From assembly GCA_020060545.1 (NCBI GenBank), contig JAGUZX010000134.1:45025-109024 (forward strand): a stretch of 64,000 nt of DNA. Direction: 5' to 3'. This DNA comes from Desulfovibrio sp. GTDB lineage: Bacteria; Bacillota; Dethiobacteria; DTU022. Below the pieces are notes generated by a model. That model was given only the letters and a program-made list of their open reading frames with translations. It did no database searches and was not told where the DNA came from. Of this stretch, positions 1-64,000 are shown piece after piece. Position numbers and translations under genes: made by a program. Each line of letters opens with the position of its first letter. The stretch's first letter is position 1.

Positions 1-862
1 CCGCTACCTTGTTTACCAGCGGGATCAGGTCGATCTCACAGCGGCCGCATGTGGGACAGGAAATCAGTTCGGGGCCAAATTCGCGCAAACGCAGCACCTG
101 CAGAATCTGGCGCGCCACACGCACTTCTTCGACGGGATCGGCGCTCAAAGAAACCCGCACGGTGTCCCCGATCCCCTCCGCCAGCAAAGTGCCGATCCCC
201 ACGGCCCCTTTAATCGTCCCGCTCTCCAGAGGGCCGGCTTCGGTAACCCCGACATGCAAAGGATAAGGGATCAGGTTGGCGATCATCCGGTATGCTTCAA
301 TCGTCGTCACCACATCCGACGCCTTTAAAGAAACGACGACATCGCTGAATCCGGCCTTTTCCAGCGTCTCCAGATAGCCCATGGCCGATTCCACCAGGGC
401 CGGGGCGGTAGCCCCGCCGTACTTCTTCAGCAGGGATTTTTCCAGTGAACCGGCGTTGACTCCGATGCGGAGCGCCGCTCCCGCCCCGGCGGCCCGGCGG
501 GCCAGTTCAACCAGTTTTTCTCTCCCTCCGATATTCCCGGGGTTAATCCTGATCTTCGCCGCTCCCCGCTCCAGGGAGAGGTAGGCCAGGCGGATGTCAA
601 AATGGATATCGGCGATCAGGGGCACACCGCTTTCCGCGGCCAGAAAAGCCAGTGCCGCAGCCGATTCTTCATCCGGCACGGCCACCCTGACCAGCTCGCA
701 GCCGGCTTCCACCAGCCGCCGGATCTGGGACAATGTTCCTGCCGCATCTGCGGTTTTGGTATTGGTCATTGATTGGATCGTTACCGGCGCCTCGCCGCCG
801 ATCACCACATGCCCCACTTTAACCGCCAGGGAACGCCTCCGCTGCATAAATTCACATCCCAT
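1..862 (-). CDS. ispG: 4-hydroxy-3-methylbut-2-enyl diphosphate synthase (IspG/GcpE), partial, runs off window start
   Basis: Manual reverse-strand translation gives MQRRRSLAVKVGHVVIGGEAPVTIQSMTNTKTADAAGTLSQIRRLVEAGCELVRVAVPDEESA...LIADIHFDIRLA...KIRINPGNIG, an IspG signature; neighbour of rseP/dxr. Not in the ORF track because it is truncated. Confidence 0.9.
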   Translation of the reverse strand, partial: MGCEFMQRRRSLAVKVGHVVIGGEAPVTIQSMTNTKTADAAGTLSQIRRLVEAGCELVRVAVPDEESAAALAFLAAESGVPLIADIHFDIRLAYLSLERGAAKIRINPGNIGGREKLVELARRAAGAGAALRIGVNAGSLEKSLLKKYGGATAPALVESAMGYLETLEKAGFSDVVVSLKASDVVTTIEAYRMIANLIPYPLHVGVTEAGPLESGTIKGAVGIGTLLAEGIGDTVRVSLSADPVEEVRVARQILQVLRLREFGPELISCPTCGRCEIDLIPLVNKVA

Positions 863-988
863 CTCGATCCTGAGAATTAAATCCCTCCTGCCCCCCCCTT
901 TAAATAAGGAAGGGGGTGACTTCCCGTCACATAAGAGCTCGGGTCGCATTTAAGCATTCAATTTTTGATCAACGCCAATCGGTATGGA

Positions 989-1025
989 ATCTCACTTTCA
1001 ACATCTCACTTCTCACTTCTCACAT
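989..1025 (-). repeat. Heptad-periodic TGAGAAG-type tract directly after the rseP stop codon
   Basis: Minus strand after TAA: TGTGAGAAG TGAGAAG TGAGATG TTGAAAG TGAGATT. Confidence 0.75.
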
Positions 1026-2038
1026 TACCGGCGGAGGATATCCCAGCGAATCAGGTCGTTGTAGGTTACCAGAAGGATCAGCAGGATCAACAGAGCAAAG
1101 CCGATAAAGTGGATGAACCCTTCTTTCTCCGGATCCACCGGACGGCCCCGGAGCCCTTCGATCGCCAGAAAAAGAAGCCTCCCCCCATCCAGGGCTGGAA
1201 CCGGCAGCAGGTTGATCAAACCCAGGCTGATGCTGATCAAAGCCGTCAGCGAGAGCAGGTTTACAAATCCCGTCTGGGCCACTTCCCCCACGACAATAAT
1301 GATCCCGACGGGTCCCGCGACATCCAGGGGAGCCCGGCCGGTAACAACCTGGTAGACCGAAAAAAGCACCATCCTGAATTGCCTCATACTCGATTGCAGA
1401 GATGCCGCAAACTTGTATTTCTGGACCATGGCGGTAATCCCGATCATTCCCCGCCCGGTTTCCGGAGACCTTGCGACAACAATATTGAACTGCTTGATCT
1501 CCCCGTTTCTTTTAACGGTCAGGCTGATCTCTTCACCGGGGCGCCCGGAGATTGCGCCCACCACCTCCGTCCACCGGGTTACGCTTTCACCGTTAATCGC
1601 GGTAATCTCGTCGCCCGCCTGCAGGCCTGCCGCCTCCGCCGGCGTTCCGGAGAGCACCGACCCCAGCCGGGAATCATCCTGCACAACCCCCACCATGAAG
1701 AAGAAAATAACGAAAAACACAATCAAGGCGAGAATGAGGTTCATCCCCGCTCCCGCAGCCAACACGGCGGCTCTTTGCAAAATCGGCTTTCGGGTGAAGC
1801 TGTCAGGCTGGTCTACTTCTTCGTGGCTTTCGCCGAGCATCCGGCAGAAGCCGCCCAGTGGAAACAGGCGCAGGGAATAATTGATTTCATTTTTCCGCCA
1901 CCCGATTATTTTTGGGCCGAAGCCGATCGCCAGCTCCAGGACCTTAATCCCGCTTAAGCGCGCCGCAAGGTAATGACCTAATTCATGGGCCAGAATTAAA
2001 AAGCCGAAAACAAAAATTGAGGCGATGAACGTCTGCAT
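1025..2038 (-). CDS. rseP: Site-2 protease RseP (HExxH + PDZ)
   Basis: ORF with HELGHYLAAR and NLLPVPALDGGRL motifs. Confidence 0.93.
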   Translation of the reverse strand: MQTFIASIFVFGFLILAHELGHYLAARLSGIKVLELAIGFGPKIIGWRKNEINYSLRLFPLGGFCRMLGESHEEVDQPDSFTRKPILQRAAVLAAGAGMNLILALIVFFVIFFFMVGVVQDDSRLGSVLSGTPAEAAGLQAGDEITAINGESVTRWTEVVGAISGRPGEEISLTVKRNGEIKQFNIVVARSPETGRGMIGITAMVQKYKFAASLQSSMRQFRMVLFSVYQVVTGRAPLDVAGPVGIIIVVGEVAQTGFVNLLSLTALISISLGLINLLPVPALDGGRLLFLAIEGLRGRPVDPEKEGFIHFIGFALLILLILLVTYNDLIRWDILRR

Positions 2039-2056
2039 TAGCCTGCATCTCCCGTC

Positions 2057-3211
2057 TTACTGATCATTAATCAAGCAGAACGCTTTTGCGCGGGCCCACC
2101 GGTCGGCTTCCAGTATATCCGCCAGTTCCGGCTGATTGACTGCCTTATGTTCCGCCATAACCGCGCCGACAACCCTGGGGATACCGGTAAAAGAAAGGTT
2201 GCCTTTTAAAAACTGCTCCACCGCAACCTCGTTGGCCGCATTCAAACAGGCCGGCATCGTTCCACCGATCTCCCCGGCCTGGTAGGCATAATCCAGGCAG
2301 GGAAAGCGTTCCCTGTCGGGTTCGCCGAAACTCCAGCATTGCCCGTATAAATCGAACCCTGGAAGCACGCTTTCCCGGCGCTCAGGATAAGTCAAGGCAT
2401 ATTGGATCGGCAGGCGCATATCCGGCGGGCTTATTTGCGCGATCATGGCGCCGTCAATAAATTCAACCATTGAATGAACGGCGCTCTGGGGATGCACGAC
2501 CACTCTTATTTGATCCAGGTTTAAGCCGAACAGCCATCGTGCTTCCAGCGCCTCGAACCCTTTGTTCATCATGGTTGCGGAATCAACGGTTATTTTAGCC
2601 CCCATCCGCCAGTTCGGATGGGCCAGGGCCTGTTCCGGAGTAACCCCGGGCAGCTTTGCCGCCTCCCAGTCCCTGAAGGGACCTCCCGAAGCGGTAAGCC
2701 AGATCCGGCGGACTTGGCTTACTGGCGCTGCACCAATACACTGCCAGATGGCCGAATGTTCGCTGTCTACAGGGTAGATCCGCTCACGGTCCAGCAGCCC
2801 CTGCCTTTGCAGCAGCTCACCGCCCACCACCAGCGCCTCTTTATTGGCCAGGGCGACAGTTTTGCCGCACTGAAGCGCTTTAAGGACCGGAATAAAACCG
2901 CTAAAGCCTACCAGGGCCGCCACGACGATATCAACAGCGGGGTGGCAGGCGGCTGATACCTGTCCTGGCAAGCCGGCTTCAACACGGCAGGCCACTCCTT
3001 GCAGTGAACGCGCCAGGGCGTCCGCGGCGGTTAAATCGCTTAAAACCGCCAGCTCAGGCGCGTAGCGCCGGACTTGATCAGCCAACAGGCCGGCGTTGCC
3101 GCCTGCCGTCAGGGCTACAACCCGGTAACCGGCACCGAGGTTGTCAATTACCTGCAGGGTTTGCCGCCCGATCGAACCGGTTGATCCCAGGATTGCGATC
3201 TTCTTCTCCAC
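2057..3211 (-). CDS. dxr: 1-deoxy-D-xylulose-5-phosphate reductoisomerase; likely GTG start at 3211 rather than 3301
   Basis: VEKKIAILGSTGSIGRQTLQV N-terminus; the 30 upstream residues of the track ORF are atypical. Confidence 0.93.
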   Translation of the reverse strand: MEKKIAILGSTGSIGRQTLQVIDNLGAGYRVVALTAGGNAGLLADQVRRYAPELAVLSDLTAADALARSLQGVACRVEAGLPGQVSAACHPAVDIVVAALVGFSGFIPVLKALQCGKTVALANKEALVVGGELLQRQGLLDRERIYPVDSEHSAIWQCIGAAPVSQVRRIWLTASGGPFRDWEAAKLPGVTPEQALAHPNWRMGAKITVDSATMMNKGFEALEARWLFGLNLDQIRVVVHPQSAVHSMVEFIDGAMIAQISPPDMRLPIQYALTYPERRESVLPGFDLYGQCWSFGEPDRERFPCLDYAYQAGEIGGTMPACLNAANEVAVEQFLKGNLSFTGIPRVVGAVMAEHKAVNQPELADILEADRWARAKAFCLINDQ

Positions 3212-3269
3212 ATTTCCCCCCCCCCGGCCGTGGCAGCAGCTTGCGTCAATTACTTTTGCAGCCTTATTT

Positions 3270-4064
3270 CTAGCGGACCAGCACAAAAAAAGCATACACA
3301 AACGGGGCCGCCAGCATCAGGCTGTCAAATCGATCCATGACGCCCCCGTGTCCGGGGATTAACTGTCCCGTATCTTTAACCTGAAACTGGCGCTTTAGCG
3401 CCGATTCCATCAGATCGCCCAGCTGGGCGAATACCGCCGTTCCGAATCCAAGCAGGACGGCCTTCCATGCCGGTAAAGGGATTAACCAGGGGATGAACCA
3501 GACGGCCAGAAGCGCCGCCAAAACTGTCCCGCTGATCCCCGCCAGCGCGCCTTCCACCGACTTCTGGGGGCTGATCCGGGGAGCCAGTTTGTGCCTTCCC
3601 CATTTAATCCCGACGAAATAGGCAAAAGTATCGTTTAGCCAAACCCCGATCAGGAGCATATAGGTGTAAACAGCGCCTTGCGGGAGCATGCGCAGAAGGA
3701 GCATAAACCCCAACAGCCCGCCCAGATAGATTATACCCCAGAAAATAACCGCTGATTCCCAGAAGTTTATCTTTTCAAAATAGATCAGCACGGCCATGAA
3801 AAGGAGAACCAGGATCAGCATGATCAGGTGAAAAAGCAACGCCGGTTGCTGCCAGAATAATAAAACGATGATGGCGCTGGCTCCAAAATAACCCGGCCAG
3901 GCCGGCAAACCGAAGCCGCGCGCCCTGAGCATGCGGGTATACTCGTAAATGCCGAGGTTTGCTACCAGCAGTAAAAACAGGCAGTACCAGGCCTCTCCCA
4001 GGTAGACTGCGCCCAGGATGAGCGGAATTCCGACCATGGCCGATAAAATGCGGAGATGCAGCAT
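3270..4064 (-). CDS. cdsA: Phosphatidate cytidylyltransferase
   Basis: C-terminal GHGGVMDRFDSLMLAAPFVY signature; conserved neighbourhood. Confidence 0.9.
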   Translation of the reverse strand: MLHLRILSAMVGIPLILGAVYLGEAWYCLFLLLVANLGIYEYTRMLRARGFGLPAWPGYFGASAIIVLLFWQQPALLFHLIMLILVLLFMAVLIYFEKINFWESAVIFWGIIYLGGLLGFMLLLRMLPQGAVYTYMLLIGVWLNDTFAYFVGIKWGRHKLAPRISPQKSVEGALAGISGTVLAALLAVWFIPWLIPLPAWKAVLLGFGTAVFAQLGDLMESALKRQFQVKDTGQLIPGHGGVMDRFDSLMLAAPFVYAFFVLVR

Positions 4065-4088
4065 AGGCCACCACCTTCACAAACTTTT

Positions 4089-4826
4089 TTACACCTTGCC
4101 GAAACGGCGCTCCCTTTGCTGGAAGTCATAGACAGCCTGGAGCAGGTGGACAGGGTTAAAATCAGGCCAGTAAACATCCGTAAACCACAGTTCAGTATAA
4201 GCCAGCTGCCAGAGCAGGAAATTGCTGAGGCGGTATTCACCGCTGGTGCGAATGAGCAGGTCCGGGTCAGGCAGGCCGGCGGTGTAGAGATACGAAGTAA
4301 AAAGCGCCTCGTTGACGGGCCCTCTCAACTTTCCCTGCCGGTCCGCTTCCACCATGGCCTGGGCCGCCTGGACTATTTCCATCCGCGAGCCGTAATTAAG
4401 GGCAAAATTGAGAGTCATCCCTGTGTTTCCCCCGGTATCGCGCAAGCCCTTGTCGATCGCTCTTCGCACCGGCTCGGGCAGTCTGGCCGGATCGCCGATC
4501 AATTTAACCCGCACATTTTTCTTTACCAGCTCAGGCAGCTCCGAGTGCAGGTACTGTTCGGGAAGGCTCATCAAAAAATTAATCTCCCAGGCCGGACGGC
4601 GCCAGTTTTCCGTCGAAAAGGCGAACAGTGTCAACACCTTGATCCCCAGTTCACTGCTGAAGCGCACTATTTGCCTGACCGTCTCCACTCCCTGCCGGTG
4701 CCCGGCGGAGCGGGGCAGGCCTCTTTCCTTGGCCCAACGTCCGTTACCGTCCATGATCATCGCCACATGGCCGGGGATCCGGTCCGGGTCAATTTTTTGA
4801 CGCCATTCACTTTCGCTGGTACTCAC
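4089..4826 (-). CDS. uppS: Isoprenyl (undecaprenyl) diphosphate synthase
   Basis: HVAMIMDGNGRWAKERGLPRSAGH motif. Confidence 0.95.
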   Translation of the reverse strand: MSTSESEWRQKIDPDRIPGHVAMIMDGNGRWAKERGLPRSAGHRQGVETVRQIVRFSSELGIKVLTLFAFSTENWRRPAWEINFLMSLPEQYLHSELPELVKKNVRVKLIGDPARLPEPVRRAIDKGLRDTGGNTGMTLNFALNYGSRMEIVQAAQAMVEADRQGKLRGPVNEALFTSYLYTAGLPDPDLLIRTSGEYRLSNFLLWQLAYTELWFTDVYWPDFNPVHLLQAVYDFQQRERRFGKV

Positions 4827-4937
4827 CGGCTACCCCACCGTTCAATAGTAGCGGCTCCCTCATTCATCTAAGAGAGCCGCTTCTGTATTCATCCAGCTGC
4901 CACCGGTCTCTCCCTCCGTCCCCGGAGCATCGGTGTG

Positions 4938-5495
4938 TCAAACTTCCATGATCTCTTTCTCTTTAGCCTGCAGGATACCGTCGATTTCCTTGATCTTCTC
5001 ATCGGTCAGTTCCTGGATCTCATCCTGGGCGCGCCTGCGCTCGTCCTCGGTGAGATCACCGTCTTTTTCCAGCAGCCTGATCGACTCATTGGCGTCACGG
5101 CGCACATTCCGGACCCCGACCTTGCATTCTTCCGCTTTCTTTTTTACATATTTAACCAGTTCCCGCCGGCGTTCTTCGGTCAGCTGGGGGATGGACAGCC
5201 TGATTACCGATCCGTCGTTGACCGGATTAAGGCCGAGGTCTGATTTGAGGATGGCTTTTTCAATGTCCTGAATTGACTTCTTGTCCCACGGCTGGATTAC
5301 CAAAAGCCGCGGCTCAGGCGCGGTTATTCCGGCCAACTGCTTTAACGGAGTCATCGTATCGTAGTAGTTTACCTCGATCCGGTCCAGAAGCGCCGGTGTC
5401 GCCCTGCCCGCCCGCAAAACGGCCAGCTCTTTCTGGAAAGCGGCAATCACTTTGTCCATCCGTTCTTCGGCCTCAAGATAAGTTTCCTCGAACAT
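4938..5495 (-). CDS. frr: Ribosome recycling factor
   Basis: 185 aa, [24 protein letters not shown] motif. Confidence 0.96.
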
Positions 5496-5498
5496 AAA

Positions 5499-6221
<723 letters not shown>

Positions 6222-6270
6222 TCAAGACCTCCATCGTCTTATTCGACAATTTGCCGTAATTATCCTTTAG

Positions 6271-6306
6271 CGCAAAAAAAGAACACCTTTTCGAGTGTTC
6301 TTTTTG
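6271..6306 (-). terminator. Intrinsic terminator/attenuator between tsf and pyrH (U-runs on both strands)
   Basis: gcaaaaaaagaacac-cttttcga-gtgttctttttgc stem-loop. Confidence 0.65.
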
Positions 6307-6312
6307 CAGTGC

Positions 6313-6996
6313 TCACGCTTCTTTTCCGGCTTGTTCGCCAGTAGCGACTTCGCCGACGGCAAAACGGCTGAACCTCCGGACCACGATATTTTCGCCGATC
6401 CTGGCAATCAGGTCCGCCAGGAGTGCATTAATCGTGATCTCTGGATCTCTGATAAAAGGCTGCTCCAGCAGGCAGTTTTCCCGGTAGAACTTCTCAATTT
6501 TGCCTTCGACAATTTGATCGACCACTTTTTCCGGTTTTTTTTCATTAAGCGCCTGGGCCCGCAGGATTTGTTTTTCTTTTTCCACTACCTCCGCCGGAAC
6601 GTCCGCCCTGGCGAGGTACTGCGGGTTCGCCGCGGCGACCTGTAGGCAGATATCACGGACAAAGGACCGGAATTGGTCGTTGCGGGCGACAAAATCAGTT
6701 TCGCAGTTCACCTCTACCAGAACACCGACCTTGCCCCCCAGATGGATATAGGAATCAACAATCCCCTGAGCGGCGACCCTCCCCGCGCGCCGCGCGGCCG
6801 CCGCGAGCCCCTTCTCCCGGAGAATGGTTACCGCTTTTGCTTCGTCGCCGCCAGCTTTCTGCAGCGCTTTTTTACAATCCATCATCCCCGCTCCGGTTTT
6901 CTCCCGCAGCGCCTTTACTAATTTCGCATCAATATCCACTTTGTTCCCTCCTGTATTCGTTACCACAGCCCTCACGGGGTTGGAGCTACGGCGCAA
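6313..6996 (-). CDS. tsf: Elongation factor Ts (start probably the internal [26 protein letters not shown])
   Basis: EF-Ts N-terminal signature [13 protein letters not shown]. Confidence 0.95.
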
Positions 6997-7050
6997 GTGC
7001 TTTTTTGCGGCGCGCCTTTCGAGCGGTAAGCAAAACTGCGGCTCCGCTTA

Positions 7051-7896
7051 TTATTCTGCTTCGTCTGTTTCTGACCGGACTTCCGTCGCCGGGACCGGGA
7101 ATTCAAAAAGCGATTCCTCTTCCGCCTCCGGTTTCAGTTCTGCGCTGTCTTCTTCAACTGCATGCCGGCGTCCGGATCCGCGGCTCTGATCTTGCTCGTC
7201 CCTTTCATCCGTCAGGCTTTGCTTCCCTTCGATCACGGCATCGGCTAGACAGGCGGTAATCAGCTTGACCGCCCTGATCGCATCATCGTTGCCCGGGATG
7301 ATGTAATCGACCTCGTCGGGGTCGCAGTTAGTGTCCACGATGGCAATGATTGGTATACCCAGTTTGCGCGCTTCGGCGATGGCGATCTTCTCTTTGCGCG
7401 GATCGACCACGTAAATGGCATCCGGGAGCATTTTCATGTAGCGGATTCCACCCAGGAATTTGAGTAGCTTCTCCTGTTCGTGCTTCAAGGTGAGAACTTC
7501 TTTTTTCGGCAGGCGATCAAAAGTACCGTCAGCTTCCATTTTCTCCAACTGATTTAAGCGGTCGATCCGCTGGCGGATGGTCTTGAAATTGGTAAGCATC
7601 CCCCCCAGCCAGCGCTGGTTAACGTAATGCATACCGCATCTTTCAGATTCGGCTTTAATCGATTCCTGCGCCTGCTTTTTCGTTCCTACAAAAATAACGC
7701 TGCCGCCTTGCGCAACGAGATCGCGCAGGTAATTGAAAGCAACCTCCATCAACCGGACCGTCTTTTGCAGGTCGATAATGTAAATCCCGTTCCGTTCGGT
7801 AAAGATATAGCTTTTCATTTTGGGGTTCCAGCGGCGGGTTTGGTGCCCGAAATGAACCCCCGCTTCCAGCAACTGCTTCATACTTACTACGGCCAC
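7051..7896 (-). CDS. rpsB: 30S ribosomal protein S2
   Basis: [40 protein letters not shown]. Confidence 0.97.
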
Positions 7897-8008
7897 ATTA
7901 ATTCCTCCTTAGCGGTTTTTGCCACCGCCCGTTTCTTTACCGCCCCCAAGCCTCGGCCAACCCGGGACAGGTTCCACGGACGTGTGTATTTGTAAATTAC
8001 CATGAGGT

Positions 8009-8037
8009 AGTATAGCACAGTTCCTTACAAATGGCAA
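8009..8037 (-). promoter_or_regulatory. SigmaA-like promoter for rpsB
   Basis: Minus strand TTGCCA-17 nt-TATACT, about 115 nt upstream of the rpsB start. Confidence 0.7.
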
Positions 8038-8042
8038 TTAGT

Positions 8043-8072
8043 TGACGGAGGGACGGGGTTGTTGTCAACTTT
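8043..8072 (+). repeat. Left 30-bp inverted repeat of RAYT unit 1 (tgacggagggacggggttgttgtcaacttt)
   Basis: Exact reverse complement of 8938-8967. Confidence 0.9.
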
Positions 8073-8131
8073 TCTAATCAGTGACAGGGGACAGTTGTTG
8101 ACGCCTTTACCGCTAATGAGAAACGGGGATA

Positions 8132-8160
8132 TTGACAATGATTTTTATCTTACATAAAAT
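8132..8160 (+). promoter_or_regulatory. SigmaA-like promoter for RAYT 1
   Basis: TTGACA-17 nt-TAAAAT, 18 bp upstream of the ATG at 8178. Confidence 0.7.
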
Positions 8161-8177
8161 GGTTTCGGGGTGTTATC

Positions 8178-8939
8178 ATGCCCAGAACGGCCAGAAAAAA
8201 AAGTTCAAGCGGGATTTACCACATAATCATGCGAGGAATCAATCGGCAAAGTATCTTTGAAGACGAAGAAGATAATTGGAAATTTCTTCAAACCCTGAGG
8301 CGCTATAAAAAAATAAGCGGCTTTTGGATTTTTGCTTATTGTTTAATGGGTAATCATGTTCACTTGTTGTTGAAAGAAGGTCTGGAACCCTTAGAGCAAG
8401 TAATGCGCAGGTTATGTGGAAGCTACGTTTATTGGTATAACCGGAAATATGAAAGGATCGGAAATCTCTTTCAAGACCGTTTTAAAAGCGAGCCGGTAGA
8501 AGATGATCCCTTTTTTATAACAGTATTGAGGTATATTCACCAGAATCCGTGTCAAGCCGGCCTAGTCAAAGAGATCGGCCACTACCGCTGGAGCAGCTAT
8601 CATGAATATCTCCAGCCAACGTCGTTTGTCGATATAGATTTTGCGCTCAACCGATTTCATACTGACCGGGAAAAAGCGGTGGAAATCTATATTGCTCACC
8701 AGAGTGCGCCAAAAAATGATCGCTGTCTTGAACTGGAAGAAAAACATCATTTTTCGGACCAAGAAGCCAGAGCTATTATTAAGAAAGTATGTAACATCAT
8801 GAACGCACCTGATTTGCAAAGGCTGGAAAGACAAAGCAGAAACGACTGCTTGAAAAAGCTAAAAGAAGAATATAACCTTTCCGTCAGGCAAATCTCAAGA
8901 CTGACCGGAATCGGAAGAGGGGTTGTCTTTAAAGCATAA
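8178..8939 (+). mobile_element. REP-associated tyrosine transposase (Y1_Tnp/RAYT), unit 1
   Basis: SSGIYHIIMRGINRQSIFEDEED; HxH motif MGNHVHLLL; candidate Tyr region GSYVYWYNRKYERIGNLFQDRFKSEPV; RYIHQNPCQAGLV; C-terminal HTH-like LSVRQISRLTGIGRGVV. Confidence 0.92.
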
Positions 8940-9926
8940 AGTTGACAACAACCCCGTCCCTCCGTCACCTACGTCACCCTCCGCATCCCATTTACCGCAG
9001 CGGCTGCCCCAACGGGAGGCCAGTTCTCCCTGGATATAGATTTCGCTTAACTCGCAGCTGTTGGCGCAGCCGGTACAGACAAAACCTCGCGGCCGGCAAT
9101 CCCCCGCGGCCACATTGGCCACGCCGCGGAAGGCGCTCCGCCCGATCTCGCCGCCCAAAAAATTTTGCCGCGCCAGCAGCGCCGCCCCCAGGGCGCCCAT
9201 CACTTTGAAATGCTCCGGGATCCGGAGTTCTACTTTCAGCAAACTTTCCAGAGCCCAGCGGATGCCGGCATTGGCCGCAACCCCTCCCTGGAACAGCACC
9301 ACCGGCTCGACTTTACGGTTTCGGGCCACATTGGTCAGGTAATTTTTGGCCAGGGCCATGCACAATCCGGCAATCAGGTCCTCTTTGCGATAGCCCATCT
9401 GCTGCTTGTGAATAAGATCCGACTCGGCAAAGACGCCGCACCGCCCGGCGATCGCCACCGGGTTCCTGGAGCGCAAGGCATAGTCGCCGAACTCTTCGAT
9501 CGGGATATTGAGGCGTCCGGCCTGGTGGTCCAGAAATGAGCCGGTCCCGGCCGCGCAAACGGTATTCATGTTGAAACCCACCGAAACGCCGTTTTGCAAG
9601 TAGATTATTTTTGAATCCTGGCCGCCGATATCGATTACCGTTTGGACCCGTGGTTCCACTGCCCTGGCGGCCAGGGCATGCGCGGTTATTTCATTGACTA
9701 CCACGTCGGCTCCGATAATCACCGCCGCCAGCCGCCTTCCCGAGCCGGTAGCCCCCGCCGCCGCGATCGGGTAGCGTTTGGCGCCGAGAGCCGCAAAGCT
9801 TTTTTGGATCGCCTCGATCGGCCCCCCGTCATTCCGGCGGTAGGCGGTAAAAACGATCTCCCGGTTTTGCTTGAGCAGTGCGATCTTGGTGGTCAGGCTT
9901 CCGACATCGACACCCAGGAAAAACAT
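8895..9926 (-). CDS. Acyl-CoA dehydratase activase (BadF/BadG/BcrA/BcrD ATPase family), C-terminal tail read from RAYT unit
   Basis: MFFLGVDVGSLTTKIALL; VIDIGGQDSKII; NTVCAAGTGSFLDHQA. Confidence 0.9.
   Translation of the reverse strand: MFFLGVDVGSLTTKIALLKQNREIVFTAYRRNDGGPIEAIQKSFAALGAKRYPIAAAGATGSGRRLAAVIIGADVVVNEITAHALAARAVEPRVQTVIDIGGQDSKIIYLQNGVSVGFNMNTVCAAGTGSFLDHQAGRLNIPIEEFGDYALRSRNPVAIAGRCGVFAESDLIHKQQMGYRKEDLIAGLCMALAKNYLTNVARNRKVEPVVLFQGGVAANAGIRWALESLLKVELRIPEHFKVMGALGAALLARQNFLGGEIGRSAFRGVANVAAGDCRPRGFVCTGCANSCELSEIYIQGELASRWGSRCGKWDAEGDVGDGGTGLLSTLCFKDNPSSDSGQS
8938..8967 (-). repeat. Right 30-bp inverted repeat of RAYT unit 1, overlapping the transposase stop codon
   Basis: aaagttgacaacaaccccgtccctccgtca, exact reverse complement of 8043-8072. 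Confidence 0.9.
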
Positions 9927-12127
9927 CTTTTCCGGACCTCCTTCTCTTCCCTTCGTTCCCGCAGGACGTGCGCAAAGGACTCCACACGCGTTTGCAACCC
10001 CGCTTCACCGGTCTGCTCGTTAATAATCACCGTCAACAAGGGAATTTCCAAGTCGCGCACTACACGGGTGAGAATGCTCTGGGCGATGATCTCCGGCATA
10101 CAGGTAAAGGGCCACAGGTGCACGACGCCGTCGATTCCTTCCCGCGGCGCCAGAGCGGTCAGCCCGACGCTTTCCAGACCGTGCCCTCCCACCATATCGT
10201 GCAGATACGGCCGCGCGGCCCGGGTAACCTGGCGGTACCGCCGCAGTGCGGCGGGGCTGTGCAGAATGTGGTGCCTGAACCAGTTGATCACGGTGATCTC
10301 CCGTTCCACTTCGATGCGTACATCTTTCAGCGTGCCGAGAGTACGCGCGATTTCATGGTTGACATAGTCCTCGAAGACGGCATAAATTTCGCCGATCAAC
10401 CTTACTTTGAACGGAGGCGGCCCGTTTTCACGGGGCAGCAAAGCACAAGACTGCTTGAAGCGGCGAAAAGCCGCCGTCAATGAACCGAGCGAAGCCGCCT
10501 CTTTTGCTTCCGCCAGGAACAGCCGGTAGGTCCGGTCCGCTTCGCCGCGCCGGCTCTCCCTGGCCCGCAGAACGTAGAGCGCCTCTTCCGCCTTCTCGGT
10601 AAGTGCGGCCTTGTAGAACGCCAGTAAAGCGCTCCAGGCGGCCCGCCGGCCCATGCGCATGCCGAATAACTGGCGCATCACCTTCACGAACGGCTGGTAA
10701 TTTTTATTTAAGGGGAGCGGTGAATTAATCACCAGCATTTCAAAATCATAACCGGCTCTTCTGAGCAGCGTTTCCTGCATTTCGGCATACCAGCCGAGGC
10801 GGCAACGGCCCTTCCCCCCGACCATGACCAGGGTATTCGCTCCCGCCTCCAGGCACTGGCGCATCTGACCAACCGTCACAGTAAGCGGGTAGCAGATAAA
10901 TTCGGGTGCCAGTGCGGCTCCAAGTTCCGTGGTTAGGCGGGTGATGGGGAGCGGCCCCACTGCTTTTACCAGCTCGCCGTTGAAGATCGTGGCCAGGGCG
11001 CCGCCGAGTTTGCCAAGGGTGGGGAAGCCAAGTACCCGGGTTTCAGGCACAGGCGGAGGGATAAACCTGGGCCCCGGGGAAGCGGCAGCCGGCAGGTCTG
11101 GTTTTTTCTCCAGTACCTTTTGCACCGTTTTCCCCGCCGCCGTAACGGTATCCAAAAAGGCTTCCAGCCGCGTCACCAAACCGGCCTCCCCGGTTTGCTC
11201 GTCTACCGTTAAGATCAGCAGTGGAACGCCGTGTTTTCGCGCTTCCTCTTCCAAAAAGACTTCAATTACCGCTTCGGGACCGCATTCAAAAGGACTGAGC
11301 AGGATCAGGCAGTCGATCATCTGCTGATGGAGCCAGTAGAGGGCGCTGCCGACAATAATCTGCTCGAAGCTCCAGAGTTCCTTGCCGTAGCTTGTGCCGG
11401 CCAGCACCCTGGCTGCCGCCCGGGGTGGAACCATCTCCGGGACGAATACCACGGCATGCTCTTTAAGGCGGTCAGCCAGGTTGTGCGCGATATAGTCGTA
11501 AAGGATGTAACTGTGCCCGGCAACTCCAACCCGCAGGGACCGGTTAAAACGGGCCCGCCGGTTGTAGGGATGGCTGCGCTTAAAACTTTTAATCCCGACC
11601 ACCTTTTCGAGGGCTTCGGGAAAAGTTAAACCTTGCTCTGCCGTAGCCGCGCTAAACCGGTTTTGACAGCGCCAGGCGTCACGCAGGGCAGCCCGGGTTT
11701 GCCTTTCGCCGGCGCCCAGCCTTCTGCCGGCGGCGGCGAGTGAATCGAGGCTGGCGCGGGGGTTGCAGCGCCAGTCGATTTGCGGGGTGAGGAAAAGATC
11801 TTCCGGCAGCGCCAGGCCGTTGCGCAGCATCGCCGGCGCCCCGATATGCTTGGGGCAGTAGTAGCTGTAACGATCCCGGCTGACCAGGGTTGGCATAAAC
11901 AAGAAGTCCACTTTCTTTTCAACTAGCTCCAGGGTATGCGGAAAAGCCAGCTTAACCGATATGCAAGGCTCATCGGTGGGGCATACCGTTAAGTTTTCCA
12001 GGGTCCTCGGTCCGGTAGGGCTGGAGAGGACCACCGCGGCGCCCAACCTCTCCAGGAACACCTTGTAAAACGGCAGATAATAGAAAAAAGATAATACCCG
12101 GGGAATCCCAACTTGCATTATCTTCAC
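9893..12127 (-). CDS. Acyl-CoA dehydratase activase-related protein, tandem DUF2229/HgdB-like modules
   Basis: KIMQVGIPRVLSFFYYLPFYKVFLERLGAAVVLSSPT; CPTDEPCISVKLAFPH; two copies of a (D/N)EQTGEAGLxTRxExF motif. Confidence 0.8.
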   Translation of the reverse strand: MKIMQVGIPRVLSFFYYLPFYKVFLERLGAAVVLSSPTGPRTLENLTVCPTDEPCISVKLAFPHTLELVEKKVDFLFMPTLVSRDRYSYYCPKHIGAPAMLRNGLALPEDLFLTPQIDWRCNPRASLDSLAAAGRRLGAGERQTRAALRDAWRCQNRFSAATAEQGLTFPEALEKVVGIKSFKRSHPYNRRARFNRSLRVGVAGHSYILYDYIAHNLADRLKEHAVVFVPEMVPPRAAARVLAGTSYGKELWSFEQIIVGSALYWLHQQMIDCLILLSPFECGPEAVIEVFLEEEARKHGVPLLILTVDEQTGEAGLVTRLEAFLDTVTAAGKTVQKVLEKKPDLPAAASPGPRFIPPPVPETRVLGFPTLGKLGGALATIFNGELVKAVGPLPITRLTTELGAALAPEFICYPLTVTVGQMRQCLEAGANTLVMVGGKGRCRLGWYAEMQETLLRRAGYDFEMLVINSPLPLNKNYQPFVKVMRQLFGMRMGRRAAWSALLAFYKAALTEKAEEALYVLRARESRRGEADRTYRLFLAEAKEAASLGSLTAAFRRFKQSCALLPRENGPPPFKVRLIGEIYAVFEDYVNHEIARTLGTLKDVRIEVEREITVINWFRHHILHSPAALRRYRQVTRAARPYLHDMVGGHGLESVGLTALAPREGIDGVVHLWPFTCMPEIIAQSILTRVVRDLEIPLLTVIINEQTGEAGLQTRVESFAHVLRERREEKEVRKRCFSWVSMSEA

Positions 12128-12258
12128 CCCTGAAAGGTAATCTAGAAAAGCTTAAGCTATTTTAGCCCAATCTAGCTTTGCCTATTCTTTAGCCTGGCTT
12201 GAAAAGGAAATTACTGCTATCAGTTTCCTGAGCCGGGAGGAGGTGTGGGATTTCGAAG

Positions 12259-12573
12259 ATGCAGGATATTGAATATATCGTCCGGCAATCCCTTTTTGTC
12301 GTCATCCTGCTTTTAGAAATCTACGGCAGTTTTATCATCGTTTTTTCTTCGAACCGCATTTTCATGCTCTTTTTGCGCACCGCCAGGGATGGTACCGAAG
12401 CGCGGCTTAATCTGGCCAGCCACCTGGCCATGGGGCTCGAATTTCTGCTTGCCGCCGAAATAATTCGCACGATTGTCATCCGCAGCTGGACGGAGCTGCA
12501 GATTTTAGGCGCGGTACTGCTGCTCAGGGCGATCCTTTCGGTGTTGATCATCTGGGAAATCAAGCAAGGTTAG
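12259..12573 (+). CDS. DUF1622-like small membrane protein
   Basis: 104 aa, about three hydrophobic helices, EFLLAAEIIRTIV motif. Confidence 0.7.
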   Translation: MQDIEYIVRQSLFVVILLLEIYGSFIIVFSSNRIFMLFLRTARDGTEARLNLASHLAMGLEFLLAAEIIRTIVIRSWTELQILGAVLLLRAILSVLIIWEIKQG

Positions 12574-12653
12574 CTCGAGGTAAAAACTGATATTGCGCAG
12601 GGTCTAAAATTATAATAAGATGACGGTAAATGTTAATTGAAAGGCGCGTAAAC

Positions 12654-13931
12654 ATGGCCGTCATCATCCCTTTTAAAGGAATCCGCTTCAACCTGGACCG
12701 GGTCGGAGACCTGGCGGCGGTAATTACCCCGCCCTACGACGTAATCGGTCCCGCTGAGCAGGAGCTCTATTACCGGCGCAGCCCTTATAATCTCATCCGC
12801 CTGGAATATGGCAAAACCGGACCCGAGGACAACGACTCGAACAACCGCTACACCCGCGCCGCCGCCACCCTGCAGGCATGGCTGGAAGAAGGGGTACTCC
12901 TGCGGGAGGAGGAGCGCCTTTTTTACCTTTTTGAGCAGGAATTTAATTACCATCATATGCTATTTCGCCGCACCGGGATCGTGGCCGCCCTGAAGCTGGA
13001 GCCTTACACCAACGGGGTTGTGATCCCCCACGAGAGAACAATGGCCCAACCAAAGTTTGACCGTCTGCAGCTGCTGCGGCACTGCCGCACCAACTTCAGC
13101 CCCATCTTCGGGCTTTTCGCCGACCAGGACGGCCGTTTGGCGGAGTTCAGCACCCCTGTGCGTAAAACGGTGCCATTGAGCGATTTTCGGGCAGACGACG
13201 GGCAGCGCTACCGCCTCTGGGCCGTGCGCGGTTCTTCCCGCCAGGAAGCGCTGGCGCGCCTCCTGGCCCCGCTTCCTGTATTTATCGCCGACGGGCACCA
13301 TCGTTATAAAACAGCGCTGCGCTTCGCCCGCGAGCTTAACGGCAATCAAGCGCTGCCGCCCGGTTCCGGCTATGTCCTTTCCGTACTGACCGGCCTGCAG
13401 GATCCCGGCTTGTTAATCCTCCCCACCCACCGCCTGCTGCACGGTCTTACCGCCGTGCAGCTGGAAGAGCTGCCCCGGATTATCGCGGAAAGCTTTGACA
13501 CCCGGGTCCTGGGCGATTTAACAAAACTCGAGATGCGTAAATTTACCGCGCTGTTGGAGCGGGAAGGCCGGAGCGCTCCGGTCATCGGGCTATTGCTAGC
13601 GGGGCGGGCCTGGCTGCTGACGGCAAAGCCGGGGGCAACCGGAAATAACCTGGATGTAATCACCCTGCAGGAGCGGATCCTGAGGCCAATCCTGCAGGAT
13701 ACAGACCCCGAGCTATATCTTACCTACACCAGGGACGAAACGGAAGCGCGACAAGCGGTCCTCTCCGGGGCGGTACAGGCCGCCTTTATCCTTAACCCGG
13801 CTCCAATCGAAAGGGTAACCGCACATGCCTTGCAGGGTGAAATATTGCCGCAAAAATCAACCTATTTCTACCCCAAACTGCCCAGTGGCCTGGTACTTTA
13901 CCACCACACCTTAAGTTATTCCGATCGCTGA
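12654..13931 (+). CDS. DUF1015 family (SerK-like kinase) protein
   Basis: VIIPFKGIRFN...AVITPPYDVIGPAEQ; FIADGHHRYKTAL. Confidence 0.85.
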   Translation: MAVIIPFKGIRFNLDRVGDLAAVITPPYDVIGPAEQELYYRRSPYNLIRLEYGKTGPEDNDSNNRYTRAAATLQAWLEEGVLLREEERLFYLFEQEFNYHHMLFRRTGIVAALKLEPYTNGVVIPHERTMAQPKFDRLQLLRHCRTNFSPIFGLFADQDGRLAEFSTPVRKTVPLSDFRADDGQRYRLWAVRGSSRQEALARLLAPLPVFIADGHHRYKTALRFARELNGNQALPPGSGYVLSVLTGLQDPGLLILPTHRLLHGLTAVQLEELPRIIAESFDTRVLGDLTKLEMRKFTALLEREGRSAPVIGLLLAGRAWLLTAKPGATGNNLDVITLQERILRPILQDTDPELYLTYTRDETEARQAVLSGAVQAAFILNPAPIERVTAHALQGEILPQKSTYFYPKLPSGLVLYHHTLSYSDR

Positions 13932-14062
13932 CCTGGCAAAACCAGGCTGTATTTTTATCTGGACGGGCTGCGACACGTCCGTATCTTCATTTCTGCAAAA
14001 ACAGCTGTACGTGAGCATTGAACATTACGTGCAGCTAGGCCGGGTCCTGCCGGGTTTCATAA

Positions 14063-14097
14063 CGTCTCACATCTCACTTCACTTCTCACCTCTCAAA
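14063..14097 (-). repeat. Heptad-periodic TGAGAAG-type tract at the deacetylase stop codon
   Basis: Minus strand: TGAGAGG TGAGAAG TGAAG TGAGATG TGAGACG. Confidence 0.7.
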
Positions 14098-15161
14098 GGC
14101 CAGTATTGCGACTGCACCTGCAGCACCTCTTCAAGGCGGCGCAAAGTCGCCGGGGCCGGTTCCCGGGGCGGGTTTTCTTCGGGAACGGGGAGCCCCCAGC
14201 GGCCGATGGCATTCAGGACCTGAAGCACCGCTCCCGCCTGCCCCTGGAGGTGGTAGCCGCCCTCGAGACAGAGAAGCATTCTCCCGCTGCAGCAGGCGGA
14301 GGCGGTTTTAGACAGCGCTTCCGCCATGCGGTAATAGCCTGAGTGCGTCAGTGACATCCCGGCCAGGGGATCGCGGTAATAGGCATCCTGCCCGGCCGAT
14401 ATGACCAGCAAATCCGGTTTAAACCGCTCCAAAACCGGTAAAATTACCCGTTCAAAAAAGAGAAGATAGTCCGCATCGCCGGATCCGGCGGGCAGGGGGA
14501 TATTGATGGTGTAACCTTCCCCTGCGCCGCAGCCCGTTTCCCGGAGCTGCCCGGTGCCCGGATAAGCCGGGCTCTGGTGCAGCGACAGGTAAAGGACATG
14601 CGGGTCTGCCTCAAAGATGTGCTGGGTCCCGTTGCCGTGGTGGACATCCCAGTCGATTACAGCCACCCGTTCCAGGCCGTAGTCCCGGCAGGCCGAGCGC
14701 GCCGCCACGGCCGCATGGTTAAAAATACAGAAGCCCATGGCCCGGTTTCTTTCGGCATGGTGCCCCGGCGGCCGGGTTAAAGCAAATACTTTCCGGCACT
14801 CTCCTTCCAGGACTTCTTTCAGCCCGGCCACTGCGCCACCGGCGGCCAGAAGAGCTACCTCGTAAGAGCGGCTGACAATGTATGTATCCATGTCCAGAAA
14901 ACGCCGGCCCTGGCGGCAGGCCTCATCGATCGATTCAATATACCCCGGATCGTGAACCAGGGCGACCGTCCCCAGCTCTGCCGGCAGCGGCGTAATTTTC
15001 TTGATTTTGTTCTCGAGAGGATGCGCCTCGAGCGTGGAAAGGATCTGCTCCAGCCGTTCCTTCCGCTCGGGGTGGTGTTCCTGATTGTGAACAAGGTAGT
15101 CAGGATGATAGACCAGTCCGATTCGCTCTCCGCTATTTGGCATCTGTTCCTTTCCCTTCAT
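14079..15161 (-). CDS. Histone deacetylase/AcuC-like family protein
   Basis: RPPGHHAERNRAMGFCIFNHAAVAA; DWDVHHGNGTQHIF. Confidence 0.93.
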   Translation of the reverse strand: MKGKEQMPNSGERIGLVYHPDYLVHNQEHHPERKERLEQILSTLEAHPLENKIKKITPLPAELGTVALVHDPGYIESIDEACRQGRRFLDMDTYIVSRSYEVALLAAGGAVAGLKEVLEGECRKVFALTRPPGHHAERNRAMGFCIFNHAAVAARSACRDYGLERVAVIDWDVHHGNGTQHIFEADPHVLYLSLHQSPAYPGTGQLRETGCGAGEGYTINIPLPAGSGDADYLLFFERVILPVLERFKPDLLVISAGQDAYYRDPLAGMSLTHSGYYRMAEALSKTASACCSGRMLLCLEGGYHLQGQAGAVLQVLNAIGRWGLPVPEENPPREPAPATLRRLEEVLQVQSQYWPLRGEK

Positions 15162-15613
15162 TTTTTGTCGCCGTGAGCTTCATCCATGGCCTTGCACAGC
15201 CGCCCCCACAAAAAAGGGCTGTGCTTGCGCAGCACCACGGGGCGCCCGGTGGAATTGACAAAGGCGTGCTCCGTGCTTCCCCGGGCCAAAAGCTCTTCCT
15301 CCCGGCGCACTTCATAGCCAAAGACGACCCTCACTTCTTGAAGGCTCTCAATCCAGGTTAGAAGGGCGATTTCATCGTCGTAGCGCGCCGGCACCTTGTA
15401 ATCACAGGAAACCCTGATTACCGGCAAGTAGAGGTTATTTTTCTCAAACTCCCGGTAAGGCATCCCCAGCCTGCGCATCAGCTCTGTGCGCCCGATTTCA
15501 AACCAGACGAGATAATTGGCGTAATAGACTATCCCCATCTGGTCGGTGTCTTTGTAGCGCACCCTGATCCTGCTTTCATCGCGCATCATCCCAGTTTTCG
15601 CCTCCCGTATCAA
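15158..15613 (-). CDS. Acyl-CoA thioesterase, YbgC/FadM hot-dog family
   Basis: RVRYKDTDQMGIVYYANYLVWFEIGRTELMR; 4-nt overlap with the deacetylase. Confidence 0.9.
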   Translation of the reverse strand: MIREAKTGMMRDESRIRVRYKDTDQMGIVYYANYLVWFEIGRTELMRRLGMPYREFEKNNLYLPVIRVSCDYKVPARYDDEIALLTWIESLQEVRVVFGYEVRREEELLARGSTEHAFVNSTGRPVVLRKHSPFLWGRLCKAMDEAHGDKK

Positions 15614-15646
15614 AATAACCGGTAAAAGGAAGAATTTACCCGGCAG

Positions 15647-17395
15647 TTAGAGGACGTTCGCCCGGCCCCGGTAGATTAAGCCCCGGATTGGATCCACGGT
15701 GATCAGTTCACCGGGCCGGATCAGGCCGGTGGCCTTTTCCGCACCGACCACGGCCGGTTTCCCCAGGTTCAGGGCGATGATGGCGCCGTGGGAGGTAAGC
15801 CCCCCTTCCTCGGTGACCACGGCGGCCGCCTTTTCCAGGGCCGGCAGATAATCCCGGTTGGTGCCGCGAGTTACCAGGATCTGCCCTTCCCGGATGCCGG
15901 CCGGGATTTTACCACCGGCAACGACAAAGGCCGTCCCGCTGACCGCCTTCTGGCCCACCCCTGTTCCCTGGGCCAGAACCTCGCCGATCGTTTCCACCCG
16001 CAGCAGGTTGGTGGTACCGGTAACGCCCACCGGCACACCGGCGGTAATTACCACCAGGTCCCCCTCCTTGATCAGCCCCTCCTGCATCGCCGCCCGGGTC
16101 GCGGCGACAAACATTTCGTCCGTAGATTCCACCGGCGGGTAAAGGACCGGGTAGATTCCCCAGGTCAGCTTGAGCTGTGCGGCAACCTTGAGACGCGAAG
16201 TTACGGCGATTACGGGCGCTTTCGGCTTGTATTTGGACACCATCCGCGCCGTGTGCCCCGATTGGGTGGAAGTGATAATCGCGTCGGCGCCGAGTTCCTG
16301 GGCTGTGTGGCAGGTGGCGTAGCTGATCGCGTCGGTCACCGTTTTACTCATGGCCGCTTCCAGGCTTTCAAGGATCTTCTTATAATCGAGCGCTTCCTCG
16401 ACCCGCACGGCGATTCGGCTCATCGTCTGGACAGCTTCCACCGGAAAACGCCCCACGGCCGTTTCCCCGGAAAGCATCACCGCATCGGTGCCGTCAAAAA
16501 TGGCGTTGGCCACATCGCTGGCTTCGGCCCTGGTGGGGCGGGGATTGCGGATCATGCTGTCCAGCATCTGGGTGGCGGTAATTACCGGCTTTCCGGCCCG
16601 GTTGCAGCGGTAAATAATTTTTTTCTGCAGCAGCGGGACCTCTTCGGTGGGGATTTCGACCCCCAGATCGCCGCGGGCGACCATCATCCCGTCCGCTACA
16701 TCCAGGATGGAATCAAACTGCTGCATCCCTTCCCGGCTTTCAATCTTGGCGATCAGCATCGCCTCGCCGCGCAAATCCTCCATCAACTGCCTGATTTCCA
16801 GGATGTCTTCCCGGCTGCGGGTAAAAGAGGCGGCGATAAAATGGATCTCCTGCTCCAAAGCGGCCTTGATGTCAGCCCGGTCCTTGGGGCCGAGAGCGGG
16901 CAGGTTTATCCTTGTCCCGGGCAGGTTTAAGCCCTTGTAGCTTCTTAGCTCCCCGCCGTGAATCACCCGGCAAAAAATTTCCTCGCCCTGGATCTCAAGC
17001 ACCTGCAGGGTAATCATCCCGTCATCAATTAAAACAGTGCGCCCCGGGGCGAGATCTCCCGGCAGCCCCGGGTAGGTCACCGAAACCCGCCGGTTATCCC
17101 CCGGGACAGCCGCCGCGGTAAGGATGAAGCCCTGCCCGTCTTCTAAAGATACGCTCTCCTCCACCAGCGTACCGGTGCGCACTTCCGGGCCGCGGGTATC
17201 AACCAGCAACGCCACGGTCTGTTTCAGCTGCCGGCCCACTTCCCGGATCATCTCCACCCTCCGCCAATGCTCCTCGCTCCGGCCGTGGGAAAGGTTCAGG
17301 CGCGCCACATCCATCCCCGCTTCAATCAAGGCTGCGATCCGATCCGGTGTATCAGTACTGGGACCGATCGTGCACACAATCTTTGTCCTGCGCAT
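15647..17395 (-). CDS. pyk: Pyruvate kinase with C-terminal PEP-utiliser domain
   Basis: MRRTKIVCTIGPSTDTPDRI; VITATQMLDSMIRNPRPTRAEASDVANA; C-terminal GGLTSHGAIIALNLGKPAVVG. Confidence 0.96.
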   Translation of the reverse strand: MRRTKIVCTIGPSTDTPDRIAALIEAGMDVARLNLSHGRSEEHWRRVEMIREVGRQLKQTVALLVDTRGPEVRTGTLVEESVSLEDGQGFILTAAAVPGDNRRVSVTYPGLPGDLAPGRTVLIDDGMITLQVLEIQGEEIFCRVIHGGELRSYKGLNLPGTRINLPALGPKDRADIKAALEQEIHFIAASFTRSREDILEIRQLMEDLRGEAMLIAKIESREGMQQFDSILDVADGMMVARGDLGVEIPTEEVPLLQKKIIYRCNRAGKPVITATQMLDSMIRNPRPTRAEASDVANAIFDGTDAVMLSGETAVGRFPVEAVQTMSRIAVRVEEALDYKKILESLEAAMSKTVTDAISYATCHTAQELGADAIITSTQSGHTARMVSKYKPKAPVIAVTSRLKVAAQLKLTWGIYPVLYPPVESTDEMFVAATRAAMQEGLIKEGDLVVITAGVPVGVTGTTNLLRVETIGEVLAQGTGVGQKAVSGTAFVVAGGKIPAGIREGQILVTRGTNRDYLPALEKAAAVVTEEGGLTSHGAIIALNLGKPAVVGAEKATGLIRPGELITVDPIRGLIYRGRANVL

Positions 17396-17410
17396 ATCTT
17401 CTCCTCCGAA

Positions 17411-17462
17411 AAAGTTCATTTGGTGCCTGGCACCGAATGAACTTTTTCGGCGCCAGGCACCT
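17411..17462. repeat. GTTCAT/GGTGCC REP palindrome between pfkA and pyk
   Basis: aaagttcatttggtgcctggcaccgaatgaacttttt followed by a partial second unit cggcgccaggcacctgag. Confidence 0.85.
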
Positions 17463-17470
17463 GAGTTTTT

Positions 17471-18445
17471 TTACATGGAGAGGATGAGGGCCAGTTCGTA
17501 GAGATCTGCCGGGAAGGCACGGCCTGCCGTTAACGCTTCCAGCAGCGGCACCGGGTGGATTGCGCCGCCCTTGGCGGCGGTGATCATGCCGCCCCGCCCC
17601 TCCCGCAGCAGGTCTACCGCCGCGGCACCCATCCGGCTGGCCAAAAGGCGGTCCGCCGCGGAAGGGCTTCCGCCGCGCTGGATATGGCCGAGCACGGTGA
17701 CCCGGGTCTCCAGGCCGGTCTTCTGTTCAATCTGCGCGCCGACACAAAAGGCGCTGGCCGCCCCTTCCGCCACCAGGATAATGCTGTGCGTCTTTTGGCG
17801 GCGGACCCCCTTTACCAACCGCCGGCAGATCTGATCCAGGTCGAACTCTATCTCCGGCACCAGGATTACCTCGGCCCCTCCGGCCAACCCCGCCGCCAAG
17901 GCGATAAACCCGTTGTGCCGCCCCATCACTTCCACCACAAAAACCCGGCCGTGGGAGGTGGCCGTATCCCTGAGCCGGTTCAATGCATCCAAAACAGTAT
18001 TCACCGCCGTGTCGAAGCCGATGGTGCTGTCTGTGCCGTAAATATCGTTGTCGATCGTGCCGGGTATGCCGACCGCCTTAATCCCCAGCACGTCCAGGGC
18101 CTGAGCGCCCCGGAATGAACCGTCGCCGCCGATTACCACGATCCCTTCGATGCCCCGCTCCCGAAGGCGGGCGGCGGCCTTTTCCTGAACTGCTTTTTCC
18201 ATAAATTCGGGCGCCCGGGCCGTGTGCAGGATCGTCCCGCCACGGTGGATAATCCCGGCCACCGAACTGAGCTCCATCTTTCGCCAGGGCGACGGGTTTA
18301 TCAGCCCGGCAAAACCCCTTTCAATACCGTAGATTTCCATCCCGCAGTAAATCGCTTTGCGCACCGCCGCCCTGATCGCGGCATTCATCCCGGGGGCGTC
18401 GCCGCCGCTGGTTAAGATCGCTATTTTACGCATTTTTTTGTTCAC
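17471..18445 (-). CDS. pfkA: 6-phosphofructokinase
   Basis: KIAILTSGGDAPGMNAAIRA; GTIDNDIYGTDSTIGFDTA. Confidence 0.96.
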   Translation of the reverse strand: MNKKMRKIAILTSGGDAPGMNAAIRAAVRKAIYCGMEIYGIERGFAGLINPSPWRKMELSSVAGIIHRGGTILHTARAPEFMEKAVQEKAAARLRERGIEGIVVIGGDGSFRGAQALDVLGIKAVGIPGTIDNDIYGTDSTIGFDTAVNTVLDALNRLRDTATSHGRVFVVEVMGRHNGFIALAAGLAGGAEVILVPEIEFDLDQICRRLVKGVRRQKTHSIILVAEGAASAFCVGAQIEQKTGLETRVTVLGHIQRGGSPSAADRLLASRMGAAAVDLLREGRGGMITAAKGGAIHPVPLLEALTAGRAFPADLYELALILSM

Positions 18446-21400
18446 TCTTTGATAGCATACTCCATAAATTAGATTTTATATCCTCCACCTTCGCCGCGCC
18501 CCGGCCCAGCAGCCTTTCCAGGCGCTGCCGGCAGCTCTGGAGATCGGAAACCCAGTATTCTTCCGGCAGAAAAATGACCTTCTTCTCCCGGACGAAGTAC
18601 AAGGAGACCGGGATCTCTCCTTCGCCGGAACTTAAAATCCTTTTCAGCTCGGCCAAGGTGTCGGGGCCGTGCGCGGGTTTAATCAAGAGGCAGAGCTGCC
18701 TCGGCTCCCGGGGCAGGGGAGTGACCGATTCGGCAATGATTTTGGCCTCTTCTTCCTCTTTGAGGTCGGTCTTTCCCCTGATCAGAACGAGGCTGTCTTC
18801 TTTGAAGAGGCCGGATTCACGCTCGTAAAGATCGCTGAAAACCACCACCTCGACACTTCCCGTCAGGTCCTCCAGTTTTACGAAGGCCATCGGCTTTCCT
18901 TTCTTGGTATAAATTGAGCGGACGGCGGCGACGATACCGCCCACCGTTACCTGGCGCCCGTCTCCCGCCTCCGGCAACTCCGCGCAAGCTGTCACCCGCT
19001 GCATCCGCTCCAGGAACGGGCGGTACTGCTCCAAGGGATGGCCGGAAATATAGAGCCCGAGCATCTCTTTTTCCAGGGTTAGCCTCTCCTTGACGGAGAA
19101 ATCTTCAATTTCCGGCAGGCGGTCCCGGAGCAGGTCGTCCTGGCTCGCCTCGTCCATCAGCGAAAACATGGAAATCTGGCCGTTTTCCCTTTCCCGCTGG
19201 GCTGACTGGCCCCGGGCCAGGATCTCATCCAGGCAGGCCAGGTATTGGGCCCTGCTGCCGCCCAGTGAGTCGCAGGCGCCGCATTTGATCAGGCTTTCCA
19301 CCACTTTGCGGTTGCAGAGGCGGGAATCCACCCGGGCCGTGAAATCACTTAAAGAGAGAAACGGTTTCTCGCGGCGCGCCGCCAGGATCGACTCGATCGC
19401 GCCAAGGCCCACATTTTTTACCGCCGCCAGCCCAAAACGAATCCGCTTTTCACCCACAACCGTGAAGTTTGTTTCACTCTCGTTGAGATCCGGCGGCAAG
19501 ACCTCGATCCCCTGGCGCTTGCAGTCGGCGATATAGAGGGCCACCTTGTCGCTGTTCGCATAATAGCCGGTCATAAGGGCGGCCATGAATTCCACCGGGT
19601 AGTTCGCTTTCAGGTATGCCGTCTGGTAGGCGATCAGGGCGTACGCCGCCGCGTGGGATTTGTTGAAACCGTAAGAGGCAAATTTTAAGATCAGGTCATA
19701 AACCTCCTGCGCCAGCTCCCGCGAATAGCCTTTAGCCAGGCTGCCCTCGATAAAGCGGCTCTGCTGTTCGTCCAGGATCTCCTTTTTCTTTTTGCCGATC
19801 GCCCGCCGCAGCAGGTCCGCCTGTCCCAGGGTGAAGCCGGCCATGCGGGCGGCAATCTCCATGATCTGCTCCTGGTAGACGATCACGCCGTAGGTTTCAT
19901 TTAAAACCGGCTCCAGGACCGGGTGCAGGTATTGGAACGGCTCCTTCCCATGTTTGCTGTTGATAAAGACGGGGATCTGCTCCATCGGTCCCGGGCGGTA
20001 AAGCGCCACCACGGCGACGATATCCTCAAACTTGTTCGGCTGCAGTTCGCGCAGCGCGCCGCGCATCCCGCTGCTTTCCAACTGAAAAGTACCGGTGGTT
20101 TCGCCCTGTGACAAGAGGCGGTAAGTCCGGGCATCGTCAAGAGGGATGCCTTCGGCGGTAAGCGTCAGGCCGCGCCGCCGCCGGATATTGAGCAGGGTCT
20201 CGTTGATAATGGTCAATGTTTTCAGCCCGAGAAAGTCCATCTTCAGCAGGCCCAGCTCCTCCAGGGTGCCCATCGGGAACTGGGTGACCACAGTGCCGTC
20301 GGATGTCTTCAATAAAGGCACATGGTTCACCAGCGGTTCGCGGGCGATTACCACCCCTGCCGCATGGATCGAGGCATGCCTGGGCATCCCCTCGACCGCG
20401 ATAGACGTGTCGAGGAGCAGGCGGTAACGTTCTTCTTCCCGGTAAAGCGACTGCAATTCCTTGCCCTGTTCCAGCGCTTTCGGGATCGTCATCCCGGCTT
20501 CGACGGGGATCAACTTGGCGATCCGGTCTACCTCTCCATACGGAAAAGCCAGCGCCCTCCCGACATCGCGCACCGCCGCCCGCGCGGCCATGGTGCCGAA
20601 AGTAATGATCTGGGCCACCCTTTCCTGCCCGTATTTCGCAAAGACATACTGCAGCACCCGGTCCCGCTTGTCGTCGCAGAAATCGATGTCGATATCCGGC
20701 ATCGAGATCCGCTCCGGATTGAGGAAGCGTTCAAAGAGCAGCCCGTGCCGGAGGGGATCGATGTTGGTAATGCCGAGGGTATAGGCCACCAGGCTGCCGG
20801 CGGCGGAGCCTCTCCCCGGCCCGACCATAATTCCCTCCTGGCGGGCGAAGCGCACCAGGTCCCAGACAATAAGGAAATAACTGGAGTAGCCCATTTGCCG
20901 GATAATGCCCAGCTCGTACTCCAGGCGCCGCTCAATCGCTTCGCCTCCATCGGGATAGCGTTCCTTCAACCCTTCCCGGCACAGGCCGGCCAGGTATTCG
21001 GCGGCGTCAACCCCTGCGGGGAGGGCGTACTCGGGCAGGTGCAGGCGGTCGAACTGAAAATCGAACCGGCAGCGCGCCGCAATTTGCAGCGTGTTCGCCA
21101 GCGCTTCGGGACAGTCCTTGAACAACTCCGCCATCTCCAGGGCTGTCTTAAAATAGAGCTCCTGCGATTCGAATTTCAGGCGTCCCGGCTCATTGATCGT
21201 TTTGCCGGTTTGGATGCACAACAGCACGTCATGGACAGCGGCGTCCTCCCGGGAAAGGTAATGCACGTCGTTACTGGCTACGAGTGGAATCCCTTCTTCC
21301 CGGGCGAGCCGGTACAGGTGCCTGTTGACCGCTGCCTGTTCGGAGAGGCCGTGATCGTGCAGCTCCAGGTAAAAGTTTTCCCGGCCGAAAAGGTCGCGCA

Positions 21401-21914
21401 AGTCAAGCGCCACTTCACGGGCTTTGGCGAACTCGTCCCGGGCGAGGAGCGACGGCACCTCGCCGGCCAGGCAGCCGCTCAAAGCGATCAGGCCGCTTGT
21501 GCTCTCCTCCAGCAGGGCGCGGTCGATCCTGGGCTTATAATAGAAACCCTCCAAAAAACCGGCCGATACCAGGCGCATCAGGTTACGGTAGCCCGCTTCG
21601 TTTTCGGCCAGCAAGACCAGGTGGTACTGGAAGTCGTCCAGGCGGGGTTCCTTTTGCCGGCGGGAGCGCGGCGCCACGTAGACCTCGCAGCCGATAACCG
21701 GGTTAATCCCGGCTTTATGCGCTTCCCGGTAAAAATCGACGACCCCGAACATGGTGCCGTGGTCGGTTACCGCCAGGGCGGGCATGCCCAACGCGGCGGT
21801 TTTTTCCACCAGTTGCTTAATCCGCGCCGCCCCATCCAGCAGGCTGTACTCGGTATGACAATGCAGGTGGACAAAGTTTGGTTCAGTCAAATCGGCAAAC
21901 CCCGTTTCATTCAA
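18426..21914 (-). CDS. dnaE: DNA polymerase III subunit alpha
   Basis: FVHLHCHTEYSLLDGAARI; VGPGRGSAAGSLVAYTLGIT; 1162 aa. Confidence 0.95.
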   Translation of the reverse strand: MNETGFADLTEPNFVHLHCHTEYSLLDGAARIKQLVEKTAALGMPALAVTDHGTMFGVVDFYREAHKAGINPVIGCEVYVAPRSRRQKEPRLDDFQYHLVLLAENEAGYRNLMRLVSAGFLEGFYYKPRIDRALLEESTSGLIALSGCLAGEVPSLLARDEFAKAREVALDLRDLFGRENFYLELHDHGLSEQAAVNRHLYRLAREEGIPLVASNDVHYLSREDAAVHDVLLCIQTGKTINEPGRLKFESQELYFKTALEMAELFKDCPEALANTLQIAARCRFDFQFDRLHLPEYALPAGVDAAEYLAGLCREGLKERYPDGGEAIERRLEYELGIIRQMGYSSYFLIVWDLVRFARQEGIMVGPGRGSAAGSLVAYTLGITNIDPLRHGLLFERFLNPERISMPDIDIDFCDDKRDRVLQYVFAKYGQERVAQIITFGTMAARAAVRDVGRALAFPYGEVDRIAKLIPVEAGMTIPKALEQGKELQSLYREEERYRLLLDTSIAVEGMPRHASIHAAGVVIAREPLVNHVPLLKTSDGTVVTQFPMGTLEELGLLKMDFLGLKTLTIINETLLNIRRRRGLTLTAEGIPLDDARTYRLLSQGETTGTFQLESSGMRGALRELQPNKFEDIVAVVALYRPGPMEQIPVFINSKHGKEPFQYLHPVLEPVLNETYGVIVYQEQIMEIAARMAGFTLGQADLLRRAIGKKKKEILDEQQSRFIEGSLAKGYSRELAQEVYDLILKFASYGFNKSHAAAYALIAYQTAYLKANYPVEFMAALMTGYYANSDKVALYIADCKRQGIEVLPPDLNESETNFTVVGEKRIRFGLAAVKNVGLGAIESILAARREKPFLSLSDFTARVDSRLCNRKVVESLIKCGACDSLGGSRAQYLACLDEILARGQSAQRERENGQISMFSLMDEASQDDLLRDRLPEIEDFSVKERLTLEKEMLGLYISGHPLEQYRPFLERMQRVTACAELPEAGDGRQVTVGGIVAAVRSIYTKKGKPMAFVKLEDLTGSVEVVVFSDLYERESGLFKEDSLVLIRGKTDLKEEEEAKIIAESVTPLPREPRQLCLLIKPAHGPDTLAELKRILSSGEGEIPVSLYFVREKKVIFLPEEYWVSDLQSCRQRLERLLGRGAAKVEDIKSNLWSMLSKSEQKNA

Positions 21915-21932
21915 GTATTCAGAATTCAGACT
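21911..21932 (-). repeat. Heptad CTGAATT-type tract between the SD-like sequence and start of dnaE
   Basis: Minus strand: CTGAATT CTGAATA CTTGAAT. Confidence 0.5.
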
Positions 21933-22002
21933 GTTTATTTCTCCTTCCCGGCAAGTATTTCCTTTATCACCGCGGCATAATTATGCATTAAAAGGAGCGC
22001 GG

Positions 22003-22296
22003 ATGATGGATAAATTTCTGCCGGGCTTAATCCTTACTTTTTGCGTGGCCCTGGGGGTCAACCTGGGCGGCAGCCTTATGGGCACCCTGGGCGCAATATT
22101 CACCCATCGCCCGCCCCTGAAAACAATGCTGGAACTGGCGGTCGAACTGAAAATATGGGCGTTGGTGGCTGCCCCGGGAGAGACTTTTGGGGTAATCAAA
22201 ACTTTTGAAGCGGGTGTCTTTGGCAAGCAGTTTACCGGCTTAGTCAAACAGCTTTTTATGATCGGCGGCGCTTTCCGGGTGAAATTGCCGCGGTAA
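22003..22296 (+). CDS. ytrH: YtrH-like sporulation protein, C-terminus apparently altered
   Basis: LTFCVALGVNLGGSLMGTLGAIFTHRPPLKTMLELAVELKIWALVAA; EAGVFGKQFTGLVKQLFMIGGAF. Confidence 0.7.
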   Translation: MMDKFLPGLILTFCVALGVNLGGSLMGTLGAIFTHRPPLKTMLELAVELKIWALVAAPGETFGVIKTFEAGVFGKQFTGLVKQLFMIGGAFRVKLPR

Positions 22297-22538
22297 AGGT
22301 TGAACTCGAAGGGCCTGTTGGCGCCTTCGCCAAGCTCGAACTGCAGCGCCTGATTGGCGAAATTACCACCGAGCTGGTCGGTGAAAAAATTGAAAACCTT
22401 AACCCCGCCTTGATCCTGGCGCTGCTGCACCGGCGCAAGCTGACCGTTGAGGAGAAAGACTACCTGCTCAGCGTGAACTGGATCATTTTCAGCCGTGAGA
22501 CTATTTTCAATCTAACCGCCTCTCCCGCTCCGCCATAA
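22273..22538 (+). pseudogene. Start-less coding fragment, possibly the C-terminal part of a YtrI-like protein
   Basis: Open in another frame after ytrH: FPGEIAAVKVELEGPVGAFAKLELQRLIGEITTELVGEKIENLNPALILALLHRRKLTVEEKDYLLSVNWIIFSRETIFNLTASPAPP*; no ATG/GTG/TTG start in frame. Confidence 0.45.
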
Positions 22539-22818
22539 GGGTAAACCGGGCCTGCCCGGTAAGCGCCCGCCGCCGTGATCCGGTTTTCCAAACGCCGCGC
22601 CTTTTGCCGGAGCGCCAATGTTTCCGGTATGCTTTCAGCTTTTCCCGCCGCCACAGTTCCTTCCCGAACGCCAGGGCGGAAGCCAGCGCCACCAGCAGCC
22701 AGAGCGCGGTGAAAACAGCCGGGACTGAACCGAATCCCGGTTCCGGCAGCAAAAGCAAACCCAAAGCAACCAGCGTCAGCGCCAGGGTTAACCCGGCGAT
22801 TGTGAAAAAACCGCGCAT
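22507..22818 (-). CDS. Small membrane protein with basic C-terminus, unknown function
   Basis: Two hydrophobic segments then a KR-rich tail. Confidence 0.5.
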   Translation of the reverse strand: MRGFFTIAGLTLALTLVALGLLLLPEPGFGSVPAVFTALWLLVALASALAFGKELWRREKLKAYRKHWRSGKRRGVWKTGSRRRALTGQARFTLMAERERRLD

Positions 22819-23047
22819 CCCTCACCACCTCTTACTATCTATTAATAAGCTTCAAGTCTGGCATTGATGACAGCCGGCGAAAAAAACGATCACCGGTTGC
22901 TTCAGAAACACAAGCGCCGGAAACGCCACGGGAGGAAGGGGGCCGGAAGAGCGCAGAGCGCCGGAGCCCCGCCAGCGCTCTTTTTTTAAACCCGGCGTTA
23001 TGTTAGAATATTTCCAGACCGTTAACAGATGATGAAGGAGTGCCGCC

Positions 23048-24088
23048 ATGCTCGAAGACAAAGAGCTGCGCCTGGCTTTAAAAATTGTCCTGACGGCCAC
23101 CGCGGTAGCCATCCTGCTGTTGGTTTTGCTAAAGTTGGCCCCAATTATTGCTATTTTCGTGATCGCCCTTTTTATCGTTTACTGTATCGCGCCCCTGGTA
23201 AATTTCCTGATCAGGCAAAAATTGCAGCCGCTGCTGGCCGCGATCTGCGCCGTCCTGATTATCCTGCTGGCGATGTTTTTCTTTTTCTCCCTCCTGGTGC
23301 CGGGGCTGATCGTTGAATTCCAGAGGCTGGCGACTTTCCTCACCACCGAAGCGGCTGACCACATTGGCAAGCTGATCGAATGGCTGGACGAGCTCGACGC
23401 GCGGTTTGAACTGCATTTATCCGAAAGTTTTACCGAATACTACACTCAATTCATGCGGCAGCTCCCCAGCCACGTCGAGCAGCTCCTCAAACAGCTGACC
23501 GCCCTTTTCTCCAGGGTCTGGGTTGTCCTGGCCCTGGCGTTCCTGGTGTTTTACCTGGTCCAGGACCTGGAAAAGGCCAAAGATAATTTGACCAGGCTCT
23601 TCCCGCAGATTTACCGCAAGAACATCACCCGCATCCTCGGGATCGTCGACCAGAAAGTGGGGGCTTATATCCGCGGCACCCTGCTGAAAAGTGTTTTTGT
23701 CGGGGCGCTGACCTGGTTGGGGCTGACGCTCCTGGGTATGCCTTTCGCCCTGCTCCTGGGCATCCTGGCCGGGGGGTTGAATATCATCCTTTATATCGGC
23801 CCGATCCTGGCCGCCGTCCCGGCGGTCCTGATGAGCATCGTCCCCGGCACGCCAAGTATCTTCCTGGTAATTGCGGTTTATATCGTGGTGCAGACTCTCG
23901 ACGCCTTCGTTTTTACCCCGGTCCTGCTGGGCAAGGCCGTGGACTTAAGCCCTCTTACCGTCGTGGTAGTGGTTTTAATCGGGGGGCAGCTGATGGGGAT
24001 AACCGGGATTATCCTGGCCATACCGATTACCGCGATCTTGAAAGTGCTTCTGGCGCACTACTACCTGGACAAAGGAAAAGCACCTTAA
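23048..24088 (+). CDS. AI-2E family transporter (PerM/YtvI-like)
   Basis: 346 aa polytopic; LLGILAGGLNIILYIGPILAAVPAVL. Confidence 0.88.
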   Translation: MLEDKELRLALKIVLTATAVAILLLVLLKLAPIIAIFVIALFIVYCIAPLVNFLIRQKLQPLLAAICAVLIILLAMFFFFSLLVPGLIVEFQRLATFLTTEAADHIGKLIEWLDELDARFELHLSESFTEYYTQFMRQLPSHVEQLLKQLTALFSRVWVVLALAFLVFYLVQDLEKAKDNLTRLFPQIYRKNITRILGIVDQKVGAYIRGTLLKSVFVGALTWLGLTLLGMPFALLLGILAGGLNIILYIGPILAAVPAVLMSIVPGTPSIFLVIAVYIVVQTLDAFVFTPVLLGKAVDLSPLTVVVVVLIGGQLMGITGIILAIPITAILKVLLAHYYLDKGKAP

Positions 24089-24099
24089 TCGGCAAGCCG

Positions 24100-24567
24100 T
24101 CAGCACAGGCCGGGGAAGCCCTGCTGGCGTAAGGCTTCAAAAAGCACGATGGCCGCGGCGTTGGCCAGGTTCAGGGAACGCGGGATCCCCCCGACCATGG
24201 GGATGCGCAGGACAAATTCCGCATCGATCAGCAGTTCTGCGGGAAGGCCGCGGGTTTCGCTGCCAAACACCAGGCAATCCCCGGGCCGGTACGCCACTTC
24301 CGTATACAAAATTTTGCCCCGGGTGGAATAAAAGAAAAAACGCCTTCCCGGGTAAGTTTCACGAAAAGCGCCGAAATCGGGGTGGATCCGCAGCTGGAGA
24401 TACTGCCAGTAGTCAAGCCCGGCGCGGCGGACCTCTTTCTCCGCGATCGAGAACCCGAGCGGCTCTACCAGGTCCAGAAACGTTCCGGTCATCACACAGG
24501 TGCGGGCAATATTGCCGGTGTTTTGGGGGATTTCCGGCTCAACCAGGACCAGGTGCATCTGCTTCAC
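24100..24567 (-). CDS. trmL: tRNA (cytidine(34)-2'-O)-methyltransferase
   Basis: LVLVEPEIPQNTGNIARTC; LVFGSETRGLP; IPMVGGIPRSLNLANAAAIVLFEALRQ. Confidence 0.92.
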   Translation of the reverse strand: MKQMHLVLVEPEIPQNTGNIARTCVMTGTFLDLVEPLGFSIAEKEVRRAGLDYWQYLQLRIHPDFGAFRETYPGRRFFFYSTRGKILYTEVAYRPGDCLVFGSETRGLPAELLIDAEFVLRIPMVGGIPRSLNLANAAAIVLFEALRQQGFPGLC

Positions 24568-24668
24568 CCCAAGCTTAGGCTTTTAAGCGCTACAGCGCGC
24601 AATTTACCATTTATTTATTAAGCCATTGATACATTATGCTTTTTAATACACAGCACTACCTTAAGTAT

Positions 24669-24695
24669 GTCATTGCGAGCGAAGCGCAGCAATCT
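24669..24695 (+). repeat. Single REP-like element gtcattgcgagcgaagcgcagcaatct
   Basis: Matches the widespread GTCATTGCGAGCGAAGCGAAGCAATCT repeat recalled from many genomes. Confidence 0.7.
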
Positions 24696-24762
24696 GACAG
24701 ACGGTGTGTGCACATTTGTTCACTATTCCGTTGCAGTGATGCGGCAAAGGCATTGTTTAGGT

Positions 24763-27213
24763 TTACTCCCCCGACCCGCAGCAGCCGTGTTTTTCTTCCC
24801 GCTCCCGGCCGGGCAAATCCCCGTCGTCTTTATCCCCGCGCAGGGTTTCGTTAAAACGCTGCAGCTGCGCCAGCACCGCGGCGTTGAAAGTGCCGGGCGG
24901 GAAACCGCCCTCCTCCTGTTCGGTCCCCGCCTCCACGCCGCTCAAAAGCTCCAACCCCTCGTCGACGGTGGAGATACAATAGAGATGGAAACGGCCCTGT
25001 TTCACCGCTTCAATCACCTCTTCATTGAGCATGAGGTGCTTGCTGTTCTGGATCGGGATCACTACGCCCTGGTCGCCCGAAAGGCCCCTGGTCTTGCAAG
25101 CGGCGAAGAAACCCTCGATCTTGCTGTTAATCCCGCCCACCGGCTGGATCTCCCCTTTCTGGTTGACCGAACCGGTAACCGCCAGGTTTTGCTTCAGCGG
25201 GAGGCCGGCGAGGCAGGAAAGCAGGCAGAAAAGCTCCGCCGCCGAAGCGCTGTCCCCATCCACGCCCGCGTAGGACTGCTCAAAACAGAGGCTGGCGGAG
25301 AGGTTCAGGGGGACCTGGCGCCCGTAGCGCAGCCCCAGGTAGCCGCTTAAGATCAGCACTCCCTTGTCGTGGAGGCGCCCGCTGAGCTGGCTCTCGCGCT
25401 CGATATTGACAATCCCCCGGCGGCCCAGGTAAGCCGTGGCGGTAATCCGGGAGGGACGGCCGAACTGGTAATCCCCCAGGTCGATCACCGAAAGCGCATT
25501 GACCTGTCCGGCTTTTGCCCCTTCCAGGTCGAGTAAAATCTGCCCTTTCTCCACGGCCTCCTGGATCTTCTGCTCATACTTGTTGGAGCGGTATATTTTT
25601 TCCGCCAGCGCTTTTTTGACCTGCTCCGCCCCGACAACCCCGCTGCCGTCCAGTTCGGCCCAGGCGTCCGCCTCGAAGAGAAGCTCCACGATTTCGTTGA
25701 AGCGCGTGCTCAGCTTCTCCTGATGCTCGGCCAGCCTGGCGCTGTATTCGACGACACCGGCCACGGCGCGGCGATCAAAGTGGCGCAGCCCCTCCCGCTC
25801 GCAGTGGTAGGCGATGAAACCGGCCATCTTGGCCATGTTTTCATCATGCAGCTCCATCTCCATGTCGAAATCGGCCTTGATCTTAAACAGCTTCCGGAAG
25901 TCCTCATCGTAGTGATAGAGCAGCTGGTAGAGCTGCGGGCTGCCGATCATGACCACCTTCAGATTTAAAGGTATCGGCTGCGGGCGCAGGGTCGACATCG
26001 CCATCAAGCCGTAGTGTTCGCCCATATTCTCAATACGGATCTCCCTTGTTTTCAGAACCCGTTTCAGGACCTCCCACGACTGCATCCCGGTCAGGACGTC
26101 CCTGGCCTGGACGATCAGGTAACCGCCGTTGGCCCGGTGCAAGGCGCCGGCCTTGATCATCGTAAAATCGGTCACTACCATCCCGAAACGGTTCTCATAC
26201 TCCACCCGGCCCAGCAGATTATAGTAGGACGGGTTGGTTTCATAGATCATCGGCGCCCCCCCGGTCTCCCGGTTGTCCACCAGCAAGTTTACCTTGTAGC
26301 GCTTCTCCGCTTGTTCCTGGCTCTGGCGGCGCATCCACACCAGCGGTAGCTGCTGCTCCTCTTCCTCGCCCCTGAATTCCCCCATGCTGGAGAGGACGTC
26401 GGCCTGGAAAGCCTGCAGGTACTTCTGCACCGCGGGAAACGAGGCGTATTCTTCAAGCAGTTCGCTGAAAAGGTGGCCGGTAGCCGCCATCCCGATGCGC
26501 TGGTCCAGCCGCTTGAATTTATCCTTGAGCTCCCTTTCGGCAATTTGGATGCGGCGCATGATTTCCACTGCCTTAAGCTGGACATCGGTGGACTTTTTCT
26601 CCAGCTCTTCCTTAACCGACTGGTCCAGCTTGGCGTATTCCTCTTCGCCGATCTGCTCGCCGTTCATCACCGGCACCGTGAGAAAACCGGAACTGGTCCT
26701 TTTCAGGGCGAAACCCTGTTCCAGGGCGGCCTTGTTCAGCTCTTCAAACAGCACGGAGCGGGCCTCCTGAAACTCCTTGACAAAGATCGCTTTCTGGCGC
26801 TCGTAATCCTCCCCGTCGAAAGCCTTGGGGATAGCCTGTTTCAAATCATCGAGCAGCTCTTCAACCTGGCGGCAGAAAACGGCGCCCATCCCCGCCGGAA
26901 GGGGCATGGCGATCGGTTCTCCGGGGTTGTCGAAATTATAAACATACAACCAGTCATCCGGAACCGCCTCCGCGGCGGCTATTTTTTCGACGACGGACCT
27001 GGCGTAGCTGGATTTGCCGGTGCCCGTCAGGCCGGTCATAAAGATATTGTAACCGGGGCGCTTGATGCGCAGTCCAAATTCCATCGCCTTTACCGCCCGG
27101 GCTTGGCCGATCATCCCCTCCAGCAGAGGGACCTCCGCCGTGGTCTCAAAGGGCATCCGGTGCGGATCACAGGTAAACCTCATTTCTTTCGCCGACAGCT
27201 CTTTCCAGGGCAT
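24763..27213 (-). CDS. Lon-like ATP-dependent protease (AAA_32/LonB-type)
   Basis: GLTGTGKSSYARSVVE; GVDGDSASAAELFCLLSCLAGLPLKQNLAVTGSVNQKGEIQPVGGINSKIEGFF (Ser/Lys dyad region). Confidence 0.9.
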   Translation of the reverse strand: MPWKELSAKEMRFTCDPHRMPFETTAEVPLLEGMIGQARAVKAMEFGLRIKRPGYNIFMTGLTGTGKSSYARSVVEKIAAAEAVPDDWLYVYNFDNPGEPIAMPLPAGMGAVFCRQVEELLDDLKQAIPKAFDGEDYERQKAIFVKEFQEARSVLFEELNKAALEQGFALKRTSSGFLTVPVMNGEQIGEEEYAKLDQSVKEELEKKSTDVQLKAVEIMRRIQIAERELKDKFKRLDQRIGMAATGHLFSELLEEYASFPAVQKYLQAFQADVLSSMGEFRGEEEEQQLPLVWMRRQSQEQAEKRYKVNLLVDNRETGGAPMIYETNPSYYNLLGRVEYENRFGMVVTDFTMIKAGALHRANGGYLIVQARDVLTGMQSWEVLKRVLKTREIRIENMGEHYGLMAMSTLRPQPIPLNLKVVMIGSPQLYQLLYHYDEDFRKLFKIKADFDMEMELHDENMAKMAGFIAYHCEREGLRHFDRRAVAGVVEYSARLAEHQEKLSTRFNEIVELLFEADAWAELDGSGVVGAEQVKKALAEKIYRSNKYEQKIQEAVEKGQILLDLEGAKAGQVNALSVIDLGDYQFGRPSRITATAYLGRRGIVNIERESQLSGRLHDKGVLILSGYLGLRYGRQVPLNLSASLCFEQSYAGVDGDSASAAELFCLLSCLAGLPLKQNLAVTGSVNQKGEIQPVGGINSKIEGFFAACKTRGLSGDQGVVIPIQNSKHLMLNEEVIEAVKQGRFHLYCISTVDEGLELLSGVEAGTEQEEGGFPPGTFNAAVLAQLQRFNETLRGDKDDGDLPGREREEKHGCCGSGE

Positions 27214-27214
27214 A

Positions 27215-27940
27215 CTACCCCTCCCCCATAAACTTTTTAATCGATCGCCTTTGCGGACATAGCTCTCCCAAGAAACAGGCGCCGCATTTGGGGCGGCGGG
27301 CCAGGCAGACCTGCCGCCCGTGGGTGATCAGGCGGTGGTGGGCCGCCGCCCACTCCGCCGGCGGCAGCTTGCTCATCAGTTCGCGCTCCACCTGCTCCAC
27401 GCCCGGCCCCGCCGCCAAGCCCAGGCGTTTTGAAACACGGTAAACATGGGTGTCCACGGCCAGGGCCGGGATTCCGAAAGCGCTGCTCAAGACCACGTTT
27501 GCCGTCTTGCGCCCCGCTCCCGGCAGTGCCGTCAAATCTTCAAAACGGGCCGGGAGCCTTCCCCCGTGCTCATGAACGATTTTGCGGCTTGCTTCCACAA
27601 GATAACGGCTCTTCTGGCGGTAAAGGCCGCATCCTCTTAAAAACGGTTCGAGCTGATTGGGCTCCATCTGCGCCATCCGGTGCGGTGTCGGCGCCGCCTT
27701 GAAAAGCTCTCCCGTGACCTGGTTGACCTGCTCATCGGTAGTCTGCGCGGAAAGAACGGCGGCCACAAAAAGCTGAAAAGGGCTGTCGAAATGAAGCCTC
27801 GTTTCAGCCCGGGGATAGTTTTCTCGCAGCAGCGCGAAAATCCGCCGGATTCGCATCTGATCCGGACCATCAATTTTTTCTTGGCACATAACCTTATTAT
27901 AAATCGTCCGCTCAATCCGGTAAAGCCCCCGGTGCCGCAA
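27215..27940 (-). CDS. nth: Endonuclease III
   Basis: LPGAGRKTANVVLSSAFGIPALAVDTHVYRVSKRLGL; C-terminal FeS cysteines CLARRPKCGACFLGELC. Confidence 0.95.
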   Translation of the reverse strand: MRHRGLYRIERTIYNKVMCQEKIDGPDQMRIRRIFALLRENYPRAETRLHFDSPFQLFVAAVLSAQTTDEQVNQVTGELFKAAPTPHRMAQMEPNQLEPFLRGCGLYRQKSRYLVEASRKIVHEHGGRLPARFEDLTALPGAGRKTANVVLSSAFGIPALAVDTHVYRVSKRLGLAAGPGVEQVERELMSKLPPAEWAAAHHRLITHGRQVCLARRPKCGACFLGELCPQRRSIKKFMGEG

Positions 27941-27982
27941 ACATTTGGCCAGATTCAGTGTGGGGTTTGCGCGGCAAACTGG

Positions 27983-28025
27983 AATAACTTAATAAACGGT
28001 GCCTGGCACCATTTATTAAGTTATT
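27983..28025. repeat. 43-bp near-perfect palindrome with GGTGCCTGGCACC core and alternate arms
   Basis: aataacttaataaacggtgcctggcaccatttattaagttatt, one mismatch in the arms. Confidence 0.85.
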
Positions 28026-29209
28026 ATGCCATTCATTCGGAGGGAATCGATTTCCGGGCTGGTGTAGCCCAGCGACTGCAATATTTCGGCGGTGTGTTCG
28101 CCGAGGCGGGGAGGCGGCAGGCGCACCGCGCCGCTGGCACCGGAGAAAAGCAGCGGAAAACCGGGCTGCTTGGCGGACTCGGCCCCTTCCCCGGCCGCGT
28201 CGATCCAGAAGCGGCGCGCCAGGCTGACCGGGTGCTCAGCGGCTTCCGGCAGCTCCAGGACCGGTTCGCAGCAGGCGTCAACGGAGGCGAAAATTTGGGT
28301 CCACTCCGACCTGGTCTTGCTTTTAAACAGTGCTCCCACCGCTTCGATCAGCTCTTCCCGCCCCGTCTGGTCGAACTGCAGCGTCACCCACTCCGGCTTT
28401 GCAACGGCCACGCAAAAGTTCTGCCAGAAGGCCGGTTCCAAGGCGCCGAGGCTCATGTGCCCGCCGTCGGCGGTTTCGTAAAGGTTGTAGCAGGCGAAAG
28501 CCCCGGTAAGGTGCCCCCGGTTGCGCCTGGGCAGGGCTTCGCCGCCGGAGCGGTGGGCGGCGGCATAGGACAAAAACGGCAGCAGCCCCTGGGTCATGGA
28601 TACATCCACGTGCGCCCCCCTCCCGTTTTGCGCCCGGGCAAAGAGGGCGAACATAATCCCGGCGAGCGCCATCAGCGACCCCCCCGCGATATCGGCGATC
28701 TGCACCGCCGGCATCACCGGACCCTCCCCGGGAGCGGCGCTCAAGTCCAGCAGCCCGGCCACGGCGGCATAATTGATGTCGTGGCCGGCCCGCTCCCGGT
28801 ACGGACCGTCCTGTCCGTAGCCGGAGATGGAGGCGTAAACGAGCCCGGGATTAAGCCTGGCCGCCTCGCCGTAACCGAGGCCCAGCCGCTCCATCACCCC
28901 CGGCCGGAACCCTTCCACCAGGACGTCGCTCCGGGCGGCCAAAGCTTTGAGGATCTCCCTGCCGGCCGGTTCTTTTAAGTTCAGGGCGACGCTCTTCTTA
29001 TTGCGGTTCCACTGCCGGAAAAAGGCGCCGCTCCCGTCGATGATCTGCCCCGCCGCCCGGGTGGGATCCCCCAAAACGGGGTCTTCCACTTTGATCACCT
29101 CGGCCCCGTAATCGCCCATGATCATGGTACAAAGGGGCCCCGGCAGCAGCCTGGTCAGGTCCACCACCTTGAGCCCCTTCAAGATTGCGCCGCCGGTCTC
29201 CCGGCTCAT
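28016..29209 (-). CDS. CaiB/BaiF family (type III) CoA-transferase
   Basis: LKGLKVVDLTRLLPGPLCTMIMGDYGAEVIKVEDP. Confidence 0.93.
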   Translation of the reverse strand: MSRETGGAILKGLKVVDLTRLLPGPLCTMIMGDYGAEVIKVEDPVLGDPTRAAGQIIDGSGAFFRQWNRNKKSVALNLKEPAGREILKALAARSDVLVEGFRPGVMERLGLGYGEAARLNPGLVYASISGYGQDGPYRERAGHDINYAAVAGLLDLSAAPGEGPVMPAVQIADIAGGSLMALAGIMFALFARAQNGRGAHVDVSMTQGLLPFLSYAAAHRSGGEALPRRNRGHLTGAFACYNLYETADGGHMSLGALEPAFWQNFCVAVAKPEWVTLQFDQTGREELIEAVGALFKSKTRSEWTQIFASVDACCEPVLELPEAAEHPVSLARRFWIDAAGEGAESAKQPGFPLLFSGASGAVRLPPPRLGEHTAEILQSLGYTSPEIDSLRMNGIIT

Positions 29210-30804
29210 CGGTGTGTATACCGCGGCAGCAGGATAGGCGCCACCCTGCCGCCGGCGGATCCGGTGCTTTCGAGTTCTTTCTCATAGTTCCAGACATGTT
29301 CCAGGCTGAAACCGTCTGGCCGGACTTCCCCGCTCCGGGCGGCGGCGTGACGCCCGGCGCGCCGCCCGAAGACGACGATATCAAGCAGCGAGTTGCCCAT
29401 GAGGCGGTTGCGGCCGTGGATCCCGCCGGCCGTTTCGCCGGCCACGTAGAGGTTCTCCACGGTGCTGCGCCCGTGCTCGTCGATTAATAGTCCGCCGTTC
29501 TGGTAATGAAGTGTGGGGTAGATCAGCATCGGCTCCTTGCGGATATCCACCCCGAACCGGGCAAACTGCCGCAGCATCGCCGGCAGCTGCCTTTCGATCG
29601 TCCCCTCGCCGTGGGTCAGCTCGATCAGGGGCGAATCAAGCCAGACGGCGGTGCTGCCGGTCGGGAGGGGCACGCCCAGGCCCCGTTCCTTGCACTCGCG
29701 GATGATCGCGGAGGACTCCACATCGCGGGTCTCCAGGTGATAGACGAACTGTGCGCCGTTGATATTGAGGGGGGTCCCCCCCAGGCCCCTGGTTTTCTCC
29801 GTGACCAGCAGCCCCAGCAGCTGCGGCGGATAGGCGCCGCCCGTGGGGTGATACTGGATCGAATCGGCAAAGATGGTTTTGGCCCCGGCGCGGTAGCCGA
29901 GCACCAGGCCGTCGCCGGTGGCGCCGTAGTGGTTGCTGGTGGGAAACCCCTGGTAGTGCAGCCGCCCCGATCCCCCGGTGGCGATAATTACCGTCTTCGC
30001 CCGGGCGATGAGGTACTCTTCCGTTTCCAGGTTGAACAGGACCGCCCCGGCGGCCCTGCCGCTTGAGTCCAGGAGCAGCTCCACCGCCGGGCAGAATTCG
30101 ACGACCTTAATCCCGCGGTTATAAACTTCGTCCCTGAGGGTGCGCATGATTTCGGCCCCGGTGTAGTCGCGGGCCGCGTGCATCCGCTTGCGGGAAGTCC
30201 CCCCGCCGTGGATGGTGTTCATGGTCCCGTCTTCTTTTTTGTCGAACATGGCCCCCAGGCTTTCGAGCCATTCAATGACCAGCGGGGCGTCCATGACCAG
30301 AGCGCGGGCCAGCTCCGGGACGTTGTAGAACCCGCCGCCGCCGACCACGTCCAGGTAGTGGATACACGGCGTATCGTTCGGTTTATCCGCGGCCTGGATG
30401 CCGCCCTGGGCCATCATGGTGTTGGCGTCGCCGAAGCGAAGCTTGGTCGCCACCATCACCGAGACGCCGGCGGCACAGGCTTCCAGCGCCGCCGAGGCCC
30501 CGGCGCCGCCCCCGCCGATCACCAGCACGTCGACATCGTAAGCGCAACGGTTCAGATCAAGCGCCGCCCCGCGCAGGCGGCTGCCGGCCTCAAGGATATC
30601 GGCCATCTCCAGGGGTACGCGGCTCCCCTTGTCTACCCCTACTTGAAGCTGCCGGAAGCCGGCCTCGATAAAATCAGGGTGAAACCGCCGCAGCACCTCC
30701 TGGCGTTCCGCGGCGGTCATGCGGGGATAATGCACGCCGACCCGGGAGGGCCTGGTTTCCTCAACCTTCTTCATCAATTCCTGCAAGTGCGGCGTGTAAA
30801 CCAC
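29206..30804 (-). CDS. Fumarate reductase/succinate dehydrogenase-type flavoprotein (TfrA-like)
   Basis: DVLVIGGGGAGASAALEA; HYLDVVGGGGFYN; HPTGGAYPPQLLGLLVTEKTRGLGG; NLYVAGETAGGIHGRNRLMGNSLLDIVVFGRRAG. Confidence 0.9.
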   Translation of the reverse strand: MVYTPHLQELMKKVEETRPSRVGVHYPRMTAAERQEVLRRFHPDFIEAGFRQLQVGVDKGSRVPLEMADILEAGSRLRGAALDLNRCAYDVDVLVIGGGGAGASAALEACAAGVSVMVATKLRFGDANTMMAQGGIQAADKPNDTPCIHYLDVVGGGGFYNVPELARALVMDAPLVIEWLESLGAMFDKKEDGTMNTIHGGGTSRKRMHAARDYTGAEIMRTLRDEVYNRGIKVVEFCPAVELLLDSSGRAAGAVLFNLETEEYLIARAKTVIIATGGSGRLHYQGFPTSNHYGATGDGLVLGYRAGAKTIFADSIQYHPTGGAYPPQLLGLLVTEKTRGLGGTPLNINGAQFVYHLETRDVESSAIIRECKERGLGVPLPTGSTAVWLDSPLIELTHGEGTIERQLPAMLRQFARFGVDIRKEPMLIYPTLHYQNGGLLIDEHGRSTVENLYVAGETAGGIHGRNRLMGNSLLDIVVFGRRAGRHAAARSGEVRPDGFSLEHVWNYEKELESTGSAGGRVAPILLPRYTHR

Positions 30805-30825
30805 AGCTTTTCCTCCTCTCGGCCT

Positions 30826-31506
30826 CTACTCAATGTCGCGGTTGTTGTAGAGCTCCTGCAGCCGCGTCTTGTCCGCATCGATTAACTGCTGCAGCTCGTG
30901 ATCAAATGCACCGGCTTCGATCGCCCGGACCCTTTCCTTCAGGAAGGCGTCCGGCGGCGCGAGGTAGCGGCTGTAAAGGCGCCGCGCGGTCAAGGCGGCG
31001 TTGTAATGGACGATGTGCGCCGGGCAGCGCGAGACGCAAAGGCCGCACATGACGCAGTCAAAGGAGAGATCCGCCGCTCTGGCGAAGTCGCCGCGCTGGA
31101 GATAGGCGATATACTGCATTACATCGATGTCCTGCGGGCAAACCTTGGTGCACGAACTGCACCCCAGGCAGCGGAATACTTCGGGATAGAGCCGGGCGAA
31201 GTCGGCCACCGAGGGACGGATCCGCTCCAGGTCGAAGAGCGCTTTGCGGCCCGGGAAGAACGGGATCTGGGCCAGGTACATCCCCGGCTCCACCTTGGTC
31301 TGGCAGGCGAGGCCCACTTTCAGCTCAAAATCGCCGGCGATGCGGTAGACGGTGGCGCAGGCGCCGCAGAAACCGGCCCGGCAGCCGCAGCCCCGCTTGA
31401 TCTGGTACCCGGCATACTCCAAGGCCTCGATGATGGTCAGCGTTTCGGGGACCGTGTACTGCTTGCCCATGACGTATAGATCGATCATCCGGATTGCGTC
31501 AGCCAT
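30826..31506 (-). CDS. Fumarate reductase-type iron-sulfur subunit (2Fe-2S plus 4Fe-4S motifs)
   Basis: GCGCRAGFCGAC; CLGCSSCTKVCPQDID; CVMCGLCVSRCP. Confidence 0.88.
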   Translation of the reverse strand: MADAIRMIDLYVMGKQYTVPETLTIIEALEYAGYQIKRGCGCRAGFCGACATVYRIAGDFELKVGLACQTKVEPGMYLAQIPFFPGRKALFDLERIRPSVADFARLYPEVFRCLGCSSCTKVCPQDIDVMQYIAYLQRGDFARAADLSFDCVMCGLCVSRCPAHIVHYNAALTARRLYSRYLAPPDAFLKERVRAIEAGAFDHELQQLIDADKTRLQELYNNRDIE

Positions 31507-31524
31507 TTGAAGGTCCTCCTGTGC

Positions 31525-32874
31525 TTACTCTACGGGCGGGGCCGGGATGAAGCCGTGTTCCATGGCCGCCCTGGTCTGCTCCTGGGCCCGGCGGATGGTT
31601 TCCTCCGCCTTCCGGTAGATCTCTTCCCGGCCAAGCTTCAGCCGCGCCACCCCTTCGGCGATCGCCTTAAGCGCGGTGGCGGTGGCCACCCGGGGGAACA
31701 CTGCCCACATATCCATGGTCGGCAGGATCTTCTCCGGGTTCATCCCGCCATCCGGCGCGCAGGCCGCCAGTTCTTCCGCCGCGGCGATGCACATGGCATC
31801 GGTAATGGTGGTCGCCTGGACATCCAGGACGCCGCGGAAGATGGCCGGGAAACCGAGGGAGTTATTGACCTGGTTGGGAAAGTCGGAACGCCCGGTGGAT
31901 ACGATTTTCGCTCCCGCCTCGATCGCCTCCCAGGGCCAGATTTCAGGAATCGGGTTGGCGCAGGCGAAAACGATGGCGTCTTTCCCCATGCCGGCCACCC
32001 ACTCTTTTTTGATCGTGTCGGGACCGGGCGTGGAAAGACCGATCGCCACATCGGCCCCTTTGAAGGCCTCCGCCGGGCCGCCGGTCAGCCCCTGCCGGTT
32101 GGTCGTGCGGCAGAGCTCCCACTTGACCGGGTTTTCCGTGGCCAGCTCGGTGCGCCCCCCGTGCAGGATCCCCTTGCTGTCGCACATGATCACCTTCCCC
32201 GGATCGGCGCCGGCGGCGATGAGCAGGCGGATCGTGCAGATATTCGCCGCTCCGGCGCCGAGCATCACGATTTTTGCTTCGCTCATCTTTTTCCCGACAA
32301 TTTTCAGCGCGTTGATCAGGCCGGCCAGGGTTACCAGCGCGGTCCCCTGCTGGTCGTCGTGCCAGATGGGAATATGGCATTCCTGGCGCAGCCGGTCGAG
32401 GACAGCGAAGCATTTCGGGCTCGCGATGTCCTCCAGGTTTACCCCGCCGAAACAGGGCTGCATCATTTTTACGAATTTGATCAGTTCATCGGCATCCTTG
32501 GTATCCACGCAGATCGGAAAGGCGTCCACCCCGCCGAGGTATTTAAACAGCAGCGCCTTGCCTTCCATCACGGGCATGCTCGCTTCAGGGCCGATGTCAC
32601 CCAGGCCGAGCACCCGGGTCCCGTCGGAGACGACCGCCACGAAGTTGCCTTTATTGGTGTACTTGTAGACGTCTTCTTTATTTTTGGCGATCGCTTTACA
32701 GGGTTCCGCCACCCCCGGGGTATACCAGATCGCAAAGTCCCCGATACCGCGCACGCAGCTTTTCAAATTGACTTCGATCTTTCCCCGGTAAAAGGGGTGC
32801 AGCCGCATCGCGTCCTGGGCCGGTTTCTTCGCCTTCGCCAGGAGCTCTTCTTTGGTCGTCATTCTTCTCCCCAC
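31525..32874 (-). CDS. NAD(P)-dependent malic enzyme
   Basis: VYKYTNKGNFVAVVSDGTRVLGLGDIGPEASMPVMEGKALLFK. Confidence 0.94.
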   Translation of the reverse strand: MGRRMTTKEELLAKAKKPAQDAMRLHPFYRGKIEVNLKSCVRGIGDFAIWYTPGVAEPCKAIAKNKEDVYKYTNKGNFVAVVSDGTRVLGLGDIGPEASMPVMEGKALLFKYLGGVDAFPICVDTKDADELIKFVKMMQPCFGGVNLEDIASPKCFAVLDRLRQECHIPIWHDDQQGTALVTLAGLINALKIVGKKMSEAKIVMLGAGAANICTIRLLIAAGADPGKVIMCDSKGILHGGRTELATENPVKWELCRTTNRQGLTGGPAEAFKGADVAIGLSTPGPDTIKKEWVAGMGKDAIVFACANPIPEIWPWEAIEAGAKIVSTGRSDFPNQVNNSLGFPAIFRGVLDVQATTITDAMCIAAAEELAACAPDGGMNPEKILPTMDMWAVFPRVATATALKAIAEGVARLKLGREEIYRKAEETIRRAQEQTRAAMEHGFIPAPPVE

Positions 32875-32972
32875 TTTCCTGTTTTAAGTATAAACTTATC
32901 CCCATTGATCCCCTCTAATCATCGGCCACAACACGCGCGCCGGGTCAATTAACTTGATCGGCACCGGCCGCT

Positions 32973-33001
32973 GCCCTCACTTTCACTTCTCATCTCTCAC
33001 C
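32973..33001 (-). repeat. Heptad-periodic TGAGAAG-type tract at the fumarase beta stop codon
   Basis: Minus strand: TGAGAGA TGAGAAG TGAAAG TGAGGGC. Confidence 0.65.
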
Positions 33002-33548
33002 GCGCATACGCTTTTGCTCCTGTTACGTAGAGATCGTTGCCGTAGGCATCGTTAATGACAGTGGCCGGGAAGTCTTCCACCTCGAGGCGGTGGATCGCTT
33101 CGGCGCCCAGCTCGGGGTAAGCCACCACTTCACATTTCTTGACCCGCTTGGAGAGTAATGCCCCCGCGCCGCCGACAGCGGCCAGGTACAGGCCCTTGTA
33201 TTTTTGCAGCGCCTCGATTACGGCCGGTTTGCGGAAGCCCTTGCCGATACACCCCTTCATGCCCTGCTCCAGCAAACGCGGCGTGTAGGCGTCCATGCGC
33301 CCGCTGGTGGTCGGTCCGGCGGAGCCGATGGTCTGGCCGGGCCGGGCCGGAGTCGGCCCCACATAATAGATCAACTGCCCCTGCAGGTTTATGGGCAGCG
33401 GCTCGCCCCGATCCAGCAGCTCGACCAGCTTTTTATGGGCCGCGTCCCGCGCGGTATAGATCACGCCGCTGATCAGCACATTATCGCCGGCCTTGAGCGC
33501 CAAAACATCCGCGTCGCTCAACGGTGCCTTTAAACGCTTCACTTCCAC
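32997..33548 (-). CDS. Fumarate hydratase class I, beta subunit
   Basis: GRMDAYTPRLLEQGMKGCIGKG; VGPTPARPGQTIGSAGPTTSGRMD. Confidence 0.92.
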   Translation of the reverse strand: MEVKRLKAPLSDADVLALKAGDNVLISGVIYTARDAAHKKLVELLDRGEPLPINLQGQLIYYVGPTPARPGQTIGSAGPTTSGRMDAYTPRLLEQGMKGCIGKGFRKPAVIEALQKYKGLYLAAVGGAGALLSKRVKKCEVVAYPELGAEAIHRLEVEDFPATVINDAYGNDLYVTGAKAYAR

Positions 33549-33581
33549 ACATGTGCCCTCCTTTCATTAATTGCTCGAGGT

Positions 33582-34448
33582 TTAAATCACTCTTTCCACG
33601 TGGCGGCAGGCATGACAGTTCAGGTTGACCGCCGCCGCCATGCTGGCGATATGGGAGGGAAAGGTCTCGATGTGCACCGCCAGGGCGGTGATCCGCCCGC
33701 CGAAACCCTGCGGGCCGATGCCCAGATCGTTGATCTTTGCCAGTACCTGTTGCTCCAAAGCGGCAAAGAAAGGATCCGGGTGAGGCTGCCCGAGCGGGCG
33801 GAAGAGCGCTTTTTTGGCCAGGACGGCGACCATGTCAAAAGTGCCCCCGATGCCCACACCCACCACGATCGGGGGGCAGGGATTGGGTCCCGCCTCCCGG
33901 ACATGGCTGACGACAAAATTAATCACCCCGTCCACCCCGTCGGAGGGGTTGAGCATCTTGACGGCGCTCATATTCTCACTGCCGCCGCCCTTGGGGGCGA
34001 AAGCGATCTTCACCTTGTCCCCGGCAACCAGGCGCAGGTGGATCACCGCGGGAGTATTGTCGCCGGTGTTCACTCTTTTCCGCAAAGGGTCGTCCACGAT
34101 CGATTTGCGCAGGAAACCTTCTTCGTAACCCCGGCGCACCCCTTCGTGAATAGCTTCCTCCAGGGTCCCCCCGGTGAGATGAACCTCCTGGCCCCACTCC
34201 ACAAAAAAAACGGCAAAACCCGTATCCTGGCAGATCGGAATTTGCTCGCCCCGGGCGATCGCCACGTTTTCGATCAGCTGGCGCAGGACTTCTTTCCCGG
34301 TCGGCGACTCTTCCCGTTCAACCGCCTGCTGAAGGGCCCGATAAACGTCTTCGCCCAGGTAGATGTTCGCTTCCCGGCACATTTGCGCTACCTGGGCGGA
34401 AATTTCAGCCCCTGCCAATTCCCGCATCACCGCTCGCCTCCTGTGCAT
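33582..34448 (-). CDS. Fumarate hydratase class I, alpha subunit
   Basis: PICQDTGFAVFFVEWGQEV; FAPKGGGSENMSAVKML; GVGIGGTFDM. Confidence 0.93.
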   Translation of the reverse strand: MHRRRAVMRELAGAEISAQVAQMCREANIYLGEDVYRALQQAVEREESPTGKEVLRQLIENVAIARGEQIPICQDTGFAVFFVEWGQEVHLTGGTLEEAIHEGVRRGYEEGFLRKSIVDDPLRKRVNTGDNTPAVIHLRLVAGDKVKIAFAPKGGGSENMSAVKMLNPSDGVDGVINFVVSHVREAGPNPCPPIVVGVGIGGTFDMVAVLAKKALFRPLGQPHPDPFFAALEQQVLAKINDLGIGPQGFGGRITALAVHIETFPSHIASMAAAVNLNCHACRHVERVI

Positions 34449-34577
34449 TTTATTTATGGCATTTCTTCCTTTTGTTCATAAATTCCTGCACCGCCTTATA
34501 ATTTCTATGATCATTCTAAAATTTATGATCGCCCAGGGGGCGTTTCCCCATCCCGGCGCTGGAAAGGCATTCAAAAT

Positions 34578-34608
34578 AGGGACGGGGGACCGCCGGTCCC
34601 CCGTCCCT
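34578..34608. repeat. 31-bp perfect palindrome agggacgggggaccg-c-cggtcccccgtccct
   Basis: Read directly; contains the GGGACGGGG motif seen in other repeats here. Confidence 0.85.
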
Positions 34609-34631
34609 TAATACGCTGCGCCACGCAAGGC

Positions 34632-35528
34632 TTAAAAAGGAGCCGCACCCTCGCCCTGCTGCAGCAGCCTTTCCCAATCGCGGTCCACGCTGTGCTGCAG
34701 CGCTTCCACCTGCCAGCGTTCGAGGCCGCTGAAGCGCCGTTGCAGGGCCAGGTATTCTTCGAGAGGAGCTTTTTGGGGCGGGCGGTAGGTCAGCTCAACC
34801 GTAATACCGTCCCTTATTTCATATAAAGGAAACAGGCAGCTTTCCACCGCCAGGCGGGACAAACGGATCGTTTCGTCGGACTCGGCGCCCCATCCCGGGG
34901 GGCAGGGGATCAACAGGTGGAAAAAGCGGAATCCCTTGATGCCGCGGGCCTTTACAAATTTCTGCGCCAGGTCGTCCGGAAAGGCGACCGTGGCCGTGGC
35001 CGCATACGGGATCCCGTGCGCGGCCATGATCCGCATGATCTCCTTTTTCTGCCTCTCTTTGGTGCGGGGCAGCGGGAGGGTATTGGTATGACAGCCATAC
35101 GGCGTGGCGGAGCTGGTCTGCATGCCCGTGTTCATATAAGCCTCGTTGTCGTAGCAGACAAAGATAAAATCTTCGTTGCGCTGCGCCGCGCCGGAAAGCG
35201 CCTGCAGCCCGATATCAAACGTGCCTCCGTCACCGGCCAGGACCACGACGGTGGTATCACGGTTTCCTTTCTGTTCGAGACCCCGCTTTACACCGCTCCC
35301 CACCGACGCCGCGCTGGGGAAAGGGCAGTGCAGGATCGGGCACTTCAAGGTGGTCAGGGGCGGCCCCCCGGCGATGATACTCCAGCAGCAAGCGGTGATC
35401 ACCATAACGATGTCCGGCCCGAGGGCCCGGCTAAAATACCGCACCGCGAGAGCCGCGCCGCAACCCGGGCAGGCCGAGTGACCGGAGTAAAGTATCTCCG
35501 CGCCGGAATCGGTTTCGCGCAAATTCAT
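34632..35528 (-). CDS. 2-oxoacid:ferredoxin oxidoreductase beta subunit
   Basis: SGHSACPGCGAALAVRYF; VVVLAGDGGTFDIGLQALSGAAQRNEDFIFVCYDNEAYMNTGMQTSSATPYG. Confidence 0.93.
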   Translation of the reverse strand: MNLRETDSGAEILYSGHSACPGCGAALAVRYFSRALGPDIVMVITACCWSIIAGGPPLTTLKCPILHCPFPSAASVGSGVKRGLEQKGNRDTTVVVLAGDGGTFDIGLQALSGAAQRNEDFIFVCYDNEAYMNTGMQTSSATPYGCHTNTLPLPRTKERQKKEIMRIMAAHGIPYAATATVAFPDDLAQKFVKARGIKGFRFFHLLIPCPPGWGAESDETIRLSRLAVESCLFPLYEIRDGITVELTYRPPQKAPLEEYLALQRRFSGLERWQVEALQHSVDRDWERLLQQGEGAAPF

Positions 35529-36676
35529 GCGAGATCCACCCCCCATACTTCTCGATCTGGCCCTCCCCCGCCGGTGAAAAGGCTCCCGTCCAGGATGCGC
35601 TTCAGCATCCACGGGGTTAAGTCGACTCCCCCGGCAAGGATCAGGTTCTGCACGGGCGGCGCGGCGGCGGCGCCGTAAAGGGCCGCCTTTACTTCCTGGG
35701 CCAGGATGCCGCCCAGCCCGGGCGAGCAGTTGCGGTCAACCACGATCACCGTTTCGGCCCCCGACGCTTCGACCCGGGTCCTCAGCTCCCGGGCCGGAAA
35801 GGGGCGCACCGCTTTCAGGCGCAGCAGCCCGGTCCCGTCCAGGGCAGGTAAGACGCTCTTAATCGTTTCGGCGCAGCTTCCTGCCGTGACTAATAGCGTC
35901 TTGGCCCCTTCGCAAGCAACCCCCTCCACGGCAGGGTAACTGCGGCCAAAAAGGGCCGCAAAGCGGTCGTTTATCTCCCGCAGCGTTTCCCAGACCCGTT
36001 CCATCGCCCGGTGGCGCGACAGCACCAGCCGCGACTGCGCCTCGGCGCCGATCAGCCCGTGAAGGTTGGCCGGGCGGCCGGGATCCACCTGGGCCGCAAA
36101 ACAGGACGGCCCCAGAAAGCGGGCCACCGTATCACGGGGCGGTATATCGACAGCCTCGTAGGTGTGGGAAACGTAAAAACCGTCAAAAACAACCATGCAA
36201 GGCAGAAGCACGCTCTCCGCCAGGGCAAAAGCCTGCAGGATTGTATCAAATACCTCCTGGGCATTTGCGCAGTAGAGCTGGATCCAGCCGGTATCGCGCT
36301 GCGAAAGGCTGTCGATCTGATCCGGTTCCAGGCACCAGGGGGCCCCCATGGCCCGGTTCACGTTGGCCAGCACTATCGGGTGGCGGGCCCCGGCGCACCA
36401 GTGGATCATTTCGTGCATGTAGGCGAGGCCATGGGAAGATGTGGCGGTAAAGGTACGGGCTCCGGCGGACGCCGCCCCGCTGCAGTAGGCCAGGGAGGCA
36501 TATTCCGATTCCGCGTTGACGTATTCGCCACCCAGTTCACCCCGGGCCCAGTACTCGGCCAGGGTTTCCACGATCGCCGTCTGGGGGGTGATCGGGTAAG
36601 CGACCACCAGGTCGACGCCGGCCCGTTGCACCGCCGTGGCCGCAGCCTGGCTCCCGGTAATCATTTCAACCGGCAT
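35525..36676 (-). CDS. 2-oxoacid:ferredoxin oxidoreductase alpha subunit
   Basis: GSQAAATAVQRAGVDLVVAYPITPQTAIVETLAEY; TATSSHGLAYMHE. Confidence 0.93.
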   Translation of the reverse strand: MPVEMITGSQAAATAVQRAGVDLVVAYPITPQTAIVETLAEYWARGELGGEYVNAESEYASLAYCSGAASAGARTFTATSSHGLAYMHEMIHWCAGARHPIVLANVNRAMGAPWCLEPDQIDSLSQRDTGWIQLYCANAQEVFDTILQAFALAESVLLPCMVVFDGFYVSHTYEAVDIPPRDTVARFLGPSCFAAQVDPGRPANLHGLIGAEAQSRLVLSRHRAMERVWETLREINDRFAALFGRSYPAVEGVACEGAKTLLVTAGSCAETIKSVLPALDGTGLLRLKAVRPFPARELRTRVEASGAETVIVVDRNCSPGLGGILAQEVKAALYGAAAAPPVQNLILAGGVDLTPWMLKRILDGSLFTGGGGPDREVWGVDLA

Positions 36677-38228
36677 AAACCGCGCCTCCTTCCATCACCA
36701 GCACCCGTGCCGGGCATTCCCGCGCGCAGATGCCGCAGCCCTTGCAGTAATCAAGGTTGAAAGAGTACTGTTCATCATCCCACAGCACCGCCACATCGGG
36801 GCAAAACAGGGCGCAGGCGCCGCAGGAATTGCATGTGCCGCACCCCAGGCAGCGGCCGGCCTCTTCCACCGGTTCCCCCTGGCGCCGGTTCAGTTGTTTA
36901 GCGGGCAGCGACGCCAGGTGCAGATCGGCAAAGGTAACCAGCCGCGGCGCGGCGGCCGGGGCTGCACTGTCAATCCCGGCGCTCCCGTTTAAGCGTGCGG
37001 TGATGGCCGCCGCCGCGATCCGGCCTGCCCGGATCGCTTCCGTGACGGTGGCCGGCCCGCTCACCAGATCTCCCCCGGCAAAGACAGGATAGTGCCGCTC
37101 CAAGCGGCCGAATACGCTGAAATCCGGTTCCTGCCCGACGGCAAAGATCAGGCTCCCGCACGGAATTTCAAGAGGAGCCCCGCTTAAAACGTTTACTTTT
37201 CCGGCGGCGGTGGCAGTCCGATCGAGGAGCACCGCCTCCGGCTTGCCGCACTCGCCCTGAACGGCCCGGGGGACGACGTTGAAGAGAAACCGGACCCCTT
37301 CCGCCTCCGCCGCCTTAACTTCGTCACGCGAGGCGGGCATCTCCTCCCGGCTGCGGCGGTAAGCCACACTGACCCTCCGGACCCCTTCCTGCCGCAGCGC
37401 CATCCTGGCGGCGTCGACCGCGGCGTTGCCGCCCCCCACCACAACCACCGGTCCGGCAAGGTCGACCCGCTGCCCCCGGTTGACGCGGCTCAGGAATTCC
37501 AGGGCGCTCCATACCCCGGGCAGTTCCGCTCCGGGTAACACCGGGGTACGGGCCTGCGCGGCGCCCGTGGCCAGGAACACCGCATCGTTCTCTTCCAGCA
37601 GCTGCTCCAACCCGACGTCTAAGCCCAGGGCGCACCCGGTCACAAACTCAATCCCTTCGTCCGCCAGGATCTGCAGTTCACGGGAGAGGATCGCCCGGGG
37701 CAGCCGGTAATCCGGTATGCCCAGGGCCAAAAGCCCGCCGGCTGCGGCGGCCCGCTCGATGACGGTGACGCGGAATCCTTCCCGGTTAAGATAATAGGCG
37801 CAGCTCATCCCGGCCGGCCCGGACCCGGCGACAGCTACATGGCCGCGCTGCGGCCGGGGCGCGGGCGGCTTCCGGTAATGTTCCAAACGCCAAAGCCCGA
37901 CGGCCCTTTCCACGGCCTGGATCTCGATGCCCTCATCCAGGTATTGACGGTTGCAGCTTTCCATGCAGGGATGGAAACAGACATAGCCGGTGATCGCCGG
38001 GAAGGGGTTCTTCCGCCGTGTAATCCGCCATGCTTCGTCCCAGCGCCCGCGCTTCACCGCTTCCAGCCACTCCGGGATGTCGCTTTCCAGGAAACAGGCT
38101 TCAAAACAAGGCGATCGCCCTTTCACCCTGGCCGGGGCCAGAAACCGCCAGTCTCCGGTTTTATTGGCCAGGGACGGTTTTTCACCGCGCGCGTATTCTA
38201 CTTCCGCCTGCCCTACATTAGCGGACAA
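36666..38228 (-). CDS. GltD/NfnB-like FAD oxidoreductase fused to a C-terminal 2x[4Fe-4S] ferredoxin (delta-like) domain
   Basis: VAVAGSGPAGMSCAYYLNREGFRVTVIE; VVVVGGGNAAVDAARMALR; C-terminal CLGCGTCNSCGACALFCP and CKGCGICARECP. Confidence 0.88.
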   Translation of the reverse strand: MSANVGQAEVEYARGEKPSLANKTGDWRFLAPARVKGRSPCFEACFLESDIPEWLEAVKRGRWDEAWRITRRKNPFPAITGYVCFHPCMESCNRQYLDEGIEIQAVERAVGLWRLEHYRKPPAPRPQRGHVAVAGSGPAGMSCAYYLNREGFRVTVIERAAAAGGLLALGIPDYRLPRAILSRELQILADEGIEFVTGCALGLDVGLEQLLEENDAVFLATGAAQARTPVLPGAELPGVWSALEFLSRVNRGQRVDLAGPVVVVGGGNAAVDAARMALRQEGVRRVSVAYRRSREEMPASRDEVKAAEAEGVRFLFNVVPRAVQGECGKPEAVLLDRTATAAGKVNVLSGAPLEIPCGSLIFAVGQEPDFSVFGRLERHYPVFAGGDLVSGPATVTEAIRAGRIAAAAITARLNGSAGIDSAAPAAAPRLVTFADLHLASLPAKQLNRRQGEPVEEAGRCLGCGTCNSCGACALFCPDVAVLWDDEQYSFNLDYCKGCGICARECPARVLVMEGGAVYAG

Positions 38229-38820
38229 CCCCCGACACCTCCTTTACCTTCCGGTAACCTTCAGCTACGGCTTTACTGTTCTGATCCCTGCGGGTGGAGA
38301 TCCTCTTTTCCACCGCCGCCAGGACGCTGTCGAGAGAGGCCAGCCCCGTGATCCGGGCCAGGGCGCCGACCATTACCGTATTGACGACCGGGAAAGCGCC
38401 GATGGTAAGGTTATGCTGGTCGGCTATCGCCGAAGCATCTACCCGGAAAATCCGGAAAGCCGTTGCGGAATCAAAATCGTTTAAGTAAGAGAGCTCTCGA
38501 TCCGGGGCGTTGACCAAAAGCAGCCCCGCTGTTTTCAGCCCGGCCAGGACCGTATCGCCGCTGATCGTGACATCCAGCGCCGCCACGCAGTCCGGTTCGT
38601 AGATCCGGCAGCGCGGCATCAAGGCGGCGCTGCTGACACGCACAAATGCCGTTACCGGGGCGCCGCGGCGTTCGGCCCCGAAGAGCGAAAAAGCCCGGGC
38701 GTAAAAACCTTCGCGAAAGACGGCTTCGGCAAAGACAGCCGCCGCTACGACGATCCCCTGTCCGCCCCGGCCGTGGAGCCGGAACTCTGTGATCTTCTCC
38801 ATATCAGCGCCTCCTTGCAA
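38218..38820 (-). CDS. 2-oxoacid:ferredoxin oxidoreductase gamma subunit
   Basis: EFRLHGRGGQGIVVAAAVFAEAV; SLFGAERRGAPVTAFVRVS. Confidence 0.92.
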   Translation of the reverse strand: MQGGADMEKITEFRLHGRGGQGIVVAAAVFAEAVFREGFYARAFSLFGAERRGAPVTAFVRVSSAALMPRCRIYEPDCVAALDVTISGDTVLAGLKTAGLLLVNAPDRELSYLNDFDSATAFRIFRVDASAIADQHNLTIGAFPVVNTVMVGALARITGLASLDSVLAAVEKRISTRRDQNSKAVAEGYRKVKEVSGVVR

Positions 38821-38868
38821 TTTTCTGCAATTTGCATGGAAATGCGTGCAGATATATGCATGCCTAAA

Positions 38869-39930
38869 TCAAACCCTGGCGGATTGCGTCAGGGCGCCGT
38901 CATGACGGATCCGCTCTTCGGCCATTAAATCGGCCGCCGCTGCAGGGGTGATCCGCTCTTCCCTGGCCCGTTTGAACAGCGCCTGCAGCCTGCCCTCGAT
39001 CCGGGCCACAGCCTGCCGGATCCCCGCCGCATCCGTAACGCCCCGCCGGATCGAATCGACAAAAACCAATCCGCCGGCGTTGATGACAAAGTCCGGCGCG
39101 TAAAGGATGCCCAGCTGCTGCAGCGCCGCGGCACAGTCTTCCGTCAGAAGGACATTATTGGCCGCCCCTGCCACGATCCGGCACTTCAGCAGCGGGATTG
39201 TTTGAGGGTTGATTACCGCACCGCCTCCGCAGGGGGCAAAAATGTCGCACTCCTGCGCGTAAATCTGATCCGGGGAAACCGCCCGGGAGCCCCAGAGTTC
39301 GACCACGGTTTTTACCCTGGCCGGATCCAGGTCGGTGACAATCAATTTGGCCCCTTCGTTGGAGAGATACTGGCAGAGGCATCCGCCAACCCCCCCCAAA
39401 CCCTGCACCGCAACGGTCATGCCTTTCAGGGAAGGGCTGCCGTACACCTCGGCCGCGCAGGCCTTGATCCCCTGCAGCACCCCGTAAGCGGTAAATGGTG
39501 AAGGGCTGCCGGAAACGGAACCGCCGATCGCGTATGCGGTTTCCAGACGCATCCAGTCAAGGTCCTTTTCATCAATGCCCATATCCTCGCCGGTAAAAAA
39601 ACGGCCCTGCAGCTTTTGCACGCAGCGGCCGTAGGCCCTGAACAGCCCTTCGCTCTTGTCGCGGCGAGGGTCGCCCATGATCAACCCTTTGCCTCCCCCT
39701 AAAGAAAGTTCCGCCGCCGCCGCTTTATAGGTCATCCCCCGGGCCAGCCGCATGACATCCTCGATGGCTGCTTCTTCAGAAGGGTATGACCACATGCGGG
39801 TGCCTCCCAGGGCCGGCCCCAGTGCCGTGCTGTGAATGGCGATGGCCGCCTTCAGGCCTGTCCCGGGGTCGTAAAACAGCAGCAGCTCCTCAAACCGGCG
39901 GCTCTCCATCTTCAAGAAGTAACCGGTCAT
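38869..39930 (-). CDS. Glu/Leu/Phe/Val dehydrogenase (leucine/valine dehydrogenase type)
   Basis: HSTALGPALGGTRMWSYPSEEAAIEDVMRLARGMTYKAAAAELSLGGGKGLI; GAGGAG-type SD ahead of the ATG at 39930. Confidence 0.9.
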   Translation of the reverse strand: MTGYFLKMESRRFEELLLFYDPGTGLKAAIAIHSTALGPALGGTRMWSYPSEEAAIEDVMRLARGMTYKAAAAELSLGGGKGLIMGDPRRDKSEGLFRAYGRCVQKLQGRFFTGEDMGIDEKDLDWMRLETAYAIGGSVSGSPSPFTAYGVLQGIKACAAEVYGSPSLKGMTVAVQGLGGVGGCLCQYLSNEGAKLIVTDLDPARVKTVVELWGSRAVSPDQIYAQECDIFAPCGGGAVINPQTIPLLKCRIVAGAANNVLLTEDCAAALQQLGILYAPDFVINAGGLVFVDSIRRGVTDAAGIRQAVARIEGRLQALFKRAREERITPAAAADLMAEERIRHDGALTQSARV

Positions 39931-39980
39931 GTTTATACTCTTCCTCCTCTGGTCAAACTTTTTCTCTAGTTTCTTTAATT

Positions 39981-39996
39981 TGCAATTGGCGTACCA
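39981..39996 (-). promoter_or_regulatory. Candidate sigma54 (-24/-12) promoter of leucine dehydrogenase
   Basis: Minus strand TGGTACG-CCAA-TTGCA vs consensus TGGCACG-N4-TTGCA; adjacent gene is a sigma54 activator. Confidence 0.7.
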
Positions 39997-40035
39997 CAAG
40001 CGAGCCCCAGACCGTTTGACACGGGAATTTTCGGA

Positions 40036-40072
40036 AAATAAAAACGCCGCCCGCCCATTGAGGGGGCGGCGC
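40036..40072 (-). terminator. Intrinsic terminator after the sigma54 activator
   Basis: Minus strand gccgccccctcaatgggcgggcggcgtttttatttt. Confidence 0.7.
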
Positions 40073-40108
40073 GGTCTTGAACGTGATCGTTGAAAAGCGG
40101 GGTGCCGG

Positions 40109-41788
40109 TCAGTTTTCCCGGGCGGAGCCGGCGGGAGGATAAATCCGGTAGCGTTCAATCTTGTTATAGAGGCCGCGGATCGATATCTTCAGCCGGCGGG
40201 CGGCTTCGCTTTTATTCCAACCGGCTTCGGCAAGCGCTTGCCGGATCATCTCCCGTTCCCAGTTCCGGTGCATCTCCGCCAGCGATCCGCCCCCATATAC
40301 CGCGCCGGGCTCCTTTTTTTCAGGCACCGTGGCGAAAGGAATCATCAGGTGCTGCTCGTCAATCCTCACCTCATCGCGCCCCAGGTTAATCAGCGCCCGC
40401 GAGATTACATTCTGCAGTTCGCGCATATTGCCGGGCCAATCGTATTCCTGCAGCCGCCGGTAGACCCGGGGTGATATTTCCACGGCCAAGCGCCCGTATT
40501 CCTGGCCGTAACGGTTAACATAATAGTCGGCCAGCAGCGGGATATCCTCCTTAATCTCCCTTAAAGGGGGCATCAAGATCGGAAACACATTCAGGCGGTA
40601 GTAAAGGTCCTTGCGGAAAGAGCCTTTCTGCACCATTTCCTCCAGGTCGGCATTGGTGGCGGCGATAACCCTGACATCGATGGCGCGGGTGCGGGATTCT
40701 CCGACGCGGATAATCTCCCCTTCCTGGAGTACCCGCAGCAGCCTGGCCTGGGCTTCCTGGCTCATGGCCCCGATTTCGTCCAGGAAGAGGGTGCCGCCGT
40801 GGGCTTCTTCGAAGTAGCCCTTTCGCCCCCCCTTCCGCGCCCCGGTAAAAGCCCCGTCGGCGTAGCCGAAGAGCTCGCTTTCCAGGAGGGTGTCCGTAAG
40901 CGAAGCGCAGTTGACCCGGATAAACGGCCGCTCGGCCCTCTCGCTGGCATGATGGATGGCGTGGGCGAACAGCTCTTTCCCCGTGCCGCACTCGCCCCGC
41001 AGCAGCACGCTGGCCGGGGTTCTGGCCGCCTGACCGGCCCGTTCCACCGTTTCCAGCAGCCTCTTGCTGCGCCCGATAATATCTTCAAATGTATAGCGGG
41101 ACTCCAGGCGGCGCACCAGGCGGCGCGTCCGCTCCAGCTCCTCCATCAGGCGCCTGATCTCGGAAATATCGTGGATTACCCCGACACTGCCCTTCATTCT
41201 TCCGTTGATCTGCAAAGGGGCGCAGCTCACGACGACGTCACGGCGGTAAGGACCGACCTTCATGCGGACCCCTTTGATCGGCTTGCCGGTCTTCAGGACC
41301 TGGAAATGCACGCTTTCGCCTTCGGCGATATCCACCGTAGCCGGCTGGCGCAGCACCTGCTCCGCGGTCATCCCGGTCAGGCGGGTATAGGCCCGGTTGA
41401 TCATCAGCCCCATCCCTTTTTCATCCACCACGGAAACGGCGTCGGAGAGGGAATCGATAATCGCCTGCAGCAACAGCTGCCCTTCCGCACCGGTTGGCAC
41501 GTCGGAACACAGCTCGCTCAAGACGATCCAGTATCCGCCGGACGAAATTTCAATTTTAGAAACGGTAAATTTTTGCCCGCCGCAATCAAAAAGAGCCGGA
41601 AAAGAGCCCTTCTGCAGCAGCCCGAGCAGCTGATCCCTTCCCGGGGGAAAAAGTTTTTCATCGCAAAACCGGGCGGCCTGCCGGTTGTAATATTGAACGC
41701 GATGATCGCTATCGCAAAGAACCAGCCCTTCCTCCAGGCTGTTCAGGAGATCGAAGCAGGCGGCGCCGGGCGGGAACTGAGAATTCAT
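40109..41788 (-). CDS. Sigma54-dependent transcriptional activator (PAS + AAA + Fis HTH)
   Basis: [72 protein letters not shown]-terminal [25 protein letters not shown]. Confidence 0.94.
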
Positions 41789-41811
41789 CTCATCCCTCCT
41801 CGCGATCATGA

Positions 41812-41829
41812 TCTCAGAATTCAGAATAT
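41812..41829 (-). repeat. Short heptad CTGAATT-type tract upstream of the sigma54 activator gene
   Basis: Minus strand ATTCTGA ATTCTGA G, same motif as at 21911-21932. Confidence 0.45.
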
Positions 41830-41883
41830 TTAAGGAAGATGTTTCCGGCAATTGCTGGCTTCTGTTCGGGAAAATACAGTACT

Positions 41884-43941
<2,058 letters not shown>

Positions 43942-44306
43942 TCACCCCCAACGGTTGTTGCACAGGCCTGTTTACCGCTGTTTTGGTTGGATTGAAAATA
44001 TCTCCTGGCAGTATTATTGCCTGATCCGTCCCCAAAAACGCCTTTCGCCGCACCCCTAACCATAGCGCGGCCACAGGCGGCGCGCCTGTTTATTTACCGC
44101 ATCGCATGTGCCTTATCCGGCAGCAGTCATATATTTACATTCGCCGCCCGGCGCCTATTTCCTGCTGCCGGCTCCTTTCTGCGCCAGTAAAAAAACATAT
44201 ACCGGGTCGCTGCCGTTTGGGGTGGTTGAAAATGGCCGGTTTGCCCGGCGTAAAATTTAAACGGCCGCTATCCGGGCCGTTTGCAGCACAGACTGTTGCG
44301 CCCCGT

Positions 44307-44720
44307 CTAAATGCAGCGGTCCCTGATGTAGCTGACGATACTTTCCAGGGGATCGCCGGGTGTAAATACCCGGTCGGCGCAGCCGCTTTGTTTGAGCGCC
44401 AGGGCGTCCTCTTCCGGAATGATCCCGCCCACCAGCAGCGGCACCGCCCCGAGCTGCCTCTCGTTCAACAGCTCCTTGATCCGCGGCACGAGGGTCATGT
44501 GCGCCCCGGAGAGGATGCTCAACCCCACCACATCCACGTCTTCCTGCAGCGCGGCTTCGGCCACCTGTTCGGGAGTCTGGTGCAGCCCCGTGTAGATCAC
44601 TTCCATCCCCGCGTCGCGCAGCGCCCTGGCGACCACCTTGGCCCCCCGGTCGTGCCCGTCCAGGCCCGGTTTCGCCACCAGAACCCTGATCTTCCTCTTG
44701 CTGGACATATCCAACAACAC
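44307..44720 (-). CDS. Methylmalonyl-CoA mutase small/B12-binding subunit
   Basis: [43 protein letters not shown]. Confidence 0.95.
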
Positions 44721-44808
44721 CCCTACTTTCCCTTGCTCGTTTACTCAACCCACTTCCGAGAAATCGCTTGACTTAATACTGGCTCCACTCATTTACAGCC
44801 ATACGCGT

Positions 44809-45075
44809 TCAATTATCTATGCCGGCCCATTGCCGGTATTGCATGGCTTTCTCCTGACCGATCAAAGATTCCAGGAGCAGGGCGGTAAAGTGGAAGACCC
44901 GCGTGCCAAACCCGGTAATGATATGGCCGTCCCGGACCGCAGGTCCCGGCGTCCGGATAGCCCCGGCAAACAAAGGGTGATTTTGCACTTCGGAGCAAAA
45001 GTATTTGCCATCCAGTATCCCCGCTGCGCCCTCAAAACTCTCATGCAAATTCGCCTCCAAGCGCTTACCTCTCAA
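44809..45075 (-). CDS. Short DJ-1/PfpI-like C-terminal fragment, possible remnant
   Basis: 88 aa; [13 protein letters not shown]...[32 protein letters not shown] resembles DJ-1/PfpI C-termini; N-terminal nucleophile half absent. Confidence 0.5.
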
Positions 45076-46745
45076 AACAGCGGCTGCTCCCGGTACTCGC
45101 CGAAGACCTCTTTCAGGGCGGCGACGATCTCCCCCTCGGTGGCATAGGCCTTGACCGCCTCCAGGATATACGGGATCACATTTTCAGTTCCGGCGGCGGC
45201 CGACTTCAGCCGCTGCAGGCAATTGCCGACGGACACCCCGTCGCGCCGGCTTTTTAGCTCCCGCAGCCGCTCGACCTGTTTCCGCTCCACCGCCGGGTCG
45301 ATTCGAAGCAGCTCAATGCTCAGCGGTTCACCGGAGGCAAAACGGTTCACCCCGACCGCCACCCGCTCCCCTTTCTCCACCGCCTGCTGGTAGGCGTAGG
45401 CGGCGTCGGCGATCTCCTGCTGGAAGAAACCGCGCTCGATGGCGGCCAGCACCCCGCCCAGCGCCTCGATGCGCCGGAAATACTCTTCCGCCGCCACCTC
45501 CATTTCGTTGGTCAGCGCTTCGACAAAATAAGACCCGGCCAGCGGGTCAATCGTATTTGCGGCACCGCTTTCAAAAGCCAGGATCTGCTGGGTGCGCAGG
45601 GCGATCTTCGCCGCTTTCTCCGTGGGCAGCGCCAGCACCTCGTCCATGGAGTTGGTGTGCAGTGACTGCGTCCCGCCCAGGACCGCCGCCAGCGCTTCCA
45701 GGGTGGTGCGGACAATGTTGTTTTCGGGCTCCTGCGCCGTCAGCGAACAGCCCGCCGTCTGGGTGTGGAAGCGCAGCATCCAGGAGCGGGGGTCTTTCGC
45801 CCCGTAGCGCTCCTTCATCCGCCTGGCCCAGATCCGGCGGGCGGCGCGGTACTTGCAGATCTCCTCGAAAAAATCGAGGTGGGCGTTGAAAAAGAAAGAA
45901 AGCCGCGGCGCGAAATCGTCCACCTCCAGGCCGGCCTTGATCCCCGCCTCGACATAGGCGAAGCCGTCGGCAAGGGTGAAGGCGAGCTCCTGCACCGCCG
46001 TCGAGCCGGCTTCCCGGATGTGGTAGCCGCTGATGCTGACCGTATTCCAGCGGGGGACGAAGCGGGAGGCGAAGGCGAAGATATCGGTAATCAGCCTGAG
46101 CGACGGCTCCGGCGGGAAGATCCACGATTTCTGGGCGATGTATTCCTTCAGGATGTCGTTCTGAATCGTGCCGCCGACCCGGTCCAGCGGCACCCCCTGC
46201 TTCTCGGCGTTGGCCAGGTACATGCACCAGATCACGGCCGCCGGGCCGTTGATTGTCATCGAAGTGGTAATCCGGCCCACGGGGATCCCGGCGAAGAGCA
46301 CTTCCATATCCTCCAGCGAATCGACGGCCACGCCGCAGCGTCCCACCTCCCCCAGGGAGCGGCAATGATCGGAATCGTAGCCCATGATCGTGGGCATATC
46401 GAAGGCCACGCTTAGCCCGGTCTGCCCCTGCTCCAAAAGGTAGCGGTAGCGCCGGTTGGAGTCGAAGGCGTCGCCGAAGCCGGAGAACTGGCGCATCGTC
46501 CAGAGCCGCCCCCGGTACATGTCGCCCTGCACGCCCCTGGTGTAGGGGTATTGCCCGGGAAAACCGAGATCCCGCAGGTAATCAAGGCCCGCGACATCCA
46601 GCGGCGTGCAAAGGTCCTTGACCGGCGCGCCGGAAACGGTTAAAAAAGACCTTCCGGCTTCTACCGTCTCTCCCTGCTCTTTCCGCCAGCGGTTTTCCGC
46701 CTCCTTGATCTTTTTAAGCGAGTCCGGCTTTTCGTATGCGGCCAT
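45072..46745 (-). CDS. Methylmalonyl-CoA mutase large (catalytic) subunit
   Basis: [69 protein letters not shown] before [10 protein letters not shown]. Confidence 0.95.
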
Positions 46746-46765
46746 TTTCTTTGCCTCCTTGGAGT

Positions 46766-47710
46766 TTACGGGACGGGAAATTCGATCTGCGCGAGCAGCT
46801 CCCGGGCCGCGCTGTAAGGATCCCGCCGGCGCAGGGCGATCTCCTCCACCAGGCTGCCTAGGGTCATCCGTACTTTGATTTTTTCCCAAACCATCGTTTT
46901 AACCAGGTGCTCCACCTGCTCCGTCAACTCGCGGCTGATCCTCTCTTTGCGGATTTCCAGCAGGCGACCGCTTTTTTCCAGGTACTCCCGGTGCTCCTGC
47001 ACCGACTGCCAGAGCGCCCCGATCCCTTCACCGCGGGTTGAGACGGCAGGAACAACCGGCGGGCGCCAGTCACAGCAACTTTTCAAATCGAGCATCGCGC
47101 TCACTTCGGCGGCGGCCCTTTCCGTACCGGGAAGGTCGGCCTTGTTAATCACGAAAATATCGGCAATCTCCATGATCCCCGCTTTCAGCGTCTGGACGCT
47201 GTCCCCGCCCGCCGGGGTCAGCACGACCACGGTAGTGTCGGCCGTTTTCACGATATCCACTTCCGACTGGCCCACCCCCACCGTTTCCACCAAAATCAGA
47301 TCTTTTCCGAAAGCGTCCAGGAGCTGGATGGTCTCACGGGTGGCCCGGGAAAGCCCGCCCAGGCTGCCGCGCGTCCCCATGCTGCGGATGAACACGCCCC
47401 GGTCCAGGGCATGATCCTGCATCCGGATCCGGTCACCCAGGATCGCTCCCCCGGTAAAAGGGCTGTTGGGGTCGACGGCGACTACCCCCACCGTCAGGCC
47501 CGCCCCGCGCATCTCCTGCAGCAACCGGTCCACCAGGGAGCTCTTGCCCGACCCCGGGGCGCCGGTGATCCCGATCACGTACGCTTTTCCCGTATGCGGG
47601 TAGAGGCTCTGCAGGATCTCATTTTTGAGGGGGTCGCCGTTTTCCACCAGCGTAATCAGGCGGGCCAGGGCGCGGCGGTTGCCTCCCAGTAACTCCGTCA
47701 CAAGCTGCAT
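46766..47710 (-). CDS. meaB: Methylmalonyl-CoA mutase-associated GTPase MeaB (ArgK family)
   Basis: [35 protein letters not shown]. Confidence 0.94.
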
Positions 47711-47726
47711 CTGCACACCACCCAAT

Positions 47727-47796
47727 AAGTTCATTTCGGTGCCAGGCACCAGATGAACTTTTCAGTTCATTTAGTGCCAGGCACCTAGTTCATTTT
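47727..47796. repeat. Double GTTCAT/GGTGCC REP between cobO and meaB
   Basis: aagttcatttcggtgccaggcaccagatgaactt-ttc-agttcatttagtgccaggcacctagttcatttt. Confidence 0.85.
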
Positions 47797-48324
47797 TTAG
47801 TATTCGATACCCTTGCGGGCCTGGACGCCGGCGGCGTGATGATGCTTGATCGCGAGGATCTCGCTGACCATGTCGGCCCGCTTCACCAGCTCCGGGGAAG
47901 CGCCCCTTCCGGTGAGCACCAGATCGACCAGGGGCGGCTTTTCGTCCAGCAGCGCAAACAGCTCCGCCTCGGCAATTAAGCCGAAATCGACGGCGACATT
48001 AATTTCGTCCAGTACGACCAGGTCGTAGGCGCCGCCGATCGCCTTGCGCGCTGTTTCCAGCCCTTCTTTGGCCAGGGCAACGTCAACCGGTGCGGGATTG
48101 CGCCGGTCGACGAATTCATCCCGCCCGGCCCGGATCACCGTCAGGTCCGGCAGCCGGGCGGCGGCCAGGAACTCGCCGTATTCACGCCCCTTCATGAAAT
48201 GAATCATGCAGACGCGGTAACCGTGGCCCAAGGCCCGGATCGCCTGCCCTACCGCGGCGGTGGTTTTTCCCTTGCCGTCGCCGGTATAAACCATCACCAA
48301 GCCGCGCCTTTTGTTTGCCTCCAT
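47797..48324 (-). CDS. cobO: Cob(I)yrinic acid a,c-diamide adenosyltransferase
   Basis: MVYTGDGKGKTTAAVGQAIRALGHGYRVCMIHFMKG. Confidence 0.93.
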   Translation of the reverse strand: MEANKRRGLVMVYTGDGKGKTTAAVGQAIRALGHGYRVCMIHFMKGREYGEFLAAARLPDLTVIRAGRDEFVDRRNPAPVDVALAKEGLETARKAIGGAYDLVVLDEINVAVDFGLIAEAELFALLDEKPPLVDLVLTGRGASPELVKRADMVSEILAIKHHHAAGVQARKGIEY

Positions 48325-48463
48325 CTTTATGGTATGCCCCTTTCGCCGCCCCGGCAAAGTCGCTTAATTTCGATCTGAAAAATAGTGCTTTTCTACCCCC
48401 ACTCCCGGTCCTCCCCCGCCAGGGAGAGAGAGCGGTTGGGTGCCGGCCAGTACGGCTGTTCGA

Positions 48464-48504
48464 TTATAAATTTCCAACATCCAGCCTCTTATTTCCAACT
48501 TCCA
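48464..48504 (-). repeat. Heptad-periodic TGGAAGT-type tract downstream of an acyl-CoA dehydrogenase
   Basis: Minus strand: TGGAAGT TGGAAAT AAGAGGC TGGATGT TGGAAAT. Confidence 0.6.
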
Positions 48505-48518
48505 GGAAGCCCGGCTAA

Positions 48519-49661
48519 TTACTCCTGCAGCAGGTAACGGGAGATGACCAGGCGCTGCACTTCGCTGGTCCCTTCGTAGATCTGGGTGATCTTGGCGTCG
48601 CGCATGAACCGTTCCACGGGATAATCCCTGGTATAGCCGTAACCGCCAAAAATCTGGACCGCGTTGGTGGTAACCGCCATCGCCGTTTCCGAGGCGAAGA
48701 GCTTGGCCATGGCTGACGCCTGGCCGTAGGGAAATCCCCGGCTTTCGAGGAAAGCGGCCTGGTAGGTCAGCAGGCGGGCCGCCTCGATCTGTGTCGCCAT
48801 GTCCGCCAGCATGAACGAGATCGCCTGGAAATTGGCGATCGGCTGCCCGAACTGCTCCCGGCTCTTGGCGTAGCGGGCGGCCTCTTCCATGGCCCCCTGG
48901 GCGATCCCCACCGCCTGGGCGGCGATACCGTTCCGCCCCCCGTCCAGGGTACCCAGGGCAATTTTGAACCCTTCCCCCTCGCGGCCGAGGAGGTTTTCAC
49001 CGGGCACGCGGCAGTTTTCGAAAACCAGCTCCACTGTCGGCGAGGCGCGCAGCCCCATCTTCCGCTCTTTTTTTCCGAAGGAAAAACCGGGGGTTCCCTT
49101 CTCCACGATAAAGGCGCTGATGCCGCGCGCCTTTTTCTCCCTGTCGGTTACGGCAAAGACAATATAGATCTCGGCCTCGCCGGCGTTGGTGATAAAAATC
49201 TTGCTCCCGTTCAGGATAAAGCCGCCCCCGTCCGCGACCGCGGTGGTGCGCATCGCCGCGGCGTCGGTGCCGGCGGTCGCTTCGGTGAGGCCGAACGCCC
49301 CCAGCTTTTCGCCCAGGGCCATCGGCTCGAGATACTTTTTCTTCTGCGCCTCGCTGCCGTACTTGAAGAGCGGCCAGCCGGCCAGGGAAATGTGGGCGGA
49401 AAGGGTCGTCCCGGCGGAAGCTTCAACCCGGGAGAGCTCTTCCACCGCGATGACATAGCTGACATAATCCAGCCCGCCGCCGCCGTACTCCTCGGGCCAC
49501 GGGATCCCGGCCAGCCCCAGCCGCCCCATTTTTTCAAAGAGGGCGCGGGAAAATTGCTCCTGATCGTCCCTTTCGTCCGCGCCGGGCCTTAACTCTTTCT
49601 CGGCAAAATCACGGACCATTTTCCGAATCATTTCCTGCTCTTCCGTTAAAAGAAAATTCAC
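48519..49661 (-). CDS. Acyl-CoA dehydrogenase
   Basis: [59 protein letters not shown]. Confidence 0.95.
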
Positions 49662-49664
49662 CGT

Positions 49665-50804
49665 TTAAACCTCCTCCCAGGGGTGCATATTTTTCAGCAG
49701 ATCCCGTGCGATGACAATGCGCTGGATCTGGCTGCTCCCTTCGTAGATCTGCGTCACCTTGGCGTCACGGAAATAGCGGGCCACCGGGTTGGTTTCGCGG
49801 GCGCCTTCCAGGCCCCAGAGATCCAGGCAGCGCGCCGCCGCCGCCATGGCCAGGTCAGTGGCGTAAAGCTTCGCCATCGACGCCTCCCTGGCGCAGGGGT
49901 ACCCGCCCCCTTTCAGCCAGGCGGCGCGGTAAACCAGCAACCGGGCCGCTTCCAGGCGGGTGTAGAGATCGGCCAGGGCGAAGCGGACGCCCTGCTTCAC
50001 CGGGCCGCCGGCAATCGCCCCGGATATCAGGGCGGCCGCCGTTTCCTCCAGGGCGGCCCGGGCCAGGCCCAGACCCTGGGCGGCAATCCCGATTCGCCCC
50101 CCGTCCAGGAGCGAGAGGGCAATCCGGAAACCCTCGCCTTCGCCGCCGAGGCGGTTTTCCGCGGGCAGCCACAGATCGGAAAACCGGAGCGAGGCGGTGG
50201 CGGAGCCGTGCAGACCCATTTTCCGCTCCGGCCGGCCGATTTCCAGCCCCGGCGTCCCTTTCTCCACCAGGAAAGCGCAGATCCCCCCGCTGCCCCGGGA
50301 CGGGTCCAGCGTGGCGAAGACCGTGTAGAGGCCGGCTTCGCCGCCGCTGGTGATAAACATTTTACCGCCATTGAGAATGTAGCCCCGCTCTGCCGGCCTG
50401 GCGGTTGTGCGCAGCGCCGCGGCGTCGGATCCGGCGCCTTCCTCGGTCAGGGCAAACGCGCCCAGCAGCTCGCCCCGGGCCAGCCCGGGGAGGTAACGCC
50501 GCTTCTGCCGCTCGCCGCCGAAATAGAGCAGCGGGAAGGTGCCCACCGAGGTGTGCACCGCGATGATCACCCCCGTGGAGCCGCAAACCCGGGAGATCTC
50601 CTCGACCAGCAGGATATAGGTCAAAAAATCTTCGCCCTGCCCGCCCCATTCCCTGGGCAGCGGCAAGCCCAGATAGCCGCGGGCGGCCGCTTTTTGGATG
50701 TTGTCCCGGGCGAATCCTTCAACGGCCGGGGTGATCTCGGCGGCGGCAAAACTTCTGAACTCTTCCTGTTTGGCCAGGTGTGCGGGTGACAGGCGAAAAT
50801 CCAT
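49665..50804 (-). CDS. Acyl-CoA dehydrogenase (paralogue)
   Basis: FALTEEGAGSDAAALRTTA; RYFRDAKVTQIYEGSSQIQRIVIAR. Confidence 0.94.
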   Translation of the reverse strand: MDFRLSPAHLAKQEEFRSFAAAEITPAVEGFARDNIQKAAARGYLGLPLPREWGGQGEDFLTYILLVEEISRVCGSTGVIIAVHTSVGTFPLLYFGGERQKRRYLPGLARGELLGAFALTEEGAGSDAAALRTTARPAERGYILNGGKMFITSGGEAGLYTVFATLDPSRGSGGICAFLVEKGTPGLEIGRPERKMGLHGSATASLRFSDLWLPAENRLGGEGEGFRIALSLLDGGRIGIAAQGLGLARAALEETAAALISGAIAGGPVKQGVRFALADLYTRLEAARLLVYRAAWLKGGGYPCAREASMAKLYATDLAMAAAARCLDLWGLEGARETNPVARYFRDAKVTQIYEGSSQIQRIVIARDLLKNMHPWEEV

Positions 50805-50872
50805 GCTTCTCTCCTGAAATGATGGCGCCGCAATCGCCGCCCAAAGGCTGGCGCCGGCGATCGGCCCGCCGT

Positions 50873-52054
50873 TTATACTTTAATGACCGTGGCTTCGCCC
50901 TGGGCGGCCCCACTGCAGATCGTGGCCAGGCCGTAGCCGCCGCCGCGCCGCCTCAGCTCGGCCACCAGCGTCATCAGGATCCTGGCGCCGCTGGCGCCGA
51001 TCGGGTGCCCCAGCGCGACGGCCCCCCCGTTTACGTTGACTATATCTTCATCCCAATGGCCGAGCTTGATGCAGGTGAGCGCCACCGCAGCGAAGGCCTC
51101 GTTCACTTCGATCAGATCCATCCGGTCCGCCGTCAGCCCGGCCCCGGCGAGGGCTTTTTGCGCGGCGGCGTACGGGACCGTGGCGATATACGGCGGCGCC
51201 AGGGAGACCGCACCCTGCGAGATAATCGTCGCCAGCGGCTCCAACCCCCATTCTTTCGCCCGCGCCGCGGAAGCGAGGACCAGCGCCGCCGCCCCGTCGC
51301 TGATCCCGGGGGCATTCCCCGCGGTGATCAGCCCGCCGGGTTCAAAAGCGGGCGGCAGCTGGGCCAGCTTTTCCAGCGAGGTGTCGCGGCGCGGCAGCTC
51401 GTCCTGATCGATCAGCAGCGGCTCCCCTTTACGCTGCGGCACCGCCACCGGCACGATCTCCTCGGCTGGGAGCCCGGCGTCCATGGCGGCCGCGGCACGC
51501 TCGTGGCTGCGCAGCGCCCAGCGGTCCATCATCTCCCGGGTGATGCCGTACTCGGCGGTGGGGATCCGACCGCCGTGCACCCCCATATGCACCTGGTGGA
51601 AGGGGCACCACAACCCGTCCCTGATCATGCCGTCCACCAGGGGAGCGTCGCCCATACGCAAGCCGGTGCGGCCACCGGGGAACAGATAGGGGACGGAGCT
51701 CATATTTTCCATCCCTCCCGCCACCACCACCGCCGCCGCGCCGGCCCGGATCAAGGCGTCAGCCAGATTGACCGCCCGCAGACCGGAGGCGCAGACCTTG
51801 TTGATCGTTTCAGAGGGCACCGTCGGCGGCAGACCGGCCTTAACCGTGGCCTGCCGGGAAGGGATCTGCCCCGCCCCCGCCTGGAGTACCATCCCCAGGA
51901 AGACATTGTCCACCGCCTCCCCGGGTACTCCCGCCCGGGAAAGCGCCTCCCGCACCGCCAGGGCGCCCAGTTCGACTGCCGGCACGTCCTGGAGCGAACC
52001 CAAAAAACGGCCGAAGGGGGTCCGCGCATAACCGACGATTACTGTTTCGCCCAT
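50873..52054 (-). CDS. Acetyl-CoA acetyltransferase (thiolase)
   Basis: INKVCASGLRAV; NVNGGAVALGHPIGASGARIL; C-terminal catalytic cysteine region GLATICSGAAQGEA. Confidence 0.94.
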   Translation of the reverse strand: MGETVIVGYARTPFGRFLGSLQDVPAVELGALAVREALSRAGVPGEAVDNVFLGMVLQAGAGQIPSRQATVKAGLPPTVPSETINKVCASGLRAVNLADALIRAGAAAVVVAGGMENMSSVPYLFPGGRTGLRMGDAPLVDGMIRDGLWCPFHQVHMGVHGGRIPTAEYGITREMMDRWALRSHERAAAAMDAGLPAEEIVPVAVPQRKGEPLLIDQDELPRRDTSLEKLAQLPPAFEPGGLITAGNAPGISDGAAALVLASAARAKEWGLEPLATIISQGAVSLAPPYIATVPYAAAQKALAGAGLTADRMDLIEVNEAFAAVALTCIKLGHWDEDIVNVNGGAVALGHPIGASGARILMTLVAELRRRGGGYGLATICSGAAQGEATVIKV

Positions 52055-52072
52055 GCTCCACCTCTTAAATAG

Positions 52073-52104
52073 TGTGACATTTGGGGACGGGGCAATTTTG
52101 TCAC
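52073..52104. repeat. REP-like dyad gtgacatttggggacggggcaattttgtcac
   Basis: Terminal GTGACA/TGTCAC inverted repeat around GGGGACGGGG. Confidence 0.55.
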
Positions 52105-52482
52105 AAAACGTCTACCCATCTGGAAAATGATCTTTGGGATGATTTGGCAACGTTTAAGGTTTGCTCGCCGGCGGTGCTTACGGCTCGGCTGCGGCCTTCC
52201 GCCCGGGCTTCCCTCGACATTCGCCATCCCCGGCTAAAGGTCCCGGCGGCCCGCATCCTGCGGGCAGGCCCGCTCCAGACCTTGCCTCGCCTGCTTATGC
52301 TGGGGACGAACCTATTTCGATGAGGACGGTCGCCCCGGTGCCGGTCGCGCCCGCGGCTGCCTCTTTCCTGCCTCCAGTCCGTTTTGATGCGAAACCGCAA
52401 GCCCATAATCTTGCGCTACGGATACAAAGGCACGGCCTTTGGTTCCCCCGTTGATGGAATTGCGGGAAGCCTCCGTTCGCCC

Positions 52483-53787
52483 TTAACTTTCCTCTTTCCT
52501 CCCCAGGGCCCGGTGCGCGATGTCCCGGCGGAAGTAGCATCCCGGAAAGCTGATTTGATCCGCGGCCCGGTAAGCCGTGGCCAGGGCGGCCGGGAGCTCT
52601 TTCGCCCAGGCGGTTACCCCCAGCACCCTCCCGCCAGCGGTAACGATCGCGCCGTTTTGCACTGCCGTGCCGGCGTGAAACACGGCCAGCCCTTCGTCCG
52701 CACCCGCAAATTCTTCAATGCGGTCCAGCCCGCTGATCGCCTGCCCGGTCGGGTAAGGTCCGGGGTAGCCGGGGGAGGCGATCACCACGCAGGCGGCGGC
52801 GGCAGCGCTTGCCCGCAGCTCCAGCCCGGACCCGGCCAGCCGGCCTTCCGCCGCGGCCAGAAGCGGTGGCAGCAGGTCCGCCTCCAGGCGGGGCAGGATG
52901 GCCTGGGTTTCCGGGTCGCCGAAACGGACATTGAACTCGAGGACACTGATCCGGTTTCCGCTGACCATCAAACCGGCGTAGATCACGCCCCGGTAGTCGA
53001 CGCCCTGGGCATTGAGTCCCGCCAGCAGCGGGCGGAAAACCGTTTCTACGGCCGCGTGCGAAAGCCGCGCCGTTAGGGCAGGGGCGGGCGAGTAGGCGCC
53101 CATCCCGCCGGTATTCGGCCCGGTGTCGCCCTCGCCGATCGCCTTGTGATCTTGGGCCGACGGCAACACCAGCAGCTCCTTGCCGTCGGTCACCGCCAAA
53201 ACGGAAACCTCTTCGCCGGTGAGGCAGTCCTCGATAACCACCCGGCCGCCCGCCGCCCCGAAAACGCCTTCCACCATGATCTTCCGCAGCGCCTCCTCGG
53301 CTTCGCCGCGGGTGCGGGCCACGGTGACCCCCTTGCCGGCCGCCAGGCCGTCCGCTTTTACCACCACCGGCCCTTCCGGCAGAGTGTCAATATGGCGCCG
53401 GGCCGGTTCATACCGGTCGAAGACGGCAAAGCCGGCCGTGGGGATGCCCCAGCGCGACATCTGCTCCTTGGCCCAAGCCTTGCTTCCTTCCAGGCGCGCC
53501 CCCGCGCTCCCCGGCCCAAAAACCTTCAAGCCGGCCGCGCGGAAATGATCGGCCAGCCCGGCGGCCAGGGGCGCCTCGGGCCCGACCACGGTGAGGTCGA
53601 TTTTGTGCGCCAGGGCCCATTCCTTAAGGTCCGCCGCGTCCTCCGCTTGAAGCGGCACGCACTCCGCCACCGTGGCGATCCCGGCGTTGCCGGGAGCGCA
53701 GTAAATCCCGGTCAGCAGGGGACTTTGGGCCAGCTTCCAGGCCAGGGCGTGTTCCCGGCCGCCTCCACCGACTATTAAAACCCGCAC
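52483..53787 (-). CDS. purD: Phosphoribosylamine-glycine ligase
   Basis: MRVLIVGGGGREHALAWKLAQSP; EFNVRFGDPETQAILPRLEADL. Confidence 0.96.
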   Translation of the reverse strand: MRVLIVGGGGREHALAWKLAQSPLLTGIYCAPGNAGIATVAECVPLQAEDAADLKEWALAHKIDLTVVGPEAPLAAGLADHFRAAGLKVFGPGSAGARLEGSKAWAKEQMSRWGIPTAGFAVFDRYEPARRHIDTLPEGPVVVKADGLAAGKGVTVARTRGEAEEALRKIMVEGVFGAAGGRVVIEDCLTGEEVSVLAVTDGKELLVLPSAQDHKAIGEGDTGPNTGGMGAYSPAPALTARLSHAAVETVFRPLLAGLNAQGVDYRGVIYAGLMVSGNRISVLEFNVRFGDPETQAILPRLEADLLPPLLAAAEGRLAGSGLELRASAAAAACVVIASPGYPGPYPTGQAISGLDRIEEFAGADEGLAVFHAGTAVQNGAIVTAGGRVLGVTAWAKELPAALATAYRAADQISFPGCYFRRDIAHRALGRKEES

Positions 53788-53868
53788 CTTCTTCTCCCCT
53801 TCCTCAGGAAGCAGGCGGCGGTTCTTTTGCTTCCCGCTTCCTTGTCCTATCGCCTTCCCGGCAGGCCT

Positions 53869-55440
53869 TTAGTGTTTGAAATAGCGCCGACCGGTAAAAA
53901 CCATGGCCAGGCCTAAGCGGTTGCAGGCCTCGATCGACTCGCGATCCTTCAGCGAGCCGCCGGGCTGGATGATGGCCGTGATCCCGGCGGCGGCGGCCGC
54001 TTCCACGGTGTCGGGGAAGGGAAAGAAGGCATCCGAACCCATCACCGCTCCCGCCGCTTTCTCGCCTGCCTGCCCCAGGGCGATCCGGGCCGCCGCGATC
54101 CGGCTCATCTGGCCTGCGCCCACGCCGAGGGTTTGCCCCTGCCGGGCGATGACAATGGCGTTGGACTTGACATGCTTGACCACCTTCTGGGCAAAGGCCA
54201 GGTCGCTCCATTCGGCGGCAGTGGGAACCCTTTTCGTCACCACTTCACCCTGCGACGGGTCCACCGGTACGCGGTCCACCGTCTGCAGCAGCAACCCGCC
54301 GGCCACCTTTTTCAAGTCGTAGCGTTCCGCCGCTCCCGTTCCCGCTTCACCCTGCGGGTCGAGCTCCAGGAGACGGATCTCTTTCTTCTGCGCAAAAATG
54401 GGCAGCGCTTCGGTCTCAAAAGCCGGCGCCGCCACCACTTCCAGGAAAATCTCCACCATGCGGCGGGCCGCCGCATGGTCCACGGGGCGGTTTACGGCCA
54501 GGACGCCGCCGAAGATGGAAATCGGATCGGCGGCGTAGGCGAGCTCAAAGGCGGCGGAGACACTCGGCGCCGAACCGACGCCGCACGGATTGGTATGCTT
54601 TACCACCACCACCGTCGGCTCCGCAAACTCCCGCACCAGCTCCCAGGCCGCGTTCACGTCGTGCAAATTGTTAAAGGAAAGCTCCTTCCCCTGCAGCTGG
54701 CGCGCCGCCGCAAGGCCCCGGCTTCCGCCGGCGAAAGCGTAAAAGGCGGCCGCCTGCTGCGGGTTTTCCCCGTAGCGCAGCTCCTGCACCTTCTCCAAGG
54801 GCAGGCAGAGGTCGGGCGGGAAAAGGCCCATACCCGACTCGGGCAGGCCGGCGAAATAGCCGGCGATCAGGGCGTCATACCGGGCCGTGTGGGCGAAAGC
54901 TTCCGCGGCCAGGCGGAAGCGGGTCTCAAGGGTGACACAGCCGTGCTCGGTGAGCTCGGCGATGACCTGCGCGTAGCGGGCCGGGTGGACCACGACGGCC
55001 ACGTGGGCGAAATTCTTCGCCGCCGCCCGAACCATGGTCGGCCCGCCGATGTCGATATTTTCGACCGCTTCTTCCAGCGTTACCCCGGGGCGGGCAATCG
55101 TTTGGGCAAAGGGGTACAGGTTGACCACGACCAGCTCGATCGGCCCGATCCCCTGCTCTGCCAGCTGGCGCCGGTGCTCCGCCCGGTCCAGGCGGGCCAG
55201 GATCCCCCCGTGGATGAGAGGGTTGAGCGTCTTCACCCGCCCGTCGAGGATTTCGGGAAAACCGGTAATCTCCTGCACCCCTTTCACGGAGCAGCCCGCT
55301 TCGCGCAGGGCGCGGGACGTCCCCCCCGTGGAAATAATCTCCCAACCCAGCCGCTTAAGCGCCGCGGCAAACTCGATGATCCCCGTCTTATCCGAAACGC
55401 TGATCAGTGCCCGCTTCTGACTTGGCCCTCTTTCACTCAA
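53869..55440 (-). CDS. purH: Bifunctional AICAR formyltransferase/IMP cyclohydrolase
   Basis: RALISVSDKTGIIEFAAAL; ELSFNNLHDVNAAWEL; KHTNPCGV. Confidence 0.96.
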   Translation of the reverse strand: MSERGPSQKRALISVSDKTGIIEFAAALKRLGWEIISTGGTSRALREAGCSVKGVQEITGFPEILDGRVKTLNPLIHGGILARLDRAEHRRQLAEQGIGPIELVVVNLYPFAQTIARPGVTLEEAVENIDIGGPTMVRAAAKNFAHVAVVVHPARYAQVIAELTEHGCVTLETRFRLAAEAFAHTARYDALIAGYFAGLPESGMGLFPPDLCLPLEKVQELRYGENPQQAAAFYAFAGGSRGLAAARQLQGKELSFNNLHDVNAAWELVREFAEPTVVVVKHTNPCGVGSAPSVSAAFELAYAADPISIFGGVLAVNRPVDHAAARRMVEIFLEVVAAPAFETEALPIFAQKKEIRLLELDPQGEAGTGAAERYDLKKVAGGLLLQTVDRVPVDPSQGEVVTKRVPTAAEWSDLAFAQKVVKHVKSNAIVIARQGQTLGVGAGQMSRIAAARIALGQAGEKAAGAVMGSDAFFPFPDTVEAAAAAGITAIIQPGGSLKDRESIEACNRLGLAMVFTGRRYFKH

Positions 55441-56038
55441 CGATATAGCACCTTCTTCCTTCGACTTTTAGTTTATCCCGGCAGAACAGATCAACCGCAC
55501 GGGGGTAGAGCCGGTACTCGGCGGCGTGCACGCGCTGGTGCAGCGTTTCCGCCGTATCGTCCTGGATCACCGGCACCGCCTCCTGCAGGATCACCGGTCC
55601 GGTGTCCAAACCTTCGTCCACGAAATGCACCGTGCATCCCGTCACCTTGACCCCGTAGGCCAGCGCGTCCTCAATCCCGGATGTGCCGGGAAATGACGGC
55701 AGCAGGGCGGGGTGGATGTTCATGACCCGCATCGGGAACTCCCGGATGAATAACGGGGAAAGCAAGCGCATGAACCCGGCCAGCACCACGAGCTCGACCC
55801 GTTCTTCTTTCAGTTCCCCGATAACGGCCGCGTCATACTCTTCCCGGCTCCGGTACAAACCGGGATCGACAAACATCGCCCGGATACCGCGGCGGCGGGC
55901 GCGCTCCAGGGCCGGCGCCCGCTCCCGGTCGCTGATCACCAGCACCACCCGGGCCGCCACCTTTCCCTGGGCAATCTCCTCTAAAATCGCTTCCAGGTTT
56001 GTCCCCTGCCCCGACGCCAGGACGGCCACCCGCTTCAC
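55433..56038 (-). CDS. purN: Phosphoribosylglycinamide formyltransferase
   Basis: RVAVLASGQGTNLEAIL; NIHPALLPSFPG. Confidence 0.95.
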   Translation of the reverse strand: MKRVAVLASGQGTNLEAILEEIAQGKVAARVVLVISDRERAPALERARRRGIRAMFVDPGLYRSREEYDAAVIGELKEERVELVVLAGFMRLLSPLFIREFPMRVMNIHPALLPSFPGTSGIEDALAYGVKVTGCTVHFVDEGLDTGPVILQEAVPVIQDDTAETLHQRVHAAEYRLYPRAVDLFCRDKLKVEGRRCYIVE

Positions 56039-56109
56039 CGGCCCACCCCCTAATACACCGATTCCTTTTTCATATTCTACTTATTGCTTTATATTTCCTT
56101 TAAATCGCA

Positions 56110-56178
56110 AAGTTCATTTGGTGCCAGGCACCGGATGAACTTTTCAGTTCATATGGTGCCAGGTGCATAAGTTCATTT
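56110..56178. repeat. Double GTTCAT/GGTGCC REP, left flank of RAYT unit 2
   Basis: aagttcatttggtgccaggcaccggatgaacttttcagttcatatggtgccaggtgcataagttcattt. Confidence 0.88.
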
Positions 56179-56182
56179 CTTG

Positions 56183-56211
56183 TTGACTGCTCAAATAAAT
56201 TATGTTAATAT
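56183..56211 (+). promoter_or_regulatory. SigmaA-like promoter for RAYT 2
   Basis: TTGACT-17 nt-TAATAT, starting 5 bp after the left REP. Confidence 0.65.
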
Positions 56212-56245
56212 TCAAAAAAGGTTTATTATGGAAAGAGGTGATCTC

Positions 56246-57061
56246 GTGCCGCGGAAGCCGCGGGTGCATTTTCCGGGCGCGGTGTACCATGTCGTGGTCA
56301 GAGGCAACAACCAGGAAAAGATCTTCGCCAACGATAAAGACAAGCAGTATTACCTGCAGAAAATGAAATATTACAAAAAAAGGTTCTTTTTTGAAATCCT
56401 CTGCTATGCGATCATGGACAACCATGCCCACATGGCAGTGAAGGTCGGATCAGTTTCGCTTGCAAAGATTATGCAAGGTCTCCAACAGTCTTATGCCGGA
56501 TACTTCAACCGGGAATACGAACGCTGCGGTCATGTTTTTGAAGCAAGGTACAAATCTTACCTCTGTGATAATGATCGTTACCTGCTGGCCCTGCTCAGGT
56601 ATATCCACCGCAACCCGATGGAGGCGGGCTTGTCGGCTGGACTGGAATACGAGTGGAGCAGCCACGGTTATTACACAGGCGCAAAGAAAGGAGACATGGT
56701 CGAGACAGGATTGATCTTCGGCCTGCTTTCCCAGTTTTCGCCCGGCGATCCCGCCAATACATACCATAGCTTTATGCAAGCGGCGGCCGAACAAACTGAG
56801 CTGAAAAAAATCACTAATTTTGTACGCGGTGCGCAGGGGAAAATAGCCACCGATGACCAGGTAGCAAGCCTGATTAAACAAGTTGCGGCGGCTTTTGCGG
56901 TCAATCAAAACAGTCTTTTAAAAAGGAGCAGAAATTATCATATCTCAGCAGCCAGAAAGGAACTGATTCGCCGGCTCGCCGCTGATTTAGACTGGCCGCA
57001 CAACCAAATAGCCCAGTTTTTGAGTGTGACGCCAACCTATGTCTGCAGGGTGGTCAAGTAG
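56246..57061 (+). mobile_element. REP-associated tyrosine transposase (Y1_Tnp/RAYT), unit 2; likely GTG start at 56246 (track ORF starts 56180)
   Basis: PRKPRVHFPGAVYHVVVRGNNQEKIF; HxH motif MDNHAHMAV; candidate Tyr region QQSYAGYFNREYERCGHVFEARYKS; RYIHRNPMEAGL; C-terminal HTH-like DWPHNQIAQFLSVTPTYV. Confidence 0.92.
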
Positions 57062-57125
57062 TTCATGCGGTGCCTGGCACCCGATGAACTTTTCAGTTCA
57101 GTTGGTGCCTGGCACCCGATGAACT
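57059..57125. repeat. Double GTTCAT/GGTGCC REP, right flank of RAYT unit 2, overlapping the stops of RAYT 2 and the GNAT gene
   Basis: agttcatgcggtgcctggcacccgatgaacttttcagttcagttggtgcctggcacccgatgaact. Confidence 0.88.
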
Positions 57126-58014
57126 ATTCCTTGAAGGGCTTGCACATCAGGCTCAATCCTTCGACATCTTTAATCGTTTGATAGTCTCTTTTACGATAGA
57201 GCGAGACAGGCTGCCAGCATTGCCGGTCGGGAAAGGCCAATACTTGGACCACTCCGCGTCCCCGCCTTAAAACTCCTGCTTCAAGGGCGTCCAATAGCTG
57301 TCCAGCGACCCGCTGCCCTTTGAATTCGGACCTGACTGAGAGGCAGGTAATCATGATGCCGTCAACACCGCACACGGGATAACCAAATTTTTGAGAAAGC
57401 GGCAGAGGAATTCCCTCAATAAAACCGGCTTCCTCCGCCCCGGCGAAAGCGATTACCCCGATTATATCCCCGCTATTGAGTAACCGCTGCACGAATGATT
57501 TGCGCCGCTCTTCATACGGGCGCCATTCTTCTTCCCGGTAATTCTCCGCCGCCAGGTAAGGGTGGTGCTTGGTGCAAAGCTTGACCAGGTAGTCCAGGTT
57601 GTCAGTACGGTAGAGTTCCAGGCGCAACTCCCCGCCGGTATTGGAGATGCGCGCCGGCTGGGCCCCATAAGAAAAGGGGTAGCTGCTTGCGTCATAAGGC
57701 AACCCTGGGTCCGCCAGCCGCCGCTTCAGCAGCTCCGGCGCGGGCGGAAACCCGGCTACCTCATCCCCATTTAGGTAAAGCTTGCCGTATAACAACGGCG
57801 TCCCTTCACCTCTTTCCAGCACTGCCAGAAGCTTCTTTTCATCTGCCGAAAAGGGATTAGCAGAGGTTAACTCGTCTTCCAGGACATTATATCTCTCGAA
57901 AATTACCGGCAGGCCATGAAAAAAGTGTACCAATTTATCCAGGGTGGCAAAACTTTCCGGGCAGCCCGGGCTGAAAAAATAGCGCGCGACCGGAACGGTT
58001 CCAATCATATCCAT
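57124..58014 (-). CDS. C-terminal GNAT N-acetyltransferase fused to an N-terminal possibly thioredoxin-like domain
   Basis: GIMITCLSVRSEFKGQRVAGQLLDALEAGVLRRGRGVVQVLAF resembles the GNAT acetyl-CoA site; N-terminal PVARYFFSPGCPESFATLDKL. Confidence 0.65.
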   Translation of the reverse strand: MDMIGTVPVARYFFSPGCPESFATLDKLVHFFHGLPVIFERYNVLEDELTSANPFSADEKKLLAVLERGEGTPLLYGKLYLNGDEVAGFPPAPELLKRRLADPGLPYDASSYPFSYGAQPARISNTGGELRLELYRTDNLDYLVKLCTKHHPYLAAENYREEEWRPYEERRKSFVQRLLNSGDIIGVIAFAGAEEAGFIEGIPLPLSQKFGYPVCGVDGIMITCLSVRSEFKGQRVAGQLLDALEAGVLRRGRGVVQVLAFPDRQCWQPVSLYRKRDYQTIKDVEGLSLMCKPFKE

Positions 58015-58038
58015 CTCTCCCGGTCAAACAGTGCGTGC

Positions 58039-58083
58039 AAAAAGTTCATTAAGTTCATTTGGTGCCTGGCACCAAATGAACTT
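58039..58083. repeat. GTTCAT/GGTGCC REP; perfect 33-bp palindrome at 58051-58083, encoding the PurM C-terminus
   Basis: aagttcatttggtgcc-t-ggcaccaaatgaactt. Confidence 0.9.
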
Positions 58084-59101
58084 TATTGCCGCCGGTGGTT
58101 ACTGAACCAATGTGCCACGCGGTTGTGCCGGTGCGGCTAAGTGCGTCGATCACTTCCGCCGCCTGCTCCGGCGGGACGGCGAGGACAAAGCCGACCCCCA
58201 TGTTGAAAGTGCGGTACATCTCTTCCCGGCGGACCGGCCCCGCCGACTCGATCAGCTTGAAGACGGGCGGCAGCTCCCAGCTTCCCTCTCTGAGTTCCGC
58301 TTGCAGCCCCGTCGGCAGGATGCGGGGCAGGTTGCCGGGCAGGCCGCCCCCCGTAATATGGGCCATTCCTTTGATTGTAAACCGCTCCAGCAGGGGCAGG
58401 ACGGCGGGCACGTAGATCCGGGTGGGGCGCAGCAGTTCTTCCGCCAGGGGCACGGCAAGCCCCGGCGGTATGTCGTTCAGCGGCAGGCCGGCATGCTCAA
58501 GCAGGACTTTTCGGGCCAGGGAGTAACCGTTGCTGTGCAGCCCGGTGGAGGCCAGGCCAACCAGCGCGTCCCCGGCGGCAATGCCCGAACCGTCAATCAT
58601 CCGTTCCCGTTCCACCACGCCCACGGCAAAACCGGCCAGGTCGTATTCCCCGGGCGGGTAGAATCCGGGCATTTCCGCCGTCTCCCCGCCCAGCAGGGCG
58701 CATCCGGCCAGGCGGCAGCCCCGGGCCACCCCCGCAACCACCTGTTCGACCTGCTCCGGCACGAGCCTCCCTACGGCCAGGTAATCCAGGAAGAAGAGCG
58801 GCTCCGCCCCGTGGGTCAGGATATCATTGACGCACATGGCCACGCAGTCTTCTCCGACGCTGTCATGCTTTCCGGCGGCAAAAGCCACTTTGAGCTTTGT
58901 CCCCACGCCGTCAGAACCGGCCACCAGGACCGGGGCGCGGCGGTCTTTCAGCTCCAGGGCGAACAGCCCGCCAAAACCGCCCAGCTCCTGCAGCACTTCC
59001 GGCCGGTAAGTGGAGCGGGCCAAACTCTTGATCCGTTCCACCGCCACCTCGCCGGCTTCTATGTCAACCCCCGCCTGTTGATAATCCAGCTCCCCGCTCA
59101 A
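58055..59101 (-). CDS. purM: Phosphoribosylformylglycinamidine cyclo-ligase
   Basis: [67 protein letters not shown]. Confidence 0.95.
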
Positions 59102-59151
59102 AGGATCCCTCCTGGGCCGTAAAGTGAAAATGAACCTCCGCTGCCAAGAAG

Positions 59152-59180
59152 AGTATATGCCACCGCTCCGGCTGTGTCAA
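59152..59180 (-). promoter_or_regulatory. SigmaA-like promoter for purM
   Basis: Minus strand TTGACA-17 nt-TATACT, about 50 nt upstream of purM. Confidence 0.75.
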
Positions 59181-59336
59181 TTTCCCTTTGCCCCCCGCAT
59201 AATAGCGCCAGATGGGGACACGCTTGGCTTGAAAAACATTTGCCGTAATATCCAGCCAAATGCCGGCCTTGCGCCGATGGTCGGCGGCGCATGGCCGGCC
59301 ACTCATATTCAGCCATGACTTCGACGGGCCAAGCGA

Positions 59337-59369
59337 CGGGCGCCCGGATTCTCGCGGGCGCCCGTTTTT
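59337..59369 (+). terminator. Intrinsic-terminator-like hairpin facing the + strand
   Basis: cgggcgcccg-gattctcg-cgggcgcccg-ttttt. Confidence 0.6.
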
Positions 59370-59390
59370 GCACAACGTAATCCGGCACTT

Positions 59391-59435
59391 TATGAACTTT
59401 TCAGTTCATTCGGTGCCTGGCACCAAATGAACTTT
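59391..59435. repeat. GTTCAT/GGTGCC REP abutting the hppA stop codon
   Basis: tatgaacttttcagttcattcggtgcctggcaccaaatgaacttt. Confidence 0.88.
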
Positions 59436-61432
59436 TAGAAGAAGAGGGGGGCGAAGACGAGGGCGACGATGCTCATGAGCTTGATCAGGATGTTCATCGA
59501 GGGGCCAGCGGTGTCCTTGAAGGGGTCGCCGACGGTGTCGCCCACCACCGCCGCCTTGTGCGGTTCGCCGCCTTTGCCGCCGTACTCGCCCGATTCGATG
59601 AATTTCTTCGCATTGTCCCAGGCCCCGCCGGCGTTAGCCATGTTGATCGCCTGGAGCACTCCGGTGATCAGGGCGCCGGCCAGGAGGCCGCCCAGCGCCG
59701 CCCGGCCGAGGAAAGGAGTAAGCCCCACCGCCAGGGGCACCACGACCGCCATCAGCCCGGGCACAATCATCTCTTTCAGGGCGGCCCGGGTACTGATATC
59801 AACGCAGCGGGCGTACTCGGGGCGCGCTTTCCCCTCCATTAACCCGGGGATCTCCTTGAACTGGCGCCGGATCTCCTCAATCAAGTGGAAGGCGGCGTTG
59901 CCCACAGCTTCCATGGTCCGCGAGGTAAAGAAGAAAGTGAGCATCCCGCCGATCAGCAGGCCGGCGATGACCCTGGGATCGGCGATGTCGATTACTTCCA
60001 ATTTTGCGACCTGGGCATACGCGGTAAAGAGCGCCAGCGCCGTCAGCGCCGCCGAACCGATGGCGAAGCCCTTGCCAATCGCGGCGGTGGTATTGCCCAG
60101 TGAATCCAGTTCGTCGGTTATTTTACGAACGCCCTTCTCCAGCCCCGCCATCTCAGCGATGCCGCCGGCGTTGTCGGCCACGGGGCCGTAAGCGTCGACG
60201 GCCACGGTCATCCCCACGGTCGAGAGCATCCCCACGGCGGCAAGGGCGATCCCGTAGATGCCCCCGCCGTAGAAATAGGAAACCATAATCGCGGCCACGA
60301 TGGCCAGGATCGGCAAAACGGTGCTCTTCATCCCCACGGCGATACCGGCGATAATATTGGTCGCCGGCCCGGTCAGTGAAGCTTTGGCGATCCCCTGCAC
60401 AGGCTTAAAGTGCGCCGAAGTATAGTATTCCGTGATCCGCCCGATCGCCACTCCGGCCAGCAGCCCCGCCACCACCGCGTAGAAGGGGGCTATTTCTCCG
60501 AGCACATAACGCGTCACAAAATAAGAGGCGACCAGCACGACCAGGGCGCTGATCCAGATCCCCCGCTCCAGGACGGCGCCGAGGCGCACCTCTCCTTTCG
60601 CCCGGACAAAAAAGAAGGCGAAAATGGAAGCCAGGATCCCCACCGAAGCCACCAGCAGCGGCAGGATCACTGCTCCGAGCACCAGCCCTCTCGCGCTGTA
60701 AAGCACGACACCCACGGTCATGGCCGCGATCATCGACCCGACGTAAGATTCAAACAGGTCCGCCCCCATGCCGGCCACGTCGCCGACATTGTCGCCCACG
60801 TTGTCGGCGATGACACCGGCGTTGCGCGGGTCGTCTTCGGGGATGCCCGCCTCCACCTTGCCGACCAGGTCGGCCCCCACGTCGGCGGCCTTGGTATAAA
60901 TTCCGCCGCCGACGCGGGCGAAGAGGGCAATCGAGCTGGCCCCGAGAGCGTAACCGTTAATCACCTGGGGGTCAGTGATGAGAATGTATAAAATCCCCAA
61001 ACCCAGCAGCCCCAATCCCGCCACCATCATCCCCATGATCGTCCCGCTGGAAAAGGCCAGCGTCAGGGCCGGGTTGACCCCGGACCGGGCGGCGTTGGCG
61101 GTACGCACATTGGCCCTTGTCGCCACCTTCATCCCCACGTAACCAGCCGTGGCCGAGAAGACCGCCCCCACCACGAAACAGGCCGCGGTAAGGTAGCCGA
61201 TCTTGGGGATCACCGCCAGCACCACGGCCAGCACCACTACGAATACCGCCAGGTAGGTGTACTCGCGGCGCAGGAAGGCCATCGCGCCCTCGTGGATCGC
61301 CGCGGCGATCTCTTTCATCCGGTCGGTGCCCGCGTCGGCCCTGCTCACCCTGCTCCACAGCATCAGGGCAAAAAACAGGCCGAGCAGCGCGGCCAGCGGT
61401 ACCGCATACCTTAACATCTCCAGTGTCACCAT
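59435..61432 (-). CDS. hppA: Membrane-bound ion-translocating pyrophosphatase (K+-dependent type by motif)
   Basis: [71 protein letters not shown]. Confidence 0.95.
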
Positions 61433-61530
61433 AGCCGTTCACTCCTCCTTCATCAACAGAAAAAATTACATGAATATTTACTGGATTGGGCTGTCAAATC
61501 CCTTCCCGGCCGAAAAAAATTTTAGATTAG

Positions 61531-61755
61531 GGGGACAGTATCCTTAATTCCTAACAAAAATACATTCAGAAAGCATTTTCTTAAATTCGGGAGCAGTATC
61601 CTTAATGCCCAACACAAAAACCCGCAGTGCGGCGCTATAATCACATTTGTTTGTATTCCCGAATTAAGTATACTGTCCCCTGCATTGAAGTTACCTGAAT
61701 CCCGGAATTAAGTATACTGTCCCCCGAATTAGTAAAATTAAGCATGGTGTCCCCC
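61531..61755. repeat. Cluster of five GGGGACAGTATACTTAATTC half-units in both orientations (third REP-like family)
   Basis: 61531-61550 ggggacagtatccttaattc; 61591-61610 gagcagtatccttaatgccc; 61661-61680 gaattaagtatactgtcccc; 61704-61725 ggaattaagtatactgtccccc; 61734-61755 aaaattaagcatggtgtccccc. Confidence 0.8.
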
Positions 61756-63153
61756 GCATGCCACGGGATAGCGCCCTGTAAAACAGGCCCGGCAAAGCTG
61801 CGCCTCGGGCAGCCCCACCGCCTTGATCGTCCCGGCCAGGCTGAGATAGCCGATCGAATCGGCATGGAGAAACCCGGCGATTTCAGCCGGAGTCCGGCTG
61901 GAGGCCAAAAGTTCGCGGCTGTCCGGGGTGTCGATCCCGTAATAACAGGAAGCGATCACCGGCGGTGAACTGATGCGCAGGTGCACCTCGCGGGCCCCGG
62001 CCCGGCGCATCATCCGGACCAGTTTCAGGCTGGTGGTCCCCCTGACGATGGAGTCGTCCACGATCACCACCCGTTTTCCCTCGACGATTTTCTGCACCGC
62101 GTTAAGCTTCAGGTCCACCCCCTCCTCGCGCATCCGCCGGGTGGGTTGAATGAAGGTCCGGCCGATATAGCGGTTCTTTACCAGCGCCATCTCGTAAGGA
62201 AGCCCCGCCTGCTCGGCAAATCCCGATGCCGCGGCGATGCTGGAGTCGGGCACACCGGTGACAATATCGGCGTCGGCGGGGTGCTCCCGGGCCAGCCGGC
62301 GGCCCAGTTCCCGGCGGGCCAGGTGGACGTTGCGCCCCTGCAGGTTGCTGTCCGGCCGGGCAAAATAAATATACTCGAAGAGGCACAGCGACGTCCCGGC
62401 CCGTTCCAGCACCTGGCGGGAGCGCAGGCCCGCATCGTCTAAAATCACCATCTCCCCGGGAACGACCTCCCGGATAAACCCGGCCCCGATGGCGTCAAAG
62501 GCGCAGGTTTCCGAAGCGAGATAAAAACCGCTGTCCCCCAAGGCGGCCAGCGACAGCGGCCGGAAGCCGTGCCTGTCCCGCAGGCCGACTACCTTGCGCC
62601 CGTCGGTGAGGATAAAAGCGAAGGCACCTTGCAGGCGGGGCGCCACCGCCGCCAGGGCTTCCTCCACCGCCGCGTCGCCCTGCCGGGCGATCAGGTGGGC
62701 CAATAGTTCGCTGTCGGTGCCGGTCTGAAAGATAGCCCCCTGCTCCTCCAGCTCTTCGCGCAGCGCGGCGCCGTTAAGCAGGTGCCCGTTGTGCGCCACC
62801 GCCAGCTCCCCGTGGCGGTAGCGCAGCAGCAGCGGCTGCGCATTCTCCGGATCTTTTCCTTCGCGGCCGTAACCATAGCGGACATGCCCGACCGCCAGGG
62901 AACCGGGCCGGTTGCGCAGCTCCCCCAAATCGGGGAAAACCTCGGCCACCAGCCCGCTGTCCCGCCTCAGCCAGATCCCGCTTCCCGTCTCCCCGCCGCG
63001 GGCGACGGCGATGCCGGCGCTCTCCTGGCCGCGGTGCTGCAGGGCATAGAGGGCGAAGCAGGTCAGGTAGGCGATCGGCGATCCTTCAGCCCAACCGCCG
63101 CAGACACCGCAGGCTTCTTTAATTTCCGCGGGGCGGGCTACTCCATGATGCAA
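61738..63153 (-). CDS. purF: Amidophosphoribosyltransferase; likely TTG start near 63153 (track start 63666 is spurious)
   Basis: CGVCGGWAEGSPIAYLTCFALYALQHRGQESAGIAV; VVIVDDSIVRGTTSLKLVRMMRRAGAREVHLRISSPP. Confidence 0.93.
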   Translation of the reverse strand: MHHGVARPAEIKEACGVCGGWAEGSPIAYLTCFALYALQHRGQESAGIAVARGGETGSGIWLRRDSGLVAEVFPDLGELRNRPGSLAVGHVRYGYGREGKDPENAQPLLLRYRHGELAVAHNGHLLNGAALREELEEQGAIFQTGTDSELLAHLIARQGDAAVEEALAAVAPRLQGAFAFILTDGRKVVGLRDRHGFRPLSLAALGDSGFYLASETCAFDAIGAGFIREVVPGEMVILDDAGLRSRQVLERAGTSLCLFEYIYFARPDSNLQGRNVHLARRELGRRLAREHPADADIVTGVPDSSIAAASGFAEQAGLPYEMALVKNRYIGRTFIQPTRRMREEGVDLKLNAVQKIVEGKRVVIVDDSIVRGTTSLKLVRMMRRAGAREVHLRISSPPVIASCYYGIDTPDSRELLASSRTPAEIAGFLHADSIGYLSLAGTIKAVGLPEAQLCRACFTGRYPVACGGHHA

Positions 63154-64000
63154 GGGATGGCCTCCTCGTAAACTTTTTTCAGCTCCGCCACCGGCAGATC
63201 GATCAGCACGGCGCCGCCGGCCGCGATCTCCAGCCTCTCCCCGTGCACCCGTCCCACCTCCGCCACCGGAACAGCGAACTCGCCAGCCAGCGCGGCCAGC
63301 TCCTCCCGGTGCGCCGGGTCCAGGGAAACCAGAACCCGGGACGGCCCTTCCCCGAACAGCGGCAGCTCCGGGCGCAGGTGCGCCAGCAGCGATACTTTGG
63401 CGCCCAGGCGGCCGGCGATGCAGCTTTCCGCCAGCGCCGCCGCCAGTCCCCCCTCGGAAAGATCGTGGGCCGAGGCCAAAATTCCCGCGCGGATGGCGCG
63501 GCGCAGCAGCCCGTGCAGCCTCTTTTCGAGCGCCAGGTCGATCTCCGCCGGCGCACCGGCTACCCTGCCGCAGCAGGCTTTTAAATACTGGCTCCCGCCC
63601 AGGGAAACTTCGTCCGTCCCCAAAAGCAGCAGCAGGTCCCCCGCCCGGCGAAAAGCGATCGTACATTGCCGCTGCGCCTCTTCCAGCAGGCCCACCGCTC
63701 CCACCACCGGGGTGGGGTAGATCGCCTCCCCCTCGACCTCGTTGTAGAAACTGACATTGCCGCCTACCACCGGCACCTCCAGCGCCCGGCAGGCTTCGGC
63801 CATCCCCTCCACAGCCCTCCGGAACTGCCAGAAGATTTCCGGTCTTTCGGGGTTGCCGAAATTCAGGCAGTCGGTGATCCCAAGCGGCTCCGCTCCCACG
63901 CAGGCCAGGTTGCGCAGCGCCTCGGCCACCGCCAGCATCCCGCCGCGGTAAGGATCGAGGTAGACCTGGCGCCCGTTGCCGTCCACCGTCACCGCCAGCG
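63138..64000 (-). CDS. purL: Phosphoribosylformylglycinamidine synthase PurL, partial (continues past window end)
   Basis: YLDPYRGGMLAVAEALRNLACVGAEPLGITDCLNFGNPERPE; VPVVGGNVSFYNE; AHDLSEGGLAAALAES. Confidence 0.94.
   Translation of the reverse strand, partial: LAVTVDGNGRQVYLDPYRGGMLAVAEALRNLACVGAEPLGITDCLNFGNPERPEIFWQFRRAVEGMAEACRALEVPVVGGNVSFYNEVEGEAIYPTPVVGAVGLLEEAQRQCTIAFRRAGDLLLLLGTDEVSLGGSQYLKACCGRVAGAPAEIDLALEKRLHGLLRRAIRAGILASAHDLSEGGLAAALAESCIAGRLGAKVSLLAHLRPELPLFGEGPSRVLVSLDPAHREELAALAGEFAVPVAEVGRVHGERLEIAAGGAVLIDLPVAELKKVYEEAIPCIME

Follow-up and report, generated by a model that had tools for sequence, protein, structure and literature searches.

A TIRYT-like Y1 transposase between two REP-like palindrome doublets, and a palindromic core that recurs in other phyla

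Described systems and the transposase of this locus

The TIRYT transposases and the TIRtrons that they form were described by Di Nocera et al. 2013 (PMC3733652) and equated by Quentin et al. 2018 (PMC6006769) with subclass 2.1 of TnpA-Y1, the second largest TnpA-Y1 subclass, which is also group 1 of Bertels. According to the main text of PMC3733652, GGGGWSAS occurs in the majority of TIRYT repeats, not in all, and some of the terminal inverted repeats (TIRs), being self-complementary, make up dimeric families of moderate abundance. Firmicutes and clostridia are not among the examples that this text names. In the survey of Quentin et al. no REP-like sequences were reported near subclass 2.1 genes (PMC6006769). 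The TnpA-REP enzymes of E. coli and S. maltophilia perform cleavage and strand transfer in vitro, and use a GTAG motif that sometimes guides the cut (PMC8266576).

The window analysed here, a stretch of 64,000 nucleotides, is part of contig C23; the draft genome amounts to 2.52 Mb and is split into 135 contigs. It holds an intact Y1/HUH transposase frame, open and with its catalytic residues kept, between purN (55433-56038) and purM (58055-59101), both of which belong to a purine gene cluster on the opposite strand. The open frame spans 56180-57061 (+), and its likely start is the GTG at 56246 (MPRKPR...), which gives a gene at 56246..57061 (+) and a product of 271 aa. This start is preferred because homologues begin with M(A/P)RKPR; it is also preceded by a ribosome-site-like AGAGGTGA stretch. 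The protein was analysed from the ATG at 56228 (277 aa), upstream of the likely GTG. A promoter-like TTGACT-N17-TAATAT (56183..56211, +) directly follows the upstream palindrome doublet, as a consensus match only and of a type found three times against 1.7 expected in shuffles. Between the transposase and purM we also observed a 296-aa frame (57124-58014, -) that has no match in Pfam or NCBIfam.

The transposase matches PF01797 (E=3.9e-15), while its score for the NCBIfam model REP_Tyr_transpos is 61.6, under the cut-off of 80. Its structure model, built with 27 aligned relatives, has a mean pLDDT of 91. The best match in a fold search of the PDB was 4ER8, a structure of the E. coli RAYT in complex with a REP hairpin (E 2.2e-6, TM normalised to target 0.73), and IS200/IS605 transposases ranked next; a search of the PDB by sequence gave no match. 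The residues H66, H68 and Y125 are invariant in 27 sequences, and an HUH motif with a single Tyr occurs in class-2 context (NHxH, Y---NP). The motifs NHAH (56420-56431), YIHRNP with the catalytic-type Tyr at 56600, and HVFE, together with SS after the core, are those of subclass 2.1 (NHxH, YIHxNP, F[QE] and an SS proximal motif; PMC6006769). This subclass also has a C-terminal domain like Bac_DnaA_C/HTH_23, and here a three-helix helix-turn-helix is predicted at 56936..57055 (+), with weak similarity to Bac_DnaA_C and HTH_23 (E 0.007 and 0.009, short of the curated cut-off) and with modelled helices at residues 237-253, 258-264 and 269-276 (pLDDT ~90). The enzyme thus has a RAYT fold, but its motifs and C-terminal helix-turn-helix place it in TnpA-Y1 subclass 2.1 (the TIRYTs).

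The sequence-only reading had proposed a RAYT with its cognate REP family. The RAYT fold and a REP-like repeat family hold, but the subclass 2.1 motifs and the helix-turn-helix set the enzyme apart from canonical RAYTs, and the repeats lack a GT[AG]G foot. The locus resembles the RAYT/TnpA-REP systems of E. coli, Pseudomonas and Stenotrophomonas in the 4ER8 fold, in the inverted palindromes that bracket the gene, in the dispersed extragenic copies and in the inverted doublets that recall REPINs. It differs from them in the lack of the GT[AG]G foot, in the symmetry of the palindrome, in the added helix-turn-helix and in the REP_Tyr_transpos score below cut-off. With the TIRYTs, as outlined in the main text of PMC3733652, it shares an HUH/Tyr transposase longer than RAYTs and TIRs unrelated to GTAG REPs; it departs from that main text in that its core reads GGTGCCWGGCACC and not GGGGWSAS, that there are roughly 100 copies, and that a single core is combined with two families of arms. 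The plain, multicopy REP-like repeats also differ from the survey of PMC6006769, which found none, and the combination of a subclass 2.1 enzyme with a REPIN-like family is new. A probable substrate of this large subclass is thereby visible, and in many copies.

Palindrome doublets and two repeat families

As already recognised in the sequence-only reading, the transposase is bracketed by two inverted palindrome doublets. They stand in the position of TIRs, and TIRs are also found around its sister enzymes. The upstream doublet (56110..56178) has one perfect and one degenerate core and reads AAGTTCATTT-GGTGCCAGGCACC-GGATGAAC-TTTTCA-GTTCATAT-GGTGCCAGGTGCA(degenerate)-TAAGTTCATTT, with the final arm in flipped orientation. 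The downstream doublet (57060..57125) starts at the stop codon of the transposase and has two perfect cores (57069-57081 and 57104-57116) that lie 35 bp apart, with the linker ATGAAC-TTTTCA-GTTCA. Both fold as long hairpins (upstream z = -5.6, downstream z = -8.2, against shuffles).

Solo copies had been claimed at 17.42, 47.74, 58.06 and 59.41 kb, and all of them are real; the window contains 12 core matches with at most two mismatches, against 3.1 expected in shuffles. The family-A palindrome at 58051..58083 overlaps the 3' end of purM and encodes the final PurM residues (the match to the purM model extends to residue 336 of the 348). Another (59402..59434), preceded by the residual arm ATGAACTTTTCA, lies just 3' of a membrane pyrophosphatase gene. 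A family-A doublet is found at 47728..47796 (cores at 47738 and 47773, the second beginning AGTGCC; z -7.7), and a family-A palindrome at 17412..17461 combines a core (17422-17434) with a second, partial core (17449-17461). The palindrome at 27984..28026, with core GGTGCCTGGCACC and arms AATAACTTAATAAAC and ATTTATTAAGTTATT, belongs to family B; because its arms are of the AATAACTTAATAA type, this copy at 27,998 is not a GTTCAT element.

Enrichment of the palindrome in the rest of the genome was likewise confirmed, since the core GGTGCCWGGCACC has 99 exact copies in 2.52 Mb (expected ~0.2 from base composition; reversed core, 0 copies). Arms were typed on the surroundings of 98 distinct cores: GTTCAT arms mark about 58 of them as family A, and AATAACTTAATAA arms mark about 35 as family B. 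Family-A cores are often paired 35-37 bp apart with the linker ATGAAC-TTTTCA-GTTCAT, and these doublets fold into a single long hairpin, like REPINs. Family B consists mostly of single copies, and all 51 exact copies of its arm adjoin a core when arm positions are compared with the core list. By crude gene calls the copies are mainly extragenic and near 3' ends, with few inside genes. The repeats are dispersed and high-copy, often as inverted doublets. A GT[AG]G foot is absent from the arms and feet of the 98 distinct cores, where the arms are of AAGTTCAT or AATAACTTAATAA type, and hence the name REP in its defined sense does not apply; nor is the repeat core a GGGGWSAS motif. The core sequence gave no relevant match in the literature. 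Nothing was found in Rfam or in phage records, and plasmids yielded distant homologues only.

A second family with the same core, unrelated arms and no transposase of its own is new. A cognate enzyme of family B within this genome was considered and rejected, as none of its five Y1 genes has family-B ends. The two arms of family-B copies point both one way in 14 cases, are mixed in 13 and point both the other way in seven (12.4 : 16.3 : 5.4 expected under independence; p 0.24, small sample). A few copies resemble A/B hybrids (L064, L100). In this small sample, arm orientations and hybrids are what one would expect if half-elements were swapped at the core's centre of symmetry.

The family-A copies have a mean identity of 87% to their consensus, with at most one mismatch in 10 of 47, and additional loci are concentrated less than 2.5 kb from the transposase gene (chance ~0.004). 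Recent or ongoing dispersal, as earlier suggested from the density of copies, is thus weakly favoured by the clustering and disfavoured by the divergence of family A; the clustering is the only hint of activity. Two unusual arrangements were also seen. At L123 (G000:C1) family-A doublets occur three times at ~2 kb intervals on a single contig of 5.5 kb; their flanks are alike in part, two of them at 78% over 284 bp, perhaps by local duplication. L066 (G000:C28:32750-34080) has three tandem cores at 36-37 bp with a further arm type, GTCAAGTTATGTCAAG.

Core and arms in other genomes

The transposase has no close orthologue in 59 relatives, where homologues are at most ~45% identical. Within the order, the core is present in 17 of 71 genomes and reaches at least 20 copies in three, including this genome, and most family-level relatives are without the repeat. 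In the phylum sample 58 of 399 genomes contain the core, and the core-rich ones fall in separate families; GGTGCCTGGCACC reaches 17-99 copies in six of them. We considered that the core might appear common only because it was searched for, and rejected this, as the control palindrome GGAGCCTGGCTCC, changed in one base pair, never amplifies (at most two copies in any of 398 phylum genomes).

Core doublets were found in species of Bacillota, Planctomycetota, Acidobacteriota, Pseudomonadota, Elusimicrobiota, Cyanobacteria, Spirochaetota and Armatimonadota, among others. Among core-rich genomes, Y1 genes with the core on either side were seen in G039, Paenibacillus bovis, Metabacillus arenae, Fictibacillus terranigra and Halobacillus aidingensis, as well as in G468, a Steroidobacteraceae MAG and a cyanobacterial MAG. 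The Y1 gene of Pseudoduganella lurida has one perfect and one variant core as brackets, and Clostridium ljungdahlii has the variant core GGTGACAGGCACC. The GGTGCC genomes were chosen for that core, so their bracketing rates are not unbiased; among the unbiased relatives (L022-L050) exact GGTGCC bracketing is absent and variants (GGTGTC, CGTGCC) occur in three. The chance that one given gene is bracketed by the core is ~1.5e-5, and the arms around the bracketing cores differ in each genome. The bracketing of Y1 genes from several unrelated lineages and phyla by one and the same core is a new observation, and a core common to many phyla offers one cheap substrate with which several enzymes could be tested.

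At least two cores occur in none of 12 relatives without Y1 genes and in six of 48 with them, a difference that is not significant although its direction is as expected. G457 has 28 cores in a 2.2 Mb genome (92% complete) without a detectable Y1 gene, and the only Y1 gene of G022, which has 24 cores, possesses other ends.

On a tree of 70 transposases the palindromic core changes 11 times, at least seven of these changes being forced by starred branches. The core was therefore rejected as a marker of a single transposase clade; being polyphyletic, it is not simply co-inherited with the enzyme. The window enzyme falls in a starred clade with four enzymes of the GGGGTCAGG type, its sisters L022, L023, L288 and L289. 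L023, from the same family as the source genome, has the ends AAGTTCAA-CATTTGGGGTCAGGCCT...TTGAACTT, in which the arm AAGTTCA stands on the asymmetric core GGGGTCAGGCC, and in the window enzyme the same arm stands on GGTGCCAGGCACC. Among 73 enzymes only these two have AAGTTCA on both flanks. The step from an asymmetric TIR to a REP-like palindrome is thus readable between GGGGTCAGGCC and GGTGCCAGGCACC, and bears on how REPs arise. In a neighbouring clade (L024, L025, L027, L030, L303 and others) AATAAGT is found on both flanks in four of nine enzymes, as opposed to none of the 64 outside it (Fisher p 1e-4); the core is GGTGTCWGACACC in several genera, and the family-B arm AATAACTTAATAA resembles AATAAGT. 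Arms seem to follow the enzyme lineage, while the core changes and converges. Because the core labels follow our own motif rules and the genomes were partly selected for the core, we regard this pattern as a lead with moderate support.

Proposed movement of the repeats and alternative explanations

The locus is most likely a REPtron-like unit built on a TIRYT-type HUH transposase, whose TIRs have become perfect palindromes and spread in the manner of REPs. The repeats are probably mobilised by the enzyme that they bracket; we infer the cognacy of the two from adjacency alone. By analogy with the TnpA-REP of E. coli and Stenotrophomonas in vitro, recognition, cleavage and transfer would act on single strands: the enzyme would bind the hairpin exposed on the lagging-strand template, Tyr125 would cut close to the foot of the hairpin, and the doublet or half-element released in this way would be joined into other single-stranded DNA. 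The helix-turn-helix may recognise the lineage-specific arms, and the HUH domain the GG...CC core. The symmetric palindromes, which do not have the GTAG guide of TnpA-REP, count against this explanation, and the orphan families (B in this genome, and those of G457 and G022) make a simple pairing of enzyme and cognate repeat less likely. The main text of PMC3733652 mentions genomes that have lost their REPtron but still contain REP families. Family B probably stems from an enzyme of the L024/L025/L303 clade that was lost or not assembled, or else is moved today by way of the shared core.

A tentative extension, to which we give well under even chances, is a two-part address in which the arms are lineage-specific (perhaps read by the helix-turn-helix), the 13-bp core is interchangeable and half-elements recombine at its symmetric centre. 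It would mean that the core is common to unrelated families within a genome and was reached independently across phyla. Recombination of half-elements would then yield arms either way round and A/B hybrids, and would allow one enzyme to serve other families. Families A and B, unlike in their arms, provide a natural experiment for learning what portion of the repeat is recognised.

The domestication of the enzyme seems improbable, though the literature views TnpA-REP enzymes as domesticated (PMC6006769, PMC8266576). The repeats would then no longer be moved, being old relics or selected sites whose hairpins are cut for the host (ssDNA repair, supercoiling or replication), and the single copy of the enzyme and the 87% identity of family A agree with this. 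Against it stand the patchy presence of the enzyme, which has no close orthologue in the 59 relatives, and the loci clustered within 2.5 kb of the gene.

We give slightly less credit to a view of the palindromes as host elements, for the most part bidirectional intrinsic terminators at gene ends, with the transposase as an incidental neighbour. By crude gene calls the copies lie a median of 12 bp from 3' ends and 56 bp from 5' ends, and between convergent more often than divergent gene pairs (20 vs 8); moreover, half of the family-A arms lead into at least three T. However, a T tract occurs on only two of 59 family-B sides, the repeat is missing from most family-level relatives, and neither doublets at 35-37 bp nor the exact bracketing seen around Y1 genes of unrelated bacteria would be expected of terminators.

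An IS200/IS605 insertion sequence of the ordinary kind, with subterminal hairpins and with the solo copies as its deletion derivatives, is very unlikely: the HUH Y1 catalytic core and the hairpin at each end are shared, but the Y motif is Y---NP (class 2) and not Y---Q, no tnpB lies beside the transposase, near-identical copies are lacking (mean intragenomic identity in class 1.1 is 99%; PMC6006769), homologues in relatives are at most ~45% identical, and the genome has five divergent Y1 genes with different ends.

Apart from the window enzyme, two related Y1 genes among these five end in GGGACGGGGTT, one in GAGAACCGTCCCC and one in GGGGTCAGACC. Most of the five follow an arm-core-arm' plan with pairing arms, and the ends of the others are GGGGWSAS-like, as given for TIRYTs in the main text of PMC3733652. 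One of the five is a second Y1 transposase in the window (8142-8936, +), overlooked in the sequence-only reading; it is TIRYT-like, with a 265-aa frame and quite different, GTGACGGAGGGACGGGGTTGTTGTCAACTTT ends, adjoins what by eye reads as a divergent rpsB gene and has a shorter relative on contig C84. Another Y1 gene (L020, G000:C16:11879-15202) has GGGGTCAGACCTTGAAATGTGAATTAA ends, and similar ends adjoin family-A palindromes at L099 and L100 on contig C121, which suggests that repeats of different enzymes cluster or nest.
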